64,000 bases of DNA, taken from Amycolatopsis methanolica 239. Its GTDB lineage: Bacteria; Actinomycetota; Actinomycetes; Mycobacteriales; Pseudonocardiaceae. The stretch's first letter is position 1. Every line of letters begins with the position of its first letter. Positions 1-64,000 of the stretch are shown piece by piece. The notes below the pieces were generated by a model. The model saw only the letters and a list, made by a program, of their open reading frames with translations, did no database searches and had not been told where the DNA came from. The stretch is from positions 3,100,001 to 3,164,000 of the forward strand of contig NZ_CP009110.1 of NCBI RefSeq assembly GCF_000739085.1, read 5' to 3'. Both the position numbers and the translations under genes were made by a program.

Positions 1-428
1 ACCGGGAAGCGCTCGCCGAGGGCTTCGCGCGCCCGGGCGCCCGGCACACGCAGGCCGACTTCGAGGTGGCCGCCTCGGTGCCGGTCATCGTGCACGACGA
101 CGTGGAGACCGCGGCCGGGTTCATCAAGCCGTCGCTGGCGCTCTACATCGGCGGCATGGGCGCCAAGCAGGTCAACTTCCACAAGGACGTGTTCGCCCGG
201 CTCGGGTACGCCGACGTCGCGGAGAAGGTGCAGGAGCTCTACCTCGCCGGGCGCAAGGACGAAGCCACCGCGGCGATCCCCACGTCGCTGGTCGAGGACA
301 CCTCGCTGATCGGGCCGCCGGAGAAGATCCGCGCGGAGCTCGGGGCTTGGGAGGAGACCGTGGTGACGACGCTGCTGCTGCGTGGGGATGCGGGGACATT
401 GCGGCGGGTTGCCGAGGTGTTGTCTTAG
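1..428 (+). CDS. LLM-class F420-dependent oxidoreductase, C-terminal part
   Basis: Only the last ~141 codons are in the window; the frame is open from base 3 to the TAG at 426-428. The tail reads like luciferase-like monooxygenases of the F420 class: a segment YIGGMGAKQVNFHKDVFARLGY, a helical stretch AAIPTSLVEDTSLIGPPEKIR, and a final helix. In this family the conserved GPPEKIR-type segment lies close to the C-terminus, which matches. The enzyme would transfer hydride between F420 and an unknown substrate in the cytosol. The internal GTG at 66 is not a start, because homologous-looking sequence continues upstream. The substrate cannot be told from this piece. Confidence 0.8.
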   Translation, partial: REALAEGFARPGARHTQADFEVAASVPVIVHDDVETAAGFIKPSLALYIGGMGAKQVNFHKDVFARLGYADVAEKVQELYLAGRKDEATAAIPTSLVEDTSLIGPPEKIRAELGAWEETVVTTLLLRGDAGTLRRVAEVLS

Positions 429-684
429 GTTTTCGCTACGCGGGTTTCTACTGCGCCGGCTTCGCTTCGCTACGCCCGGATGAAAAGAAGCCCTTCCGAA
501 CCGGATCTTTGAGTGTTTGGCTGGGGATCGGGTTGCGGGAGAGGGGTGGTTCGGGGGATTGGTTGCGGTTCGTTGCCGGGTGACGGTGGGGGAACCGCCC
601 GATGGAGGGTTGGCAGGGCTGGGTGACCTCCTTTAGTCTTCGGCAAACATGAAAGGGCTTCATGTTTGGAGGGAGGGCCGCCGA

Positions 685-2694
685 ATGCCGGTGAGTCGCA
701 GGAGTGTTCTCGCCGGGGTGGCCGCCGCGCCGCTCGCCGCGGGTCTGGTGTCCACCCGCGCCGCGGCGGACCAGGGCTATCTCGTCGGCGTCGGCATCTC
801 CGACGTCACCGGGCCCGCGGCCGAGTGCGGCATGATGGGCTACTCCATGCCGCAGCAGCAGACCGCCGGCATCCACCAGCGCACCCGCGCCCGCGCCTAT
901 ATCGTCGCGGAATCCGGTGGCCGCCGGATCGTGTTCGTCAACGCCGACGTCGGCGCGTTGTTCCAGTCCGTGCACCAGGGCGTGCTCGCCCGGCTCGCCC
1001 AGCGGTACGGCGACCTCTACACCGAGCAGAACGTGCTGCTCAACGCCACGCACACGCACGCGGGCTGCGGCGGATCGTCCTGGTACGCCGCGTACAACCT
1101 GTCCATCCTGGGCTTCCAGCGGCAGGCCTACGACGCCCAGGTCGACGGCATCACCGAGGCCATCCAGCAAGCGCACGACAACCTCGCGCCGGGCACGATC
1201 AGCCTCGGCCGGACCGAGCTCACCGACGCCAGCGTCAACCGCTCCCGCACCGCCTTCGAGCTCAACCCGCAGGCCGACAAGGACCACTTCCCGCTCGCCA
1301 TCGACCCGGCCGTCACCGTGCTGCGGTTCCGGCAGGGCGGCCGCGACATCGGCGCCATCGCCTGGTTCGCCACCCACGGCACCTCGATGACCAACGCGAA
1401 CAAGCTGATCAGCGGCGACAACAAGGGCTACGCCGCCTACGCGTGGGAACACGGCCGCGGCACCCGCTACCTCGACGGCGCACCGGAGTTCGTCGCCTGC
1501 TTCCCGCAGACCAACTCCGGCGACATGTCCCCGAACCTCAACCTCAAGCCCGGCTCCGGCCCCACCGAGGACGAGTTCGAGAACACCCGCATCATCGGCG
1601 AACGCCAGTTCACCGCCGCGAAGGCCGCCTTCGACAACGCCACCACAGCCGTCACGGGACCGCTCGACTTCCGCTTCTGCTACGTGGACATGTCCCGCGT
1701 GACCGTGGACGGCCGGTACACCCCGGACGGACGGCAGCGCACCACGGCCACCGCCGCGATCGGCGTGTCGATGCTCGCCGGCAGCACCGAGGACGGCCCC
1801 GGGCTCCCGCTGCCCGAGGGTGTCCGCAACCCCTTCATCGACGCGCTCGGCGGCATGGACGCGCCGATCCCGCAGGCGCTGGCCGACGCGCACGCGCCGA
1901 AGGTGATCGCGGTGCCGTTCGGCGCCATGAAGCCCTACCCGTGGGCGCCTGAGGTGCTGCCGCTGCAGATCCTGCGGCTCGGGCAGCTCCACCTCGTCGC
2001 CGGGCCCGCCGAGTACACGATCGTCGCCGGGCTGCGCATCCGCCGCACCGTCGCCGCCGAGCTGGGCGTGCCGCTGGAGAACGTGATCATGCAGGGCTAC
2101 GCCAACGCCTACAGCCAGTACGTGACCACGCCCGAGGAGTACGACTCGCAGCAGTACGAGGGCGCGTCCACGCTCTTCGGCCGCCACACGCTGCCCGCCT
2201 ACCAGCAGGAGTTCGCCCGGCTCGCGGCCGCGATGCGGGCAGGCACGAGCGTCGCGCGCGGCCCGCAGCCGCGCGACCTGTCCGGCGACCAGCTCAACTT
2301 CCAGCCCGGCGTGGTGGTGGACTCGCCACCAGTGCTGAAGAGGTTCGGCGACGTGCTCACCGAGGCGCGTAGCAGCTACCGCCGGGGCGAGCAGGTGCTG
2401 GTCGAGTTCGTGACCGGCCACCCGAAGAACGACCTGCACCGGAACGGGACGTTCCTGGAGGTCCAGCGCCTGGACGGCGGCACCTGGGTCCGGCACGCCG
2501 ACGACGGCGACTGGGCCACCAAGTACCGGTGGCGGCGTACCTTCCTGGCCGAGTCCACGGCGACGATCACCTGGGACATACCGGCGGACACCCCGGTTGG
2601 CAAGTACCGGGTGGTCCACTCCGGCGACGCGAAGTCCCTGGACGGCACGATCACGCCCTTCACCGGCGCCTCCCGCGCGTTCGTCGTCTCATAA
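685..2694 (+). CDS. Neutral/alkaline ceramidase, exported by a Tat-type signal
   Basis: Predicted to hydrolyse ceramide to sphingosine and fatty acid outside the cytoplasm. About 669 residues, close to the family norm. The N-terminus has a twin-arginine signal (SRRSVLAG, then a hydrophobic stretch ending ARAAA). The family N-terminal signature GISDVTGPAAECGMMGYS follows. NATHTHAGCGG (His 123 and 125) fits the zinc site and NSGDMSPN (Ser 282) is the catalytic serine motif of neutral ceramidases; a C-terminal Ig-like region ends the protein. The start at 685 is chosen over an ATG at 649 because GGAGGGAGGG lies just before it and the signal peptide then begins correctly. It heads a same-strand group with a permease and an S1P-lyase-like enzyme. 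The 256 bases before it show no gene. Confidence 0.9.
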   Translation: MPVSRRSVLAGVAAAPLAAGLVSTRAAADQGYLVGVGISDVTGPAAECGMMGYSMPQQQTAGIHQRTRARAYIVAESGGRRIVFVNADVGALFQSVHQGVLARLAQRYGDLYTEQNVLLNATHTHAGCGGSSWYAAYNLSILGFQRQAYDAQVDGITEAIQQAHDNLAPGTISLGRTELTDASVNRSRTAFELNPQADKDHFPLAIDPAVTVLRFRQGGRDIGAIAWFATHGTSMTNANKLISGDNKGYAAYAWEHGRGTRYLDGAPEFVACFPQTNSGDMSPNLNLKPGSGPTEDEFENTRIIGERQFTAAKAAFDNATTAVTGPLDFRFCYVDMSRVTVDGRYTPDGRQRTTATAAIGVSMLAGSTEDGPGLPLPEGVRNPFIDALGGMDAPIPQALADAHAPKVIAVPFGAMKPYPWAPEVLPLQILRLGQLHLVAGPAEYTIVAGLRIRRTVAAELGVPLENVIMQGYANAYSQYVTTPEEYDSQQYEGASTLFGRHTLPAYQQEFARLAAAMRAGTSVARGPQPRDLSGDQLNFQPGVVVDSPPVLKRFGDVLTEARSSYRRGEQVLVEFVTGHPKNDLHRNGTFLEVQRLDGGTWVRHADDGDWATKYRWRRTFLAESTATITWDIPADTPVGKYRVVHSGDAKSLDGTITPFTGASRAFVVS

Positions 2695-2773
2695 CGAATT
2701 CGCGCCCCGGGCGCTCCCCGGGCCGTGATCGATGACACGATGCGGGCGATCACCGGGTGCAGATCGGAGGACC

Positions 2774-4075
2774 ATGGTCGCCCTACCGGCCAAGACCAGG
2801 CTCGGATACTCCGCCGGGTCGTTCGTCACCGGCGCGTTCGGCACGGTGCCCGGCCTGCTGCTGTTGCCCTACCTCACCGACACGATGGCGGTGCCGGGCG
2901 CGGTCGCCGGGGCCATCGTGCTCGTGCCGAAGGCGTGGGACGTCGTGTTCAACCCGGTCGCCGGGCGGCTGTCCGACACGAGCCTGAACCGCCGGGGGAG
3001 CAGGCGGCCGTTCCTGCTGTCCGGCGGGCTCGGGGTCGCGGTGCTGTTCGCCGCGATCTTCGCCCACCCCGGGTTCGGCAGCACCCCGCTGGACGCTGGG
3101 TACGTGGTGCTCGCGTTCTTCCTGTGCGCCACCGCGTTCGCCTTCTTTCAGGTGCCCTACAACGCGCTGCCCGCCGAGCTGACCGGCAACTACGACGAGC
3201 GCACCCGCCTGACCAGCTGGCGCATCGGCCTGCTCGCGATCGCGATCCTGGTCTCCGGCGGCGGCGCCCCCGAGATCACCAACCAGATCGGCGGGGTCAG
3301 CGGCTACCGGGTCATGGGCATCGTGATGGGCGCGATCATGGTGCTCGGCACCATCGCGGTGTTCCTCGGCACCCGGGGGGCGCCGGTCGGCAACCTGCGC
3401 CCGCCGACGCCGGGCTGGCGTGAGCTGCTCGCCACGATGCGCCAGTGGCGCGCCTTCCGCTGGCTACTGGGCGTCTACTTCGTCCAGTCGCTCGGCCTGG
3501 CCACCCTGCTCGCCGGGGTCAACTACGCGTCCCGGTACGTGTTCGGCGACGCGGACCTGCAGACCTACCTCTTCGTCGGGTTCGTGCTGCCCGCGCTGGT
3601 CACCATGCCGCTGTGGCCACGCATCGGCGCGCGCTGGGGCAAGCTGGCCGGCTTCCGGTTCGCCTGCATCGCCTTCGGCGTCGCGTGCGCGGGCCTGTGC
3701 GCGGCGCTGGTGCTGCCGGTCGGCGTGTCGTTCGTGTTCGTCGCGCTCGCCGGCGTCGGCTACGCCGGGATCCAGGTGTTCCCGCTGGCGATCCTGCCCG
3801 ACCTGATCAGCGCCGAGGAGGAGCGCACCGGCGCCACCCGCGCGGGCATCACCGCCGGGGTGTGGACCGCGTCGGAGACGCTCGGCCTGGCGCTGGGACC
3901 GGGCCTGTTCGGGCTGGTGCTGACCGCGGGTGGATACGTGTCCAGTGTGGACGCCTCCGCGGCCCAGCCGGACAGCGCGGTCACCGCGATCCTGCTCGGG
4001 TTCGCGTTGCTGCCCGGGATCCTCGTGCTGGCCGGCCTGCCGTTGCTGCGCCGCTCGATCCTGGAGCCGCGATGA
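2774..4075 (+). CDS. MFS permease of the GPH/MelB type, MFSD2-like
   Basis: A 433-residue, roughly 12-helix membrane protein. The cytoplasmic loop after helix 2, with DVVFNPVAGRLSDTS and GSRRPF, is the hallmark of the glycoside-pentoside-hexuronide (GPH) branch of the major facilitator superfamily. That branch also contains the eukaryotic MFSD2A (lysolipid) and MFSD2B (sphingosine-1-phosphate) carriers. The start at 2774 follows GGAGG and is the first codon that begins with the usual short cytoplasmic segment. The stop codon TGA (4073-4075) overlaps an ATG at 4072, so translation is coupled to the next gene. Lying between a ceramidase and an S1P-lyase-like gene, it may carry a sphingoid base or breakdown product. 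This is inference; a sugar substrate is equally allowed by the family. Confidence 0.8.
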   Translation: MVALPAKTRLGYSAGSFVTGAFGTVPGLLLLPYLTDTMAVPGAVAGAIVLVPKAWDVVFNPVAGRLSDTSLNRRGSRRPFLLSGGLGVAVLFAAIFAHPGFGSTPLDAGYVVLAFFLCATAFAFFQVPYNALPAELTGNYDERTRLTSWRIGLLAIAILVSGGGAPEITNQIGGVSGYRVMGIVMGAIMVLGTIAVFLGTRGAPVGNLRPPTPGWRELLATMRQWRAFRWLLGVYFVQSLGLATLLAGVNYASRYVFGDADLQTYLFVGFVLPALVTMPLWPRIGARWGKLAGFRFACIAFGVACAGLCAALVLPVGVSFVFVALAGVGYAGIQVFPLAILPDLISAEEERTGATRAGITAGVWTASETLGLALGPGLFGLVLTAGGYVSSVDASAAQPDSAVTAILLGFALLPGILVLAGLPLLRRSILEPR

Positions 4076-5492
4076 GGCCCGCCCGCGAGGTGCTCGCCAG
4101 CTGCGGGAGCTGCGCGCCGGCGACCTGCCCACGCACGGCGGCCGCACCCTGGCCTACGTCTACGACAGCGGACTGTCCGGTGTGGACGAACTGGCCGCGC
4201 AGGCGCACGCGCTCGCCTCCTCCGCCAACGGCCTCGACCCGACCGCGTTCCCCAGCCTGCGCCGCCTGGAGAACGACCTGGTCGCCGCCACCGCGCGCCT
4301 GGTCAGCGGCGCCCCGTCCACGGTCGGCGCGGTGACCTCCGGCGGCACCGAGTCGTGCCTGCTCGCGGTGCTCGCGGCGCGCGAGGGTCGCCCCGATGTC
4401 GCCGAGCCGAGCATGGTGCTGCCCTCGACCGTGCACGCCGCGTTCCACAAGGCCGCGCGCCTGTTCCGGGTGCGGCCGGTCGTGGTGCCGGTCGACCCGG
4501 TGACCTTCCGCGCCGACCCGGACGCCATGGCCGCCGCGATCGACGACACGACGGTGCTCGTCGTCGCCAGCGCTCCGTCCTACGCGCACGGCGTGATCGA
4601 CCCGGTCGCGCCGGTCGCCGCCGCGGCCGCGGCGCGGGGCGTGCGCATGCACGTGGACGCCTGCATCGGCGGCTGGGTCCTGCCGTACTTCCGCCGCCTC
4701 GGCACGCCGGTGCCCGAGTTCGGGTTCGGCGTCGAGGGCGTCACGAGCGTCTCGGTCGACCTGCACAAATACGCGTACTGCCCGAAGGGCGTGTCGGTGC
4801 TGTTGCACGCCGACGCCGGGCTGCGGCGCGGGCACTACTTCGCCAGCGCGGACTGGCCCGGCTACACGATGCTCAACAGCACCATCCAGTCCACCCGTTC
4901 CGGCGGCCCGCTCGCCGCCGCGTGGGCTGTGGTGCAGCACCTCGGCGACGACGGATACCTGGAACTCGCCCGGCAGACGCTGGCCGCGGTGACGGCCGTC
5001 GCCGACGGCATCCGGAGCATCGACGGCCTGCGGCTGCTCGCCGAACCGGACTCGACCCTGATCGCGCTCACCGCCGACGACGACAGCTTCGACCTGTTCA
5101 CCGTCGCCGACGAGATGCGGGTCCGCGGCTGGTACGTGCAGCCGCAGTTCGCCCACGGGTCCTCGCCGGTGAACCTGCACCTCACCGTCACCCCCGCGAA
5201 CCGGGGCGGCGAGGAGGGGTTCCTCGCCGACCTCGCCGCCTCGGTCGCCGCCGCCCGGGAGACCGGGCCGGTGACGGTGGACGAGAACGTGGCCGCGTTC
5301 GTCGCCGCCCTCGACCCGGACGCGCTGACCGGCGAGCGGTTCGAAGGCCTGCTCACCGCCGCCGGCCTGGGCGGCGGCGCGGGACTGCCGGACCGGATGG
5401 CCGGGATCAACGCCCTGCTCGGCGCCGCCACCCCGGCCCTGCGGGAACGGCTGCTGCGCGAGTTCCTCGGGATGCTCTACCGGCCGGACTAG
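4072..5492 (+). CDS. Sphingosine-1-phosphate-lyase-like PLP decarboxylase, apparent N-terminal frameshift
   Basis: Group II PLP-dependent lyase most like S1P lyase (Dpl1 type), which splits sphingosine 1-phosphate into a fatty aldehyde and phosphoethanolamine. Visible motifs are SGGTESCLLAV (cofactor binding), VDACIGGWVLPYF, the PLP lysine in VDLHKYAYCPKG (codon at 4767), and HYFASADWPGY followed by STRSGGPLAAAW, an order typical of S1P lyases. The natural start is the ATG at 4072, overlapping the permease stop, giving MRPAREVLA. The rest of the protein (QLRELRAGDLPTHGG onward) is in the next frame. One extra C near 4100-4103 would join both parts into a ~473-residue enzyme. As written, no good start codon precedes the conserved region. 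Ends convergently with the GTPase gene (4-nt overlap). Confidence 0.75.
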
Positions 5493-6544
5493 TGCGCCGC
5501 GTGGTCGTGCAGCTCCCACGCCGGGAACGGGTCCGGGCCGGTCTCCTCGCCCAGGCAGCTCTCCAGTGCGGCCGTCAGCGCCGCGTGGTCCAGGCCCGTC
5601 CCGATGAACACCAGCTCCTGCCGCGCCGGCCCGCTGCCCTGCGGTTCGAACCGCGCCACCGAACCGGCCTGCGACCACAGGCCCACCACACCCGGGCGGG
5701 ACGCCAGCGCGAAGAACCCCTTGGAGCGCAGCACCTTCCCGAACCGGCCGGAGTCCAGGTCCCGCGTCACGAACGACCACAGCCGCTCCGGCGCGAACGG
5801 CCGCGAGGCCCGGAACACGACGCTGGAGATGCCGTACTCCTCGGTCTCCGGCACGTGGTCGCCGTTCAGCTCCGCCACCCAGCCGGGCGCCTGCTGGGCC
5901 CGCTCCAGGTCGTAACGGCCGGTCCCGAGCACCTCCCGCACCGGCACCTTCCCGAAGCTGGCGCGGATCACCTCCGCCGCCGGGTTCAGCCGCCGCAGCA
6001 GCGCCTCCAGCCGGACCAGCTCGTCCTCGCCGACGAGGTCGGTCTTGTTCAGCAGCAGTACGTCGGCGAACTCGACCTGGTCGATCAGCAGGTCGCTGAC
6101 CGTCCGCTCGTCACCCTCGTACTGGTCCAGCGCCCGCGCGGCCAGTTCGTCGCCGCGGTCCAGCTCGCGGGTGAAGTTCACCGCGTCCACCACGGTCACC
6201 ATGGTGTCCAGCCGCGCCCGCGGCAGGACGGTGAAGGTCGCGGCGACCGGCATCGGCTCGGAGATCCCGCTCGACTCGATCAGCACGTGGTCGAACCGGC
6301 CCTCGTCGCAGAGCCGGCCCACCTCCTCCAGCAGGTCGTCCCGCAGGGTGCAGCAGATGCACCCGTTGGTCATCTCGACCAGCCGCTCTCGCGTGCGGAC
6401 GAGCGCGGCGTCGATGTTGACCTCGCTCATGTCGTTGACGATCACCGCGACCCGCGCGCCGCCGGTGTCGCCCAGCACGTGGTTGAGCAGCGTCGTCTTG
6501 CCCGCGCCGAGGAACCCGGACAGGACCGTGACCGGGAGCGTCAC
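5489..6544 (-). CDS. COG0523/CobW-family GTPase, probable zinc chaperone
   Basis: About 351 residues. N-terminal Walker [10 protein letters not shown] near residue 10, metal-binding [14 protein letters not shown] around residue 65 (the CxCC motif of this family), nucleotide motif [10 protein letters not shown], and a C-terminal CobW_C region ending in a His-rich tail (WELHDHAAH). Such G3E GTPases move metal to client proteins, and members inside Zur regulons serve zinc. The GTG start overlaps the stop of the L32 gene by 4 nt (GTGA), and the gene is the last of a four-gene operon of zinc-starvation genes, which strongly suggests a zinc role. Upstream in-frame sequence as far as 6643 is antisense noise. 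Confidence 0.88.
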
Positions 6545-6699
6545 CGCGCCAGCCGGTGGAAGTGGCCGAGCAGCCTGCGCGGCACGAGCTGCTCCTTGCC
6601 GTCGATCACCACCGGCACCAGGTCGGGCTTCACGGCCTTCCACTGGGCGCGGCGGTGGCGGGTGTTGCTGCGCGAGGTCTTGCGCTTGGGAACGGCCAT
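6541..6699 (-). CDS. rpmF: Ribosomal protein L32, zinc-free paralogue
   Basis: A 52-residue protein beginning [20 protein letters not shown], the L32 N-terminus. The C-terminal half, where zinc-binding L32 proteins carry two CxxC pairs, instead reads [22 protein letters not shown] and has no cysteine. It is therefore a C-minus form that can replace zinc-L32 when zinc is short. ATG overlaps the L31 stop (TGATG) and its own stop overlaps the GTPase start, so it is translationally coupled on both sides. It is shorter than most annotated genes and easily missed. Confidence 0.9.
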
Positions 6700-6947
6700 C
6701 ACTTCCGCCTTCCGTAGCGGCGGTGGAACTTCTCCACCTGGCCCGCGGTGTCCATGATCCGGCGCGCGCCCGTCCAGAACGGGTGCGACCACGCGCTGAC
6801 GTCGACGAGCACGAGCGGGTAGGTGTTGCCGTCGCTCCACTCGATCGTCTTGTCCGAGGTGATCGTCGAGCGCGTCAGGAACGCGTCGCCGGTCGCGGTG
6901 TCCTGGAACACCACGGGGTGGTAGTCGGGATGGATGCCCGGTTTCAC
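6699..6947 (-). CDS. rpmE2: Ribosomal protein L31 type B (zinc-independent)
   Basis: 82 residues. The start [17 protein letters not shown] and FLTRSTITS are diagnostic of L31 type B, and there is no CxxC zinc site. It replaces the zinc-binding L31 in the 50S subunit during zinc limitation. The GTG start at 6947 is preceded by GGAG on the minus strand and overlaps the stop of the upstream MRF-like gene by 4 nt (GTGA). Longer upstream reading in this frame is antisense to nothing conserved. Confidence 0.93.
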
Positions 6948-8170
6948 TGCTTCTCCGTTCCGGACGTGACGTTCACGTCCTGCGTCTCGTCGGTGTCTTC
7001 GCACGGTTCCTCGTGCCAGGCGCCGAACGGGTCCTCGTAGGTCAGCCACTCCCGCTGCCCGGCCGCGAGCTCGGCGTCGGTGAGCAGCGCCCCGGACAGG
7101 GCTTCGTCGATCTCGGCCGGCGTGGCCTGATCGGTGACGACGAAGATCTCCGAGGCTCGGTCGCCGAACACCGGGTGCCAGCGCAGCGACGCCAGCGTCC
7201 GCCGCTCAGGCGACACGTCCGTCCACGCCGGACCGTCCGGCGCGTCCAGCCACGGCCCGGCGTGCCCGACACCGAGGCCGCCGCCCGCCGACTCCAGCCA
7301 CAGCGCCATGTCCGGCTGGCTGGCCACCCACACCCGGCCGCGGGTCCGCACCACCCCGTCGAGCAGCACGTCGAGCGCGTCGTGCAGGCGTTCCGGGTGG
7401 AAGGGGCGCTGCGCGGTGAACAGCAGCGTCGCCACCCCGCAGTCGGCACCCAGCGGCGGCTCGCCGTGCAGCAGCGGGCCGTGCATGTCGGTCACCTCGC
7501 CGCGCCGCGCGTCCGGCGGCACGTCGGCCAGGCGCGTGGTGCGCAAGGCCGCGGGGGCGACCCGGTCGAGGACGGCCGCGGTCTTCGCGTCGGTCCAGGC
7601 GTCGGCCGTGCCGGTCAGCACGAGCACGTCGGCGAACTCGGCCTGGGACAACGCGACCTGCGCGACCGTCCGCTCGTCGTCCTGACTGGCCTGCAGCCCG
7701 CGCTCCGCCAGGGTGTCGTCGCCGGTCGCGTCGGCCAGCCAGGAGCCGCGGTCCAGCACCGTGTGCACGCCGTCGATCGCCACGAAGTCGATCACCGGCC
7801 GGTCGCCGACGAGGACGTGCCTGATCGCCCAGCAGACCGGTTCCGGCTCCATCGCCTCGTCCAGCCGCACCACGATGTGCCGCACGCCGGGCGTGCCGGC
7901 GAGGCGGCGCAGCAGGGGGAGCAGGTCCTCCCGCAGCGTGCAGGACACGCAGCCGTGCGCGAGTTCCAGGACGGTCGTCTCGTCGCGGTCGTCCAGCTGG
8001 AGCCGCCGCCGCACGACGCCGCCGCGGATCTCGCGCAGGTCGTGGTGCACGACCGCGGTGCCGGGCCGGGCCGCGCGGACCTCTTCGGCGAGGTCCGCGG
8101 TCGCCGCGGGGACGAGGCCGCTGATCAGGGTGAGGGGCACCCGGGTGGTGCCGGTCGTTTCGGGATCCAC
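6944..8170 (-). CDS. mrf: MRF-like CobW-family protein (ribosome hibernation recruitment factor), degenerate P-loop
   Basis: A 408-residue relative of the CobW family that resembles mycobacterial Rv0106/MSMEG_6069, the MPY recruitment factor, which acts in zinc-starvation ribosome hibernation. It keeps [21 protein letters not shown], the [20 protein letters not shown] segment, [25 protein letters not shown] and a C-terminal [11 protein letters not shown]. Where the sister GTPase has GxxGxGKTT, this protein has [15 protein letters not shown], so the Walker A lysine is missing and ordinary GTP hydrolysis is unlikely. First gene of the leftward operon, 50 bp from the divergent rpmB2 start with a Zur-like box between. 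The assignment rests on remembered family sequence. Confidence 0.82.
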
Positions 8171-8185
8171 GCGTTGTAGAGTAGG

Positions 8186-8206
8186 TGATAATGAAAATCG
8201 ATACCA
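8186..8206. promoter_or_regulatory. Candidate Zur box in the divergent promoter
   Basis: An AT-rich, imperfect 21-bp palindrome (left half TGATAATGAAAATC, right arm CGATACCA) in otherwise GC-rich DNA. It resembles actinobacterial Zur sites built on TGAAAATnATTTTCA. It sits in a 50-bp gap between the starts of mrf (8170) and rpmB2 (8221), so one repressor dimer could shut both promoters. The rpmB2 ribosome site GGGAGGG follows at 8211-8217. All flanking genes are zinc-starvation genes, which supports Zur over other Fur-family regulators. Right-half matches are weak. Confidence 0.7.
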
Positions 8207-8220
8207 ACTAGGGAGGGTGG

Positions 8221-8457
8221 ATGTCGTCGGTCTGCCAGGTCACCGGCCGCAAGCCGGGCTTCGGCAAGCAGGTGTCCCATTCGCACCGGCGGACGTCGCG
8301 GCGGTGGGATCCGAACGTCCAGCGGCGGCGCTACTGGGTGCCGTCCGAGGGGCGCTGGGTCACGCTGCGGGTCTCGGCGAAGGGGATCAAGACGATCGAC
8401 AAGCGCGGGATCGACGCCGTCGTGGCCGAACTGCGCGCGAAGGGGGTGAAGCTGTAG
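8221..8457 (+). CDS. rpmB2: Ribosomal protein L28, zinc-free paralogue
   Basis: 78 residues with the L28 core [21 protein letters not shown]. Only one cysteine remains (SSVCQVTG), where zinc-binding L28 carries CxxC pairs, so this is the C-minus form. First gene of the rightward Zur-controlled operon rpmB2-rpmG2-rpsN2-rpsR2. The last base of its TAG (8455-8457) is the first base of the next gene. Confidence 0.93.
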
Positions 8458-8621
8458 TGGCCCGCAACGACGTCCGGCCGATCATCAAGCTCCGCTCGAC
8501 CGCGGGGACCGGCTACACGTACGTGACCAGGAAGAACCGGCGCAACGACCCGGATCGGATGGTGCTGCGCAAGTTCGACCCGGTGGTGCGCCGCCACGTC
8601 GAGTTCCGGGAGGAGCGCTGA
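8457..8621 (+). CDS. rpmG2: Ribosomal protein L33, zinc-free paralogue
   Basis: 54 residues ([21 protein letters not shown], then [11 protein letters not shown] and [14 protein letters not shown]), a full L33 without any cysteine. GTG at 8457 overlaps the L28 stop by one base, and its TGA overlaps the S14 ATG by one base (TGATG). Replaces zinc-L33 in the large subunit during zinc shortage. Confidence 0.93.
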
Positions 8622-8926
8622 TGGCGAAGAAGTCGAAGATCGCCCGCAACGAGCAGCGGCGCGCCGTCGTGGCCCGCTACGCCGAGCGCCGGGCCGAGCT
8701 GAAGGCGGTGGTGTCCTCGCCGCAGTCCACTTCGGACGAGCGGGCGGCCGCGGTGGTGGCGTTGCAGAAGCTGCCCCGCGACGCCAGCCCCACGCGGCTG
8801 CGCAACCGCGACACCGCCGACGGCCGCCCGCGCGGCTACTTCCGCAAGTTCGGGCTGTCCCGGGTGCGACTGCGCGAGATGGCCCACCGCGGCGAGCTGC
8901 CCGGCGTGTCGAAGTCGAGCTGGTGA
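8621..8926 (+). CDS. rpsN2: Ribosomal protein S14, long zinc-free form
   Basis: 101 residues, the long S14 type that lacks the CxxC-x-CxxC site of the short zinc form. It starts [20 protein letters not shown] and ends in the S14 signature [30 protein letters not shown]. Third gene of the zinc-starvation operon; its stop overlaps the rpsR2 GTG by 3 nt. Confidence 0.94.
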
Positions 8927-9171
8927 GCGCCGTGCCCAAGTACGTCAAGGACCGGCCCGGCCGCCGACGCCGCAACCTGCTCGCCGAGGCGGACGTGTCC
9001 GTTGTGGACTGGAAGGACGTGGACCTGCTGCGCAAGTTCATCTCCGACCGGGGCAAGATCCGCGCCCGGCGGGTGACGGGCTTGTCGCCGACGCAGCAGA
9101 AGCAGGTGGCCCAGGCCATCAAGAACGCGCGCGAGATGGCTCTGCTGCCGTATCCCTCGTCGGCGCGCTGA
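8923..9171 (+). CDS. rpsR2: Ribosomal protein S18, zinc-free paralogue
   Basis: 82 residues with the S18 core [32 protein letters not shown] and [12 protein letters not shown]. The N-terminal cysteines of zinc-S18 are absent (the tail reads [18 protein letters not shown]). GTG start inside the rpsN2 stop (GTGA). Last gene of the rightward operon, followed at once by a strong hairpin. Confidence 0.93.
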
Positions 9172-9177
9172 CCCGGT

Positions 9178-9203
9178 GCGGGCCGTCCGGCCGGACGGCC
9201 CGC
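9178..9203 (+). terminator. Hairpin terminator after rpsR2
   Basis: A perfect 26-bp palindrome with arms at 9178-9190 and 9191-9203 (GCGGGCCGTCCGG and its complement), starting 6 nt after the rpsR2 stop. In RNA it would form a stem of about 11 bp with a GGCC loop. There is no U-tract, as is common for actinobacterial terminators. It separates the ribosomal operon from the ankyrin gene. Confidence 0.75.
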
Positions 9204-9218
9204 ACTAGGGTCGACGTC

Positions 9219-9605
9219 ATGAGCGAGCCGTCCGACGAGATGATCGAGCTGTGGAGCCGGGTCTTCCAGATGGCCCGGGAGGGGCAGATGGAGACGCTGG
9301 CCGCCTACGTCGACGCCGGCATCGCCGTCAACCTGACCAACGACCGCGGTGACACGCTCGTGATGCTGGCCGCCTACTACGGTCACGCCGAGACGGTCAA
9401 GGCGCTGCTCGACCGAGGCGCCGACCCGAACCGGCTCAACGACCGGGGCCAGAGCCCGCTGGCGGGCGCGGTGTTCAAAAGCGACCCCGAGGTGGTCAAG
9501 GCGCTACTGGCGGGAGGAGCCGACCCGGCGGCGGGCACCCCGTCGGCCGTGGACACCGCGCGCATGTTCGGCAATACGGAGTTGCTCACACTCCTGCAGC
9601 CCTGA
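9219..9605 (+). CDS. Ankyrin-repeat protein
   Basis: 128 residues forming three ankyrin repeats: GDTLVMLAAYYGHAETVKALLDRGADPNRL, GQSPLAGAVFKSDPEVVKALLAGGADPAAG, and a partial last one. It begins with a helix, EMIELWSRVFQMAREGQ, that works as the N-terminal cap. No signal peptide or catalytic domain is seen. Probably a cytosolic protein-binding module; the partner is unknown. The ATG at 9219 lies 48 bp past the rpsR2 stop, beyond the terminator, so it likely has its own promoter. Confidence 0.85.
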   Translation: MSEPSDEMIELWSRVFQMAREGQMETLAAYVDAGIAVNLTNDRGDTLVMLAAYYGHAETVKALLDRGADPNRLNDRGQSPLAGAVFKSDPEVVKALLAGGADPAAGTPSAVDTARMFGNTELLTLLQP

Positions 9606-9642
9606 GGTGTTTTCGCGCCACCGAGCAGGCATGCTTGTCCGC

Positions 9643-10872
9643 ATGCCTGAAGACCAGCACTACCTCGTCGGCCTCGACCTCGCCGGGCGGCGCGTGGTGC
9701 TCGTCGGCGGCGGGACCGTCGCCCAGCGCAGATTGCCCCGCCTGATCAGCGCCGGCGCCGCGGTCGAGCTGATCTCGCCGTCCACCACCCCGGCCGTCGG
9801 CGGCATGATCGACGCCGGCGAGGTGGTGTGGCACCAGCGCCGCTACGCCGACGGCGACCTCGACGGCGCGTGGTACGCCCTGGCCTGCACCGACGACCCC
9901 GAGGTCAACGCCGCGATCTGCGCGGAGGCCGAGCGGCGCCGCATCTTCTGCGTGCGCGCCGACGCGGGCATCGAGGGCACCGCCGTGACCGCCGCGGTCG
10001 GCCGCCACGAAGGTCTGGTCGTGGGCGTTCTCTCCGGCGGCCAGCCGCTGCGCTCGGCCGCGGTGCGGGACAACATCGTCGAGGCCCTGCACACCGGCGC
10101 GGTCGCCGACGACATCACCCCGCCCGATGCCGCCGAGCTGCCCGGTGTCGCGCTGGTCGGCGGCGGCCCTGGCGATCCGGAGCTGATCACCGTCAAGGGC
10201 CGCAGGCTGCTGGCCCGCGCCGACGTCGTGGTGGCCGACCGGCTGGCCCCCCGCGAGCTGCTCGACGAGCTGCACCCGGACGTCGAGGTCGTGGACGCCG
10301 CCAAGATCCCCTACGGCCGCGCCGCCAGCCAGGACTTCATCAACGCCACCCTGATCGAGCACGCCAAGGCGGGCAAGTTCGTGGTCCGCCTCAAGGGCGG
10401 CGACCCGTACGTGTTCGGCCGCGGTTTCGAGGAGCTGCTCGCGTGCGCCGAGGCGGGCGTGCCGGTGACCGTGGTGCCGGGCATCACCAGCTCGATCGCC
10501 GGCCCCGCGGCGGCCGGGGTGCCGGTCACCCACCGCGGGGTCGCCCACGAGGTCGTCGTCGTGTCCGGGCACGTCGCGCCGGACAACGAGAGCTCCCTGA
10601 CCGACTGGCCGGCGCTGGCGAAGCTGCGCGGCACGATCGTGCTGATGATGGGTGTGGAACGGCTCGGCCAGTTCGCCGCCGCGCTGCTCGACGGCGGCCG
10701 CCCGGGCGACACGCCGGTCGCGGTCGTGGAGAACGGCACCATGCCCACCCAGCGCGTGCACCGCTTCACCCTGGCCACCGCGGCCGAAGACGCGAAGGCC
10801 GCCGGGGTGCGCCCGCCCGCGGTGATCGTGATCGGCCCGGTCGCCGGCCTGCTGCCGGACGACCTCCGCTGA
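9643..10872 (+). CDS. cysG: Siroheme synthase: precorrin-2 dehydrogenase/uroporphyrinogen-III C-methyltransferase
   Basis: About 409 residues with two fused modules. Residues ~5-150 are the NAD-dependent precorrin-2 dehydrogenase/ferrochelatase (VVLVGGGTVAQRRLPRLISAGA). Residues ~165-400 are the SAM-dependent uroporphyrinogen-III methyltransferase (VALVGGGPGDPELITVKG, VVVADRL, VRLKGGDPYVFGRGFEE, VPGITSSIAGPAAAGVPVTHRG). It makes siroheme for sulfite and nitrite reductases and may also feed cobalamin synthesis. ATG 9643 gives the usual short N-terminus; ATG 9631 is possible. No good Shine-Dalgarno is seen before either. Confidence 0.9.
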   Translation: MPEDQHYLVGLDLAGRRVVLVGGGTVAQRRLPRLISAGAAVELISPSTTPAVGGMIDAGEVVWHQRRYADGDLDGAWYALACTDDPEVNAAICAEAERRRIFCVRADAGIEGTAVTAAVGRHEGLVVGVLSGGQPLRSAAVRDNIVEALHTGAVADDITPPDAAELPGVALVGGGPGDPELITVKGRRLLARADVVVADRLAPRELLDELHPDVEVVDAAKIPYGRAASQDFINATLIEHAKAGKFVVRLKGGDPYVFGRGFEELLACAEAGVPVTVVPGITSSIAGPAAAGVPVTHRGVAHEVVVVSGHVAPDNESSLTDWPALAKLRGTIVLMMGVERLGQFAAALLDGGRPGDTPVAVVENGTMPTQRVHRFTLATAAEDAKAAGVRPPAVIVIGPVAGLLPDDLR

Positions 10873-10903
10873 CCGCGAGTCCCACGCTCGCAGCCGGGCG
10901 CCG

Positions 10904-11731
10904 TCAGGCGGCGTAACAGCGCCGCACGAAGTCCAGGATCGCCGCGGTCAGGCGCTGCGGGTCGAACCGCAGCTCGACCGGGCTGCGTGCCTGCACGAAC
11001 TCGGCCGCGGGCAGGTCGGCGGCCAGAGTGTCGGCGTCCCCGAACGGGTGAACCGGGTCGCGCTGGTGCCCGATCACCAGCGCGGGCACCTCGATCCGCT
11101 TGCGCACCGACCGCGGCGGCGCGATCCGGCCGAAGAACACGCCGTGCAGCAGCGCCGCCATCGACGCCGGGCGCTGGTCGAGCGTGTCGGTGACGACGTC
11201 CACCCACTGGCTGCCCTGCGGGACCAGGCCGGCCACCTTCGCCACCGCCTGCACCCCGAACGGCACGAACCGCGCCGCGAACAGCAGGGGCGTGAACGCC
11301 AGCAGGCCGGCGACGATCGCGTTGTCCAGCACCGGCATCTCCACCACGATCCCGCGCAGCCGCTCCGGCGCCTTGACCGCCGCCTCCAGCGCCACGTTCG
11401 CGCCGAGCGACGTCCCGCCGACCACGGCCCGGTCCACGTCCAGGTGGTCCAGCAGCGCCAGCACCTGGTCGCCGAACGCCGGGATCGAGTAGTGCCACGA
11501 CTCGCGCGGCCGGTCGGAGTCGCCGTGCCCGAGCAGGTCCAGCGTGACGACCCGGAATCCCTCGGCGGCGAGCCCGCGCGCCAGCGGCGCGTGCATCCGC
11601 CGGGTGAACATCAGGCCGTGGGCCAGCACGACCACGCGGTCGCCGGTGCCGAACTCGGTGTAGCAGAGCCGGTGGCCCTCGAAGGTGAACGCGGCGGCCA
11701 GTCCGGTGGTCTCCAGGGGACGGGTCAGCAT
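10904..11731 (-). CDS. Alpha/beta-fold hydrolase (LipG-like)
   Basis: About 275 residues with an oxyanion-hole HGLMF segment, nucleophile elbow GGTSLGAN, and the acid HQRDPVHP. The usual catalytic histidine near the C-terminus is not obvious; the equivalent stretch reads SPVELRFDPQRL, as I recall for the mycobacterial LipG subset. Likely an esterase or lipase of unknown substrate, cytosolic (no signal peptide). Start taken at ATG 11731; a longer form from 11767 would add 12 residues. Convergent with cysG (31-bp gap) and divergent from the crotonase gene. Confidence 0.8.
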   Translation of the reverse strand: MLTRPLETTGLAAAFTFEGHRLCYTEFGTGDRVVVLAHGLMFTRRMHAPLARGLAAEGFRVVTLDLLGHGDSDRPRESWHYSIPAFGDQVLALLDHLDVDRAVVGGTSLGANVALEAAVKAPERLRGIVVEMPVLDNAIVAGLLAFTPLLFAARFVPFGVQAVAKVAGLVPQGSQWVDVVTDTLDQRPASMAALLHGVFFGRIAPPRSVRKRIEVPALVIGHQRDPVHPFGDADTLAADLPAAEFVQARSPVELRFDPQRLTAAILDFVRRCYAA

Positions 11732-11811
11732 GACGATCAGGAAACCACCCACCGGGCGTCCCCGCACAGGCTTGTGCGCGGGATCGTGCCCGGATGCGTC
11801 AAGATGGCCGC

Positions 11812-12654
11812 ATGACTGACACCGCCGACAAGCTCCCGGACCTGGTCTCGCTCGCCGTCGAGCGGACCGGCCCGGTCGCCCGCGTGACCCTGCTCGGGCC
11901 GGGCAAGGGCAACGCGATGGGCCCGGACTTCTGGCGCGAGCTGCCGATCGTGTTCCGCACCCTGGACGCCGATCCCGCGGTCCGGGCGATCGTGCTGACC
12001 GGCAGCGGGAAGAACTTCTCGTACGGCCTCGACCTGCCCGCGATGATGGGTGGCTGGGCGCCGCTGCTGGCCGGCGACGCCCTGGCCGGGCCGCGCACCG
12101 AGTTCCTTCGCGAGATCCGGGTCCTGCAGGACAGCGTCACCGCCGTGGCGGAGTGCCGCACCCCGGTGATCGCCGCCGTGTCCGGCTGGTGCATCGGCGG
12201 CGGCGTCGACGTGATCGCGGCCGCCGACGTGCGGCTGGCCAGCGCGGACGCGAAGTTCAGCGTGCGCGAGGCGAAGGTCGCGATCGTGGCGGACCTGGGC
12301 AGCCTGCAGCGGCTGGCCGGGATCATCGGCGAGGGCCACCTGCGCGAGCTCGCCCTGACCGGCAAGGACATCGACGCGGCCCGCGCGGAGCGGATCGGCC
12401 TGGTCAACGACGTGTACGCCGACCAGGAGGCGGTGCTGGCCGCGGCCGACGAGCTGGCTCGCGAGATCGCCGCCAACCCGCCGCTGGTCGTGCAGGGCGT
12501 CAAGGAGGTGCTCTCGCTCAACACCGAGCGGCAGGTCAGCGAGGGGCTGCGTTACGTCTCCACCTGGAACGCGGCCTTCCTGCCCAGCAAGGACATCCAG
12601 GAAGCGGTGCGGGCGTTCATGGAGCGCCGGGCGCCCGAGTTCACCGGCGAGTGA
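11812..12654 (+). CDS. Crotonase family, dienoyl-CoA isomerase-like
   Basis: 280 residues. The crotonase oxyanion motifs are FSYGLDLPAMM and SGWCIGGGVDVIAAADVRLAS. EAKVAIVADLGSLQRL matches the ECH1-like delta3,5-delta2,4-dienoyl-CoA isomerase subgroup, which carries an acidic residue in this loop. Likely role is isomerising polyunsaturated acyl-CoA during beta-oxidation. ATG 11812 is preferred to 11794. An acyl-CoA synthetase begins 11 nt after its stop behind a GAGGAGAA site, so the two form an activation/oxidation operon. Confidence 0.85.
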   Translation: MTDTADKLPDLVSLAVERTGPVARVTLLGPGKGNAMGPDFWRELPIVFRTLDADPAVRAIVLTGSGKNFSYGLDLPAMMGGWAPLLAGDALAGPRTEFLREIRVLQDSVTAVAECRTPVIAAVSGWCIGGGVDVIAAADVRLASADAKFSVREAKVAIVADLGSLQRLAGIIGEGHLRELALTGKDIDAARAERIGLVNDVYADQEAVLAAADELAREIAANPPLVVQGVKEVLSLNTERQVSEGLRYVSTWNAAFLPSKDIQEAVRAFMERRAPEFTGE

Positions 12655-12665
12655 GGAGAAACGCT

Positions 12666-14378
12666 ATGAGCAGTGTCCATTCAGCCGCTCACGACCGGTT
12701 CCGCGAGGCCCGCGACTTCCTGCTGGCGCACCGCGAGGACTACGACACCGCCTACCGCGACTTCGCCTGGCCGGAACTGGACGAGTTCAACTGGGCGCTG
12801 GACTGGTTCGACGTGGTCGCCGCCGATCCGGCGAACGCGGAGAAGTACGCGCTGTGGATCGTCGAAGAGGACGGCGGCGAGGGCCGCTGGACCTACCCCG
12901 AGATGGCGCGCCGCTCCAGCCAGGTCGCGAACTGGCTGCGCGGGCTCGGCGTCCGCCGCGGCGACCGCCTGATCCTCATGCTCGGCAACCAGGTCGAGCT
13001 GTGGGAGACGATCCTCGCCGCGATCAAGCTCGGCGCGGTGATCATCCCGGCGTCGACCCTGCTCGGTGCGGCCGACCTGCGCGACCGCGTGGACCGCGGC
13101 AACGCGCGGCACGTCGTGGTCCGGTCGGCGGACGTCGAGAAGTTCGCCGACGTCGCCGGCGACTACACGCGCATCGCGGTGGGGGAGCGGGCCGAGGGCT
13201 GGCACTCCTTCACCGACGCCTATACCGCGGAAGAATCGTTCACTCCGGACGGTCCGACCGCCGCCACCGACCCGCTGCTGCTGTACTTCACCTCCGGCAC
13301 CACCGCCAAGCCGAAGCTCGTGCAGCACACGCACGTGTCCTACCCGGTCGGACATCTGTCCACGATGTACTGGGTCGGGCTCGAACCCGGCGACGTGCAC
13401 CTGAACATCTCCTCGCCCGGCTGGGCGAAGCACGCGTGGAGCAACGTGTTCGCGCCGTGGAACGCCGAGGCGACGGTGTTCCTGTTCAACTACTCCCGCT
13501 TCGACGCCGGCGCGCTGATGACGCAGATGCAGCGGTGCGGGATCACCAGCTTCTGCGCGCCGCCGACGGTGTGGCGGATGCTGATCCAGGCCGACATCGG
13601 CGCGCTGGAGACGCCGCCGGTCAAGGTGGTCGGCGCGGGCGAGCCGCTCAACCCGGAGGTGATCGACCAGGTCCGCAAGGCGTGGGGCGTCACGATCCGG
13701 GACGGGTTCGGCCAGACCGAGACCAGCGTGCAGATCGCCAACACGCCCGGCCAGGAGGTCAAGTCCGGGTCGATGGGCCGGCCGGTGCCCGGGTTCAAGG
13801 TGGTGCTGGTCGACCCGGTGAGCGGGCAGCCCGCCGAGGAGGGCGAGATCTGCCTCGACCTGCGCGAGCGGCCGGTGGGGCTGATGGTCGGCTACGCCGA
13901 CGACGAGGAGCGCACCGCGGAGGCGTTCCGCGGCGGCTACTACCACACCGGCGACGTCGGCTCGGTCGACGAGCGCGGCTACATCACCTACGTCGGCCGC
14001 ACCGACGACGTGTTCAAGGCGTCGGACTACCGCATCTCGCCGTTCGAGCTGGAAAGCGTGCTGCTCGAACACGAGGCGGTCGCCGAGGCCGCGGTGGTGC
14101 CCGCGCCGGACCCGATCCGGCTCGCGGTGCCCAAGGCCTACGTGGTGCTCGCGGCCGGATACGAGCCGGACGCGGCCACGGCGGAGAGCATCCTCGCCTT
14201 CTGTCGCGACCACCTGGCGCCGTACAAGCGGATCCGGCGGCTGGAGTTCGCCGAGCTGCCGAAGACGATCTCGGGCAAGATCCGCCGCGTCGAGCTGCGC
14301 GGCAAGGAGCAGGCCTCGCCGGACTCCCGGCCGGCGGGCGAGTTCCGCGAGGACGACTTCCCGGGACTGAAGGGTTGA
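12666..14378 (+). CDS. AMP-forming acyl-CoA synthetase, medium-chain/acetyl-CoA-synthetase-like
   Basis: 570 residues. ATP-binding LYFTSGTTAKPKLVQHTH, adenylation motifs GFGQTETS and YHTGDVGSVDERGYITYVGRTDDVFKASDYRISPFELES, and the acylation lysine in PKTISGKIRR. The N-terminal domain (DEFNWALDWFD) and overall pattern fit acyl-CoA synthetases of the ACSM/AcsA-like type. It makes an acyl-AMP and then acyl-CoA, presumably for the crotonase next to it. ATG 12666 sits 6 nt behind GAGGAGAAA. Chain-length preference cannot be read from sequence. Confidence 0.88.
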   Translation: MSSVHSAAHDRFREARDFLLAHREDYDTAYRDFAWPELDEFNWALDWFDVVAADPANAEKYALWIVEEDGGEGRWTYPEMARRSSQVANWLRGLGVRRGDRLILMLGNQVELWETILAAIKLGAVIIPASTLLGAADLRDRVDRGNARHVVVRSADVEKFADVAGDYTRIAVGERAEGWHSFTDAYTAEESFTPDGPTAATDPLLLYFTSGTTAKPKLVQHTHVSYPVGHLSTMYWVGLEPGDVHLNISSPGWAKHAWSNVFAPWNAEATVFLFNYSRFDAGALMTQMQRCGITSFCAPPTVWRMLIQADIGALETPPVKVVGAGEPLNPEVIDQVRKAWGVTIRDGFGQTETSVQIANTPGQEVKSGSMGRPVPGFKVVLVDPVSGQPAEEGEICLDLRERPVGLMVGYADDEERTAEAFRGGYYHTGDVGSVDERGYITYVGRTDDVFKASDYRISPFELESVLLEHEAVAEAAVVPAPDPIRLAVPKAYVVLAAGYEPDAATAESILAFCRDHLAPYKRIRRLEFAELPKTISGKIRRVELRGKEQASPDSRPAGEFREDDFPGLKG

Positions 14379-14411
14379 GCGCGGGCCGCCTCCGGTCGCG
14401 GCCGGGGGCGG

Positions 14412-14870
14412 CTACTCCGCTTCGGTGACGCGGGCGAAGACGGTGTCGTCGCCGCGGCTGCACGTGGTGCCGCCCTGCGACGCGGGCGGGCCGGAGACGC
14501 ACAGCCAGCCGTCCACGGTCTCACTCACCGGGCGGCCCGACCCGGCAGGCTGCCGCCCGGCGATCGCCCGCTGGAACCGGGTCACCAGGTCGGTGGCCTG
14601 ACCGCAGCTGAGGGTGCTCGTCGTGGTCTCCATGACCTGCAGGGTCAGGCCGCTCGCGGCCGGCACGGTGCCGCAGCCGTACGCGCGTGCCTCGGTCGTG
14701 GTGGCCGACGTGCTGGGCGCGGGGGCGGCTGTGCTCGCGGGCGCACTCGTCTGTGGTGCAGTCGTCTGGAGTGCAGTCGTCTGGGGTGCGACGCCGGGCG
14801 TGGCGGAGCAGCCGGCCAGCACGCCGGCGGACAGGAGCAGCAGGGGCAGGACGCGGCGGGGTGCGGTCAT
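14412..14870 (-). CDS. Small secreted lipoprotein, unknown function
   Basis: 152 residues. The signal peptide ends in the lipobox LAGC (Cys about 21), followed by a Thr/Ser/Ala/Pro-rich linker with short QTTA repeats (ALQTTAPQTSAP) and a small domain with four cysteines (YGCGT, LSCGQ, WLCVS, TTCSRG), probably two disulfides. Anchored to the outer face of the membrane. No recognised domain. Convergent with the acyl-CoA synthetase. Confidence 0.78.
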   Translation of the reverse strand: MTAPRRVLPLLLLSAGVLAGCSATPGVAPQTTALQTTAPQTSAPASTAAPAPSTSATTTEARAYGCGTVPAASGLTLQVMETTTSTLSCGQATDLVTRFQRAIAGRQPAGSGRPVSETVDGWLCVSGPPASQGGTTCSRGDDTVFARVTEAE

Positions 14871-14971
14871 CAGTGGTTGCCTCCTCGGCGGGAAAGTACC
14901 GCGACACCGGCGAAATCGCAGGCAGGACGCGCCCGCCGGCGCTCCACTGTGGACAATGATCCACCGGCCGG

Positions 14972-15229
14972 GTGAATAGTTGGCAGGCGGCTAACACTTC
15001 TCCCGCTTCGCGCGACACCACAGTTGTGTTGAGCACCGAGACCGCGACCGAGACGGATCCGCTTCCGACCGCCCCCTGCTCCGTCGTGTGGAGCCAGGGC
15101 CGCCCCTACGTCCTCGAGCCCGGGGCCGGTACCCTGCGCTGGGTGGGCACCGACCACCTGGGCCGCCCACTCAGCCTCACCGGCGACGAACTCCGCCGCC
15201 GCGGCTGGACGCACCGCCGCGCGGGCTGA
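14972..15229 (+). CDS. Small hypothetical protein
   Basis: Up to 85 residues; a start at the GTG/TTG pair near 15026-15031 would leave about 66. The conserved-looking part is PCSVVWSQGRPYVLEPGAGTLRWVGTDHLGRPLSLTGDELRRRGWT, a plausible small globular domain rather than random high-GC reading. No family recognised. Divergent from the lipoprotein gene. The exact start is uncertain. Confidence 0.45.
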   Translation: MNSWQAANTSPASRDTTVVLSTETATETDPLPTAPCSVVWSQGRPYVLEPGAGTLRWVGTDHLGRPLSLTGDELRRRGWTHRRAG

Positions 15230-15816
15230 CGCACACACGCGGCGCGCCGCGTCCGCGGCGGGCCAGGACGGCCACGGCGGCGCGCGACGTCCGGCCGGGG
15301 ACGGCCGCGGCGCGCCAGGGGCCGCCTGCGGCGCCGAGCTGCCTGCGGCGCCGAGCTGCCTGCGGCGCTCAGCTGCTTGCCGAGCGGGCTGGCGGCAGCA
15401 GTGGCAAGCCGGGTCGCCTCCGGCGCCGCCGCGGGCGGCCTGAGGCGGCTGGGGCGCACTCTCGGCTGCTGGCTCCCGGGATGGGGGAGGCGCTGGCAGC
15501 CCTGCCCCCTGTCGATTCCGGATGCGCGGGCTGGACCCGAGGTCGGGCGGTGCCCGCGCCCGACGGCGCACCCTGCCGAGGGCTCGCACCGAAGGCGACG
15601 GCGCACCCGCGCCGCGTCGGGCCCATCGCGCCCACCTGCGCCCGCGCGTCAAGCCGCCAGGCGCGGGCCGCGCAGCATCGGCATCGCGCGTTGCGCCCCC
15701 CCAAACGCCCACCACCCGACACCGTCCATCTGGCTCGCTCCCATCCCGGGCGCGGACACCGGACATCGCCGGTCCGAGGGTGAACCCGCCGCCGCCCCAC
15801 CGATTAGGGTTACCTC
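15230..15816. other. 587-bp gene-free, very GC-rich stretch
   Basis: I see no convincing gene here. Several frames are open on both strands, but their products are Arg/Pro/Ala-rich and look like no protein. The stretch holds a three-copy 17-bp tandem repeat and many CGCGCC/GCGCG runs. It separates the accessory genes on the left from the conserved CDP-alcohol transferase/gcvH block on the right and contains the promoter for the latter (exact site not identified). Confidence 0.6.
15324..15374. repeat. Three 17-bp tandem repeats
   Basis: The unit GCCTGCGGCGCCGAGCT occurs at 15324-15340 and 15341-15357 exactly, and at 15358-15374 with two changes. Unit length is not a multiple of three and no gene covers it, so it is a non-coding minisatellite-like repeat. 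Confidence 0.9.
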
Positions 15817-16428
15817 GTGATCGAACCCCGCGCCGAGACGGCCGAGCCCAGCCTGCTGCGCCAGGCGTGGACCGTGCCGAACCTGCTGTCCCTGCTGCGG
15901 CTCGCGGGCGTCCCGGTGTTCCTGTGGCTCCTGCTCGGCCCGCGCGCCGACGGCTGGGCCCTGGCGCTGCTGGTGTTCAGCGGCCTGTCCGACTGGCTGG
16001 ACGGCAAGCTCGCGCGCTGGCTGGACCAGACGAGCCGCCTCGGGCAGTTGCTCGATCCGGCCGCCGACCGGCTCTACATCGTCGCCACGTTGATCGCCTT
16101 CCTGGTCCGCGGCATCGTGCCCTGGTGGCTCGTCGCGGTGCTCGTCGGGCGTGAGCTGCTGGTCGGCGCGGCCCTGCTGGTGCTGCGCCGCCACGACTAC
16201 GCGCCGCCCGAGGTCACCTACATCGGCAAGGCCGCGACCTTCGTGCTGATGTACGCCTTCCCGTTCCTGCTGCTCACCCAGGGCGGCTCAACCGCGGCCG
16301 CGATCGCCCGGCCGATCGCCTACTCCTTCACCGCGTGGGGCACCGTGCTGTACGTGTGGTCCGGCGCGCTGTACCTGCTGCAGACCTTCTGGGCGGTCCG
16401 CCGTGCCAGAGCGGGCGCCCGGATGTAA
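15817..16428 (+). CDS. CDP-alcohol phosphatidyltransferase (PgsA2/cardiolipin-synthase-like)
   Basis: 203 residues with about five to six membrane helices and the family motif DG-x2-AR-x8-G-x3-D-x3-D, seen as DWLDGKLARWLDQTSRLGQLLDPAADRL around residues 50-77. It transfers a phosphatidyl group from CDP-diacylglycerol to an alcohol in phospholipid synthesis. Its place shortly before gcvH matches the mycobacterial pgsA2 (Rv1822) neighbourhood. The head-group substrate (glycerol phosphate versus phosphatidylglycerol) is not determined. GTG start at 15817. Confidence 0.87.
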   Translation: MIEPRAETAEPSLLRQAWTVPNLLSLLRLAGVPVFLWLLLGPRADGWALALLVFSGLSDWLDGKLARWLDQTSRLGQLLDPAADRLYIVATLIAFLVRGIVPWWLVAVLVGRELLVGAALLVLRRHDYAPPEVTYIGKAATFVLMYAFPFLLLTQGGSTAAAIARPIAYSFTAWGTVLYVWSGALYLLQTFWAVRRARAGARM

Positions 16429-16485
16429 GACTTCGCGCGAGCATCGCGACAGACCCGCGAGCCGGGGCAGGAAAGGGGACGTGGA

Positions 16486-16869
16486 GTGTCCGCGCCAGAA
16501 GAGTTGCGCTACACCGAGGAGCACGAGTGGGTCGCCACCCGTGACGGGGACGTGGTCCGGGTCGGGATCACCGACTACGCGCAGGACCAGCTGGGTGACG
16601 TGGTGTTTGTCGACCTGCCGGAGGCCGGCAAGGCGGTGACCGCGGGGGAGCCGTTCGGCGAGGTCGAGTCGACCAAGAGCGTGTCCGAGCTGTTCGCCCC
16701 GGTCGACGGCGAGGTCGTCGCGGTCAACGACGCGGTGGGCGACTCGCCGGAGCTGATCAACAGCGACCCCTACGGCGAGGGGTGGCTCGTCGAGATCCGG
16801 GTGAGCGACGCCGACGCCGTGGCGGGGCTGCTCGACGCCGACGCCTACAACCGGCTGACCGCAGGCTAG
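16486..16869 (+). CDS. gcvH: Glycine cleavage system H protein
   Basis: 127 residues. N-terminus [32 protein letters not shown], and the lipoyl-lysine site [12 protein letters not shown] with the attachment Lys about residue 65. It shuttles the methylamine intermediate between the P, T and L proteins. GTG start after GGAAAGGGG. No P, T or L gene is in the window, but a tandem glycine riboswitch lies 3 kb downstream. Confidence 0.95.
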
Positions 16870-16973
16870 GACCGCGTTTTGGGGGGAGCCGCGGGGGCCG
16901 AATCGATCAGGCACGGTACGTTGGCAGCCACAGGTTTTCAGCCAGCGACACATCAGTGGTGAGGAGAGCTCAG

Positions 16974-17438
16974 GTGAGCACCAACGACGGGCCCGGCGTT
17001 CCCCCGGAGCAGTCTCCGGAGCGGACCTCGGTCTTCCGGGCCGACTTCCTGGCGGACGTGGAGGGTCAGGAGGCGCCGACGCCGGAGCCTTCGGTCGCCG
17101 GTGTCGACGCGCTGCCGGCAGGCACGGCGTTGCTGGTGGTCAAGCGGGGCCCGAACGCCGGTTCGCGCTTCCTGCTCGACCGGGACACCACGAGCGCCGG
17201 GCGCCACCCGGACAGCGACATCTTCCTCGACGACGTCACAGTGTCCCGCCGCCACGCGGAGTTCCGCCGCGAGGGCGGGGAGTTCGTCGTCATCGACGTG
17301 GGCAGCCTGAACGGCACCTACGTCAACCGCGAGCCGGTCGACCAGGCGGTGCTCGCGGGCGGTGACGAGGTGCAGATCGGCAAGTTCCGCCTGGTCTTCC
17401 TGACCGGCCCGGGGCACGGGGGCCAGGGGGCGCGGTGA
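16974..17438 (+). CDS. garA: FHA-domain regulator GarA/OdhI
   Basis: 154 residues: a disordered N-terminus with the kinase-target motif ERTSVFRADFLADVE around residue 20, then an FHA domain (~45-145) with GRHPDSDIFLDDVTVSRRHAEF and NGTYVNREPV. In mycobacteria unphosphorylated GarA binds and controls 2-oxoglutarate dehydrogenase and glutamate enzymes. Phosphorylation of the two adjacent threonines (ETTS) by PknG and PknB makes the FHA domain bind its own tail. Here the first threonine is Arg (ERTS), so only the PknB-type site remains. Start GTG 16974; its stop overlaps the ftsR GTG. Confidence 0.9.
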   Translation: MSTNDGPGVPPEQSPERTSVFRADFLADVEGQEAPTPEPSVAGVDALPAGTALLVVKRGPNAGSRFLLDRDTTSAGRHPDSDIFLDDVTVSRRHAEFRREGGEFVVIDVGSLNGTYVNREPVDQAVLAGGDEVQIGKFRLVFLTGPGHGGQGAR

Positions 17439-18187
17439 CGGCTGCCGGGCGGCCACAGCGTGATGGACTGAGCATCGGGGCGGTGCTGGCGCAGCTACGC
17501 CCGGACTTCCCCGATGTCACCATCTCCAAGATCAGGTTCCTCGAGTCCGAGGGACTGGTCCGCCCGGGCCGGACCGCGTCCGGATACCGGCAGTTCTCCG
17601 CGGCGGACGTCGAGCGGCTGCGGTTCGTGCTGGCCGCGCAGCGGGACCACTACCTCCCGCTCAAGGTCATCAAGGAGCAGCTCGACGCCGCCGACCGCGG
17701 CCTGTCCGACGGCCAGGGCCCCGGCGGCAGGCTGCCGCGCAAGCTGGTCCCCATCCCGGCGGCGCCCGGCCCCGGGGACGGACTGCCCGGGCCCGACGAC
17801 TTCGCGCCGGGCCGCGACGTCCGGCTGACCAGGGAGGACCTGCTCGCCGAGGCGGGCGTGGACAGCCCTCTGCTCGCCGAGCTGGAGCAGTACGGCCTGA
17901 TCCGCCCCGGCGCGGCCGGGTTCTACGACCCGGACGCGGTGCTGGTGGCCCGCACGGTCCGCGCCATGACGGAGTACGGCATCGAGCCGCGGCACCTGCG
18001 TGCCTTCCGCGCGTCGGCGGACCGCGAGGTCGGTCTGCTCGAGCAGATCGTCGCGCCCGTGTCGCGGCAGCGTGACCCGGACGCCAAGGCGCGGGCGGAC
18101 GAGCTGGCGCGGCAGCTGGCGGCACTGTCGGTGACGTTGCACACGCTGCTGGTCAAAGCGGGCATCCGGGACGTGACCGGCGGGTGA
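17435..18187 (+). CDS. ftsR: MerR-family cell-division regulator FtsR
   Basis: 250 residues. N-terminal MerR winged helix: LSIGAVLAQLRPDFPDVTISKIRFLESEGLVRPGRTASGYRQFSAADVERLRFVL. Middle linker rich in Pro/Gly, then a second HTH-like helical region and a C-terminal helical domain (EQIVAPVSRQRDPDAKARADELARQLAAL). Same position after garA as Rv1828, the FtsR homologue that activates ftsZ in corynebacteria. The GTGA overlap with garA shows coupling. Effector unknown. Confidence 0.88.
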   Translation: MTAAGRPQRDGLSIGAVLAQLRPDFPDVTISKIRFLESEGLVRPGRTASGYRQFSAADVERLRFVLAAQRDHYLPLKVIKEQLDAADRGLSDGQGPGGRLPRKLVPIPAAPGPGDGLPGPDDFAPGRDVRLTREDLLAEAGVDSPLLAELEQYGLIRPGAAGFYDPDAVLVARTVRAMTEYGIEPRHLRAFRASADREVGLLEQIVAPVSRQRDPDAKARADELARQLAALSVTLHTLLVKAGIRDVTGG

Positions 18188-18435
18188 GCCCGCCGGTGCG
18201 GTTCTGGATCTCCGCTGGTCGTGGGTCGCGACGGTAATGACATGGTTTCAGGACTCCGCAGCGAGCCGCCGATGCCGTACCGTTGGTGATGGATTTGCCG
18301 GAACGGTCCACGCGACTGCCACACAGTCCCCGCGAACGAGCACGGTGCCGGGATGGCGGGTAGCGTCGGAGATGTCGATGCGGGGTCCTCGGACCAGCGC
18401 CGCGGCCCGCGCACACGAGAGGGAGGCGAAGCCCG

Positions 18436-18909
18436 ATGAGCGAAATGCGCGTCGTCGGCGTGCGGGTCGAGTTGCCCGCGAACCAGCCGATCTTGTTGCT
18501 CCGGGAGGCGCAGGGTGAGCGGTACCTCCCCATCTGGATCGGGTCCGTGGAAGCCACCGCGATCGCACTCGAGCAGCAGGGCGTCCGCCCCGCGCGCCCG
18601 CTGACCCACGACCTCCTCAAGGAGGTCATCGGCGCGCTGGGCCGCGAGCTCGAACAGGTCGTGATCACGGACCTGCGCGAAGGCACGTTCTTCGCCGAAC
18701 TGGTCTTCGACGGCAACGTGCGGGTGTCCGCGCGGCCGAGCGACTCGGTGGCGCTGGCCCTGCGCGTCGGGGTGCCGATCCACGCGGTGGACGCGGTTCT
18801 CGACGAGGCCGGGCTGATCATCCCGGACGAGCAGGAGGACGAGGTCGAGAAGTTCCGCGAATTTCTCGAATCCGTCTCGCCGGAGGACTTCCGCGGCGCG
18901 GACACCTGA
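18436..18909 (+). CDS. Bifunctional nuclease (BFN/DUF151) family protein
   Basis: 157 residues matching the BFN/DUF151 family: VRVELPANQPILLLREAQGERYLPIWIGSVEATAIALEQQGV, RPLTHDLLKEVI and RPSDSVALALRVGVPI. The product of the equivalent mycobacterial gene is Rv1829. Nuclease activity was described for plant members; the role in actinobacteria is not established. The ATG start follows GGGAGGCGAA. Acidic C-terminus. Strong terminator follows. Confidence 0.9.
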   Translation: MSEMRVVGVRVELPANQPILLLREAQGERYLPIWIGSVEATAIALEQQGVRPARPLTHDLLKEVIGALGRELEQVVITDLREGTFFAELVFDGNVRVSARPSDSVALALRVGVPIHAVDAVLDEAGLIIPDEQEDEVEKFREFLESVSPEDFRGADT

Positions 18910-18926
18910 CCGCCCCGCCTCCGGCG

Positions 18927-18980
18927 GCGCCGAAGGGGCCTTCCCGGCTCGAGCACCGGCCGGGAGGGCCCCTTCGGCGC
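18927..18980 (+). terminator. Strong intrinsic terminator after the BFN gene
   Basis: A 14-bp perfect stem (18927-18940 with 18967-18980, GCGCCGAAGGGGCC and complement) extends inward by seven more pairs including one G-U, closing a ~12-nt loop. It starts 18 nt after the stop. Apart from the palindrome at 19015-19030, I see nothing else in the 360-bp gap 18910-19269 except presumed promoter sequence for the next gene. Confidence 0.85.
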
Positions 18981-19014
18981 GTTCCGGGGCCCTCCGCCGC
19001 CTTCGCGGCGAAAA

Positions 19015-19030
19015 TTACCCGGCCGGGTAA
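19015..19030. promoter_or_regulatory. 16-bp perfect palindrome, possible operator
   Basis: TTACCCGGCCGGGTAA is a perfect palindrome in the leader region 240 bp before the second merR gene, just after the BFN terminator. Size and symmetry fit a dimeric HTH regulator. No regulator can be named. A chance match is less likely because the A/T ends are rare in this DNA. Confidence 0.45.
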
Positions 19031-19269
19031 ACCGTGGTCGGAGCGTCTTCACCGATCAACTCTCAAGACTGTGTGAAGGCGGGGCCGCGCGTCGCGTTGA
19101 CCGGGCGCGCGCCCGCGCATACCGTCGATGGCGGTAAATCGCTTCGGTGTGATTCGGCCGCGGCGCGGTCACTGGGGCGCCGGAGCGGTTTGCCACTGCC
19201 GCGGGTCCTACTCCAGGGCCCCGGGTGCTTGTTTCGACCGGCCGCACGGCCGGGCGAGGGGAGGCATGC

Positions 19270-19836
19270 GTGGTCGACGAAGGGCCGGTTCAGGTCGTGC
19301 CCGGGGAGCAGGGTGAGCTCTTCCCGGACTCGTCCCTGCCTGACGAGCTGGTCGGATACCGGGGTCCCGCGGCCTGTCAGATCGCCGGCATCACCTACCG
19401 GCAGCTGGACTACTGGGCGCGCACCGGGCTGGTCGCGCCGAGCATCCGCACGGCGCACGGTTCGGGTTCGCAACGGCTGTACTCGTTCAAGGACATCCTC
19501 GCCCTCAAGATCGTGAAGCGTTTACTCGACACGGGCGTCTCGCTGCAGAACATCCGTGTCGCCGTCGAGCACCTGCGCAAGCGCGGGGCACGCGACCTGG
19601 CGAAAGTCACCCTGGTCTCGGACGGCACCACCGTCTACGAGTGCACCTCGCCGGAGGAGATCGTGGATCTGCTCCAGGGCGGCCAGGGTGTGTTCGGCAT
19701 CGCGGTGAAGGTCCCGATGCAGGAGATCAGCGGCACGATCCACGAGTTCCCGGCCGAGCGCGCCGACGGCGGCGCGATCGAACCGGTAGTTCCGGACGAG
19801 CTCACGCAGCGCCGCAACGCACGCCGGACCGGATGA
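19270..19836 (+). CDS. MerR-family transcriptional regulator (Rv1830-like)
   Basis: 188 residues. MerR HTH: AACQIAGITYRQLDYWARTGLVAPSIRTAHGSGSQRLYSFKDILALKIVKRLLDTGVSLQNIRVAVEHL. The C-terminal part has EEIVDLLQGGQGVFGIAVKVPMQEISGTIHEFPAE, as in the Rv1830/McdR group linked to cell growth and the cell cycle in mycobacteria. GTG 19270 follows GAGGGGAGGC and is preferred to a start at 19225. The tandem glycine riboswitch begins 50 nt after the stop. Confidence 0.87.
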   Translation: MVDEGPVQVVPGEQGELFPDSSLPDELVGYRGPAACQIAGITYRQLDYWARTGLVAPSIRTAHGSGSQRLYSFKDILALKIVKRLLDTGVSLQNIRVAVEHLRKRGARDLAKVTLVSDGTTVYECTSPEEIVDLLQGGQGVFGIAVKVPMQEISGTIHEFPAERADGGAIEPVVPDELTQRRNARRTG

Positions 19837-19885
19837 TCGTCTCCCTGAACCGGGGAGTAGGGTACTGAACGCGGTCGCTGAAGCC

Positions 19886-20098
19886 GCGCGGGAGAGACCG
19901 GGCCACCACCAGCGCGCCCGGCGCCGAAGGAGCAAAGCCTCCCCGGAACCTCTCAGGCACCCTGGACCGCGCGGACGAGACGCCTCTGGAAAGCGGGCCG
20001 ACGGGCACAACTACGTCCGGCCCCGCCGAAGGTGCAAGCCCGGCTCAACACTCGGGTGAACCTCTCAGGCGCCCTCACGGGGCACGACAGAGTGGGGA
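19886..20098 (+). ncRNA. Tandem glycine riboswitch
   Basis: Two glycine aptamers in series. Aptamer I (~19886-19973) carries GCGGGAGAGACC, the core GCGCCGAAGGAGCAA and AACCTCTCAGGCA. Aptamer II (~19974-20098) carries CGCCTCTGGAAAGCGGG, the core CCGCCGAAGGTGCAAG, AACCTCTCAGGCGCC and the closing ACGACAGAGTGGGG. These are the family's consensus elements in the right order. In related actinobacteria this element precedes gcvP; here a hairpin and then an opposite-strand gene follow, with no glycine gene on this strand. Confidence 0.93.
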
Positions 20099-20099
20099 G

Positions 20100-20124
20100 G
20101 GCCCGGAACTGGGGGTTCCGGGCC
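20100..20124 (+). terminator. Hairpin directly after the glycine riboswitch
   Basis: Perfect 10-bp stem GGCCCGGAAC (20100-20109) with GTTCCGGGCC (20115-20124) and a TGGGG loop. No U-tract. It could be the riboswitch's own expression-platform terminator or a convergent terminator for the SnoaL-like gene, whose stop is 17 bp further on. Confidence 0.6.
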
Positions 20125-20140
20125 GGCTGGCGGATCCGCG

Positions 20141-20503
20141 TCAGCTGGGCACCTTGTCGAGGAAGCCCAGCAGCCGCTCGATCCGGCCGTCCTCGACCAC
20201 CACGACGTCGAAGCCGATCGCGAGCGGCTCCGTGGCACCCGGCGCGCTCAGGTGCCACATGAACCGGGCCTGGTCGTGGTGGCCGTCCACGGCGCCGCCG
20301 AGGCTGAACTCCAGCCCCGCGAACTGCGCCTGCGCCGCGCCGATGAACTCGTCGATCGCGGCAGTGCCGCGCACCGAGCCGATCGGGTCGGTGAACAGCG
20401 CCTCCGGGGTGAACAGCTCCTCCACCAGCGCCCGGCGCTTGTCCGCGTCCGTCTCGTTCCAGACGTCGATGTAGCCCTGGGCGAGAGCGGTGTAGTCGGT
20501 CAT
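20141..20503 (-). CDS. SnoaL-like/NTF2-fold protein
   Basis: 120 residues with the SnoaL/NTF2 pattern: an N-terminal helix LAQGYIDVWNETDADKRRALVEELFTPEALFTDPIG, then RGTAAIDEFIGAAQAQFAG, FMWHLSAPG and a final beta strand IGFDVVVVEDGRIERLLGFLD. Members are small ligand-binding or isomerase-like proteins; function here unknown. ATG 20503 has a good AGGAGG behind it. Divergent from the XRE regulator, with an inverted repeat between them, so it is probably that regulator's target. Confidence 0.85.
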   Translation of the reverse strand: MTDYTALAQGYIDVWNETDADKRRALVEELFTPEALFTDPIGSVRGTAAIDEFIGAAQAQFAGLEFSLGGAVDGHHDQARFMWHLSAPGATEPLAIGFDVVVVEDGRIERLLGFLDKVPS

Positions 20504-20567
20504 CGGATTCCTCCTGGTTGCACTCGGTGTGACCTGATCACCATCGCCCGGATCGCGCGGCCCGTCG

Positions 20568-20584
20568 ATTACGCGGGAGGTAAT
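20568..20584. promoter_or_regulatory. Inverted repeat between the SnoaL and XRE genes
   Basis: ATTAC (20568-20572) and GTAAT (20580-20584) form an inverted repeat with a 7-nt spacer in the 115-bp divergent gap. A likely operator for the adjacent XRE/MmyB regulator, acting on both promoters. Only five bases per arm, so modest support. Confidence 0.4.
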
Positions 20585-20618
20585 GGCGGCGCCGTGCGCG
20601 CCCCGTAACTTCGCACGA

Positions 20619-21391
20619 GTGACGACCGTGCAGCGCCCCGTGGGCGAGCAGTTGCGGCAGTGGCGGGAACGCCGCAGGCTCAGCCAGCTCGACCTCGCCC
20701 TGTCCGCCGAGATCTCCACGCGCCACCTCAGCTTCCTGGAGAACGGCCGGTCCCGGCCGAGCCGCGAGATGGTGCTGCGCCTGGGGGAGCGGCTGGAGGT
20801 GCCGCTGCGGGAGCGCAACCGGCTGCTGCTGGCCGCCGGCTACGCGCCGGTCTTTCCGGAGACCCCGCTGCCCGATCTGGGCGCCGCGCTCGACGCCGTC
20901 CGGCACCTGCTCGCCGGGCACGAGCCGTACCCGGCCGTCGTCGTGGACCGCAACTGGGACCTCGTCGAGAGCAACAGCGGCATCACCCTGCTGACCGACA
21001 TCGTCGACCCCGCGCTGCTGGAACCGCCCGCCAACGTGCTGCGGATCGCGCTGCACCCCCGCGGCCTCGCCCCGCACGTGATCAACCTGGGGCAATGGCG
21101 GGCCGAGCTGCTCGGGCGGCTGCGGCGGCAGGTGGAGATCACCGGCGACCCCGGACTGGCGGAGCTGCTGGCCGAGGTGAGCGGGTACCCGTGCGACGAC
21201 CCGGTGGACGAGGCCCCGGCCGGCTCGGTGTTCGTGCCGGTGCGGCTGCGTCGCGGCGACGCCGAGCTGACCCTGCTGTCCGTGGTGGCCACCTTCGGCA
21301 CCGCGCTGGACGTCACGCTGGCCGAGCTGGTGATCGAGTCGTTCTACCCGGCCGACGCGGCCACCCGCGAGGTACTCACCGGCCGGCGTGA
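20619..21391 (+). CDS. XRE-family regulator with MmyB-type ligand domain, stop codon apparently lost
   Basis: N-terminal HTH (VGEQLRQWRERRRLSQLDLALSAEISTRHLSFLENGRSRPSREM) and an MmyB-like domain (AVVVDRNWDLVESNSGI to LAELVIESFYPADAATREVL), the family's usual length of ~255 residues. As written the frame does not stop after this: it runs to 21974 through sequence antisense to lspA, adding ~195 residues of Arg/Pro-rich nonsense. One extra base between 21379 and 21388 would put the TGA at 21389-21391 in frame, which is the end given here. Likely regulates the divergent SnoaL-like gene. GTG start at 20619. Confidence 0.75.
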
Positions 21392-21935
21392 GCGCGGCGC
21401 TGGTCACCCCGGTGTCCTGCGCCGCGCCCAGGCCCACCATGGCGACCAGGCCCACCGCGCCCGCGAGCAGCCCGAGCCGGGCCACCGGGCGCAGGGGCAG
21501 CCGGACGAGCCTGCGCCCGGCGGCCACCGCGAGCAGCGCGGTCCCCGCCGTGATGGCGACGTCGGCGAGGTTGAACACCGAGTCGCCGACCGGGATGAAG
21601 TCCACCGCGCTGCGGACGCTGCCCGGCGCGGTCAGGAAGTGCAGGCCGAGGCGGTCGAGCAGGTCGCTCGCCCACCCGGCGAGGACCAGCGCGGCCGGGA
21701 CGAGGACCGAGGTAGGCCGGGGACGCCGGACGAGCGCAGCCGTGGCGAGGCCCAGCCCCGCGGCACCGAGGAGGTCGAGGAGCGCGCCGGCGAGCGGGTC
21801 GCGGTACCAGCCGCCGATCGCTTCGCCGACCAGGTAGCTGCCGCCGCTGTTGATCAGCGTGCCGGGCACGTGCCGCCACGCCCACCACTTGGCCGACTGG
21901 TCCACCACGACGACGATCGCGAGCACCACCAGCAC
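21376..21935 (-). CDS. lspA: Signal peptidase II (LspA)-like membrane protein, stop codon apparently lost
   Basis: Conserved part ~186 residues with four to five membrane helices. It has DQSAKWWAW in helix 1 and both aspartate motifs of lipoprotein signal peptidase: SAVDFIPVGDSVFNLADVAITAG. It would cleave prolipoproteins at the lipobox cysteine. The frame then reads on to 20538 antisense to the XRE gene. The same single-base insertion that repairs XRE would make the TGA at 21376-21378 its stop. The start is also uncertain: GTG 21935 is the first available, but an earlier N-terminal stretch (PREFLGGRRV) is in frame without a start. It may be a second LspA rather than the main one. Confidence 0.7.
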
Positions 21936-22098
21936 GACGCGCCTGCCACCCAGGAACTCCCTCGGCTCCGCTGAGGTCCGGACGGCGTCGAGTCAACCGG
22001 GGTGACCTGTGCGGTCACCGGTGCGTGAGCTGTGCCGCGACTGTGAACCAGGATCGGCGAAGCCGCCCGTTGCGGGCGGTGGTTCGCAGCGGTTCGCC

Positions 22099-23265
22099 CT
22101 ACGCGCCGGGGTTGCGCAGGCGGGTGAAGTCGGCCTGCTGCGCCGGTTCCTGGAGGTAGTTGCGGAACCTCTGGGAGGCGCGCTGCTGGACCTCGTCGAC
22201 GTTTTCGGCGGTGAGCACCGCGCACGGGTAGTCGGCGGGGGCGTTGGCCGCGAGCGGCTCGGCCGGGGAGGTCAGCAGGGTCGGCCGGGCGGTGGTCAGC
22301 TCGGTGATCGTCGCCGTGGTCTCCGGGATCCACACCGCGGGCTGGCCGCCGATCGAGTCGAGGTTGCCGCGGCCGGTGAGCGCCAGCAGGACGCGCTGAT
22401 CGTCGATGGCCTGGACCTGGACGTGGACGCAGTGCGCGTGCACGACGGTCCTCGCCTGGTTCCACCGCTCGGCGGCGGCGGTCACCGCGGGGGCCACCGA
22501 CGGGGCGGCGACGACGTTCAGGTTGGAGTCGCCTTCGGCGCACGCGCTGGCCTGGGCCTCGGCCCGGTTGGCGACGATGCTGTCCGCCCAGCCCCAGCCG
22601 AGGATCCCGAGCACGAGGAGCACGACGAACACCCCGGCGACGATCGGCCACTTCGCGATGCCGCGCTTGGCCTCGCCGACGACGCGGTGCGAGCCGGTGG
22701 CCTCCCCGGGCGCCGCGATCCGGTGGGAGCCGGTCGTTTCGCCCGCCCCGGCCCGGCGGCGGCCCAGTTGCGGGCGGCCGTCCACGGCCAGGATGCGCTG
22801 GGTGCCGGTGCTCTCGCCCGCGCGGCCACGCCGGTAGCCACTGGACTCACCTACCGCCCGGCGGCTGCCGGTGGACTCGGAGGCACCCACGGCGCGGCGG
22901 CTGCCGGTGGATTCGATGGTGCCGACGGCGCGGCGGCCGCCGGTCGTCTCACCGGGCGCGGCGAAACCGCCGACGCGGCGACTGCCCGCCTCGACGGGAG
23001 GAGTCCGGCCGCCCGCGGGAACACCAGGGGCCACGCCGTGGGAAAAACCGGGGGCCACGCCGTGGGAAACACCAGCGGTCGCCCCGTAGGGACCATCGCC
23101 AGGAGCACCCCCGGGCATGCGCTGGTACCCGCTCGCTGAGCCGGGATCCACTGGAAAGGCACCCACGGCCTCGCCCGGCCGCGGCGCCGCCTGCCGGTAC
23201 CCCGTCGGCTCCCCAGCCTCAGGACGGCCGTGAGCGGGGTCGTCGCCCCTGCTGTGTCGCCCCAT
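22099..23265 (-). CDS. Membrane protein with 12-residue repeats and a substrate-binding-like outer domain
   Basis: 388 residues. The cytoplasmic N-terminal 200 residues are disordered. They contain seven copies of a motif close to ESTGSRRAVG at residues 106, 118, 130, 140, 151, 176 and 188, plus two GVSHGVAPG repeats near 65-80. One membrane helix (~205-226) follows, then an extracellular domain (ACAEGDSNLNVVAAPSVAP, RWNQARTVVHAHCVHVQVQ). That domain resembles the N-terminal part of actinobacterial substrate-binding/VWA proteins but stops early, without a VWA domain. Function unknown; the outer domain may bind a ligand and the repeats may be a phosphorylation or scaffold region. ATG 23265. 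Confidence 0.72.
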   Translation of the reverse strand: MGRHSRGDDPAHGRPEAGEPTGYRQAAPRPGEAVGAFPVDPGSASGYQRMPGGAPGDGPYGATAGVSHGVAPGFSHGVAPGVPAGGRTPPVEAGSRRVGGFAAPGETTGGRRAVGTIESTGSRRAVGASESTGSRRAVGESSGYRRGRAGESTGTQRILAVDGRPQLGRRRAGAGETTGSHRIAAPGEATGSHRVVGEAKRGIAKWPIVAGVFVVLLVLGILGWGWADSIVANRAEAQASACAEGDSNLNVVAAPSVAPAVTAAAERWNQARTVVHAHCVHVQVQAIDDQRVLLALTGRGNLDSIGGQPAVWIPETTATITELTTARPTLLTSPAEPLAANAPADYPCAVLTAENVDEVQQRASQRFRNYLQEPAQQADFTRLRNPGA

Positions 23266-23373
23266 GCGTGCTCTTCCTCAACTCTCCGTGTGCTCCGACA
23301 AACGACGTTCACCCTAACAGGGGTTCGTCGTTAGCGAAACGTGATGAACCCACGAAAATCGCAGGACTGAGCG

Positions 23374-24234
23374 TTACTGCCCTTGTGCGAGGAGCGTCCG
23401 GCAGTGCTCGATCAGCCGAGCGCGCAGCGGCTCCGCCCGGGCGGCGAACGCCGCCTGGGCACGCGCGTACTCCGCCCGCCCCCGTGCGGTCTCGATCCGC
23501 ACGGGGGAGTAGCCCAGTCCCGATAAATCGTACGGGCTCGCCCGCATGTCCAGTTCGCGGATCTCCACTGCCAGCTCGAAGCAGTCCGCGACCAGCTCGG
23601 ACGGCACGAACGGGTCGAGTTTGAACGCCGCCCGGTACAGGTCCATGTTCGCGTGCAGGCACCCCGGCTGCTCCAGCTCCACCTGCCGCTTCCGGGACGG
23701 CTCCAGCGCGTTGCGCGGCCGGGCTGGCGGGGTGAAGAACCGGAACGCGTCGTAGTGCCCGCAGCGCAGCTCCAGCGACTCGACGACCGTGTCGGTGCCG
23801 GCCGCGCCCAGCCGCAGCGGCAGCTGGTTGTGGCGCACCTGCCCGGGCGCCTGCCGGTACACCATCGCCCACTCGTGCAGCCCGAAACAGCTCAGCCGCG
23901 GCGGGCGGGACGCGGTGGCCTCCAGCAGCACGAGCAACGCCCGCACCGTCGGCACCCGCTTGGCGGGCAGGTCACCGAGCGCCACGCCGCCGCCGGTCTC
24001 CCGGAAGTCCGGCCGCGCCAGGAACTCGCGCGCCCCCATCAGCACCACACCGGGCCCCGGGCTCCACCGTTCCAGGTGCGCCGGGCGGTGCGGGTAGTAC
24101 TGGAACAGGAAGTCGTGCACCGGGTGCTTCTCGCCCCGCGACCGGCGCTCCTGGTAGGGGCCGGTCCAGCGGCGGACCCGCGCGACGTGGTCGCGTTGCC
24201 AGGCCCGCCACTCGTCCTCGGCCAGAACCCGCAT
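23374..24234 (-). CDS. Conserved actinobacterial protein of unknown function
   Basis: 286 residues, soluble, Arg- and aromatic-rich. Recognisable segments are RVLAEDEWRAWQRDHVARVRRWTGPY, GEKHPVHDFLFQYYPHRPAHLERW, PGCLHANMDLYRAAFKL and RASPYDLSGLGYSPVRIET. I recall closely similar proteins labelled 3-methyladenine DNA glycosylase in actinobacterial genomes, but I see no motif that proves this and would not rely on it. ATG overlaps the stop of the upstream CNNM-type gene (TGATG), so it is the last gene of that operon. Confidence 0.7.
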   Translation of the reverse strand: MRVLAEDEWRAWQRDHVARVRRWTGPYQERRSRGEKHPVHDFLFQYYPHRPAHLERWSPGPGVVLMGAREFLARPDFRETGGGVALGDLPAKRVPTVRALLVLLEATASRPPRLSCFGLHEWAMVYRQAPGQVRHNQLPLRLGAAGTDTVVESLELRCGHYDAFRFFTPPARPRNALEPSRKRQVELEQPGCLHANMDLYRAAFKLDPFVPSELVADCFELAVEIRELDMRASPYDLSGLGYSPVRIETARGRAEYARAQAAFAARAEPLRARLIEHCRTLLAQGQ

Positions 24235-25277
24235 CACGCCGTCACGTGCGTCCCGTCGCGCACCGTGCCCACGTACTCCTCGACCAGGTCCTCCAGGGCG
24301 ACCACGCCGATGATCGTGCCGTCCGCGCCGCGGGCACGAGCCAGGTGGCTGCCCTCGCGGCGCATCGCGGAGAGGGCCTCGTCGAGGCGGGCGTGCGCGG
24401 GCAGGTCGGTCAGCGGCCGCGTCTTGTCCGCGGGCACCCGGCTCCCCGGGGCCTCGCCGATCTGGTCGAGCACGTCCTTGACGTGCAGGTACCCGATCAG
24501 CTCACCGCTCGCCGACCGCAGCGGGTACCGCGAGAAGCCCGTCGACGAGACCGCTTCCTCGACGTCGCCCACCGTCGGCGTGCTCGGCAGCGTGGTCAGC
24601 TCGGCGGTGGGCACCAGGACATCGGCGACGGTCTTCTCTACCGACGACAGCGTCTGGCTCAGCCGCTCGTGCTCGGACTGCTCCAGCAGGCCCTCCCGGC
24701 GCGATTCGGACAGCAGCTCGGCCAGCTCGTCGGAGGTGTAGGCGGTCTCCAGCTCGTCCTTCGGCTCCACCCGGACCAGCCGCAGCAGCGCGTTGGCCAT
24801 GGCGTTGAGCAGCCAGATGAACGGGTTGGCGAGCTTGACCCACGCCACGTGGATCGGCACCAGCCACAGCGCCAGCCGCTCCGGCTCGGCGATGGCGAGG
24901 TTCTTCGGCACCATCTCGCCGATCAGCACGTGCAGGATGGTGATGAACGCCAGTGCGATCGCGAAGGACACCGTGTGCAGCACGACGTCCGGGAGCCCGA
25001 GCAGCCCGAACAACCCCTCGAGCTGGTGCGCCACCGCGGGTTCGCCGAGGCGGCCGAGGATCAGCGAGCAGATCGTGATGCCCAGCTGGGCGCCGGCGAG
25101 CATCTGCGACACGTGTTTGCTCGCGTTGATGACGATTCGCGCCCGGGTCTTGCCCTGTTCCAGCAGGGCCTCCAGCCGGTCGCGGCGCGAGGAGATCAGG
25201 GTGAACTCCGCGCCCACGAAGAACGCGTTCAGCAGCAGCAGGACGACGATCAGGAAGATCGCGAGCCAGTCGTTCAC
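24234..25277 (-). CDS. CNNM/CorC-type transport-associated membrane protein (second copy)
   Basis: 347 residues. CNNM transmembrane domain (residues ~1-200: WLAIFLIVVLLLLNAFFVGAEFTLISSRR, GAQLGITICSLILGRLGEP, GEMVPKNLAIAEPERLA), then two CBS motifs (~210-340: VADVLVPTAELTTLPSTPTV, RYPLRSASGELIGYLHVKDVLD). The C-terminal CorC_HlyC domain present in its neighbour is missing. Family members are linked to magnesium or cobalt efflux. GTG start overlaps the stop of the longer paralogue by 4 nt (GTGA). Confidence 0.85.
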   Translation of the reverse strand: MNDWLAIFLIVVLLLLNAFFVGAEFTLISSRRDRLEALLEQGKTRARIVINASKHVSQMLAGAQLGITICSLILGRLGEPAVAHQLEGLFGLLGLPDVVLHTVSFAIALAFITILHVLIGEMVPKNLAIAEPERLALWLVPIHVAWVKLANPFIWLLNAMANALLRLVRVEPKDELETAYTSDELAELLSESRREGLLEQSEHERLSQTLSSVEKTVADVLVPTAELTTLPSTPTVGDVEEAVSSTGFSRYPLRSASGELIGYLHVKDVLDQIGEAPGSRVPADKTRPLTDLPAHARLDEALSAMRREGSHLARARGADGTIIGVVALEDLVEEYVGTVRDGTHVTA

Positions 25278-26605
25278 CGCGCCACCTCCGTCCGCCCGGC
25301 CAGCGGCCGCAGGCTCACCTCGGCGATGCGCAGCCGGTCCATTTCGGACACGGTCAGGCACCAGCCGTCCACCTCGGTGGAGTCACCGGGTTCGGGGATG
25401 CGGCCGAGCCGCTCCAGCATCAGGCCGGCGATGGTTTCGTAGTCGCCGTCGGGCATCCGGAAACCGGTGACCTCGGTGACCTCGTCGGCGCGCAGCTGGC
25501 CGGAGACCAGCCAGGTGTCGGAGCCGACCTGCTGCGAGGACGGCGCCTCGCCGGTGTCGTGCTCGTCGCGGACGTCGCCGATGATCTCCTCGACCACATC
25601 CTCCAGCGTCACCAGGCCCGCCGTGCCGCCGTACTCGTCGACGACCATCGCCACCTGGAAGCGCGAGTCCCGCAGCCGGGACAGCAGCGCGTCACCGGGC
25701 AGCGACTCCGGCACGGTGGGCACCGGCCGCATGATCGACGCGATCCGCGTGGTGCCCCGCTCGGCGGCGGGCACGGTGAACGCCTGCTTCACGTGCACCG
25801 CGCCCTGCACGTCGTCCAGGTCCTCGGTGTAGACCGGGAAACGGGAGTGGCCGGTGCGCCGGGACAGCTCGACGAGGTCGTTGATCGTGTCGCCGACCGT
25901 GAGCGACTCGACCTGCACGCGCGGGGTCATCAGCTCCTCCGCGGTGCGGTCGCCGAACCGTAGCGACTTGTCCAGCAGCTGCGCGGTCGAGGTGTCGAGG
26001 GTGCCGCTTTCCGCGCTGGTGCGCACGATCGAGCCGAGCTCCTGCGGGGAGCGCGCCGAGCGCAGCTCCTCCTGCGGCTCGATGCCGAACTTGCGGACCA
26101 GCCAGTTCGCGCTGTTGTTCATGAGCGTGATCAGCCAGCGGAACAGCGCCGAGAACCGCGAGTGGTAGCCCATCACGGCCCGCGCGGTCTCCAGTGGCTT
26201 GGCCACCGCGAGGTTCTTGGGCGCCATCTCGCCCAGCACCATCGACAGGATGGTCGCCAGCAGCAGGGCGAGGACGAGCGAGGCGCCGCCCGCGAAGCCC
26301 TCGGACATGCCGGCGGCGGTGAGCAGCGGGCGGACCAGGTTGCCGATCAGCGGCTCCGCGACGTACCCGGTGACCAGGGTGGTCAGCGTGATCGCGACCT
26401 GCGCGCCGGAGAGCTGGAACGACAGCGTCGAATGCGCCTTGCGGACGGTGCGCGCCCGCTTGTCACCGACCTGGCGGACGTGCGCCTCGACGGTGCTGCG
26501 CTCGAGCGCGGTGAGGGAGAACTCGGCGGCCACCGCGAGACCGGTGCCGACGGTGAGCAGTACGAAGAAGAGGACTCCGAGAACGGAGAGGAGCACTTCC
26601 GTCAT
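25274..26605 (-). CDS. CNNM/CBS/CorC_HlyC hemolysin-family protein (first copy)
   Basis: 443 residues: CNNM domain (~1-200, VAAEFSLTALERSTVEAHV and GEMAPKNLAVAKPLETA), a CBS pair (~215-340, ELMTPRVQVESLTVGDTI, FPVYTEDLDDVQGAVHVKQAF, VDEYGGTAGLVTLEDVVEEIIGDVRDEHD) and a C-terminal CorC_HlyC domain (~350-435). Probably a Mg/Co export-related membrane protein. Forms a tandem operon with its shorter paralogue, as is common in actinobacteria. ATG at 26605. Confidence 0.9.
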   Translation of the reverse strand: MTEVLLSVLGVLFFVLLTVGTGLAVAAEFSLTALERSTVEAHVRQVGDKRARTVRKAHSTLSFQLSGAQVAITLTTLVTGYVAEPLIGNLVRPLLTAAGMSEGFAGGASLVLALLLATILSMVLGEMAPKNLAVAKPLETARAVMGYHSRFSALFRWLITLMNNSANWLVRKFGIEPQEELRSARSPQELGSIVRTSAESGTLDTSTAQLLDKSLRFGDRTAEELMTPRVQVESLTVGDTINDLVELSRRTGHSRFPVYTEDLDDVQGAVHVKQAFTVPAAERGTTRIASIMRPVPTVPESLPGDALLSRLRDSRFQVAMVVDEYGGTAGLVTLEDVVEEIIGDVRDEHDTGEAPSSQQVGSDTWLVSGQLRADEVTEVTGFRMPDGDYETIAGLMLERLGRIPEPGDSTEVDGWCLTVSEMDRLRIAEVSLRPLAGRTEVAR

Positions 26606-26796
26606 CGGCCGTCACGGTCCTGAACCGGGCCGGGGAGGTGCTCTGGCAAGCCGGGTCGATCACCCGGCTTCGTACTGTCACCAGGTGACTGCGCGTCGCG
26701 CACGAAAGAAGTCACTCCTTGGGAGTTGGCTGTGAATGTGTACGCCATGATACCTGTCCGTGCGCGCGTACGAGGGCGTCGGCGCTGGTGAGCGTG

Positions 26797-27390
26797 TCAG
26801 GAGTCGGCCGAGGCGCGCACCCGGTGCCGCCGCACGCTCTCCTCCACGAGGTCGAGCACGGGGCCGAGGTCGTCGGCGGGCAGGCCCATCGCCAGGTGTG
26901 ACACCAGGCCCTCCAGGACCAGCTCCAGGTAGGCGGTGAGCACGTCCACGTCGACGTCGTCGCGGAGGTTGCCCGCCTGGCGCTGCCACAGCAGGCGCTG
27001 CCGGGTGGCGGCGGTCAGCTGGTGCGAGCGCTCGGCCCAGCGGCCGCGGAACTCCGGGTCGGTGCGCAGCCGCCGGGAGACCTCCAGCCGCGTACCCAGC
27101 CAGTCCGCGGGGTGGTCGCTGCCCTCGGCGAGCAGTTCGCGCATCACCTGCACCAGGCCCTGCTGCGCGACCACGTCGGCCATCCGGGCCGCGTCCTCCT
27201 CCGCGAGGGCGAGGAAGAGCGACTCCTTGTCGCGGAAGTGGTGGAAGATCGCGCCGCGGGAGAGCCCGGTCGCTTCCTCCAGCCTGCGCACCGTGGCACC
27301 CTCGTAGCCGTACCGGGCGAAGCAGACGCGGGATCCGTCGAGGATCTGGCGCCTGCGCGCTTCGAGGTGGTCCTGGCTGACCCGGGGCAT
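26797..27390 (-). CDS. acnR: TetR-family aconitase repressor AcnR
   Basis: 197 residues. The HTH and following helix (YGYEGATVRRLEEATGLSRGAIFHHFRDKESLFLALAEEDAARMADVV) are nearly those I remember for Corynebacterium glutamicum AcnR. The ligand domain also matches (LGTRLEVSRRLRTDPEFRGRW, LTAYLELVLEGLVSHLAMGL). AcnR represses acn, responding to citrate and iron. In corynebacteria and mycobacteria it lies right behind acn; here acnA is ~8 kb away (35406-38219). ATG 27390 gives the standard short N-terminus; the open frame continues upstream to 27582 without conserved sequence. Confidence 0.88.
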   Translation of the reverse strand: MPRVSQDHLEARRRQILDGSRVCFARYGYEGATVRRLEEATGLSRGAIFHHFRDKESLFLALAEEDAARMADVVAQQGLVQVMRELLAEGSDHPADWLGTRLEVSRRLRTDPEFRGRWAERSHQLTAATRQRLLWQRQAGNLRDDVDVDVLTAYLELVLEGLVSHLAMGLPADDLGPVLDLVEESVRRHRVRASADS

Positions 27391-27427
27391 GGCTAGATCC
27401 TGACACCGTGGGCCCGGCTTTCGCAAA

Positions 27428-27443
27428 CCGTACGTACTTACTG
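27428..27443. promoter_or_regulatory. AcnR-like box before acnR
   Basis: On the minus strand this reads CAGTAAGTACGTACGG, compared with the AcnR motif CAGnACnnncGTACTG remembered from C. glutamicum: two mismatches in the fixed positions. It lies 38 bp upstream of acnR and 115 bp upstream of divergent egtA. Suggests autoregulation and possibly an effect on egtA. Confidence 0.45.
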
Positions 27444-27557
27444 CAATTCTTACGGATGTCTTGCCGGTAGTCGCGAACGGCCCCCGGTCAACCCTGAAAA
27501 TTGTCGGCACCCGCGTGTAGCGTCCGAAAGCGAGTGATCCCGGCGATTGGACACGAT

Positions 27558-28811
27558 ATGACAGCGGTCCGGCCCACGTCACCCGCTCCCGGCGGGGCGG
27601 TGGCGGCGAAGGTGGTCTCCGACCGCGCCGAGGGTGAGGCGTACGTGGCGTCCGTGTGCTTCAAGCACGGGCCACCCCGCCTGCTCGGCGTGGAGCTCGA
27701 GTACACCGTGCACTACGCGGACGACCTGCGAAGACCACTCGATCGTGCTGATCTCGCCCGTGCGCTCGGCCCGCACGCCCCGCGCACCCTCAGTCCCGAG
27801 AGTCCGGCCAGGCCCTTGCCGGCCGGCTCGCCCCTGACTCTCGAACCCGGCGGCCAGGTGGAGATCTCCGCCCTGCCACAGGCCTCGCTCCGCGAGCTCG
27901 CCGACGTGGTGGCCGCCGATCTGGCTCACCTCACCGAACTGCTCGCCCGCCACGGGTTCGTCCTGCGCGACGACGGCACCGACGCCCACCGCGCCCCCGC
28001 CCGGCTGCTCGACACCCCCCGTTACGCCGCGATGGAACGCCGGTTCGCCCCGAGGGGCGACGGCGGCGTGACGATGATGTGCAGCACCGCTGGCCTGCAG
28101 ATCTGCGTCGACGCCGGGGAGGCGGACACGTTCGCCGCCCGGTGGGCCGCCGTCCACGCCCTCGGCCCGCCACTGCTCGCGTTGTTCGCCAACTCACGGC
28201 GGCACGCGGGGCGGGACACCGGTGCGGCATCGGCCCGCTGGCTCGCGGTGATGGCCACCGAAGCGTGCCGGACCTCCGCGGCCGCGTGCGGCCCGGACCC
28301 GGCGGCGAGCTGGTCGCGCCGCATCATGGACACCCCCCTGCTGGTGGTGCGGCGCGGCGACGGGCCGTGGGACGCGCCGGAGGGCCTCACCTTCGCCGAC
28401 TGGGCCGCGGGCCGCGGCGCCGGGCGGGTCCTGCGGCGGCCGACCACGGCCGATCTGGACTACCACCTGACCACGATGTTCACCCCGGTGCGGCCGCACG
28501 GCTACCTGGAGGTCCGCTACCTCGACGCCCAGCCGCGGCAGCGTTGGCTGCACCCGGTCGCGTTGCTGACCGCCCTGCTCGACCGTCCCTCCACAGTGGA
28601 CCGGGTGCGCGAGGTGTGCGCGCCCGTCGACGGCGAGTGGGAGCGCGCCGCGCGCGCCGGGATGGCCGACCCGCGGATGGCGGCGGTGGCGCGCGAGGTC
28701 GCCGACCTCGGGTGCGCCGAGCTGGCCCGCACCGACCTGCCCGAGGAGACCGTCAACCGGATCAGCGAAGGCGTGCAGCGGCTCGCGCACGCCGGGGAGG
28801 GGACGAGATGA
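27558..28811 (+). CDS. egtA: Ergothioneine biosynthesis glutamate-cysteine ligase EgtA
   Basis: 417 residues of the GCS2-like carboxylate-amine ligase fold: LLGVELEYTVHYADD at residue ~40, LEPGGQVEISALPQASL, RFAPRGDGGVTMMCSTAGLQICVDAG, DYHLTTMFTPVRPHGYLEVRYLDAQPRQRWLHPVALLTALL. It makes gamma-glutamylcysteine, the sulfur donor for EgtB. First gene of egtABCD; the TGA overlaps the egtB ATG (ATGA). ATG 27558 chosen, as earlier in-frame sequence is not conserved. Confidence 0.92.
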   Translation: MTAVRPTSPAPGGAVAAKVVSDRAEGEAYVASVCFKHGPPRLLGVELEYTVHYADDLRRPLDRADLARALGPHAPRTLSPESPARPLPAGSPLTLEPGGQVEISALPQASLRELADVVAADLAHLTELLARHGFVLRDDGTDAHRAPARLLDTPRYAAMERRFAPRGDGGVTMMCSTAGLQICVDAGEADTFAARWAAVHALGPPLLALFANSRRHAGRDTGAASARWLAVMATEACRTSAAACGPDPAASWSRRIMDTPLLVVRRGDGPWDAPEGLTFADWAAGRGAGRVLRRPTTADLDYHLTTMFTPVRPHGYLEVRYLDAQPRQRWLHPVALLTALLDRPSTVDRVREVCAPVDGEWERAARAGMADPRMAAVAREVADLGCAELARTDLPEETVNRISEGVQRLAHAGEGTR

Positions 28812-30169
28812 CCGACGTGTCGCCGTTGACCGAAGCGCCGAATCCGGTGCGTGAACTGTCCGACGAGGCGCTGCGTTCCCGTGCGGCCGGCGCGCTGGAG
28901 CGGGCGCGCGCCCGCAGCACCGCGCTGACCGCGGCGGTGGACGACGACGACCTCGTCCGCCAGCATTCGAAGCTGATGTCGCCGCTGGTGTGGGACCTCG
29001 CGCACATCGGCAGCCAGGAAGAGCTGTGGCTGGTGCGGGACGTGGGCGGCCGGGAGCCGCTGCGGCCCGACATCGACGACCTCTACGACGCCTTCCAGCA
29101 CCCGCGTGCTTCCCGGCCCTCGCTGCCGCTGCTGGGGCCGGCCGAGGCGCGCGCCTACGTCGCCGAGGTGCGGGCCAAGGCGTTCGACGTGCTGGAGCGC
29201 GCGCCGATGACCGGCCGCCCGCTCACCGAGGCCGGGTTCGCCTTCGGCATGATCACCCAGCACGAGCAGCAGCACGACGAGACCATGCTGGCCACCCACC
29301 AGCTGCGCAAGGGCGATCCGGTGCTGCACGCGCCCGCGCCGCCGGCGGCGCGATCGGGGCCACTGCCCGGCGAGGTCTTCGTTCCGGCCGGGCCGTTCGT
29401 CATGGGCACCTCGCTGGAGCCGTGGGCGCTGGACAACGAGCGCCCGGCCCACGAGGTCGAGGTGGACGCCTTCCACCTGGACACGGTGCCGGTGACCAAC
29501 GGGGCGTACGTGGAGTTCCTCGAAGACGGCGGCTACGACCGGCGTGAGCTGTGGAGCGCGGCGGGCTGGGCGTACCGCACCGAGCACGACATTACCGCGC
29601 CTCGGTTCTGGCGCCGCGAGCCGGACGGCTGGTGGCGGGTCCGCTTCGGCGTGCACGAGCCGGTGCCTGCAGACCAGCCGGTGGTGCACGTGTCCTACTA
29701 CGAGGCCGAGGCCTACGCCGCCTGGGCGGGCAAGCGGCTGCCCACCGAGGCGGAGTGGGAGAAGGCCGCCCGGTTCGACCCGGCGACGCGGGAGTCCCGG
29801 CGGTACCCGTGGGGCAACGACGATCCCACGCCCGAGCACGCGAACCTGGGCCAGCGGCACCTCTCGCCCGCACCGGCCGGCGCGTACCCGAAGGGCGCCT
29901 CGGCGCTGGGCGTGCACCAGCTGATCGGCGACGTGTGGGAGTGGACGAGCACCGACTTCGCCGGCTACCCGGGCTTCCGCGCCTTCCCGTACCGGGAGTA
30001 CTCGGAGGTGTTCTTCGGGCCCGAGTACAAGGTGCTGCGCGGCGGTTCGTTCGGCACCGACGCGGCGGCGGTCCGCGGCACGTTCCGCAACTGGGACTAC
30101 CCGATCCGGCGGCAGATCTTCGCCGGGTTCCGCTGCGCGCGGGACGCCGCGCCGGGCGAGCGGGCCTGA
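28808..30169 (+). CDS. egtB: Hercynine oxygenase/sulfoxide synthase EgtB
   Basis: 453 residues: N-terminal DinB-like domain and C-terminal FGE-sulfatase (C-type-lectin) domain. The iron ligands fit WDLAHIGSQEELW (His 66) and TQHEQQHDETML (His 152, His 156). FGE part: VPAGPFVMGTSLEPWALDNERPAHEV, VSYYEAEAYAAWAGKRLPTEAEWEKAAR, GDVWEWTSTDF, LRGGSFGTD. It joins hercynine and gamma-glutamylcysteine with oxygen to form the sulfoxide. Starts at ATG 28808, coupled to egtA. Confidence 0.95.
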   Translation: MTDVSPLTEAPNPVRELSDEALRSRAAGALERARARSTALTAAVDDDDLVRQHSKLMSPLVWDLAHIGSQEELWLVRDVGGREPLRPDIDDLYDAFQHPRASRPSLPLLGPAEARAYVAEVRAKAFDVLERAPMTGRPLTEAGFAFGMITQHEQQHDETMLATHQLRKGDPVLHAPAPPAARSGPLPGEVFVPAGPFVMGTSLEPWALDNERPAHEVEVDAFHLDTVPVTNGAYVEFLEDGGYDRRELWSAAGWAYRTEHDITAPRFWRREPDGWWRVRFGVHEPVPADQPVVHVSYYEAEAYAAWAGKRLPTEAEWEKAARFDPATRESRRYPWGNDDPTPEHANLGQRHLSPAPAGAYPKGASALGVHQLIGDVWEWTSTDFAGYPGFRAFPYREYSEVFFGPEYKVLRGGSFGTDAAAVRGTFRNWDYPIRRQIFAGFRCARDAAPGERA

Positions 30170-30171
30170 CG

Positions 30172-30930
30172 GTGTGCCGCCACCTGGGTTACCTTGGCCC
30201 GCCGCGCTCGCCGGCCGAGCCGGTGTTCGACGCGCCGCACTCGCTGCTGCGGCAGACCTACGTGCCGCGGGACATGCGCGGCGGCGGTGTGGTCAACGCC
30301 GACGGGTTCGGGCTGGGCTGGTTCGGCGACGGTCCGGAGCCGGTGCGGTACCGGCGCCCGGTTCCACTGTGGAGCGACCAGGACCTGCCCCGGCTGGCCC
30401 GGTCGGTCCACAGTGGAGCGTTCGTCGCCGCGGTGCGCAACGGCACCACCGGGATGCCGTCCGGGGAGGGCGCGTGCGCGCCGTTCACCGGCGGCCGGTG
30501 GCTGTTCAGCCACAACGGGACGGTGCGCGGCTGGCCGGACAGCCTCGCCACGCTGGCCGGGAAGCTGCCGGTCACCGACCTGATGACCCTGGAGGCGCCC
30601 ACCGACTCGGCGGTGCTGTGGGCGCTGCTGCGGGAGCGGCTCGAGGCGGGGGAGGACCCCGTGGGCGCGGTGGCCGACCTGATCGCCAAGGTCGAGCGCG
30701 CCGCGCCGGGGTCGCGGCTGAACTTCCTGCTCACCGACGGCACCGTCCTCGTCGGCACCGCCTGGACCCACGCCCTGTCGGTGCGGGTCGAGGGCGAGGC
30801 CGTCCTCTTCGCGTCCGAACCGCTCGACGACGCGCCCGGCTGGTCGGAGGTGCCCGACCGGCACCTCGTGGCGGCCCGGCACGGCGCCGTCGAAGTCATT
30901 CCCCTCAACGCCGATCGGAGTGTTCCCTGA
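30172..30930 (+). CDS. egtC: Gamma-glutamyl hercynylcysteine sulfoxide hydrolase EgtC
   Basis: 252 residues, class II glutamine-amidotransferase (Ntn) fold. GTG at 30172 gives fMet-Cys2 (CRHLGYLG), and Cys2 is the catalytic nucleophile after removal of the first residue. Further signs: NADGFGLGWFGDGPEPVRYRR, FSHNGTVRGW, PTDSAVLWALLRERL. Removes the glutamyl group. Its TGA overlaps the egtD ATG (TGATG). This start places Cys exactly at position 2, which settles the choice. Confidence 0.94.
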   Translation: MCRHLGYLGPPRSPAEPVFDAPHSLLRQTYVPRDMRGGGVVNADGFGLGWFGDGPEPVRYRRPVPLWSDQDLPRLARSVHSGAFVAAVRNGTTGMPSGEGACAPFTGGRWLFSHNGTVRGWPDSLATLAGKLPVTDLMTLEAPTDSAVLWALLRERLEAGEDPVGAVADLIAKVERAAPGSRLNFLLTDGTVLVGTAWTHALSVRVEGEAVLFASEPLDDAPGWSEVPDRHLVAARHGAVEVIPLNADRSVP

Positions 30931-31904
30931 TGACCGAGTCCGAACTGGACATCCACCGCGGCGCCACCGAGATCGCCGAGGCGCTGTGCGCGGATGTGCG
31001 GGAGGGGCTGTCGGCCGAGCAGAAGTGGCTGCCCTCCAAGTGGTTCTACGACGCGGCGGGCAGCCGGTTGTTCGAGGACATCACCGCGCTGCCCGAGTAC
31101 TACCCGACCCGGGCCGAACGCGAGGTGCTGGCGCGGGAGGCCGCCGGCATCGCGAAGATCACCGGCGCGCACACGCTGGTCGAACTCGGCTCGGGATCGA
31201 GCGAGAAGACCCGGCTGCTGCTCGACGGGCTGCGCGAGCACGGCAGCCTCCGCACGTTCGTGCCGCTGGACGTGTCGGAGGCCGCGCTGGCCGAGGCGGT
31301 GGAGGCGATCCAGGCCGACTACCCGGGGCTCGACGTGCGCGGGGTGGTCGGCGACTTCACTGAGCACCTCGGCCTGCTGCCCGGCGAGCCGCCGCGGCTG
31401 GTCGCGTTCCTCGGTGGCACGATCGGCAACTTCCTGCCCGCCGACCGGGGGAAGTTCCTGCGGTCGGTGCGGGACGTGCTGGGCGCGGGCGAGTGGTTCC
31501 TGCTGGGCACCGACCTGGTCAAGGACCCGGAGACGCTGGTCCGCGCCTACGACGACGCGGCCGGGGTGACGGCGGAGTTCAACCGTAACGTGCTGCGGGT
31601 GGTCAACGAGGTGCTGGGCGCGGACTTCGACCCGGACGCCTTCGAGCACGTGGCCCATTGGGACGCCGGGAACGAGTGGATCGAGATGCGGCTGCGCGCC
31701 CCGGAGGCGATGCGGGTGTCGATCCCGGGAGCGGGCCTGGAGGTCTCGTTCGAGGCCGGCGAGCACATCCGGACGGAGATCTCGGCGAAGTTCCGCCGCG
31801 AAGGCGTGACCGCGGAACTGGCCGACGCCGGCTTCGAGGTCGAGCACTGGTGGACCGACGCCGGGGGACGGTTCGGGGTGTCCCTGGCCCGCGCGATGAG
31901 CTAG
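30930..31904 (+). CDS. egtD: L-histidine N-alpha-methyltransferase EgtD
   Basis: 324 residues. SAM-binding VELGSGSSEKTRLLLDGL, FVPLDVSEAAL, VAFLGGTIGNFLP and GTDLVKDPETLVRAYDDAAGVTAEFNRNVLRVVNEVLGADFD identify the family. It trimethylates histidine to hercynine, the first step of ergothioneine synthesis, although it is the last gene here. No egtE (PLP lyase) follows; the final C-S cleavage must come from another locus. Confidence 0.95.
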   Translation: MTESELDIHRGATEIAEALCADVREGLSAEQKWLPSKWFYDAAGSRLFEDITALPEYYPTRAEREVLAREAAGIAKITGAHTLVELGSGSSEKTRLLLDGLREHGSLRTFVPLDVSEAALAEAVEAIQADYPGLDVRGVVGDFTEHLGLLPGEPPRLVAFLGGTIGNFLPADRGKFLRSVRDVLGAGEWFLLGTDLVKDPETLVRAYDDAAGVTAEFNRNVLRVVNEVLGADFDPDAFEHVAHWDAGNEWIEMRLRAPEAMRVSIPGAGLEVSFEAGEHIRTEISAKFRREGVTAELADAGFEVEHWWTDAGGRFGVSLARAMS

Positions 31905-31982
31905 GGGCTTTGCTCGATCGTGACCGGTGCCGCAGCGTGGGGTGCCCGGTGGCGGGTGCGGGTGGGTGGTCCAATAGGGGTC

Positions 31983-32453
31983 GTGAAGAACCCGCTCCCG
32001 TTCCTGGCCCGCAGGCTGGGCACCCGCCCGTGGCTGCTGCGGCTCGCGAAGGTCATCATCTGGGCGGACAAGCGGCTGCACCGCTGGTTCGACGGCCGGG
32101 TGACCCTGGTCGGCATCGCGGGCCTGCCGTCGCTGCGGCTGACCACCCTGGGGCGCAAGAGCGGACTGCCGCGCAGCACGAACCTGCTGTACTTCCCGCA
32201 CGAGGACGGTTTCGTGCTCGTCGGCTCCAACTGGGGCCGCCCGCGCGACCCCGGCTGGACCTTCAACTTGCGCGAGCACGCCGAGGCGACGGTGGCCATC
32301 CGGGGGAAGGAAATCCCGGTCACCGCGCAGCCGGTGAAGGGCGAGGACTACGACCGGATGTGGCAGCGCCTCCTCGACTTCTGGCCCGGCTACGAGATGG
32401 AACGCCTGGCCGCCGGCCGCGAGCTGCCGATCTTCCTGCTCACCCGCCGGTAG
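31983..32453 (+). CDS. Deazaflavin (F420)-dependent nitroreductase-family protein, Ddn-like
   Basis: 156 residues. Ddn/FDOR signature: VGIAGLPSLRLTTLGRKSGLPRSTNLLYFPHEDGFVLVGSNWGRPRDPGWTFNLREHAEATVAIRGKEIPVTAQPVKGEDYDRMW. Uses reduced F420 to reduce quinone- or nitro-like substrates, often at the membrane (basic, amphipathic N-terminus). Start GTG 31983 after AGGGG. It lies 78 nt behind egtD, so may be co-transcribed, but no functional link is known. Confidence 0.88.
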   Translation: MKNPLPFLARRLGTRPWLLRLAKVIIWADKRLHRWFDGRVTLVGIAGLPSLRLTTLGRKSGLPRSTNLLYFPHEDGFVLVGSNWGRPRDPGWTFNLREHAEATVAIRGKEIPVTAQPVKGEDYDRMWQRLLDFWPGYEMERLAAGRELPIFLLTRR

Positions 32454-32556
32454 CGAAAAAAATCCCGGGGGCGGTGTCGGATCCGGGTGGTCGTGTTCGT
32501 GGTCAGGGCGAGGCTGCCCGCGAACGGGGCGGCGCCGAGGTGGAGGAACCGCGACC

Positions 32557-33177
32557 ATGAAACTGACGACCATGACCCAGATCACCGTCGACGGCGTGAT
32601 GCAGGGCAACGGCGGCGCGTCGGAGGAGGACCGCCGCGCCGGGTTCGACCGCGGCGGCTGGGCGCTGGGCAAGGGCGACGCCGGCACCCACGCGCTGATC
32701 AAGCAGACCTACCAGCGCGCCGACGCGTTCCTGTTCGGCAGGCGGACCTACCAGCTGTTCGCCGCCTCGTGGGGGTCCGGTACGGACGCGGACGTCCCCG
32801 GCTGGGAGCCCGTCCGGCGCGCCCTGAACGCCCGGCCCAAGTACGTCGCCTCGACGACTCTGACCGACCCGGCGTGGCCGGGCACCACCGTCCTGGGCGG
32901 CGACCTGGCCGCGGCCGTCGCGGACCTGAAGGCCAAGCCGGGTGGCGAGCTGCAGGTGCACGGAAGCGGCGCCCTGACCCGGTGGCTGCTGGCCAACGAC
33001 CTGGTCGACGAGATGACCCTGATCGTGATCCCGGTGGTTCTCGGCCAGGGCGCGCGGCTGTTCCCGGACGCCGGCCCCGATCTCGCGCTCGACCTGGCCG
33101 ATTCGCGAACGGACTCGAAGGGCGTGACCATCCAGGTCTACCGGCCCGCCGGGCGCCCGCAGTACCCGGCCGCCTGA
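32557..33177 (+). CDS. RibD/dihydrofolate-reductase-like family protein
   Basis: 206 residues of the RibD C-terminal fold: MTQITVDGVMQGNGG, FLFGRRTYQLFAASWG, LKAKPGGELQVHGSGALTRWLLANDLVDEMTLIVIPVVLGQGARLFPD. Probably an NADPH-dependent reductase of unknown substrate. ATG follows GTGGAGGAACC. Precedes a DGPF/YCII protein and an ECF42 sigma factor; the three are closely spaced and read as one transcription unit. Confidence 0.87.
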   Translation: MKLTTMTQITVDGVMQGNGGASEEDRRAGFDRGGWALGKGDAGTHALIKQTYQRADAFLFGRRTYQLFAASWGSGTDADVPGWEPVRRALNARPKYVASTTLTDPAWPGTTVLGGDLAAAVADLKAKPGGELQVHGSGALTRWLLANDLVDEMTLIVIPVVLGQGARLFPDAGPDLALDLADSRTDSKGVTIQVYRPAGRPQYPAA

Positions 33178-33213
33178 AACCCGCCCACCGACACCACAGG
33201 AGTTGATCCCCGG

Positions 33214-33537
33214 ATGCAGTACCTGGTTTCCGTCATCGACGACAAGGAAAACCCTGGCCGGACGGACCGGCAGCCGGCCATCAGCGAGTTCAACGAACGC
33301 CTGATCGCCGAGGGCCACTGGGTCTTCGCGGGCGGGCTCGCGGACACCGAGTCGGCCACGGTCGTCGACAACCGGGGCGAGCAGGCGGTGTTCAGCGACG
33401 GGCCCTTCGTCGAATCGAAGGAGTACCTCGCCGGGGTCTGGATCTGGGAGGTCCCCGATCTCGACGTCGCGCTGAAACTCGCCACCGAGGCCTCGAAGGT
33501 CTGCGACCGCAAGATCGAGGTGCGGCCGTTCCGGTGA
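33214..33537 (+). CDS. YCII/DGPF-domain protein
   Basis: 107 residues, ferredoxin-like YCII fold: MQYLVSVIDDKENPGRTDRQPAISEFNERLIAEGHWVFAGGL and the DGPF motif in FSDGPFVESKEYLAGVWIWEVPDLDVALKLA. These proteins are the known genomic partners of ECF42 sigma factors. AGGAGT lies 8 nt upstream of the ATG. The final four bases overlap the sigma gene (GTGA). Confidence 0.9.
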   Translation: MQYLVSVIDDKENPGRTDRQPAISEFNERLIAEGHWVFAGGLADTESATVVDNRGEQAVFSDGPFVESKEYLAGVWIWEVPDLDVALKLATEASKVCDRKIEVRPFR

Positions 33538-34769
33538 CGGACGCGCGCGAGGCGGTCACCCGGGCCCACCACGAGGAGTGGGCCCGGGTGGTGGCCGCAC
33601 TGACCCGGCGCTTCGGCGACCTCGACATCGCCGAGGAGGCGGCCGCCGAGGCGTTCGCGACCGCGGTCGAGCGGTGGCCTGCCGACAGGGTGCCGCCCAA
33701 CCCCGGCGCCTGGCTGACCACCACCGCCACCCGCAAGGCCATCGACCGCATCCGGCGCGAGAACAAACGCGACGACAAGCAGAAGGAGGCCCGGATGGTG
33801 CACGACGACGAACCACCCGGGACCCTCGGCGTCATCGACGACGACCGGCTCCGGCTGATCTTCACCTGCTGCCACCCCGCGCTCGCGGTGGAGGCCCGCG
33901 TCGCGCTGACGCTGCGCATGGTCGGCGGTCTGACCGTGCGCGAGATCGCCCGCGCGTTCCTGGTGGCCGAGACCGCGATGGAGCGGCGGATCACCCGCGC
34001 GAAGGCCAAGATCAAGGCTGCCCGCATCCCGTACCGGGTACCGGCGGCGGAGGACCTCCCGGCCCGCGTGTCCGGCGTGCTCGCGGTGCTGTTCCTGGTG
34101 TTCAACGAGGGCTACCTGGCCACCGGCTCCGGCGCCGACCCGGTGCGCGACGACCTGACCGCCGAGGCGATCCGGCTCACCCGCCTGATCCGCGCCCTCC
34201 TGCCGGACGACGGCGAGGTGGCCGGGCTGCTGGCGCTGATGCTGCTCATCGAGGCGCGCCGACCGGCGCGGGTGTCGGCGGGCGGCGAGCTGGTACCCCT
34301 CCACGAGCAGGACCGCGGGGCCTGGGACGCGGCGCTCATCGCCCAGGGCCACCGGCTGGTGCGCGAGCGCCTCGCCGCCGCCGCGGCCGGGGTGGCGCCG
34401 GGCCGCTACCAGATCCTGGCCGCGATCAACGCCGTGCACACCTCCGCCCGCGACATCCGCGACACCGACTGGTCACAGATCCTCGCCCTCTACGACCAGC
34501 TCGTCCGGCTCGACCCCTCGCCGATCATCGCGCTCAACCGGGCCGTCGCGGTCGCCGAACTCGACGGCCCGGAGGTGGCGCTCGCCGCCGCCGACCGCCT
34601 CGAACCCAGGCTGGCCGGCTACCACGCCTTCCACGCCACCCGCGCCGACCTGCTGCGCAGGCTCGGCCGCGGTCAGGAGTCGCGCGCGGCCTACGACAAG
34701 GCGATCGAGCTGGCAGGCAACACCGCCGAGTTCGCCTACCTCACGCGCCGCCGCGACCAGCTGCGGTAG
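33534..34769 (+). CDS. ECF sigma factor of the ECF42 group with TPR-like C-terminus
   Basis: 411 residues. Sigma region 2 (VVAALTRRFGDLDIAEEAAAEAFATAVERWPADRVPPNPGAWLTTTATRKAIDRIRRE), region 4 (VALTLRMVGGLTVREIARAFLVAETAMERRITRAKAKIK) and a ~200-residue helical, TPR-like extension (VLAVLFLVFNEGYLA, LNRAVAVAELDGPEVALAAADRLEPRLAGYHAFHATRADLLRRLGRGQESRAAYDKAIELA). ECF42 proteins lack an anti-sigma partner, and the extension is thought to control them. Translation is coupled to the DGPF gene. Confidence 0.92.
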   Translation: MTDAREAVTRAHHEEWARVVAALTRRFGDLDIAEEAAAEAFATAVERWPADRVPPNPGAWLTTTATRKAIDRIRRENKRDDKQKEARMVHDDEPPGTLGVIDDDRLRLIFTCCHPALAVEARVALTLRMVGGLTVREIARAFLVAETAMERRITRAKAKIKAARIPYRVPAAEDLPARVSGVLAVLFLVFNEGYLATGSGADPVRDDLTAEAIRLTRLIRALLPDDGEVAGLLALMLLIEARRPARVSAGGELVPLHEQDRGAWDAALIAQGHRLVRERLAAAAAGVAPGRYQILAAINAVHTSARDIRDTDWSQILALYDQLVRLDPSPIIALNRAVAVAELDGPEVALAAADRLEPRLAGYHAFHATRADLLRRLGRGQESRAAYDKAIELAGNTAEFAYLTRRRDQLR

Positions 34770-35192
34770 CGCCGGAAGCGGGCTCGGGCGCGGTGCGGGC
34801 GAGGCGCCGCCGGTAGAACGCCGGGGTCCACCAGTTCGCCCGGCCGGCCAGCCGCATGAACGCCGGGAGCAGCGCGCCGCGCAGGAGGGTGGCGTCGACC
34901 GGGACCGTGACGAACATGCCCAGCCCCAGCATCTTCAGGTACACCACGCCGCCGGTCGTGTAGGTCGCGACGACAGCGCGAGGATCGCGGCCGCGGTGGT
35001 GACCAGCGGAGCGCTGCGCTGCGCCCCGGCGGCGACGGAGCCGTTCGTGTCGCCGGTGCGCAGGTACTCCTCCCGGATGCGCGAGGTCACGAACACCTCG
35101 TAGTCCATGGACAGGCCGTAGGCGACGCAGAACATCAGGATCGGGATGCTCGTCTCCAGCGTGCCCGCCGGGGTGAACCCGAGCGGCCGGTG
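34741..35192 (-). pseudogene. MMPL-family transporter remnant
   Basis: C-terminal ~150 residues of an MMPL/RND lipid transporter. Upstream piece: GFTPAGTLETSIPILMFCVAYGLSMDYEVFVTSRIREEYLRTGDT, ending at AAAILALS. The continuation VATYTTGGVVYLKMLGLGMFVTVPVDATLLRGALLPAFMRLAGRANWW is in another frame, so a two-base loss (or one-base gain) lies near 34968. Some 500 N-terminal residues are missing: the homology stops near 35190 beside an unrelated plus-strand gene tail. The 3' end overlaps the sigma factor gene by 29 bp. No start codon or promoter is left. Confidence 0.85.
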
Positions 35193-35279
35193 GTGAGCGC
35201 CGCGGAGGAGGAGCGGGAGATCTGGATCCGCGAGCTCAAGCACGCTTTGCGGCGGTACCTGGAGCCCGTCATCCCGTGA
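35193..35279 (+). pseudogene. Tail of an unidentified gene, joined to the MMPL remnant
   Basis: A 28-codon open stretch on the plus strand ending at TGA 35277-35279: SAAEEEREIWIRELKHALRRY then LEPVIP. It has good protein character (amphipathic helix) and abuts the break point of the MMPL remnant, so it is probably the 3' end of a gene whose body was deleted. GTG 35193 may be a chance start. Family not recognised. Confidence 0.35.
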
Positions 35280-35359
35280 GCGTCGTATAACGACCTATAC
35301 GGCGCGGCTCCTGGCGACTACGCGCTTGCCGGGGGAGTCGCGGACGGCGCGACGAAACG

Positions 35360-35390
35360 AAGCGCCCGCGAGCGGGGCTCGCGGGCGCTT
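35360..35390 (-). terminator. Intrinsic terminator of acnA
   Basis: A 14-bp perfect stem (35360-35373, AAGCGCCCGCGAGC, with 35377-35390) and a GGG loop lie 16 bp past the acnA stop. Reading leftward it is followed by TCGTTTCGTC, a short T-rich run. Confidence 0.85.
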
Positions 35391-35405
35391 CTACAGCGAA
35401 AACCG

Positions 35406-38219
<2,814 letters not shown>

Positions 38220-38338
38220 GTCTAACTCCCTGGGCAGGGTCGTCGCCGTCAGTTCGGTTCGGGTCTGTCTGTCGCGAGTCTGGCGCACGCGGCTCGCGTC
38301 CGCAGACGCGGGGACGGCGCAGGCTCCCACACGGCAAA

Positions 38339-38354
38339 CAGTACGCTTGTCCTT
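38339..38354. promoter_or_regulatory. AcnR box before acnA
   Basis: CAGTACGCTTGTCCTT; on the minus (acnA) strand AAGGACAAGCGTACTG. Compared with the remembered AcnR motif CAGnACnnncGTACTG it differs at one fixed position. It is 120 bp upstream of the acnA start, a suitable promoter position. The AcnR gene is present at 26797-27390. Confidence 0.65.
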
Positions 38355-38403
38355 TTTTGACTTCAACGCGACCCGCCCAGGCAGCGGTGTGATCTGCTTC
38401 GCG

Positions 38404-39762
38404 CTACTCCGCCAGGCGCAGCAGCGCGGTGATGTCCTCCGGCTGCAGGCTGCGCAGCACGGTCAGGCCCAGTTCGTTGAACGTGCGCAGCGGGCTGACG
38501 TAGTGCTGCCCGGCGACCTCGGTGGTGATCACGCCGAGGCCCTGGCCGAGGATGCCGCTCGACAGGTGCTGCAGGACCTGGGTGACCTCCTCGGGCACCG
38601 ACGAGCCGACCTCGTTCTCGATGGTGTCCGTCAGGTAGTCGGCGCACAGCTCCTCGGTGCGGCCCTCGCCGGTCGCCTCGTAGCAGTCGCCCTTCTTCGT
38701 CACGGTGTAGGTCTCGCCGTCCGGGCTCTCGATCTGCACGTGGGTGACGGTGGCGCGGGTGCCGCCGGGCACCTCGGACGTCTCGGTCCGCAGGTCGAGC
38801 AGCTTCGCGCCGCTGGGCTCCGCGTCCTCCGCCGCGGCGGCGACCAGCGCGGGACCGGCGTCGTGCAGCACCGCCATCTCGTCCGGCGGCAGCAGCTCGA
38901 TGACGCGCGTGACGTCGGCGTCGAGCGCGGCCTGCACGAGCTGCTTGACCGCCTCGTTCGGGCTGCTCGCGCCACGCGCCGGGATCGAGGTGGACGGCCA
39001 CTGCTCGTTCGCGTCCCGCAGGGCGTAGTCGGCCATCGTGTAGAGCAGGCTCGGGTACCACTCGCCGTCGACCTTGACCGTGGCGATGCGGACCGGCTCG
39101 CCGGAGTCGGCGACCTCTTCGGCGATGTCGATCGTCTCGGTCTGCGGGCCCTCGCCGGCGGGCATCTGCTCAATCAGCTTGTCCGACAGCGGCAGCTTCG
39201 ACGGGTCGGCGGTCACGGTGATCGTCCCGCCGGTGAGCTTGGTGATCGTCAGGTGGTCGTTGACCTGCTCGGCACCGGCCTCGTCGAACGTCAGGTTCTC
39301 GGCCTTGACCTGCATCCCGGTCAGCGCCTCCGGGGCGGCGTCCGCCTTGAGGATGCCCAGACGCTTGAGCTCGTCGGTGGTCTGCCCGATGGGTTCGGTG
39401 AGCAGCTTCGACTCGGCGGGCGCGAGCGCGCCGACCATGCCGACCACGTCGTTGCCGCTCAGCGCGGTCGCCAGGTTCCGCGCCGCCTCGGTCGGGGTGG
39501 CCGCGCCGGAGGCGATCGAATCACGCTGCGACAGCGCGAACCACGTGCCGCCGCCGCCGAGCAGCACCATCAGCGCGACCACCAGCCCGATGATCAGGCC
39601 GCGGCGTCCCCGCTTCGGCGGCTGCTGCGGCGGCAGCTGCTGGAACGGCTGCGTGTAGGGCTGTCCGTACTGCTGCTGCCCGTACGGCTGTTGCGGGTAC
39701 TGCTGCCCGGGGTACTGGTTCTGCTGGTACGGCCATTGACCATCGTGGGGAGGCGTGCTCAC
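38404..39762 (-). CDS. Single-pass membrane protein with proline/glutamine/tyrosine-rich head
   Basis: 452 residues. Cytoplasmic N-terminus of ~50 residues built of [14 protein letters not shown] low-complexity repeats, one membrane helix ([24 protein letters not shown], ~55-75), then a large extracellular part. The outer part has two similar halves, each opening with [11 protein letters not shown] / [12 protein letters not shown] and a DUF4878-like NTF2 flavour. Two cysteines near the C-terminus (DCYEA, ELCADYL) may pair. Function unknown. Coupled to the four-helix protein upstream by a GTGA overlap. Confidence 0.72.
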
Positions 39763-40199
39763 CGTGTCCTACCTGCTCTCGCCGTGATGAAGGTGCCGAC
39801 CGCGCCGGCCAGCGCGAGGGCGGATCCGCAGAGCGTGGTCATCGGCCCGGCCAGGGCGACGGAGACCACCCCCGCGGTTCCGCCCCCTTGGACGGTGGCG
39901 ATCAGCGCGACGGTTCCCCCGGTAATCGCCAGCAGGGCCGTCAACGTTGCGCCGGTGCGCGCCAGACCGCAGACCAGCAGCACCAGGCACGCCGCCGCCA
40001 GCGCCGGGACCGCCACCCAGGCCCGCAGCGCCGTGCCGGCGAGCGGGTCGTCGAGCAGCGCCAGCCGGTCGGCCAGCCCGGCCGCCGCGTAGCTGCTCCG
40101 GCTCACCGACCCCGACCGGAACCAGGGCAGGAACGTGCCCGCCACCACCAGGGCCAGGCCCAGCGTGGCGACGGCTGGGCCGACTCGCGATCTCTGCAC
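39759..40199 (-). CDS. Four-helix membrane protein, unknown function
   Basis: 146 residues, nearly all hydrophobic: helices at ~8-25 (GPAVATLGLALVVAGTFLPW), ~55-75, ~80-100 and ~110-135. The GTG start at 40199 follows GGAGGGGC. The open frame reaching back to 40451 is antisense to the NlpC leader and its N-terminus. Divergent from the NlpC/P60 gene (149-bp gap with no clear riboswitch), so probably an envelope protein. Confidence 0.7.
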   Translation of the reverse strand: MQRSRVGPAVATLGLALVVAGTFLPWFRSGSVSRSSYAAAGLADRLALLDDPLAGTALRAWVAVPALAAACLVLLVCGLARTGATLTALLAITGGTVALIATVQGGGTAGVVSVALAGPMTTLCGSALALAGAVGTFITARAGRTR

Positions 40200-40348
40200 G
40201 CCCCTCCGACGCGCCGGAACGCCCGGAGGATCCCCGGTTGGGGTGAAAGTTGCAGCTGTGCCGCGTGTGACACCTGGTCTGCGAGTGACTCGGGTGGCAC
40301 AGTTCGCGATGTAGTGGGGAAGTCTGTCCGCGGGAGGGAGTCGAGGGC

Positions 40349-41701
40349 GTGGTTGACCAGGGCCGGAGAGCGCGCCGCTGGCTGGGGGCCGCAGCGCTGG
40401 CGCTCGTGGTGGTGTCGATCGCGACCGGGCCGGCCGCCGCGGTGCCGCCACCGCCGCCGAACCCGAGCGACTCCGAGATCAGCGCGAGCCAGCGGGATGC
40501 CAACGCCAAGGCCGGCGAGGTCGGGCAGCTGACCAACCAGCTCGCCGAGGCCGAGTCGCGGCTCGACGAGCTGCAGAGCACCGTCGAGCTGCGCATGGAA
40601 GAGGCCAACAAGGCGCTGGTCGACCTGCAGACCGCGCAGGACGCGGCCGACCAGGCGCAGCGCGACGCGGACGCGGCCAAACGCGAGGCCGACGCCGCGC
40701 AGGCCCAGATCGACGCGGCCCGCGCGAACCTCGACGCGTTCATCTCCAGCAGCTACCAGCAGGGCAGCACCATGGGGTCGATCTCGGCCTACCTGGGCGC
40801 GACCAGCCCGAAGGACCTGCTGGCCCGCGCCCAGCTGCTGGAAGCTGTCAGCGGCAGCCAGCTCAACGCGCTGGAGATGATGCAGCAGGCGCAGACGGAC
40901 AAGTCCAACAAGGACGCCGCCGCGCGCCAGGCGCTGCAGCTCGCCCAGCAGGCGCAGGACCAGGCCGCGCAGGCGAAGATTACCGCCGATTCCGCGCAGG
41001 CCGCCGCCGTGCAGGCCCAGCAGAACCAGGCGGCGCAGAACGCGCAGCTGGTGGCGCAGAAGACCACGGTCGAGCAGCAGCTGTTCGAGGCTCAGCAGCG
41101 GGTCAGCGGGCTGCAGGGGCAGCGGCAGCGCTACGACGACTGGCTCGCGCAGAAGCAACGCGAGGACGAGGAACAGGCGCGGCAGGCGGCGCTGGCCGCG
41201 GCGCAGGCCTCGAACTCGCAGCCCAGCGGCGGCGGGAACAACAGCAGGCCGTCGCCGCCGCCGGTCGCGTCGGGTTCATCGTCGGCGACGATCGAGCGGG
41301 TCGTCGCGCGGGCGATGTCGCAGCTCGGCGTGCCATACGCGTGGGGCGGAGGCAACGCCTACGGCCCCACGCGCGGCATCCGCGACGGTGGTGTGGCCGA
41401 CGCCTACGGCGATTACCGCAAGGTCGGGTTCGACTGCTCCGGGCTGATGATCTACGCCTTCGCCGGCGTGAAGGCGCTGCCGCACTACAGCGGCTACCAG
41501 TACACCTCCGGGCGGCGGGTGCCGCTGGCGCAGATGCGGCGGGGGGACATGCTGTTCTGGGGCCGCGGCGGCATCCACCACGTGGCGCTGTACCTCGGCA
41601 ACGGGATGATGATCGAGGCCCCGCAGTCCGGCCTGACCGTGCGCGTGACCCGGGTGCGCTACGGCGACATCCTGCCGTTCGCGACGCGCCTGGTCGGCTA
41701 G
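40349..41701 (+). CDS. NlpC/P60 peptidoglycan endopeptidase (RipA/RipB-like)
   Basis: 450 residues. Signal peptide (1-31, cleaved near GPAAA|VPP), long coiled coil (~40-270, Ala/Gln/Asp-rich with LAEAESRLDELQSTVELRMEEANKAL), flexible SGGGNNSRPSPPP linker, and an NlpC/P60 domain (~310-450). Catalytic Cys363 is in VGFDCSGLMIYAF, with His in GGIHHVALYLGNG. Cuts D-Glu-DAP bonds in stem peptides during growth and division. The coiled coil probably docks on the active site to inhibit it, as in RipA. Position between acn and moxR matches ripA/ripB in M. tuberculosis. Confidence 0.92.
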   Translation: MVDQGRRARRWLGAAALALVVVSIATGPAAAVPPPPPNPSDSEISASQRDANAKAGEVGQLTNQLAEAESRLDELQSTVELRMEEANKALVDLQTAQDAADQAQRDADAAKREADAAQAQIDAARANLDAFISSSYQQGSTMGSISAYLGATSPKDLLARAQLLEAVSGSQLNALEMMQQAQTDKSNKDAAARQALQLAQQAQDQAAQAKITADSAQAAAVQAQQNQAAQNAQLVAQKTTVEQQLFEAQQRVSGLQGQRQRYDDWLAQKQREDEEQARQAALAAAQASNSQPSGGGNNSRPSPPPVASGSSSATIERVVARAMSQLGVPYAWGGGNAYGPTRGIRDGGVADAYGDYRKVGFDCSGLMIYAFAGVKALPHYSGYQYTSGRRVPLAQMRRGDMLFWGRGGIHHVALYLGNGMMIEAPQSGLTVRVTRVRYGDILPFATRLVG

Positions 41702-41707
41702 CGGTGG

Positions 41708-41903
41708 TCGCGGCGGCTGACGCGGAACGGCGGCGCAGCGGTTACCCGTCGGAGCTTCTGTCAGGCGCGCGTTGGTGGCGGTCGCTACCGGCGGCGGGGC
41801 GGTGCCCGGCGGCGGGGTCGCCCGTCCCGGCGGCTGCGGAGTTCGCGGTGGCTGGTGCGGAATGGTGGCGCACGAGCTACCTGCCGGAACCTCTGTCAGA
41901 CAC
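41708..41903. repeat. 61-bp imperfect direct repeat, two copies
   Basis: Copies at 41708-41768 and 41843-41903 align without gaps at about 75 percent identity. Shared pieces include GCGGAA, GGCGCA and TCTGTCAG. They lie 135 bp apart in the gap between the NlpC gene and mobA. Most differences are transitions. The 135-bp period is a multiple of three, but no gene is evident. Confidence 0.65.
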
Positions 41904-41933
41904 CCCGGCGCCGGCGGGGCTAGCCTGGGCGGC

Positions 41934-42479
41934 GTGACCGACCTGGCCGCCGTCGTGCTCGCGGGAGGCTCCGCTCGCCGGATGTCCGGTGTGGACAAAC
42001 CCATGCTGCCGGTCGGCGGGCGGCCCTTGCTGCACCGCGCGCTGGCCGCGGTGGCCGGCGCCGATCCGGTCGTCGTGGTGGGGCCGGTGCGGGACGGGAT
42101 CACGGGGGTGCACTGGGCGCGCGAGGACCCGCCGGGCGGCGGGCCGGTCGCCGCCGTCGCCGCGGGTCTCCGGCACGTCTCCGCGAGCCGGGTCGTGTTG
42201 CTCGCCGGGGATCTGGCCGGCGTCACACCGTCCACAGTGGAGCGACTCGCCGTCGCGCTCGGCGACACCGACGGCGCGCTGCTCACCGACGACACCGGCC
42301 GCCGCCAGTGGCTCATCGGCGTGTGGCGCACCGCGAGCCTGCGCGCCGCCCTGCCCGCCGAACCGCACGGCGCGGCCCTGCGGCGCGTGCTCGGCCACCT
42401 GGAGATCGTGGAGGTGCCTGCCGCGCCGGGGGAGTGCGCCGACGTCGACACGCCGCAGGACCTCGACCGCCTCGTCTGA
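41934..42479 (+). CDS. mobA: Molybdenum cofactor guanylyltransferase
   Basis: 181 residues, nucleotidyltransferase fold: VVLAGGSARRMSGVDKPMLPVGGRPLLHRAL, VLLAGDLAGVTPSTVERL, and ECADVDTPQDLDRL near the end, as in MobA. Attaches GMP to molybdopterin. GTG 41934 is taken because the signature motif then begins at residue 8. No other molybdenum genes are near. Confidence 0.85.
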   Translation: MTDLAAVVLAGGSARRMSGVDKPMLPVGGRPLLHRALAAVAGADPVVVVGPVRDGITGVHWAREDPPGGGPVAAVAAGLRHVSASRVVLLAGDLAGVTPSTVERLAVALGDTDGALLTDDTGRRQWLIGVWRTASLRAALPAEPHGAALRRVLGHLEIVEVPAAPGECADVDTPQDLDRLV

Positions 42480-42599
42480 GCCCCGTCGGCAGTTCACAGT
42501 CGTCACACCGCTGAGCGAGTTGACTACCGTGGCCACCTCCCGTGCCCGGCCGGCTAGTACGGTCGCAGCGCAGAGGTGAACGTGAGCGAGGAGGGAACC

Positions 42600-43670
42600 G
42601 TGACCGAGCCCCGCTACCCGGAGGGCGCGAACGGGCAACAGCAGTCCGCGACCCCCGCGCGGGACGCGCAGCTGCTCGAGCGCACCGTGTTCGAGGTCAA
42701 GCGGGTGATCGTCGGGCAGGACCGGCTCGTCGAGCGGCTCCTGGTGGGCCTGCTGGCCAAGGGGCACCTGCTCCTGGAGGGTGTGCCGGGCGTGGCCAAG
42801 ACCCTCGCGGTGGAGACCCTCGCCCGCGTCGTCGGCGGCTCGTTCTCCCGCGTCCAGTTCACACCCGACCTGGTGCCGGCCGACATCCTCGGCACCCGCA
42901 TCTACCGGCAGGGCAGCGAGAAGTTCGACGTCGAGCTCGGCCCGGTCGTCGCGAACTTCGTCCTCGCCGACGAGATCAACCGCGCGCCGGCCAAGGTGCA
43001 GTCCGCGATGCTCGAGGTGATGGCCGAACGGCACGTCTCCATCGGCGGCAAGACCTTCCCGATGCCCGACCCGTTCCTGGTGCTCGCGACCCAGAACCCG
43101 ATCGAGAACGAGGGCGTCTACCCGCTGCCGGAGGCGCAGCGCGACCGGTTCCTCTTCAAGATCATCGTCGACTACCCCTCTGCCGAGGAGGAGCGCGAGA
43201 TCATCTACCGGATGGGCGTCACGCCGCCGGAGCCGCACGAGGTCCTCAGCCCGGCCGAGCTGGTCCGGCTGCAGGACGCTGCCGCGAAGGTGTTCGTGCA
43301 CCACTCGCTCGTCGACTACGTGGTGCGCCTGGTACTGGCCACCCGCACCCCGGCCGAGCACGGTCTCACCGACGTCGCGGGCTGGGTGTCCTACGGCGCC
43401 TCGCCGCGCGCCAGCCTCGGCATCATCGCCGCCGCCCGCGCGCTCGCGCTCGTCCGCGGCCGCGATTACGTGCTGCCCCAGGACGTCGTCGATGTCGTGC
43501 CGGACGTGCTGCGCCACCGGCTCGTGCTGTCCTACGACGCGCTCGCCGACGCCGTGCCCCTGGACCACATCATCACCCGCGTGCTGCAGACCGTGCCGCT
43601 GCCGCAGGTCTCCGCCCGGCCACAGGGCGGCCCGGCCCAGCCGCTGCCGAACGGGACCCCGGGGCGGTAG
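42600..43670 (+). CDS. moxR: MoxR-family AAA+ ATPase
   Basis: About 356 residues. Walker A GVPGVAKTLAV (Lys about 67), Walker B VLADEINRAPAKVQSAMLEVM, sensor 1 VLATQNPIENEGVYPLPEAQRDRF, and a C-terminal lid (WVSYGASPRASLGIIAAARALAL). MoxR ATPases act as chaperones with DUF58 and VWA proteins encoded downstream. GTG 42600 behind AGGAGGGA is preferred to GTG 42576. Its stop overlaps the DUF58 start by one base. Confidence 0.93.
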   Translation: MTEPRYPEGANGQQQSATPARDAQLLERTVFEVKRVIVGQDRLVERLLVGLLAKGHLLLEGVPGVAKTLAVETLARVVGGSFSRVQFTPDLVPADILGTRIYRQGSEKFDVELGPVVANFVLADEINRAPAKVQSAMLEVMAERHVSIGGKTFPMPDPFLVLATQNPIENEGVYPLPEAQRDRFLFKIIVDYPSAEEEREIIYRMGVTPPEPHEVLSPAELVRLQDAAAKVFVHHSLVDYVVRLVLATRTPAEHGLTDVAGWVSYGASPRASLGIIAAARALALVRGRDYVLPQDVVDVVPDVLRHRLVLSYDALADAVPLDHIITRVLQTVPLPQVSARPQGGPAQPLPNGTPGR

Positions 43671-44623
43671 TGGCCAGGGGAAACACCGGCGACGGCAGCG
43701 CCCGGCCCGCGTGGGCGCCGCCCGTGCTCCGCGGTGAACGGCTCGACGCCGGCCTGCGCATGCTCGAACTCGAGGTGCGCCGCCGGCTCGACGGCCTGCT
43801 GCAGGGCAACCACCTCGGCCTCGTGCCCGGCCCCGGATCCGAGCCGGGCGAGGCGCGGCCCTACCAGCCGGGCGACGACGTGCGCCGCATGGACTGGGCC
43901 GTCACCGCCCGCACCACCGAGCCGCACATCCGCGAGACGGTCGCCGACCGCGAGCTGGAGACCTGGGTCGCCGCCGACCTGTCCGCGAGCCTCGACTTCG
44001 GCACCGCACTGTCCGAGAAGCGTGACCTGGTGGTGTGCGCGGTCGCCGCGATCGCGCACCTGACCGGCGGCGGTGGCAACCGGCTCGGCGCGGTCTTCTC
44101 CAACGGGGACCAGACCGAACGCGTCCCGGCCCGCGGTGGCCGCGCGCACGCCCGCAATCTGCTGCGCAAGATCGCCGAGATGCCACGCGCGGCCGAGGGT
44201 ACCCGAGGCGACCTCGCCGCCATGGTCGAGCAGCTGCGCCGCCCGCCGCGCCGCCGCGGCCTCGTCGTCGTGGTGTCCGACTTCCTCGGCGGCACCGGAT
44301 GGCAGCGCCCGCTGCGCGCGTTGTCCGCGCGGCACGACCTCATCGGCATCGAGGTGATCGACCCCCGCGACGTCGACCTGCCGGAGGTGGGCACGGTCGT
44401 GCTGGCCGATCCGGAGACCGGCAAACAACGCGAGGTGCGGGCCTCGGCGTTGCTGCGGCGCGAGTTCGCCGCCGCCGCGAAGGCCCACCGCGACCAGGTG
44501 GCGCGGGCGCTGCGGCAGGCCGGGGCGGCGCACCTGGTGCTGCGCACGGACTCCGACTGGATCGCCGACACCGTGCGGTTCGTGGTGGCGCGCAAGCGGC
44601 GGTGGAGCGGAGGCGTCGCATGA
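43670..44623 (+). CDS. DUF58-domain protein
   Basis: 317 residues. Segment HLGLVPGPGSEPGEARPYQPGDDVRRMDWAVTARTTEPHIRETVADRELETWVAADLSASLDFG is the DUF58 signature, followed by a VWA-like fold (RGLVVVVSDFLGG, LSARHDLIGIEVIDPRDVDLP). Middle member of the moxR-DUF58-VWA operon (Rv1479-1481 order). Function in the complex is not defined; probably binds MoxR. GTG 43670 sits in the moxR stop, and its TGA overlaps the next ATG. Confidence 0.9.
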   Translation: MARGNTGDGSARPAWAPPVLRGERLDAGLRMLELEVRRRLDGLLQGNHLGLVPGPGSEPGEARPYQPGDDVRRMDWAVTARTTEPHIRETVADRELETWVAADLSASLDFGTALSEKRDLVVCAVAAIAHLTGGGGNRLGAVFSNGDQTERVPARGGRAHARNLLRKIAEMPRAAEGTRGDLAAMVEQLRRPPRRRGLVVVVSDFLGGTGWQRPLRALSARHDLIGIEVIDPRDVDLPEVGTVVLADPETGKQREVRASALLRREFAAAAKAHRDQVARALRQAGAAHLVLRTDSDWIADTVRFVVARKRRWSGGVA

Positions 44624-45600
44624 GCCTCTCCGGTTTCAGCGCGCCCTGGTGGTTCCTGCTGCTGTTCGTGGTCGCCGCGGTCGCGGTCGGCTACGTGCTG
44701 GCGCAGCGCGCCCGTCGGCGCCGCACCATGCGGTTCACCAACCTGGAACTGCTCGACCGCATTGCGCCCCGCTCGCAGGGCTGGCCGCGGCACGTGCCTG
44801 CCGCGCTGATCATCGTGTCACTGCTGCTGCTGACCGTCGGGCTGGCCGGGCCCACCGCGGAGCAGAAGGTGCCGCGCAACCGCGCCACCGTCATGCTGGT
44901 GGTGGACGTGTCGCTGTCCATGGACGCCACCGACGTCAAGCCCTCCCGGATCAAGGCGGCCCAGGACGCGGCGACCCAGTTCGCGCAGGGCCTCACGCCC
45001 GGCATCAACCTGGGCCTGGTGTCGTTCGCGGGCACCGCGACCGTCCTGGTGGCGCCGACGACCCAGCGGCAGAGCGTGGTCAGCGCGATCGACAACCTCA
45101 AGCTGGCCCAGTCGACCGCGACCGGTGAAGGCATCTACGCGGCGCTGCAGTCGATCCAGGGTTTCTCGGCGGTGGTCGGCGGCGCCGACGGGCCGCCGCC
45201 GGCGCGGATCGTGCTGATGAGCGACGGCAAGCAGACCGTGCCCGACGACCTGTACGCGCCGCGCGGCGCGTTCACCGCCGCGCAGGAGGCGCGCAAACAG
45301 CAGGTGCCGATCTCCACGATCTCCTTCGGCACCAGCCACGGCACCGTCGAGATCGACGGCCGCGAGGTGCCCGTGGACGTCGACGACGGCTCGCTGCAGG
45401 AGGTCGCCCGCCTCTCCGACGGGCAGTTCTACCAGGCCGGCTCTGCCGAGCAGCTCAAGGAGGTCTACGCCGACCTCGGCGAGCAGATCGGCTACGAGAT
45501 GAAGGAAGCCGACGCCAGCAGGCCGTGGGTCCTGCTCGGCACGCTGGCCCTCGTCGCCGCCGCCGGTACGTCGCTGTTCGTGGGGCAGCGCCTGCCGTAG
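44620..45600 (+). CDS. Membrane-anchored von Willebrand factor A protein (BatA-like)
   Basis: 326 residues. Two N-terminal helices (~8-28 and ~58-78), VWA domain (~90-290) with a complete MIDAS: VVDVSLSMDATD and MSDGKQTVPDD. A C-terminal helix (WVLLGTLALVAAAGTSLFVG) completes the aerotolerance BatA topology. Ends the moxR operon. In M. tuberculosis the equivalent gene is close to fabG1-inhA; here 11 kb of other DNA follows. Confidence 0.9.
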   Translation: MSLSGFSAPWWFLLLFVVAAVAVGYVLAQRARRRRTMRFTNLELLDRIAPRSQGWPRHVPAALIIVSLLLLTVGLAGPTAEQKVPRNRATVMLVVDVSLSMDATDVKPSRIKAAQDAATQFAQGLTPGINLGLVSFAGTATVLVAPTTQRQSVVSAIDNLKLAQSTATGEGIYAALQSIQGFSAVVGGADGPPPARIVLMSDGKQTVPDDLYAPRGAFTAAQEARKQQVPISTISFGTSHGTVEIDGREVPVDVDDGSLQEVARLSDGQFYQAGSAEQLKEVYADLGEQIGYEMKEADASRPWVLLGTLALVAAAGTSLFVGQRLP

Positions 45601-45607
45601 GTTTGTT

Positions 45608-45700
45608 GTGCGCTGAGGTTGGTGCCGCGGAAGCGTTCGGCCTTGTCGTTGGTTCGGGGTCGCCAGGGGCGGGTGAAGCCGGGTTCGGCGAACCAGGCGC
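45608..45700 (-). mobile_element. IS481-like transposase remnant
   Basis: On the minus strand a short piece reads FAEPGFTRPWRPRTNDKAERFRGTNLSAQ. This resembles the integrase-core end of IS481/IS3-type transposases, whose usual form is TRPYRPQTNGKxERFxRTL. About 30 codons remain, with no start, no other catalytic motifs and no visible terminal repeats. It sits 8 bp past the VWA stop, where the conserved gene order breaks. Confidence 0.55.
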
Positions 45701-45824
45701 GTGGCGCCAGGCGGGGTCGTCGAAGCGGCAGGTTTGTCAGCTCGTCACCAAGGTCCCCGGACAGCGCACCTGGATCCGCCGAAACGCGGGCTGCCCGGGG
45801 CGCGCGCCGATACAGTGCTCGATC

Positions 45825-48575
45825 ATGACCGCACTGCACGAGGCGTCCGCCGGAACACCGGGCGACACGGCGGGCGCCCCGCCGGACCCGCTGGTCGCGG
45901 AACTGCGCGACCGCCTGCCGGACCTCGTCGACGAAGCGCTGGCCGACCCCTCCGTCGAAACCGAGTTCGGCCGTCGCGTGGCGGAGGCCGACCGGGCGGG
46001 CGTGCGGGCGCACGTGCGGTCGGCGGTGCTGCGCGGCAGCCAGGGCATCCTGCGGCACACCAACCCGGAGATCGCGGGGCTGCGGCTGGCCCGGCAAGCG
46101 CTGGCCGACCACGAGCAACGCGACGCCACGCCGGCCGTCCGAACGCCGTCGGCCCGGGACCGGAAGGGCCACGCGCTGACCGGCGCCGCGATGTGGCCGG
46201 GCCTGGTGTTCCCGCTCGCGATCTGGCAGCTCGGCCAGACGTCGCTGAGCGGCGGCGCGCGGTTCTGGATTCTCGTCGCCGGGGCGGTGGTGGGCGGGTT
46301 CGCGCTGCGGTGGGCCCACCGGCTGATCGCCCGGGCCGGCACGAGGTTCACCGGCAAGCCCGCCCGGGCCGGCGCCGGCTGGCCGGTGACGACCGCCATC
46401 GCGACGACGTTCCTGCTGGTGCTGTGGCGGTTGTGGCCGTCGTCGAAGGCGACGATGGGGCCGTTCTGGGCCACTGTGGTGTGGGTGCTGGCCGGGCTGG
46501 CCGCCGGGTTCGTGTTACTGACGGCGTGCCTGGCGACCTTCAGCCCCGAGAAGGACGAGGAGCCCGGACGCCGCATCCCGCCGCCGGTCGTCGCGCGGAC
46601 CACGCTCGCCGCCGCGGTGGCCGCGGTGGCGGCCTACCTGCTGTTGTCGCACGTGATCCCGTTGCCGTGGCCGGACTGGCAGGTGTGGTCGCTCGCCGAC
46701 GGCGTCACCCTGCTGGTCCTCGTGCTGGGCGGCCCGCTGTCGCTGAGCCCCGGGCTGGTGCCCGCCCGGCTGTCGCAGGACCCGGAGCGGCGCGGCAGCG
46801 CGAAGTGGACCGCCACCCGGGACGCGTTGCGGGTCCGCGCCGTCCAGGCCGAGCGGGACTGGCGGTCCGCGGCGATGCGCGCGGTGCTCCCGGCGGTCAC
46901 GCGGCACCTGAACGAGGCGGTGAACCCGTCGTTCAGCACCGTGCTGCCGGAGCTCAACCGCGCCGGGCTCGGCCTGATGCGCGCGGGCGACCGCATCGTC
47001 GACACCGCCGCGTTCACCCGGCTGCGCCGGCTCACCAGCGGGATCAGCGGCGGGGCCATCGGCGTGGCCGGGCCGCGCGGCGCGGGCAAGTCCACCCTGC
47101 TCGAGGCCTACCAGGCGGGCCGGTTCCTCGAGGCGGGCAGGCAGCACATCGTGGTCCTGGAAAGCGTCCCGGTGCGCTACGACGCCCGCGAGTTCGTCCT
47201 CCACCTCTTCGCGCGCACCTGCGCCGAGGTGCTCGGGTTCTGCGCCGCGCGGATCAAGGACCGGCCCCCGCGATGGACCGAGCGGCTCGCGCTGCTGCGG
47301 CCCGCCGCGCCGTTGCTGGCCGCCGTCGTCCTGTGGGTCGTGGTCGGGTTCGTCGGCGCGGCCGCGGTCAGCGGGCCGCGCCAGGACTTCGGCAGCTGGC
47401 TGTCGGCCATGTGGTGGCCGCTCGTCGTCGTGCTGGCCGGGGCGACCGTGCTGTACCTGGCGCGGCGTCGCCGGTTCGCGCCGGGGCCCGCGCCCGCCCT
47501 CACCCGCAGGCCGCGGGACCTGCCCGGACTGCGGGACCTGGCCAGGGAAACCCTGGACGGCATCGAATTCCAGCAGAAGCACACCTCGGGGTGGTCGGGC
47601 AAGGTCGGCCTGCTGTTCGGGGCGGAGACCGGGCTCAGCGACTCCCGCGAGCTGACGCGCCAGCCACGCAGCTACCCGCAGATCGTGCACGAGTTCGGCG
47701 AGTTCCTCCGCACCACGATCGACTGCGTCTCCCGCCTGCCGGACATCGCCACGCCCTCGGTGGTGATCGTGCTCGACGAGCTGGACAAGATCCTCTCGCC
47801 GGAGGAGGCGCAGGACTTCGTCAACGAGGTCAAGGCCCTGTTCAACCTGGACGTGCCCGGCTTCCTGTTCCTGGTGTCGGTGTCGGAGGACGCGCTCGCG
47901 TCGTTCGAACGGCGCGGGCTGCCGGTGCGGGACGCGTTCGACAGCGCCTTCGACATGATCTTCCGGCTGGACCACCTGCGCCTGCCGGACGCCAGTGCCG
48001 TGCTCGGCGCCCGCGTGCTGGGCCTGCCCGAGCCGTTCGTCTGTCTCTGCCACTGCCTGGCCGGCGGGTTGCCGCGGGAGCTGATCCGCGTCGCGCGGCT
48101 CGTGACCGCCGAGCCCGGGTCACTCGACGCGGTGTGCCGCCGCGTGGTCGACGAGGACCTGAAGGGCAAGCTCGCCGGGCTGCGCACGGTCGTCGCGCGC
48201 GAGGCCTACGACCACGCCCGGGCCAGCGAGCTGGTCCGGCACGTCGAGGCGCACGCCGTTCCGGACGCGCCGGCCCTGCTGACGGCGGCGGCGCGCCCGC
48301 CCGTCTCGCCCGGCGACGACGAAGGCCTGCGCCGGGTCCAGCTCGAAACCCTCGGCTACCTCTACTACCTGGGCACGATCCGGGAGGTCTTCGGCGAGGT
48401 CTTCGGCGAGGCCGAGCTGGCGCGCGGCCGCGACAGCGAAGGTGACGGCTCCTTCGACACGCTCACCTCGGTGCGCCAGCTGTTCGCGGTGAACGCCCGG
48501 CTGGCGTGGCTGACGGTCAGCGCGTTCCGCGAGGCGTGGGGGCTGGACGCGGTGGCGCCCCCGGAGGCCGGATGA
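45825..48575 (+). CDS. Large membrane P-loop NTPase, KAP-like
   Basis: 916 residues. Soluble N-terminus (~1-110), then about six membrane helices between ~120 and 330. The P-loop domain has Walker A GVAGPRGAGKSTLLEAY (Lys422), two more helices inserted at ~497-545, and Walker B SVVIVLDELDKIL (Asp651-Glu652) followed by a sensor-like FLFLVSVSEDALASFE. The C-terminal ~200 residues are helical. Membrane helices inserted between Walker A and B are a hallmark of KAP NTPases, though sequence support is only motif-level. No signal peptide. The ATG 45825 start gives a sensible N-terminus. Role unknown; some KAP proteins serve in defence or membrane organisation. Confidence 0.75.
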   Translation: MTALHEASAGTPGDTAGAPPDPLVAELRDRLPDLVDEALADPSVETEFGRRVAEADRAGVRAHVRSAVLRGSQGILRHTNPEIAGLRLARQALADHEQRDATPAVRTPSARDRKGHALTGAAMWPGLVFPLAIWQLGQTSLSGGARFWILVAGAVVGGFALRWAHRLIARAGTRFTGKPARAGAGWPVTTAIATTFLLVLWRLWPSSKATMGPFWATVVWVLAGLAAGFVLLTACLATFSPEKDEEPGRRIPPPVVARTTLAAAVAAVAAYLLLSHVIPLPWPDWQVWSLADGVTLLVLVLGGPLSLSPGLVPARLSQDPERRGSAKWTATRDALRVRAVQAERDWRSAAMRAVLPAVTRHLNEAVNPSFSTVLPELNRAGLGLMRAGDRIVDTAAFTRLRRLTSGISGGAIGVAGPRGAGKSTLLEAYQAGRFLEAGRQHIVVLESVPVRYDAREFVLHLFARTCAEVLGFCAARIKDRPPRWTERLALLRPAAPLLAAVVLWVVVGFVGAAAVSGPRQDFGSWLSAMWWPLVVVLAGATVLYLARRRRFAPGPAPALTRRPRDLPGLRDLARETLDGIEFQQKHTSGWSGKVGLLFGAETGLSDSRELTRQPRSYPQIVHEFGEFLRTTIDCVSRLPDIATPSVVIVLDELDKILSPEEAQDFVNEVKALFNLDVPGFLFLVSVSEDALASFERRGLPVRDAFDSAFDMIFRLDHLRLPDASAVLGARVLGLPEPFVCLCHCLAGGLPRELIRVARLVTAEPGSLDAVCRRVVDEDLKGKLAGLRTVVAREAYDHARASELVRHVEAHAVPDAPALLTAAARPPVSPGDDEGLRRVQLETLGYLYYLGTIREVFGEVFGEAELARGRDSEGDGSFDTLTSVRQLFAVNARLAWLTVSAFREAWGLDAVAPPEAG

Positions 48576-48634
48576 CGTGTCGTGCCCGGCCCCGCCGGGT
48601 ATGCGCCTCCCGGAAGCGATCCAGGGGAGGTGTG

Positions 48635-49035
48635 ATGAGGGAACAGGAAATCGTCGCTGCCGTGCGGAAGACCGCGGGCCTCGAAGACGCCGGGCACGCG
48701 GCCGACGCCACCCGCGCCACCCTGACCGTGCTGGGGCAGCGGCTCGCCGGCGGTGAGCCTGGTGACCTGGCCGGACAGCTGCCCGCCGGCATCAAGGAGG
48801 CGCTGTCCGCCACCGGCGAAGGCGCGTCCTTCGGCGTCGAGGAGTTCTACCGGCGCGTCATGGACGGCGAAGGCCACGGCTGCACGCAGGACGGCGCCCG
48901 CGAGCCGCCCGGGCGGTCGTCGCCGCGCTGAAGGCGGGCGTGCGCAAGGGCGAGTTCGACGACCTGGTCCAGCAGCTGCCCGGCGACTACCGCGACGACC
49001 TGCTGTCCACGGCGCCGGTGAACGAGCACCGCTAG
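48635..49035 (+). pseudogene. DUF2267 protein with one-base frameshift
   Basis: The first 90 codons give MREQEIVAAVRKTAGLEDAG, RATLTVLGQRLAGGEPGDLAGQLPAGIKEAL and FGVEEFYRRVMDGEG, typical of DUF2267. The frame then ends early at 48931 (EPPGRSSPR). The expected second half, AARAVVAALKAGVRKGEFDDLVQQLPGDYRDDLLS, continues in the next frame to the TAG at 49033-49035. One extra G at ~48904 (GAG GCC instead of GAGCC) restores a 133-residue protein. Function of the family is unknown. It may be a real knockout or a sequencing error. Confidence 0.8.
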
Positions 49036-49496
49036 ACGCCGCCGGGGAAACCCTGCTGCCGCCAGGCCTCGAACACCGCGATGGCGGCCGTGTTGGCCAG
49101 GTTGAGGGAGCGGACCCCCGGCTTCATCGGCACGCGCACGCGGTCGGTGACCTGCGGGGCGTCCTGCACGGCGGCGGGCAGCCCGGACGATTCGGGCCCG
49201 AACAGCAGCACGTCGCCCGGCTGGTACGCCACCTCGGTGTACCACCGGGCGGCGCCGGCGCTGAACGCGTACACGTTCGCCGGCAGCAACGCCTTCCACG
49301 CGCTGTCCAGGTCCGCGTGCACGTGCACGTCGGCCAGGTCGTGGTAGTCCAGCCCGGCGCGGCGCAGGTGCTTGTCCTCGAACTGGAAGCCCAGCGGCTC
49401 GACGAGGTGCAGCTGGCAGCCCGAATTGGCCGCGAGCCGGATCGCGTTGCCCGTGTTGGGCGGTATCTCCGGCTGGTAGAAGAGAATCCGGAACAT
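49032..49496 (-). CDS. trmL: tRNA (cytidine34-2'-O)-methyltransferase TrmL
   Basis: 154 residues, SPOUT fold: MFRILFYQPEIPPNTGNAIRLAANSGCQLHLVEPLGF, LDYHDLADVHVHADLDSAWKAL, and the SAM-binding trefoil knot LLFGPESSGLPAAVQD, RVPMKPGVRSLNLANTAAIAVFEAWRQ. It methylates the wobble base of leucine tRNAs. ATG 49496 gives the standard start. Convergent with the DUF2267 gene (stops overlap). Confidence 0.93.
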   Translation of the reverse strand: MFRILFYQPEIPPNTGNAIRLAANSGCQLHLVEPLGFQFEDKHLRRAGLDYHDLADVHVHADLDSAWKALLPANVYAFSAGAARWYTEVAYQPGDVLLFGPESSGLPAAVQDAPQVTDRVRVPMKPGVRSLNLANTAAIAVFEAWRQQGFPGGV

Positions 49497-49603
49497 TCGA
49501 GTTGATCGTTTCCGTTCACCTGTGGTTCGCCCGTCCGGACGCTGGCGGTCATGTCGGGCCGTGAGCATCCTGGTGCTCCCATCCCACCACAGGAGGACCT
49601 CAC

Positions 49604-51199
49604 ATGGTCGTGCGCCCGAACCACCTGTCCCGCCGCCGGTTCCTCGGCTTCAGCGGGGCGGGCGCCGCGGCGGTGCTGCTCGGCACCGGCGCGTGGACGG
49701 CGGCGAATGCCTACGCCAGCCCCGTCAAGGGGACCAACCCGTTCACGCTCGGCGTCGCCTCCGGCGACCCGGCCCCCGACGGAGTCGTGCTGTGGACGCG
49801 GCTCGCCCCGGAGCCGTTCGCCGCCGACGGCGCGGGCGGCATGCCCGCGGTCCCGGTGCGGGTCGAGTACGAGGTGGCCCAGGACGAGCGGTTCCGCGCC
49901 GTGGTGCGGCGGGGCAGCGCGATCGCCACCCCCGAGCTGGGCCACTCGGTGCACCCGGAGATCTCCGGCCTGGCGCCCGACCACGAGTACTTCTACCGCT
50001 TCCGCGTCGGCGGCGAGATCTCGATGGTCGGCCGCACCCGCACCGCCCCGGCGCTGTGGTCGTCGCCGCGGGAGCTGAACTTCGCGTTCGCCTCGTGCCA
50101 GGCCTGGCAGGACGGTTACTTCACCGCCTACGAGCACATGGCCGCCGAGGACCTGGACTTCGTCGTGCACCTCGGCGACTACCTGTACGAGTCCGGCGTG
50201 GGCACCAACAAGCGCGGCGTGACCGTCGAGGACAAGTTCAAGACCGAGACCTTCGACCTCGCCCGCTACCGCCTGCAGTACGCGCTCTACAAGGCGGAGG
50301 CGCCGCTGCAGGCCGCGCACGCCCGCTTCCCCTGGATCCACACCATCGACGACCACGAGGTCGAGAACAACTGGGCCGGCGACATCTCGCAGGCCGACAC
50401 CGAGCCCGACCAGGACCCGGCCGTGTTCCGGCAGCGCCGGGCCCAGGCGTTCCAGGCCAACTACGAGAACCTGCCCTACCGGCACATGCAGATGCCCGCC
50501 GGGCCGAACGTGCGGTTGCACCGCCGCCTGTCCTACGGGCAGCTGGCCGAGATCACCATGCTGGACACCCGCCAGTACCGCGACGACCAGCCCTGCGGCG
50601 ACGGCAACTCGGCCACCTGCACCGAGCGGCTCGACCCGGAGCGCACGCTGCTCGGCCCGCAGCAGCGGGAGTGGCTCATCGACGGGTTCTCGCAGTCGAA
50701 GGCGCGCTGGCAGGTGCTGGGCAACCAGGCGCCGATGGGCCAGACCGACCGCGACCCGGGTGCGCCGGTGGACGTGTGGCTGGACCCGTGGGACGGCTAC
50801 GTCGCCGAGCGCAACAAGGTGCTCGCCGCCGCCCAGGACCGGGACGTGCGCAACCTGGTCGTGATCACCGGCGACCGGCACCAGAACTACGCCTGGGACC
50901 TCAAGCGCGACTACGCCGATCCGGGCTCGGCCACCGTCGGTAGCGAGTTCGTCGGCACCTCGATCACCAGCGGCGGCGACGGCGCGGACATGAACACCGA
51001 CGGCACGAACTTCCTGGCGGCCAACCCGCACATGAAGTTCTTCAACGCCCAGCGGGGCTACGTGCGGGTCAACGTGAACCAGCAGCGCTGGCGCAGCGAC
51101 TTCCGGGTCGTGCCGTACGTGACGAAGCCGGGCGCGCCGATCAGCACGCGCGCCAGCTACGTCGTGGAGGACCGGCGGGCCGGCGTTCAGGAGGCCTGA
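49604..51199 (+). CDS. phoD: Alkaline phosphatase D (PhoD), Tat-exported
   Basis: 531 residues. Twin-arginine signal SRRRFLGFSGAG, an N-terminal Fn3-like PhoD_N domain (FTLGVASGDPAPDGVVLWTRLAPEP), and the catalytic domain with FASCQAWQDGYFTAYEHMAAEDLDFVVHLGDYLYE, TIDDHEVENNWAGD and ITGDRHQNYAW. A secreted Ca/Fe-dependent phosphodiesterase/phosphatase for phosphate scavenging. ATG follows AGGAGG. Overlaps the methyltransferase gene at the 3' end by 13 bp. Confidence 0.94.
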   Translation: MVVRPNHLSRRRFLGFSGAGAAAVLLGTGAWTAANAYASPVKGTNPFTLGVASGDPAPDGVVLWTRLAPEPFAADGAGGMPAVPVRVEYEVAQDERFRAVVRRGSAIATPELGHSVHPEISGLAPDHEYFYRFRVGGEISMVGRTRTAPALWSSPRELNFAFASCQAWQDGYFTAYEHMAAEDLDFVVHLGDYLYESGVGTNKRGVTVEDKFKTETFDLARYRLQYALYKAEAPLQAAHARFPWIHTIDDHEVENNWAGDISQADTEPDQDPAVFRQRRAQAFQANYENLPYRHMQMPAGPNVRLHRRLSYGQLAEITMLDTRQYRDDQPCGDGNSATCTERLDPERTLLGPQQREWLIDGFSQSKARWQVLGNQAPMGQTDRDPGAPVDVWLDPWDGYVAERNKVLAAAQDRDVRNLVVITGDRHQNYAWDLKRDYADPGSATVGSEFVGTSITSGGDGADMNTDGTNFLAANPHMKFFNAQRGYVRVNVNQQRWRSDFRVVPYVTKPGAPISTRASYVVEDRRAGVQEA

Positions 51200-51843
51200 G
51201 CGTGCCGCCGGGCCAGGACGAACGCCTGCGGGGCCGTTTCGGGGAACGGCCCCGCTTCGTCAGGTGCGCGCTCCAGCCGGGCGCGCACCTCGAACCCGGC
51301 CGCGGTGAGCAGGGCCGCCACCTCGTCCACGGGGCGCTGGTGGAAGTCCAGGCTCACCGGGTGCCCGCCGATCTCGTCGCGGTGCACGGGCTTGTCGCCG
51401 ACGTCGAAGGCCAGCTGCAGCCAGCCGCCGGGCGCGAGGACCCGGCGGAACCCGGCGAGCACCGCGGGCAGGGTGCCCGGCGGGACGTGGATGATCGAGT
51501 ACCAGGCCACCAGCCCGCCCAGGCTGCCGTCGGGGAGGTCGAGCGCGGTCATCGACCCGACCTCGAAGCGGACGCCCGGGTGGGTGCGCCGGGCCACGGC
51601 GACCATCTCGGGGGAGAGGTCGATGCCGAACGCGTCCACGCCGAGGCCCCGCAGGTGCGCCGCGATGCGGCCGGAGCCGCAGCCGACGTCGGCGACCGGC
51701 CCGTCCGCCAGTTCGGCGAACGCGGCCAGCACGGCGCGGTCGAGCGGTTTGACCGCCAGCTCGTCACGGATCCACTCGGCGAACTCGCCTGCGATGGCGT
51801 CGTAGGCCGCGCGGGTTTCGTTGAGGTAGCGCGGTTCGCTCAC
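51187..51843 (-). CDS. Class I SAM-dependent methyltransferase
   Basis: 218 residues. Motif I VADVGCGSGRIAAHL, then DAFGIDLSPEMVAVARR, FEVGSMTALDLPDGSLGGLVAWYSIIHVPP and RVLAPGGWLQLAFDVG. Substrate unknown. GTG start inside the stop of the thioesterase gene (GTGA); the two are coupled. Confidence 0.87.
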   Translation of the reverse strand: MSEPRYLNETRAAYDAIAGEFAEWIRDELAVKPLDRAVLAAFAELADGPVADVGCGSGRIAAHLRGLGVDAFGIDLSPEMVAVARRTHPGVRFEVGSMTALDLPDGSLGGLVAWYSIIHVPPGTLPAVLAGFRRVLAPGGWLQLAFDVGDKPVHRDEIGGHPVSLDFHQRPVDEVAALLTAAGFEVRARLERAPDEAGPFPETAPQAFVLARRHAQAS

Positions 51844-52256
51844 GTGTGGGCCAGCAGCTTGGCGCGCACGTCCTCCGGCGGCGCGGCCTTGGCCAGGGTC
51901 CGGGCGTCGACGAACACGTAGCGGTTCGTGCCGGTCGCGATCAGGTCGTCGCCGCGGCGTACGGTGAACGCCAGGATCATCGAGGTCGTGCCGAGGTGGG
52001 CGATCGCAACCTCGACGACCAGTTCGTCGTCGAACCGGCTTGGTGCGCGGTACCGCAGGTTCGACTCGGCCACCACGCAGTCCACGTGCCGTTCGCGCAG
52101 GGCGTCGTAGGAGCCGAAGATCGCCTTGAAGAACTCGAACGAGGCCATGTCGAAGTAGGCCAGGTAGTGGGCGTTGAAGACGATGCCCTGCGGATCGCAC
52201 TCGTGGAAGCGGACGCGCAGCGGCATGGCCACGACCGGCGGGCGGGACTGGGTCAC
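51840..52256 (-). CDS. Acyl-CoA thioesterase, 4HBT hot-dog fold
   Basis: 138 residues. PLRVRFHECDPQGIVFNAHYLAYFDMASFEFF has the catalytic Asp of 4-hydroxybenzoyl-CoA thioesterase-type enzymes (xDxxGIVFNAHY), followed by ESNLRYRAPSRFDDELVVEVAIAHLGTTSMILAFTVRRG. GTG 52256 is preceded by GGAAGGAGC. Natural acyl-CoA substrate unknown. Confidence 0.9.
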   Translation of the reverse strand: MTQSRPPVVAMPLRVRFHECDPQGIVFNAHYLAYFDMASFEFFKAIFGSYDALRERHVDCVVAESNLRYRAPSRFDDELVVEVAIAHLGTTSMILAFTVRRGDDLIATGTNRYVFVDARTLAKAAPPEDVRAKLLAHT

Positions 52257-52273
52257 CGGTGCTCCTTCCTCGC

Positions 52274-53218
52274 TCAGCCGTGCAACGCGCGGTAGGTCGC
52301 CACGGCTCCGGGGTGCAGGGGCACGGTACCGGTTCCGATCAGCGAACGTACATCGAGAAACTGGGTGGCCACGGCCTGCGCGGGCACCAGGTGGGCCGCC
52401 CGCTGCACGAGCACGCGGGTGACCGCGGCGGCCACGTCGGCGGGCAGGTCCGGGCGGCAGACGAGCAGGCTCGCCACGCCGATGGTGTCGACCTCGGGGG
52501 AGCGGTAGGCGCCCGCGGGCACGCGCACGGCTTCCTGGCCGGGGCCGCGCAACGCCGGGAGGTAGGGGGCCAGCGGCAGCAGGCGGATGCCGATCTCGTT
52601 GTCCAAGGTGGACAGAACCGGCAGCGGCACCCCGCCGGAGACGAGCATCGCGTCGATCCGGCCGTGGCGGAGGGCTTCGCCTGCCTCGAGCATCGGCAGG
52701 TGCCGGTCGACGATGGCGACCCCGGCCGCGGCGAAGAGCCGGGCACCCAGGACGGCCGCGCCGGAGCGGGGCGCGCTGAGGGAGACGGTGCGCCCGGCGA
52801 GATCGGTGACCGAGGTGATGGGGGAGTCGGCGCGGACGGCGAGCTGGAGGTAGTTCTCGTAGACGCGGCCGAGCGCGCACAGCTCGATGCGGCGGCCGAA
52901 CGGGGCCGTGCCGTCGGTGGCGGCGCCCGCGATGTCGGCGAGGCTGAGGGCGAGCTCGGCCGCGCCGGCGTCGAGCATCTCCAGGTTGGCGACGCTGGCC
53001 TCGGTCGGCAGCGCGACGGTGCGCAGGCGGGGGTGGGCGGTATTCAGCTCCGTGGCGAGGAGCTGGCCGAAGGCGAGGTAGAACCCGGCTTCCTCCCCGG
53101 TGGCGATGCGCAATCGCCCCGCGGGCCCGCCGGGACGGGCCGGGGCGCCGGCCCCGAGGAGCGCCCCGCCGGCCGCGACGGCGATCCCGGCGCGGAGCAG
53201 ACTGCGGCGGCTGGTCAT
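52274..53218 (-). CDS. TAXI-family TRAP solute-binding protein
   Basis: 314 residues. Twin-arginine-like signal MTSRRSLLRAGIAVAAGG, then a TAXI-type receptor: RLRIATGEEAGFYLAFGQLLATELN, LPTEASVANLEMLDAGAAELALSLADIA, VYENYLQLAVRADSPITSVTDLAGRTVSL and the usual GSGAA-like ligand loop SAPRSGAAVLGARLF. Captures a small organic acid outside the membrane. No DctQM permease genes are adjacent. It lies close to a histidine kinase/response regulator pair and an MHS permease on the same strand, so it may work as a co-sensor. Confidence 0.85.
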   Translation of the reverse strand: MTSRRSLLRAGIAVAAGGALLGAGAPARPGGPAGRLRIATGEEAGFYLAFGQLLATELNTAHPRLRTVALPTEASVANLEMLDAGAAELALSLADIAGAATDGTAPFGRRIELCALGRVYENYLQLAVRADSPITSVTDLAGRTVSLSAPRSGAAVLGARLFAAAGVAIVDRHLPMLEAGEALRHGRIDAMLVSGGVPLPVLSTLDNEIGIRLLPLAPYLPALRGPGQEAVRVPAGAYRSPEVDTIGVASLLVCRPDLPADVAAAVTRVLVQRAAHLVPAQAVATQFLDVRSLIGTGTVPLHPGAVATYRALHG

Positions 53219-53411
53219 GGGGTGGCCCCGCGGGGCGGGCGCTTGCCGGCTAGGCCGGAATCGCGCTGCGGCCAGCCCGCGCTCTTGCTTTCGCGCGCGG
53301 CAGTGCCATGACCACCCGCTCCATCACCCGCCGCCTTCCCAGCGGGGGCAAACCATGACCAACCACCACACCCATCTCCGCACCGGTGGCGGGTCGCGGC
53401 GGGCAGAGCGC

Positions 53412-54800
53412 TCACAGGGCACGCACCTCCACACGAGGAAGCAGCACCCGCACCACCAGGCCGTGCGGCTCCGCGGCCCGCAGTTCGATCCGGCCGCCCC
53501 GGCCCGCCGTCAAGCGCTCGGCGATCGCCAGGCCCAGGCCCGTTCCGGGCAGGTTCCGGTGCCGTTCAGCGCGCCAGAAACGCGTCTGCGCCTGCGCCAG
53601 TTCGTCCGCGGACAGCCCGGGCCCGGCATCCGCCACCGACACGACCACCCACGCGCCCTCGGCCCCGCATGAAACCTGGACCTCCGTGCCCGGCGCGTAC
53701 TTCAGCGCGTTGTCCAGCAGGACGTCCAGCACCTGCGCCAGCTCGGCCTCCGTCGCCGCCGCCTGGGCCGCCTCCCCGGCGAAGCGCAACGTCACCCCGG
53801 CCCGTTCCGCGGCGGGTTGCCACAGGTGCACCTGAGCCTCCGCCACGGCCGCCGCGTCACAGGAGGCGCCCTCGCCGGACACGGCCAGCTCGCCGGCCCG
53901 GTGCTCGGCCGTCGCCAGGGTCAGGAGGTCGTCCAGCAGGGCTTCCAGGCGGTCCAGCTCCCCGACCGCGCCCTCGTACGTGCGCGCGGCAGACGCGGGC
54001 AGCGACGAGCCGAGTGCGTCGACCCGCAACCGCAGCGCCGTCATCGGGTTGCGCATCTGGTGCGAGGTGTCCGCGACCAGCCGCCGCTGCTGGTCCAGCG
54101 CCGCCGTGACCGTGTCCGACATTCGGTTGAACCCGGCGGTCAGCTGCCGCAGCTCGGGCGGCCCGGCCAGGTCCGCGTGCACCGGCCGCAGCCCCGCGGT
54201 CAGGTCGCCCACCGCGCGGTCCAGACGCCGCATCGGGCCCAGCACCCACCGCGTCGCCCCGAGCGCGAGCCCGGCGCCGGCCAGCGTCACCAGCGCCGCC
54301 CCGGCCAGCACCGCGAACCAGCTGCGCCGCACGTCGTCGGCGGCCGCCGCCACCGACGCCCGCAGCACCACCGCGCCGGAGACCTTCGTGCCCGTGCCGG
54401 CGGGGCGCGCCAGGAGCACCGGCATGCGCGACCACGGCCGCACGGTCGCCGCCGGCTGGCTCGGCTGGTTCCGCAACGCCGCGTCGATCAGCTGCGCGAC
54501 CGCCGGATCCGACGCGCTCAGGCCACCGGTCTCGGCGACCGGCGCGCGCCGGGTGGTGACCACCACGATCCCCTCGCCGTACAGCTCGGTGTACCGCGTC
54601 ACCTCGGCCCGCAACGCCGACGCGTCACCCGCGGCGACCGCCTGGTCGGCCAGCGCCGCGAACCGGTCCAGGTCGGCGGTCCTGGCGAGAAGCAGCTGCT
54701 GGGTGCGCTCGGTGGCGGTCACGGTCAGCAGCGGCAGCGCGAACCCCGCGGTCGCGAGCACGACGAAGGCCAGCAGCACGGCCAGTACCCGGGTGCGCAC
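53412..54800 (-). CDS. Sensor histidine kinase
   Basis: 462 residues. Helix 1 (~6-28), extracytoplasmic sensor (~30-160), helix 2 (~161-182), HAMP (~183-235), HisKA with ADTSHQMRNPMTALRLRV (His247), and an ATPase domain with DNALKYAPG, VADAGPGLSADELA, GTGLGLAIAERL. Signals to the regulator encoded immediately before it (stop TAG directly abuts its GTG). The sensor domain resembles none I can name; the pair fits the TctDE/OmpR class. Confidence 0.9.
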   Translation of the reverse strand: MRTRVLAVLLAFVVLATAGFALPLLTVTATERTQQLLLARTADLDRFAALADQAVAAGDASALRAEVTRYTELYGEGIVVVTTRRAPVAETGGLSASDPAVAQLIDAALRNQPSQPAATVRPWSRMPVLLARPAGTGTKVSGAVVLRASVAAAADDVRRSWFAVLAGAALVTLAGAGLALGATRWVLGPMRRLDRAVGDLTAGLRPVHADLAGPPELRQLTAGFNRMSDTVTAALDQQRRLVADTSHQMRNPMTALRLRVDALGSSLPASAARTYEGAVGELDRLEALLDDLLTLATAEHRAGELAVSGEGASCDAAAVAEAQVHLWQPAAERAGVTLRFAGEAAQAAATEAELAQVLDVLLDNALKYAPGTEVQVSCGAEGAWVVVSVADAGPGLSADELAQAQTRFWRAERHRNLPGTGLGLAIAERLTAGRGGRIELRAAEPHGLVVRVLLPRVEVRAL

Positions 54801-55457
54801 CTACGCGCCCAGCCGGTAGCCGAACCCGCGGATCGTGGTCAGCAGCTCCGGCCGCCGCAGCTTCGCCCGCAACTGCGTCAGGTGCACGTCCAGCGACCGC
54901 GACACCGCCACGTACGCGTCGCCCCACACCTCGTCCATCAGCTGCTGCCTGCTCACCGCGGTGCCCGCCCGCCGCGCCAGCGCCGCCAGCACGGCGAACT
55001 CCTTCGCGGTCAGCTCGACCTCCGCGCCGCCCACCACGACCCGTCGCGCGCCGAGGTTCACCTCGATGTCGCCCACGACCACCACCTGCGGTTCCGGCCG
55101 GGCGGCCGCGGCCCGCCGGGTCACCGCCTCGATCCGGGCCAGCAGCTCGCTCAGCCGCACCGGCTTGACCAGGTAGTCGTCCGCCCCGAGCCGCAACCCG
55201 CGCACCACCGACCGTTCGTCGCCGCGCGCGGTGAGCACGATGACCGGCAGTGTGCTCACCGCCCGCAGCTTGCGCAGCACTTCCAGGCCGTCCAGGTCGG
55301 GCAGGCCGAGGTCGAGCAGGGCCAGGTCGGCGTCGCGGTGGGCGAGCAACGCGTCCTCGCCGCGCCGCACCCGGGTGGTCTGGTGGCCGTGCGCGCCGAG
55401 CGAGTCGACGAGGGCGCCGGCGACACCGTCGTCGTCCTCGACCAGCAGCACGCGCAC
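54801..55457 (-). CDS. OmpR-family response regulator
   Basis: 218 residues. Receiver domain with acidic pocket VEDDD, phospho-acceptor Asp49 in LLDLGLPDLDG and switch LTARGDERSVVRGLRLGADDYLVKPV. Winged-helix C-terminus (ELTAKEFAVLAALARRAGTAVSRQQLMDEVWGD, SRSLDVHLTQLRAKLRRPELLTTIRGFGYRLG). Start GTG 55457 gives the normal VRVLLVEDD N-terminus; 55490 would add 11 residues. Possibly controls the adjacent MHS permease or TAXI gene. Confidence 0.9.
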   Translation of the reverse strand: MRVLLVEDDDGVAGALVDSLGAHGHQTTRVRRGEDALLAHRDADLALLDLGLPDLDGLEVLRKLRAVSTLPVIVLTARGDERSVVRGLRLGADDYLVKPVRLSELLARIEAVTRRAAAARPEPQVVVVGDIEVNLGARRVVVGGAEVELTAKEFAVLAALARRAGTAVSRQQLMDEVWGDAYVAVSRSLDVHLTQLRAKLRRPELLTTIRGFGYRLGA

Positions 55458-55521
55458 GGCCTTGAATGTAGCCGCGCCGCGCAGCGGCACCGTTGAGGGT
55501 GGGGGTGGGGAAGCGGCTGGC

Positions 55522-56832
55522 CTAGGACCGGTCCATCGCCGAGTCCTTGCTGGTGTCCCGCATCCGCACGTAGATGACCAGCGAGACGAACACGACGGCC
55601 GTGACGTACCAGAAGAACAGCGACTCGTGCCCGGCCTGCTTGAACCACAGCGCGATGTACTCGGCGGTGCCGCCGAACACGGCGACCGCGACCGAGTAGG
55701 GCAGCCCGACGCCCAGGGCGCGGATGTTGGTCGGGAACAGCTCCGCCTTCACCACCGCGCTGATCGAGGTGTAGAGAGCGCTGATCGCCAGCGGCACCAC
55801 CATCAGCACGAACGCGAACACTGGGTTCTTCGTGTGCGACAGCAGCGTCAGCGACGGCACGGTAACCAGCGCGCCCAGCACCCCGAACCCGATCAGCAGC
55901 GGCCTGCGGCCCACCCGGTCGGACAGTGCGCCGTAGAGCGGCTGCAGCAGCACGAACACCACCAGCGCTAGGAAGTTGATCCACGCCGCGTTCGGCTTGC
56001 TGATGCCGCTGGTGTTGACCATGAACTTCTGCAGGTAGGTCGTGTACGTGTAGAAGAACAGCGTCCCGCCCATGGTCAGGCCGACCACGAGGGCGACCTC
56101 CTTGGGGTGCTTGGCGAGCGCCTTCAGCGTGCCGTGCGCGGCGCGGTCGCGGTCGGCCTTGGCGGCCTCGAAGTCGGCCGACTCGTCCATGCCGCGGCGC
56201 AGCCAGAACACGATGAGCGCGCCGACCGCGCCGATGCCGAACGCGATCCGCCAGCCCCAGCTGTCCAGCTGCTCGGTGGTCAGCACCTGCTGCAGCAGGA
56301 TCTGCACCGCGAGCGCGACCAGCTGGCCCGCGATCAGCGTGACGTACTGGTAGCTGGAGTAGTAGCCGCGCTTGCCGCGCGTGGCGACCTCCGACATGTA
56401 GGTCGCTGACGTGGAGTACTCGCCGCCGACCGAGATGCCCTGCAGCAGCCGCGCCAGCACGAGCAGCAGCGGCGCGGCGATGCCGATCGAGGAGTAGCCG
56501 GGCGTCAGCGCGATCAGCAGCGAGCCCGCGGCCATCAAGCTGACCGACAGCGTCAGCGCCGCACGCCGCCCGAACCGGTCGGCGTAGCGGCCGAGCAGCC
56601 AGCCGCCGAGCGGCCGCATCAGGAACCCGACCGCGAACACGCCCGCGGTGTTGAGCAGCTGCGCGGTCGAGTCGCCCTTCGGGAAGAAGGTGGCGGCGAA
56701 GTACACGCTGAACGCGGTGTAGGCGTACCAGTCGTACCACTCGATCAGGTTGCCGACCGAGCCGCGGAGGATGTTGCTCACCACGCGGCGCCCCGCGCGC
56801 CGGTCCGCCCCGGCGTCGATGCCAGTCGTCAT
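55522..56832 (-). CDS. MHS-family MFS transporter, KgtP-like
   Basis: 436 residues, 12 helices. Metabolite:H+ symporter signatures: GSVGNLIEWYDWYAYTAFSVYFAATFFP, GWLLGRYADRFGRRAALTLSVSLMAAGSLLIALTPGY, RLLQGISVGGEYSTSATYMSE. Closest remembered relatives import 2-oxoglutarate or other dicarboxylates. ATG 56832 behind GGGAG. Same strand as the two-component and TAXI genes, 64 bp upstream of the regulator, so likely one carboxylate uptake module. Confidence 0.88.
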   Translation of the reverse strand: MTTGIDAGADRRAGRRVVSNILRGSVGNLIEWYDWYAYTAFSVYFAATFFPKGDSTAQLLNTAGVFAVGFLMRPLGGWLLGRYADRFGRRAALTLSVSLMAAGSLLIALTPGYSSIGIAAPLLLVLARLLQGISVGGEYSTSATYMSEVATRGKRGYYSSYQYVTLIAGQLVALAVQILLQQVLTTEQLDSWGWRIAFGIGAVGALIVFWLRRGMDESADFEAAKADRDRAAHGTLKALAKHPKEVALVVGLTMGGTLFFYTYTTYLQKFMVNTSGISKPNAAWINFLALVVFVLLQPLYGALSDRVGRRPLLIGFGVLGALVTVPSLTLLSHTKNPVFAFVLMVVPLAISALYTSISAVVKAELFPTNIRALGVGLPYSVAVAVFGGTAEYIALWFKQAGHESLFFWYVTAVVFVSLVIYVRMRDTSKDSAMDRS

Positions 56833-57027
56833 CAGGAACTCCCTTGTCTCATGACCGCGGACCACGTTCGGTGGCGGAGGCCGTCCCGGACAAGGGAGTG
56901 CGCGCAGACCTAACAGTCCCTTAAGCCGGCACGCCTCGTGACCGGACTCACCGGGTTACTTCCAGGTAGTGGGCCGGGCGGTGCTGCCCCGCCTCCGGGC
57001 CGCCGGATAACCTCACCGGGCAACTGA

Positions 57028-57756
<729 letters not shown>

Positions 57757-57791
57757 CCCTCTTCTCCCGAACCGACACCGAAAGGACTGGC

Positions 57792-58559
57792 GTGGCCGGA
57801 CTTCTGGAAGGTAAGCGACTGCTGATCACCGGCGTGATCACCGACGGCTCGATCGCGTTCCACGCGGCGAAGGCCGCGCAGGAGCAGGGCGCGAAGGTCG
57901 TGCTCACCGGTTTCGGCCGGCTTTCGCTGGTGGAGCGCATCGCCAAGCGCCTGCCGGAGGAGGCGCCGGTGATCGAGCTGGACGTGCAGAACACCGAGCA
58001 CCTGGACACGCTGGCCGACCGCGTGCGGGAGCACGTCGACGGCCTGGACGGGGTGCTGCACTCGATCGGCTTCGCGCCGCAGTCCTGCCTCGGCGCGCCG
58101 TTCCTGGACGCCCCGAAGGAGGACGTCTCGGTCGCGGTCGAGGTCTCGGCGTACTCGTTCATGTCGCTGACCAAGGCGCTGCTGCCGTTGCTGTCGCGGG
58201 GCTCCTCGGTGGTCGGCATGGACTTCGACGCGCGCGTGGCGTGGCCCGCCTACAACTGGATGGGCGTGGCGAAGGCGGCGCTGGAGTCGGTCAACCGGTA
58301 CCTGGCGCGTGACCTCGGCCCGCAGGGCATCCGGGTGAACCTCGTCGCGGCGGGCCCGGTCAAGACCATGGCCGCCAAGTCCATCCCTGGCTTCGGCGAG
58401 CTGGAGGGCGGCTGGGGCGACCGTGCCCCGCTGGGCTGGGACGCCGAGGACCCGACGCCGGTCGCGAAGACCATCTGCGCCGTGCTGTCGGACTGGCTGC
58501 CCGCCACGACGGGTTCGATGATCTGGGCCGACGGCGGGGTGCACGCGCTCGGACTCTGA
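57792..58559 (+). CDS. inhA: Enoyl-ACP reductase InhA/FabI
   Basis: 255 residues. [44 protein letters not shown] (Ser91, equivalent to Ser94 of M. tuberculosis InhA), and catalytic Tyr154/Lys161 in [20 protein letters not shown]-dependent last step of the elongation cycle. The [19 protein letters not shown] stretch is as in InhA rather than enterobacterial FabI. GTG start 35 nt after fabG1. Confidence 0.95.
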
Positions 58560-58605
58560 CCCCTGAGCGGGCGTGGGGGCGGCCACAGCGGCAGAATCGT
58601 CTACC

Positions 58606-59640
58606 GTGAGTTACGACGCGCTGCTGTGGCTGTCCTTCGGCGGTCCGGAGGGACCGGACGACGTCATGCCGTTCCTGGAGAACGTGACGCGGGGCCGGGG
58701 GGTGCCGCGCGAACGCCTCCTCGAGGTCGCCGAGCACTACCAGCACTTCGGTGGCGTGTCGCCGATCAACCGGCTCAACCGCGAGGCGATCACCGCGGTG
58801 GAGAAGGAGCTGGCGGCGCAGGGCGTCGACCTGCCGGTGTACTTCGGCAACCGCAACTGGGAACCGATGGTGGAGGACACCGTCGCCCGGATGAAGGCCG
58901 ACGGGGTGCGCCGCGCGCTGGTGTTCCCGACCAGCGCCTACGGCGGCTACTCGGCGTGCCGCCAGTACGACGAGGACATCGAGCGGGCGCGCGCCGCGGT
59001 CGGTGACGGCGCGCCGGAACTGGTGAAGCTGAGGCACTTCTTCGACCACCCGCTGTTCGTCGGCGCCTTCGCCGACGCGGTGCGCGCCGGGCTGGAGCAG
59101 GTGCCCGGCGCGCGGGTCGTGTTCACCGCGCACTCGGTGCCGGAGAGCGCGGACAAGGCCGCCGGGCCGCCGGAGGAGGGCGGGCGGCGCTACTCGCGGC
59201 AGGTCCACGAGGCCGCGCGCCTGGTGGCCGCGCAGGCCGGGGTCGCCGAGTACGACGTGGTGTGGCAGTCGCGGTCCGGGCCGCCGCAGGTGCCGTGGCT
59301 GGAGCCGGACATCGTCGACCACATCGACGCGCTGCACGCCGCCGGTGTCCAGGGGGTCGTGGTCTGCCCGGTCGGGTTCGTCTCCGACCACCTCGAAGTG
59401 ATCTGGGACCTGGACAACGAGGCCGCCGAGCGCGCCGCGGAGCACGGCATGGGCTTCGCCCGCGCGGCGACGCCGAACGGCGACCCGCGGTTCGCGGAGC
59501 TGGTGGTGGAGCTGGTGCGCGAGCACCTGACCGACGGGCCGGTGCGGACGCTGTCGGAGTTCCCGCTCGCCGGGTGCACCGTGAACGGCGCGCCGTGCGC
59601 GGTGGGGTGCTGCGAGCCGGTGAAGCGCCCGGCCCGCTGA
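58606..59640 (+). CDS. hemH: Ferrochelatase (coproporphyrin type)
   Basis: 344 residues. [80 protein letters not shown] and [24 protein letters not shown]-terminal cysteines [16 protein letters not shown] plus the Cys in YSACRQ are consistent with the [2Fe-2S] cluster of actinobacterial enzymes, which insert iron into coproporphyrin III. GTG 58606 preferred to 58573. Follows inhA as in M. tuberculosis. Confidence 0.94.
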
Positions 59641-59643
59641 GCG

Positions 59644-59964
59644 TCAGCCCGCGGCCACCTCGTCGAGGACTTCGCGTGCCCGGTCCAGCGCGGTGTGCCA
59701 GCCGCCCGGATCGGGCCGTGGGAAGACGTACTCCAGCTCGACGTCGCCGAAGGTGCGCGTGAGGTAGCGCTCGTCCCAGCGCGCGGGCTGCCAGTAGGCC
59801 TCGATGCGGGTCACGTCGCCAGCCTCGACGCCGTGGTCCGCCGAGACCCGCTCCCACACCTGGCGGAAGGCGTCGACGGCCTGCGCGGGCGCGGACTCCG
59901 CGAACACCGCGCCGCCGCCGGTGGTGAACGAGATGAGGTTGCGGGCCGGGTCCACGTAGTCCAT
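59644..59964 (-). CDS. Small conserved hypothetical protein
   Basis: 106 residues, soluble: MDYVDPARNLISFTTGGGAVFAESAPAQAVDAFRQVWERVSADHG, then an acidic beta/alpha segment with VELEYVFPRPDPGGWHTALDRAREVL. No family recognised. GGGGGAAC lies before the ATG. Convergent with hemH, nearly abutting. Confidence 0.65.
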   Translation of the reverse strand: MDYVDPARNLISFTTGGGAVFAESAPAQAVDAFRQVWERVSADHGVEAGDVTRIEAYWQPARWDERYLTRTFGDVELEYVFPRPDPGGWHTALDRAREVLDEVAAG

Positions 59965-60157
59965 GAGGTTCCCCCTGCGGTCCGGGCTGGAGACGCGGTG
60001 ATCAAATCATGGACCGCTCCGGCGCGCCCGTCGGACCGGGGCTTGGTGAGCGAAGCGGCGGGGCGCTGACCAACGGCACCCGGACGGGGACGAAGGACAC
60101 TGGCCGGGCGGCCGGGGCGTCGCGCATGCTCGGCCCAGCCGGCCGGGAGGAACTGTT

Positions 60158-61033
60158 GTGTGGGTGTGCGTGGTGCTGGCGGTGCTGGCCGCGGCGGCCA
60201 ACGCCGCCGGGTCGGTCCTGCAGCGGCACGCCGCCCGGAACGAGCCCGCGGGCGGGCGCCTGACCATCGGCCTGTTGTGGGACCTGGCGAAACAGCCGGC
60301 GTGGGGGTTCGGCGTCACCTCGATGGTGGCCGGGTCCGTGCTCCAGGCACTGGCGCTGGCGGCCGGCCCGATCGTGCTCGTCCAGCCGATCCTGATCGGC
60401 GAGCTGGCGTTCGTCCTGGTCCTGACCGCAGTCTTCCGGCGCCATCGCCTCGGTTTCGGCGAGTGGCTGCCCGTCGCGGGCGTGGGCTGCGGTGTCGCGG
60501 TCCTGCTCACCGCCCTGCGGCCGACGGGCGGTGATCCGCTCACGGTGTCCGCCGCCGGCTGGGTGGTGGGGTGCCTGGCGACCACCACGTTGGTCGCCGT
60601 CGTGGTGCACCGCGGGGCCACCGTGGCCGCTGGTGGCCGCCGCGCGCTGCTGCTCGGCAGCGCGGCCGGGGCGTGGTTCGGGTTCGCCGCTGTCCTGGTG
60701 TCGGCGGTCATGGCCGCGGCGCGTGACCCGTCCGTTACCGTGCTGTCGACCTGGCAGTTCTACCCGGCGGTGGTGGCGGCGCCACTGGGGTTCTTCCTGC
60801 TGCAGAACACCTTGCGCGCGGGGAGCCTGACCGCGTCGCAGCCGGGTCTGACCCTGGTCAACCCGCTCGTGGCGCTGCTGTGGGGCGTGACCGTGTTCGG
60901 GGAGAACGTGCGCGGCGGCGCCTGGGTGTTCCTCGAGCTGGCCGCGGGCGCGGTGGTCGTGGCCGGCACGATCGGCCTGGCCCGTTTACCGCTGCTCGCC
61001 GTGCACGAGAGGGCCGGAAGTCCCTCCTCCTGA
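60158..61033 (+). CDS. DMT-superfamily membrane protein
   Basis: 291 residues with about nine to ten helices in two similar halves. Characteristic piece: NAAGSVLQRHAARNEP, VLQALALAAGPIVLVQPILIGELAFVLVL; second half SLTASQPGLTLVNPLVALLWGVTVFGENVR. DMT/EamA-like permease, with some resemblance to NIPA-type magnesium carriers; substrate not known. GTG start after GGAGGAAC. Confidence 0.78.
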   Translation: MWVCVVLAVLAAAANAAGSVLQRHAARNEPAGGRLTIGLLWDLAKQPAWGFGVTSMVAGSVLQALALAAGPIVLVQPILIGELAFVLVLTAVFRRHRLGFGEWLPVAGVGCGVAVLLTALRPTGGDPLTVSAAGWVVGCLATTTLVAVVVHRGATVAAGGRRALLLGSAAGAWFGFAAVLVSAVMAAARDPSVTVLSTWQFYPAVVAAPLGFFLLQNTLRAGSLTASQPGLTLVNPLVALLWGVTVFGENVRGGAWVFLELAAGAVVVAGTIGLARLPLLAVHERAGSPSS

Positions 61034-61082
61034 CGACCATGGCCCGCTGTGCGGCCGGACGCGGCTCCCTAGCGTCGGACAC

Positions 61083-61688
61083 ATGCGAGCACACGACATC
61101 ATGAGCCGGCCCGTCACCACCGTGACGCCGCGGACCTCGGTGAAGGAGGCGGCGCGGATCCTGTCGTCCCACGGGTTCACCGCCCTGCCGGTCGTGGACG
61201 ACGACGAACGGCTGATCGGCATCGTCACCGAGGCCGACCTGGTCGCAGGCCGGCTGCCACGGGACCCGCGGACCCGCGAGGAGCGGACGGACCGCGCGCT
61301 GGGCGCCACCGTGGGCGAGGTGATGACCAGCCCGGCCACCGCGATGTCCCCTGGCACCGACCTGGCCACGCTCAGCCGCGCCCTGCTGGACGCCCGGATC
61401 CGCGCCATGCCCATCGCCGAGGGCGCCCAGGTCGTCGGCATCGTCACGCGTGGCGACATCGTGCGGGTCTTCGCCCGCAGCGACAGCGAGATCGCCGGCG
61501 ACGTGCGCAGGCACCTGAGCATCTACGGCGGCCCCGGCCGCTGGCACGTGGAGGTGCGCGACGGCGTCGTGCACATCGCCGACGAGTTAGACGACGAAAC
61601 CGACCGCCACGTGGCGACCGTGCTGGCCGAGGCTGTGCCCGGTGTCGTCAGCGCCCGCGCGGTGGCCGCGCACCGGGGAGGGATCTGA
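61083..61688 (+). CDS. CBS-pair protein with C-terminal BON domain
   Basis: 201 residues. Two CBS motifs (~1-130: IMSRPVTTVTPRTSVKEAARILSSHGFTALPVVDDDERLIGIVTEADLV and EVMTSPATAMSPGTDLATLSRALLDARIRAMPIAE). A BON domain (~135-200) includes WHVEVRDGVVHIADELDDETDRHVATVLAEAVPGVVSARAV. CBS pairs bind adenosyl nucleotides; BON may bind lipid. Such proteins are part of hypoxia/stress regulons in mycobacteria. Start of the operon with USP and phosphoketolase (TGATG overlap). Confidence 0.9.
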   Translation: MRAHDIMSRPVTTVTPRTSVKEAARILSSHGFTALPVVDDDERLIGIVTEADLVAGRLPRDPRTREERTDRALGATVGEVMTSPATAMSPGTDLATLSRALLDARIRAMPIAEGAQVVGIVTRGDIVRVFARSDSEIAGDVRRHLSIYGGPGRWHVEVRDGVVHIADELDDETDRHVATVLAEAVPGVVSARAVAAHRGGI

Positions 61689-62569
61689 TGCACGGCAACG
61701 CGGTCGTCGTGGGCGTGGACGGCTCCGAGGAGGCCACGCGTGCCCTGCGCTGGGCCGCGCAGGCGGCCCGGCAGCGCCAGGAATCCCTGCACATCGTCCA
61801 CGGTTTCGCGCCGATCACCGGCTTCGACGGCGCCGGGCTCGCGGTCCTGCAGCAGGCCCACGACGAGCTGGTCAAGACGGCTGACGACCTGGTCGCCGAC
61901 GCCGTCCGGACCGCCCGCGAGGCGGGCGGCCCGGACCTGACGATCACCACCGACCGGCCGACCGAGGCCGGAGCGCCGGCCCTGATCGAAGCCTCCCGCG
62001 CCGCCAGGACCGTCGTCCTCGGCTGTTCCGGGACCGGGGGGTTCACCGGGATGCTGGTCGGCTCGACGACCGTCGAGGTAGCCGCGCACGCGTGGTGCCC
62101 CGTGGTGGTCGTCCGCGGGCGCGAGAACGCGGACGGCCCGGTGGTCGTCGGCGTCGACGGCAGCCCGGTCGGCGAGCGCGCGCTCGCGGCCGCGTTCGAG
62201 GAGGCGTCCTGGCGAGGCGCCGGGCTGGTGGCGGTGCACGTGTGGTCCGATGTGGACTCCGGCGGCCACCCGTCGATGGTGCCGGTCGCGCTGGACTGGG
62301 AGGAGATCGCCGCCGACGAGCGGCGGCTGCTGGCCGAGCGTCTCGCCGGGTGGCAGGAGAAGTACCCGGACGTGGTCGTGGAGCGGGTCGTCGCGCGGGA
62401 CCGGCCGCGGCACCAGCTGCTGAGCTGGAGCGCGCAGGCCCAGCTGGTCGTCGTGGGCAGCCGCGGCCGGGGCGGGTTCAGCGGCCTGCTGCTGGGCTCG
62501 ACCAGCCAGGCGCTGATCCACCACGCGCAGTGCCCGGTGATGGTCGTCCGCCCGCAGGCCGGCTCATGA
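61688..62569 (+). CDS. Universal stress protein, two USP domains
   Basis: 293 residues. Domain 1 (~1-140) with [16 protein letters not shown] and the ATP-site loop [32 protein letters not shown]. Domain 2 (~150-290) with [19 protein letters not shown] and [31 protein letters not shown]. Both have the G-x2-G-x9-G(S/T) nucleotide motif. ATP-binding stress regulator. Its TGA overlaps the phosphoketolase ATG. Confidence 0.92.
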
Positions 62570-64000
62570 GCACCGCCGAGGCGCCGGCGCGCACCGCACT
62601 GACCGGCCGGGAACTGTCCCAGGTGGACTGCCAGTGGCGCGCCGCGAACTACCTCGCGGCTGGCCAGATCTACCTGATGGACAACCCGCTGCTGCGCGAG
62701 CCGCTGGTGCCGGGGCACGTCAAGCCGCGGCTGCTCGGCCACTGGGGCACCTCGCCCGGCCTGACCTTCGTCTACGCCCACCTCAACCGGGCCATCGTGG
62801 CGCACGACCTGGACGCGATCTTCGTTACCGGGCCGGGCCACGGCGGGCCTGCGCTGCTGGCGCACACCTGGCTGGAGGGCAGCTACCCCGAGCTGACGCC
62901 GGACGTCACGCGGGACGCGGTGGGCATGCGGACGCTGTTCCGCGAGTTCTCGTTCCCCGGCGGGGTGCCCAGCCACGTCGCCCCGGTGGTGCCCGGCTCG
63001 ATCCACGAGGGCGGCGAACTGGGCTACTCGCTGGCGCACGCGTTCGGCGCCGCGTTCGACAACCCGGACCTGCTGGTCGCGTGCGTGATCGGCGACGGCG
63101 AGGCCGAGACGGGGCCACTGGCCGCGAGCTGGCACGCCAACAAGTTCCTCGACCCGGTGCACGACGGCGCGGTGCTGCCGGTCCTGCACCTCAACGGCTA
63201 CAAGATCGCCAACCCGACGGTCCTGTCCCGGATCCCGCGCGAGGAGCTGGACGAACTGCTGCGGGGTTACGGCTACCGGCCCTACCACGTCGAAGGCTCC
63301 GACCCCGAGGCCATGCACCAGGCGATGGCCGCGACGCTCGACGACGTCGTCGCCGGGATCCGGGACATCCAGGCCGCGGCGCGGTCCGGCGCCGCGACGG
63401 GGCGGCCGCGGTGGCCGGTGATCCTGCTGCGCAGCCCGAAAGGCTGGACCGGTCCGGCCGAAGTGGACGGTGTGCCGGTCGAAGGCACGTGGCGCGCGCA
63501 CCAGGTGCCGCTGCCCGCGGTGCGGGAGAACCCGGACCACCTGGTGGCGCTGGAGCGCTGGCTGCGGTCCTACCGGCCGGAGGAGCTGTTCGACGCCGAC
63601 GGGCGCCCCGCACCGGAGGTGACCGCGCTGATCCCGTCCGGCGGCCGTCGCATGGGCGCCAACCCGCACGCCAACGGCGGCGCGCTGCTGCGGCCGCTCG
63701 ACCTGCCCGATCCACGTGACCACGCGCCACGGGTCGCCGAACCGGGCACGACCGTGCATGAACCGACCCGCGTGCTGGGCCGCTACCTACGGGAAGTGGC
63801 CGAGCGCAGCGCGGGCAGGCGCAACTTCCGGCTGTTCGGCCCGGACGAGACGGCCTCCAACCGGCTCGATGCGGTGTACCAGGCCACCGGCAAGGGCTGG
63901 CAGGCGGCGATCGAGCCGGTCGACGAGCACCTGTCCCGCGACGGCCGGGTGCTGGAGGTGCTGTCGGAGCACCTGTGCCAGGGTTGGCTGGAGGGCTACC
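62566..64000 (+). CDS. xfp: Phosphoketolase, N-terminal part (runs off the window)
   Basis: First 478 residues of a ~790-residue thiamine-diphosphate enzyme. Signatures: [132 protein letters not shown]. Cleaves xylulose 5-phosphate and/or fructose 6-phosphate to acetyl phosphate. ATG inside the USP stop. Acetate kinase is often next, but is not visible here. Confidence 0.93.

Follow-up and report, generated by a model that had tools for sequence, protein, structure and literature searches.

A permease gene and a gene for a PLP enzyme with the fold of S1P lyases form a conserved pair that is widely kept among actinomycetes. In the window, the whole stretch of 64,000 bases of DNA analysed here (positions 3100001-3164000 of a single contig of 7,237,391 bases), this pair stands behind a ceramidase gene, and the three plus-strand genes lie at its left end. 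We tentatively favour the reading that the trio frees sphingoid bases outside the cell, imports them and splits them without a kinase step. A broader proposal, which we hold with somewhat more reserve, is that actinomycetes have a class-wide branch of the S1P-lyase fold in which the phosphate pocket has been swapped to read a free C1 hydroxyl; together with its own sphingoid-base importer, this branch might constitute a kinase-free sphingosine route, extended outward in Amycolatopsis into a ceramidase-sphingomyelinase-permease-lyase operon.

At the classical end of sphingolipid breakdown, the base is phosphorylated and S1P is then cut; a lyase that acts on the free base and is served by a carrier of its own would shorten this route. 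If true, the proposal would help to explain how actinomycetes could feed on, or disarm, fungal, plant and animal sphingolipids. It would also assign a function to the many genes now listed as 'pyridoxal phosphate-dependent decarboxylase family protein' or under similar names. Our literature search found no paper on the permease-lyase pair or on a dedicated free-base lyase.

The three genes of the window

A ceramidase, a permease and a PLP enzyme had been proposed from the letters alone, and the open reading frames and translations contain all three on the plus strand. The nearest named proteins come from Amycolatopsis. The features used below are as follows.

685..2694, plus strand: neutral/alkaline ceramidase, 669 amino acids, with a Tat-like signal (SRRSVLAG...); from translation, Pfam and PDB
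2774..4075, plus strand: GPH/MFS_2 permease, 433 amino acids; from PF13347 and TIGR00792
4072..5492, plus strand: S1P-lyase-fold PLP enzyme; start taken from the nearest relatives, body frame 4071-5492
4097..4098, plus strand: C run with one base fewer than in L067, a relative with 95% identity; the frames of start and body differ
4155..4157, plus strand: Tyr where StSPL has Ala103, substrate-phosphate pocket; profile alignment, role from PMC6148460 Table 3
4236..4238, plus strand: Asp where StSPL has His129, substrate-phosphate pocket; locally ungapped alignment
4767..4769, plus strand: PLP lysine, equivalent to StSPL Lys311; alignment
4785..4787, plus strand: equivalent of Lys317, kept; alignment

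The product of the gene at 685-2694 belongs to the ceramidase family and carries a predicted export signal; it would hydrolyse ceramide. The protein matched PF04734 (608.5 bits) and PF17048 (186.8 bits) over the full model in each case and above the cut-off, and its nearest PDB chain was the neutral ceramidase of P. aeruginosa, 2zws (1.1e-191). Its serine motif, NSGDMSPN, has the form NxGxxSPN and aligned to NAGNLSPN of 2zws, as did the metal-site His, Glu and Tyr segments to theirs; we take the residues of both sites to have the roles usually given to them. Against the neutral-ceramidase equivalog NF041649 (NCBIfam), the protein scored 700.6 bits over nearly the full model, below the cut-off of 1200 bits, and for this reason we file it by its Pfam family and not as that equivalog. 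The exported neutral ceramidase of the sequence-only reading was borne out as to family, and a Tat-like signal could be read by eye at the N-terminus. This is the only match to PF04734 in the genome.

The GPH-type assignment of the permease was likewise upheld by a match to PF13347 of 276.2 bits against a cut-off of 27, and no other gene in the genome gives a strong match to MFS_2 over the full length. Assignment as a GPH sugar:cation symporter (TIGR00792, MelB) was considered and rejected: the score against TIGR00792 (gph) was 184.5 bits, under the cut-off of 231.35 bits, and the charged galactoside residues and Asp59 of MelB are missing. The four charged residues, Lys18, Asp19, Asp124 and Arg149 (roles after an excerpt of PMC8329300), are absent from 90 of the 90 lyase-linked permeases, which makes galactoside transport unlikely and speaks against a grouping with sugar carriers, the outcome that would have refuted the sequence-only reading.

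The linked permeases resemble MelB and MFSD2A in belonging to the PF13347 family and in keeping MelB Asp55 (90/90) and Thr373 (88/90). They differ from MelB in the four sugar residues, and from MFSD2A at the Asp59 position, which is mostly Asn (81/90; Asp in 5/90); Thr121 is kept in none of the 90. Both cation-site residues, Asp59 and Thr121, are kept by MFSD2A and missing in the window permease. In comparison with solved structures, this permease scored alike against MFSD2A (56 bits) and MelB (53 bits), MFSD2B itself having no chain to compare. Given these scores and the two missing residues, the parallel with the S1P carrier MFSD2B that had been drawn from the sequence is weak.

The last two genes had been described as overlapping. 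In the closest relative, L067 (95% identical), the lyase gene begins at an ATG that shares bases with the permease stop (ATGA); the lyase N-terminus is the same in L068 and L069. The window has this ATGA at 4072-4075, and to this extent the overlap stands, but ATG 4072 is one base out of frame with the lyase body as assembled; there are two Cs at 4097-4098 compared to three in L067. Between the permease stop and GTG 4182, the body frame contains no ATG, GTG or TTG. GTG 4182 itself lies past the conserved YVYD motif, inside the conserved core, and the upstream starts in the body frame, GTG 3930 and GTG 3945, are both inside the permease. The mismatch reflects either an assembly slip in the C run or a real break. 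That the lyase is a fresh pseudogene, which would concern this copy only and is no alternative to the readings weighed below, appears rather unlikely to us. The one-base difference does put start and body in different frames, but the rest of the lyase frame is open, intact relatives of 473 residues (P0005, P0006) are 95-96% identical, and assembly slips are frequent in C runs.

The flanks of the trio were also noted. Window 3-428 contains the 3' end of a gene that, judged by eye, is of the luciferase-like monooxygenase type; this family is found upstream of the permease-lyase pair in 19 of 80 clustered loci, and in a few of these 19 the ceramidase sits between it and the permease. Directly 3' of the lyase, window 5489-9171 contains two genes for CobW-type GTPases together with small paralogues of ribosomal proteins (L28, L31, L33 and S14 types, by eye), a gene set that resembles a zinc-shortage cluster.

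Conservation of the permease-lyase pair

At the cut-offs used, an order sample of 298 genomes yielded a lyase-family match in 119, a permease match in 115 and a ceramidase match in 68. Stretches of at most 18 kb around the lyase were fetched in 80 of the other 118 order genomes, and a class sample gave 40 stretches from 39 of the 109 matching genomes among 394. Fetched by whole-protein search, the lyase-family loci came to 121 with the window included. Asp stands at the StSPL His129 position in 101 of the 121, and a member of the permease family was found within 400 bases on the same strand at 90 of these 101 Asp-type loci compared to 0 of the 20 other loci. Among the 11 Asp-type loci without an adjacent permease, one has a permease 3.2 kb upstream and one has a damaged lyase frame. 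Neighbour clustering of the 80 order loci placed the permease directly upstream of the lyase and showed no third gene kept beside the pair across the order. Named carriers of the pair include members of Amycolatopsis, Prauserella, Saccharothrix, Nocardioides, Micromonospora, Salinispora, Kribbella and Streptomyces; the scan for these used a pattern containing the Asp, and they were left out of the 121-locus counts. In two genomes (G037 and G184), the permease (identity 72% and 71%) is present and a ceramidase lies elsewhere, with no lyase match at the cut-off; here the permease has been kept alone.

The ceramidase is a less constant companion. Of the 104 order genomes with an Asp-type lyase, 9 (window included) have an intact ceramidase gene upstream on the same strand and one more has a remnant; among 80 named loci, 5 have an intact one. 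Co-occurrence of the trio, as expected by the sequence-only reading, was found, with the genes in the same order, in nine more of the sampled genomes, of which 8 have an intact ceramidase and one the remnant, but the trio is not a general unit: a ceramidase is present in 24 of 104 genomes with an Asp-type lyase and in 44 of 194 without one (298 genomes; odds ratio 1.02, p 1). In a few lineages, the permease-lyase pair has probably gained the ceramidase.

Seven of those nine genomes also carry a sphingomyelinase-like gene in the operon. It lies between ceramidase and permease at seven loci from a single related genus, the remnant locus among them, and two named Amycolatopsis records also have an extra gene at this place; a search of the window's genome did not find the gene there. 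The one of the seven that was analysed (the others are 87-93% identical to it) encodes a protein of the Exo_endo_phos family with a signal-like N-terminus (by eye). Its best solved structures were sphingomyelinases C (3.2e-32), and its sole NCBIfam match was the sphingomyelin phosphodiesterase TIGR03395, at 127.7 bits and thus under the cut-off of 248.2. Because the sphingomyelinase-like gene is placed upstream of the permease and behind the ceramidase, we tie those operons to sphingolipids. This joining of predicted ceramide-making and ceramide-cutting genes to the pair is the main evidence that the pair handles what the ceramidase frees. At the remnant locus (L078, in genome G168), residues 549-669 of the ceramidase still match, beside the sphingomyelinase-like gene, the permease and the lyase.

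Alternatively, the pair may serve another beta-hydroxy amine or amino-lipid that is widespread in actinomycetes, with the Amycolatopsis ceramidase as a late and loosely related addition. This would agree with the odds ratio of 1.02, with the 80 of 104 genomes that have an Asp-type lyase and no ceramidase, and with the lack of a third gene conserved beside the pair across the order. We nevertheless consider it unlikely, as the presence of both a ceramidase and a sphingomyelinase-like gene in one operon in one group is hard to account for without a shared substrate line.

The S1P-lyase fold and the phosphate pocket

The PLP enzyme had been called S1P-lyase-like on account of its motifs, and VDLHKYAYCPKG and HYFASADWPGY are both in its translation. 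As to fold, this description held. The nearest PDB chains were S1P lyases (StSPL, 1.5e-76, compared to 2.2e-21 for MfnA and 7.8e-17 for Gad), and the structure model of an intact relative (P0004) has the S1P lyase fold over the full chain, the C-terminal part included. In structure comparison, S1P lyases scored far above decarboxylases, except for the partly modelled LpSPL chain. Lys311, His310, Asp274, Cys276, His201 and Gly168/Thr169 (StSPL numbering) are all present in the window enzyme.

Part of the phosphate pocket is also retained, with Asn126 and Lys317 in 181 of 181 sequences and Tyr105 in 180 of 181 (one has Phe). Where S1P lyases have His (or Gln) at 129 and Ala or Thr at 103, however, the window enzyme has Asp and Tyr; the assignment of this Tyr to StSPL Ala103, a residue placed in the substrate-phosphate pocket by PMC6148460 Table 3, is slightly less sure, owing to an additional residue in the interval from 105 to 126. 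The two replacements, of His129 by Asp and of Ala103 by Tyr, were found together in all 90 permease-linked lyases, in which the catalytic and cofactor residues are kept. The permease-linked lyases form one tree group, apart from the S. thermophilum S1P lyase. For these two reasons, the constant Asp129/Tyr103 and the separate group, we do not file the enzyme as an S1P lyase. It thus differs from S1P lyases (StSPL 3mad, human SGPL1, yeast Dpl1) in the two replacements, in having its own tree group and in adjoining a GPH-type permease. It may also differ at Tyr482 (substrate entry), within a stretch that aligns weakly to StSPL: in this alignment the window enzyme has Asn, and relatives have Asn, Leu, His and others (Tyr in 0/52, Asn in 34/52).

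Position 129 varies among S1P lyases between His and Gln (PMC6148460), and mutation of the matching yeast residue is only partly harmful (PMC6148460, review), so the change of His129 alone need not abolish the use of S1P. S1PL2021 of Burkholderia, a bacterial S1P lyase, likewise has a residue other than His at 129; it has Thr at 103 and Gln at 129 (PMC6148460 table), whereas the window enzyme has Tyr and Asp. According to an excerpt of PMC5234717, S1PL2021 prefers S1P and cuts free sphingosine at ~8% of its activity on S1P. Asp versus His or Gln at 129 offers a natural comparison for why S1P lyase needs the phosphate.

A proposed kinase-free route and its alternatives

In the kinase-free route that we tentatively favour, the predicted exported ceramidase would cut ceramide into a fatty acid and a sphingoid base; in some Amycolatopsis relatives, the product of the sphingomyelinase-like gene of the same operon may make this ceramide. 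The permease, without the charged sugar-binding residues of MelB, would import the freed base. The PLP enzyme, whose fold and cofactor residues are those of an S1P lyase, could then split the unphosphorylated base between C2 and C3 by a retro-aldol reaction, releasing a long-chain aldehyde and ethanolamine instead of phosphoethanolamine. We infer cleavage of the free base from the changed phosphate pocket, the absence of kinase genes close to the pair and the activity of S1PL2021 on sphingosine. Within the fetched stretches, a DAGK-like open reading frame occurs in 8 of 181 loci and is never less than 5.6 kb away.

The sequence-only reading had called for a search for a DAGK-type kinase elsewhere in the genome, and four DAGK-domain kinases above the cut-off were found, none near the pair. 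They match ordinary bacterial lipid-kinase models, each under the cut-off, and none of the four matches a model named sphingosine kinase. The changed pocket and the finding that no kinase gene stands close to the pair fit badly with phosphoethanolamine from S1P, the product named in the sequence-only reading. A canonical S1P route would nonetheless be complete if an unlinked DAGK-type kinase supplied S1P, the enzyme cut it to an aldehyde and phosphoethanolamine, and the pocket changes were tolerated variation. The full-chain fold, the retained Tyr105, Asn126 and Lys317, the four kinase genes and the latitude at position 129 (PMC6148460) all agree with this. We regard it as quite unlikely, since an acidic residue replaces His/Gln129 together with Tyr for Ala/Thr103 at 90 of 90 permease-linked loci, and since the kinases are neither near the pair nor matched by any model named sphingosine kinase.

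Several observations count against the kinase-free route as well. Any of the four DAGK-domain kinases could phosphorylate sphingosine, three residues of the phosphate pocket are kept, and rat liver S1P lyase cannot turn over sphinganine (review). Moreover, 80 of the 104 genomes with an Asp-type lyase have no ceramidase, and the two are not associated over the 298 genomes; 11 of the 101 Asp-type loci lack an adjacent permease; the matching yeast His mutation has a mild effect (review); and in the window itself, start and body of the lyase are in different frames as assembled. EutB, an ethanolamine sink, had no match in this genome and is rarer in genomes with an Asp-type lyase (19/104) than in those without one (64/194; odds ratio 0.45). 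This absence and rarity count against a route that yields ethanolamine.

The trio would resemble the sphingosine response of P. aeruginosa in that a bacterium combines a ceramidase with the removal of sphingosine. There, the response comprises ceramidase, SphR and SphBCD (PMC11893366, PMC5150637), and the periplasmic oxidase SphC, with the cytochrome SphB, is implicated in the removal (excerpt of PMC11893366); here, the corresponding part would be played by a permease and a PLP enzyme without export signal.

Among the best 120 of 6259 database rows, many names say that such proteins are decarboxylases; the names given include 'pyridoxal phosphate-dependent decarboxylase family protein' and 'aminotransferase class V-fold', and some rows are named 'sphinganine-1-phosphate aldolase'. 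That the enzyme is a decarboxylase of tyrosine, glutamate or a similar amino acid, paired with its own amino-acid permease, is highly improbable: it does match PF00282 (65.8 bits), and TIGR03812 (MfnA) at 176.6 bits, but the curated group II cut-offs are missed for both MfnA (299.4 bits) and Gad (TIGR01788, 105.3 against 380.4 bits), S1P lyases score far higher in sequence and in structure (the LpSPL chain excepted), and the permease is of the MFS_2 family. A grouping with glutamate or tyrosine decarboxylases, raised earlier as a point against the S1P-lyase assignment, was thus not seen in curated cut-offs, PDB comparison or structure.

Two other types of lyase appeared among the loci. One type (L132-L138, L181, L184, L185), which has no permease, combines Asn129 with Leu103 and has a much shorter C-terminus. 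The other (L140-L145) has Gln129 with Thr or Ser at 103 and is StSPL-like in the tree; its neighbours, named by eye, include an FGGY-type sugar kinase at 6 of 6 loci and an inositol-phosphatase-like gene at 4 of 6.
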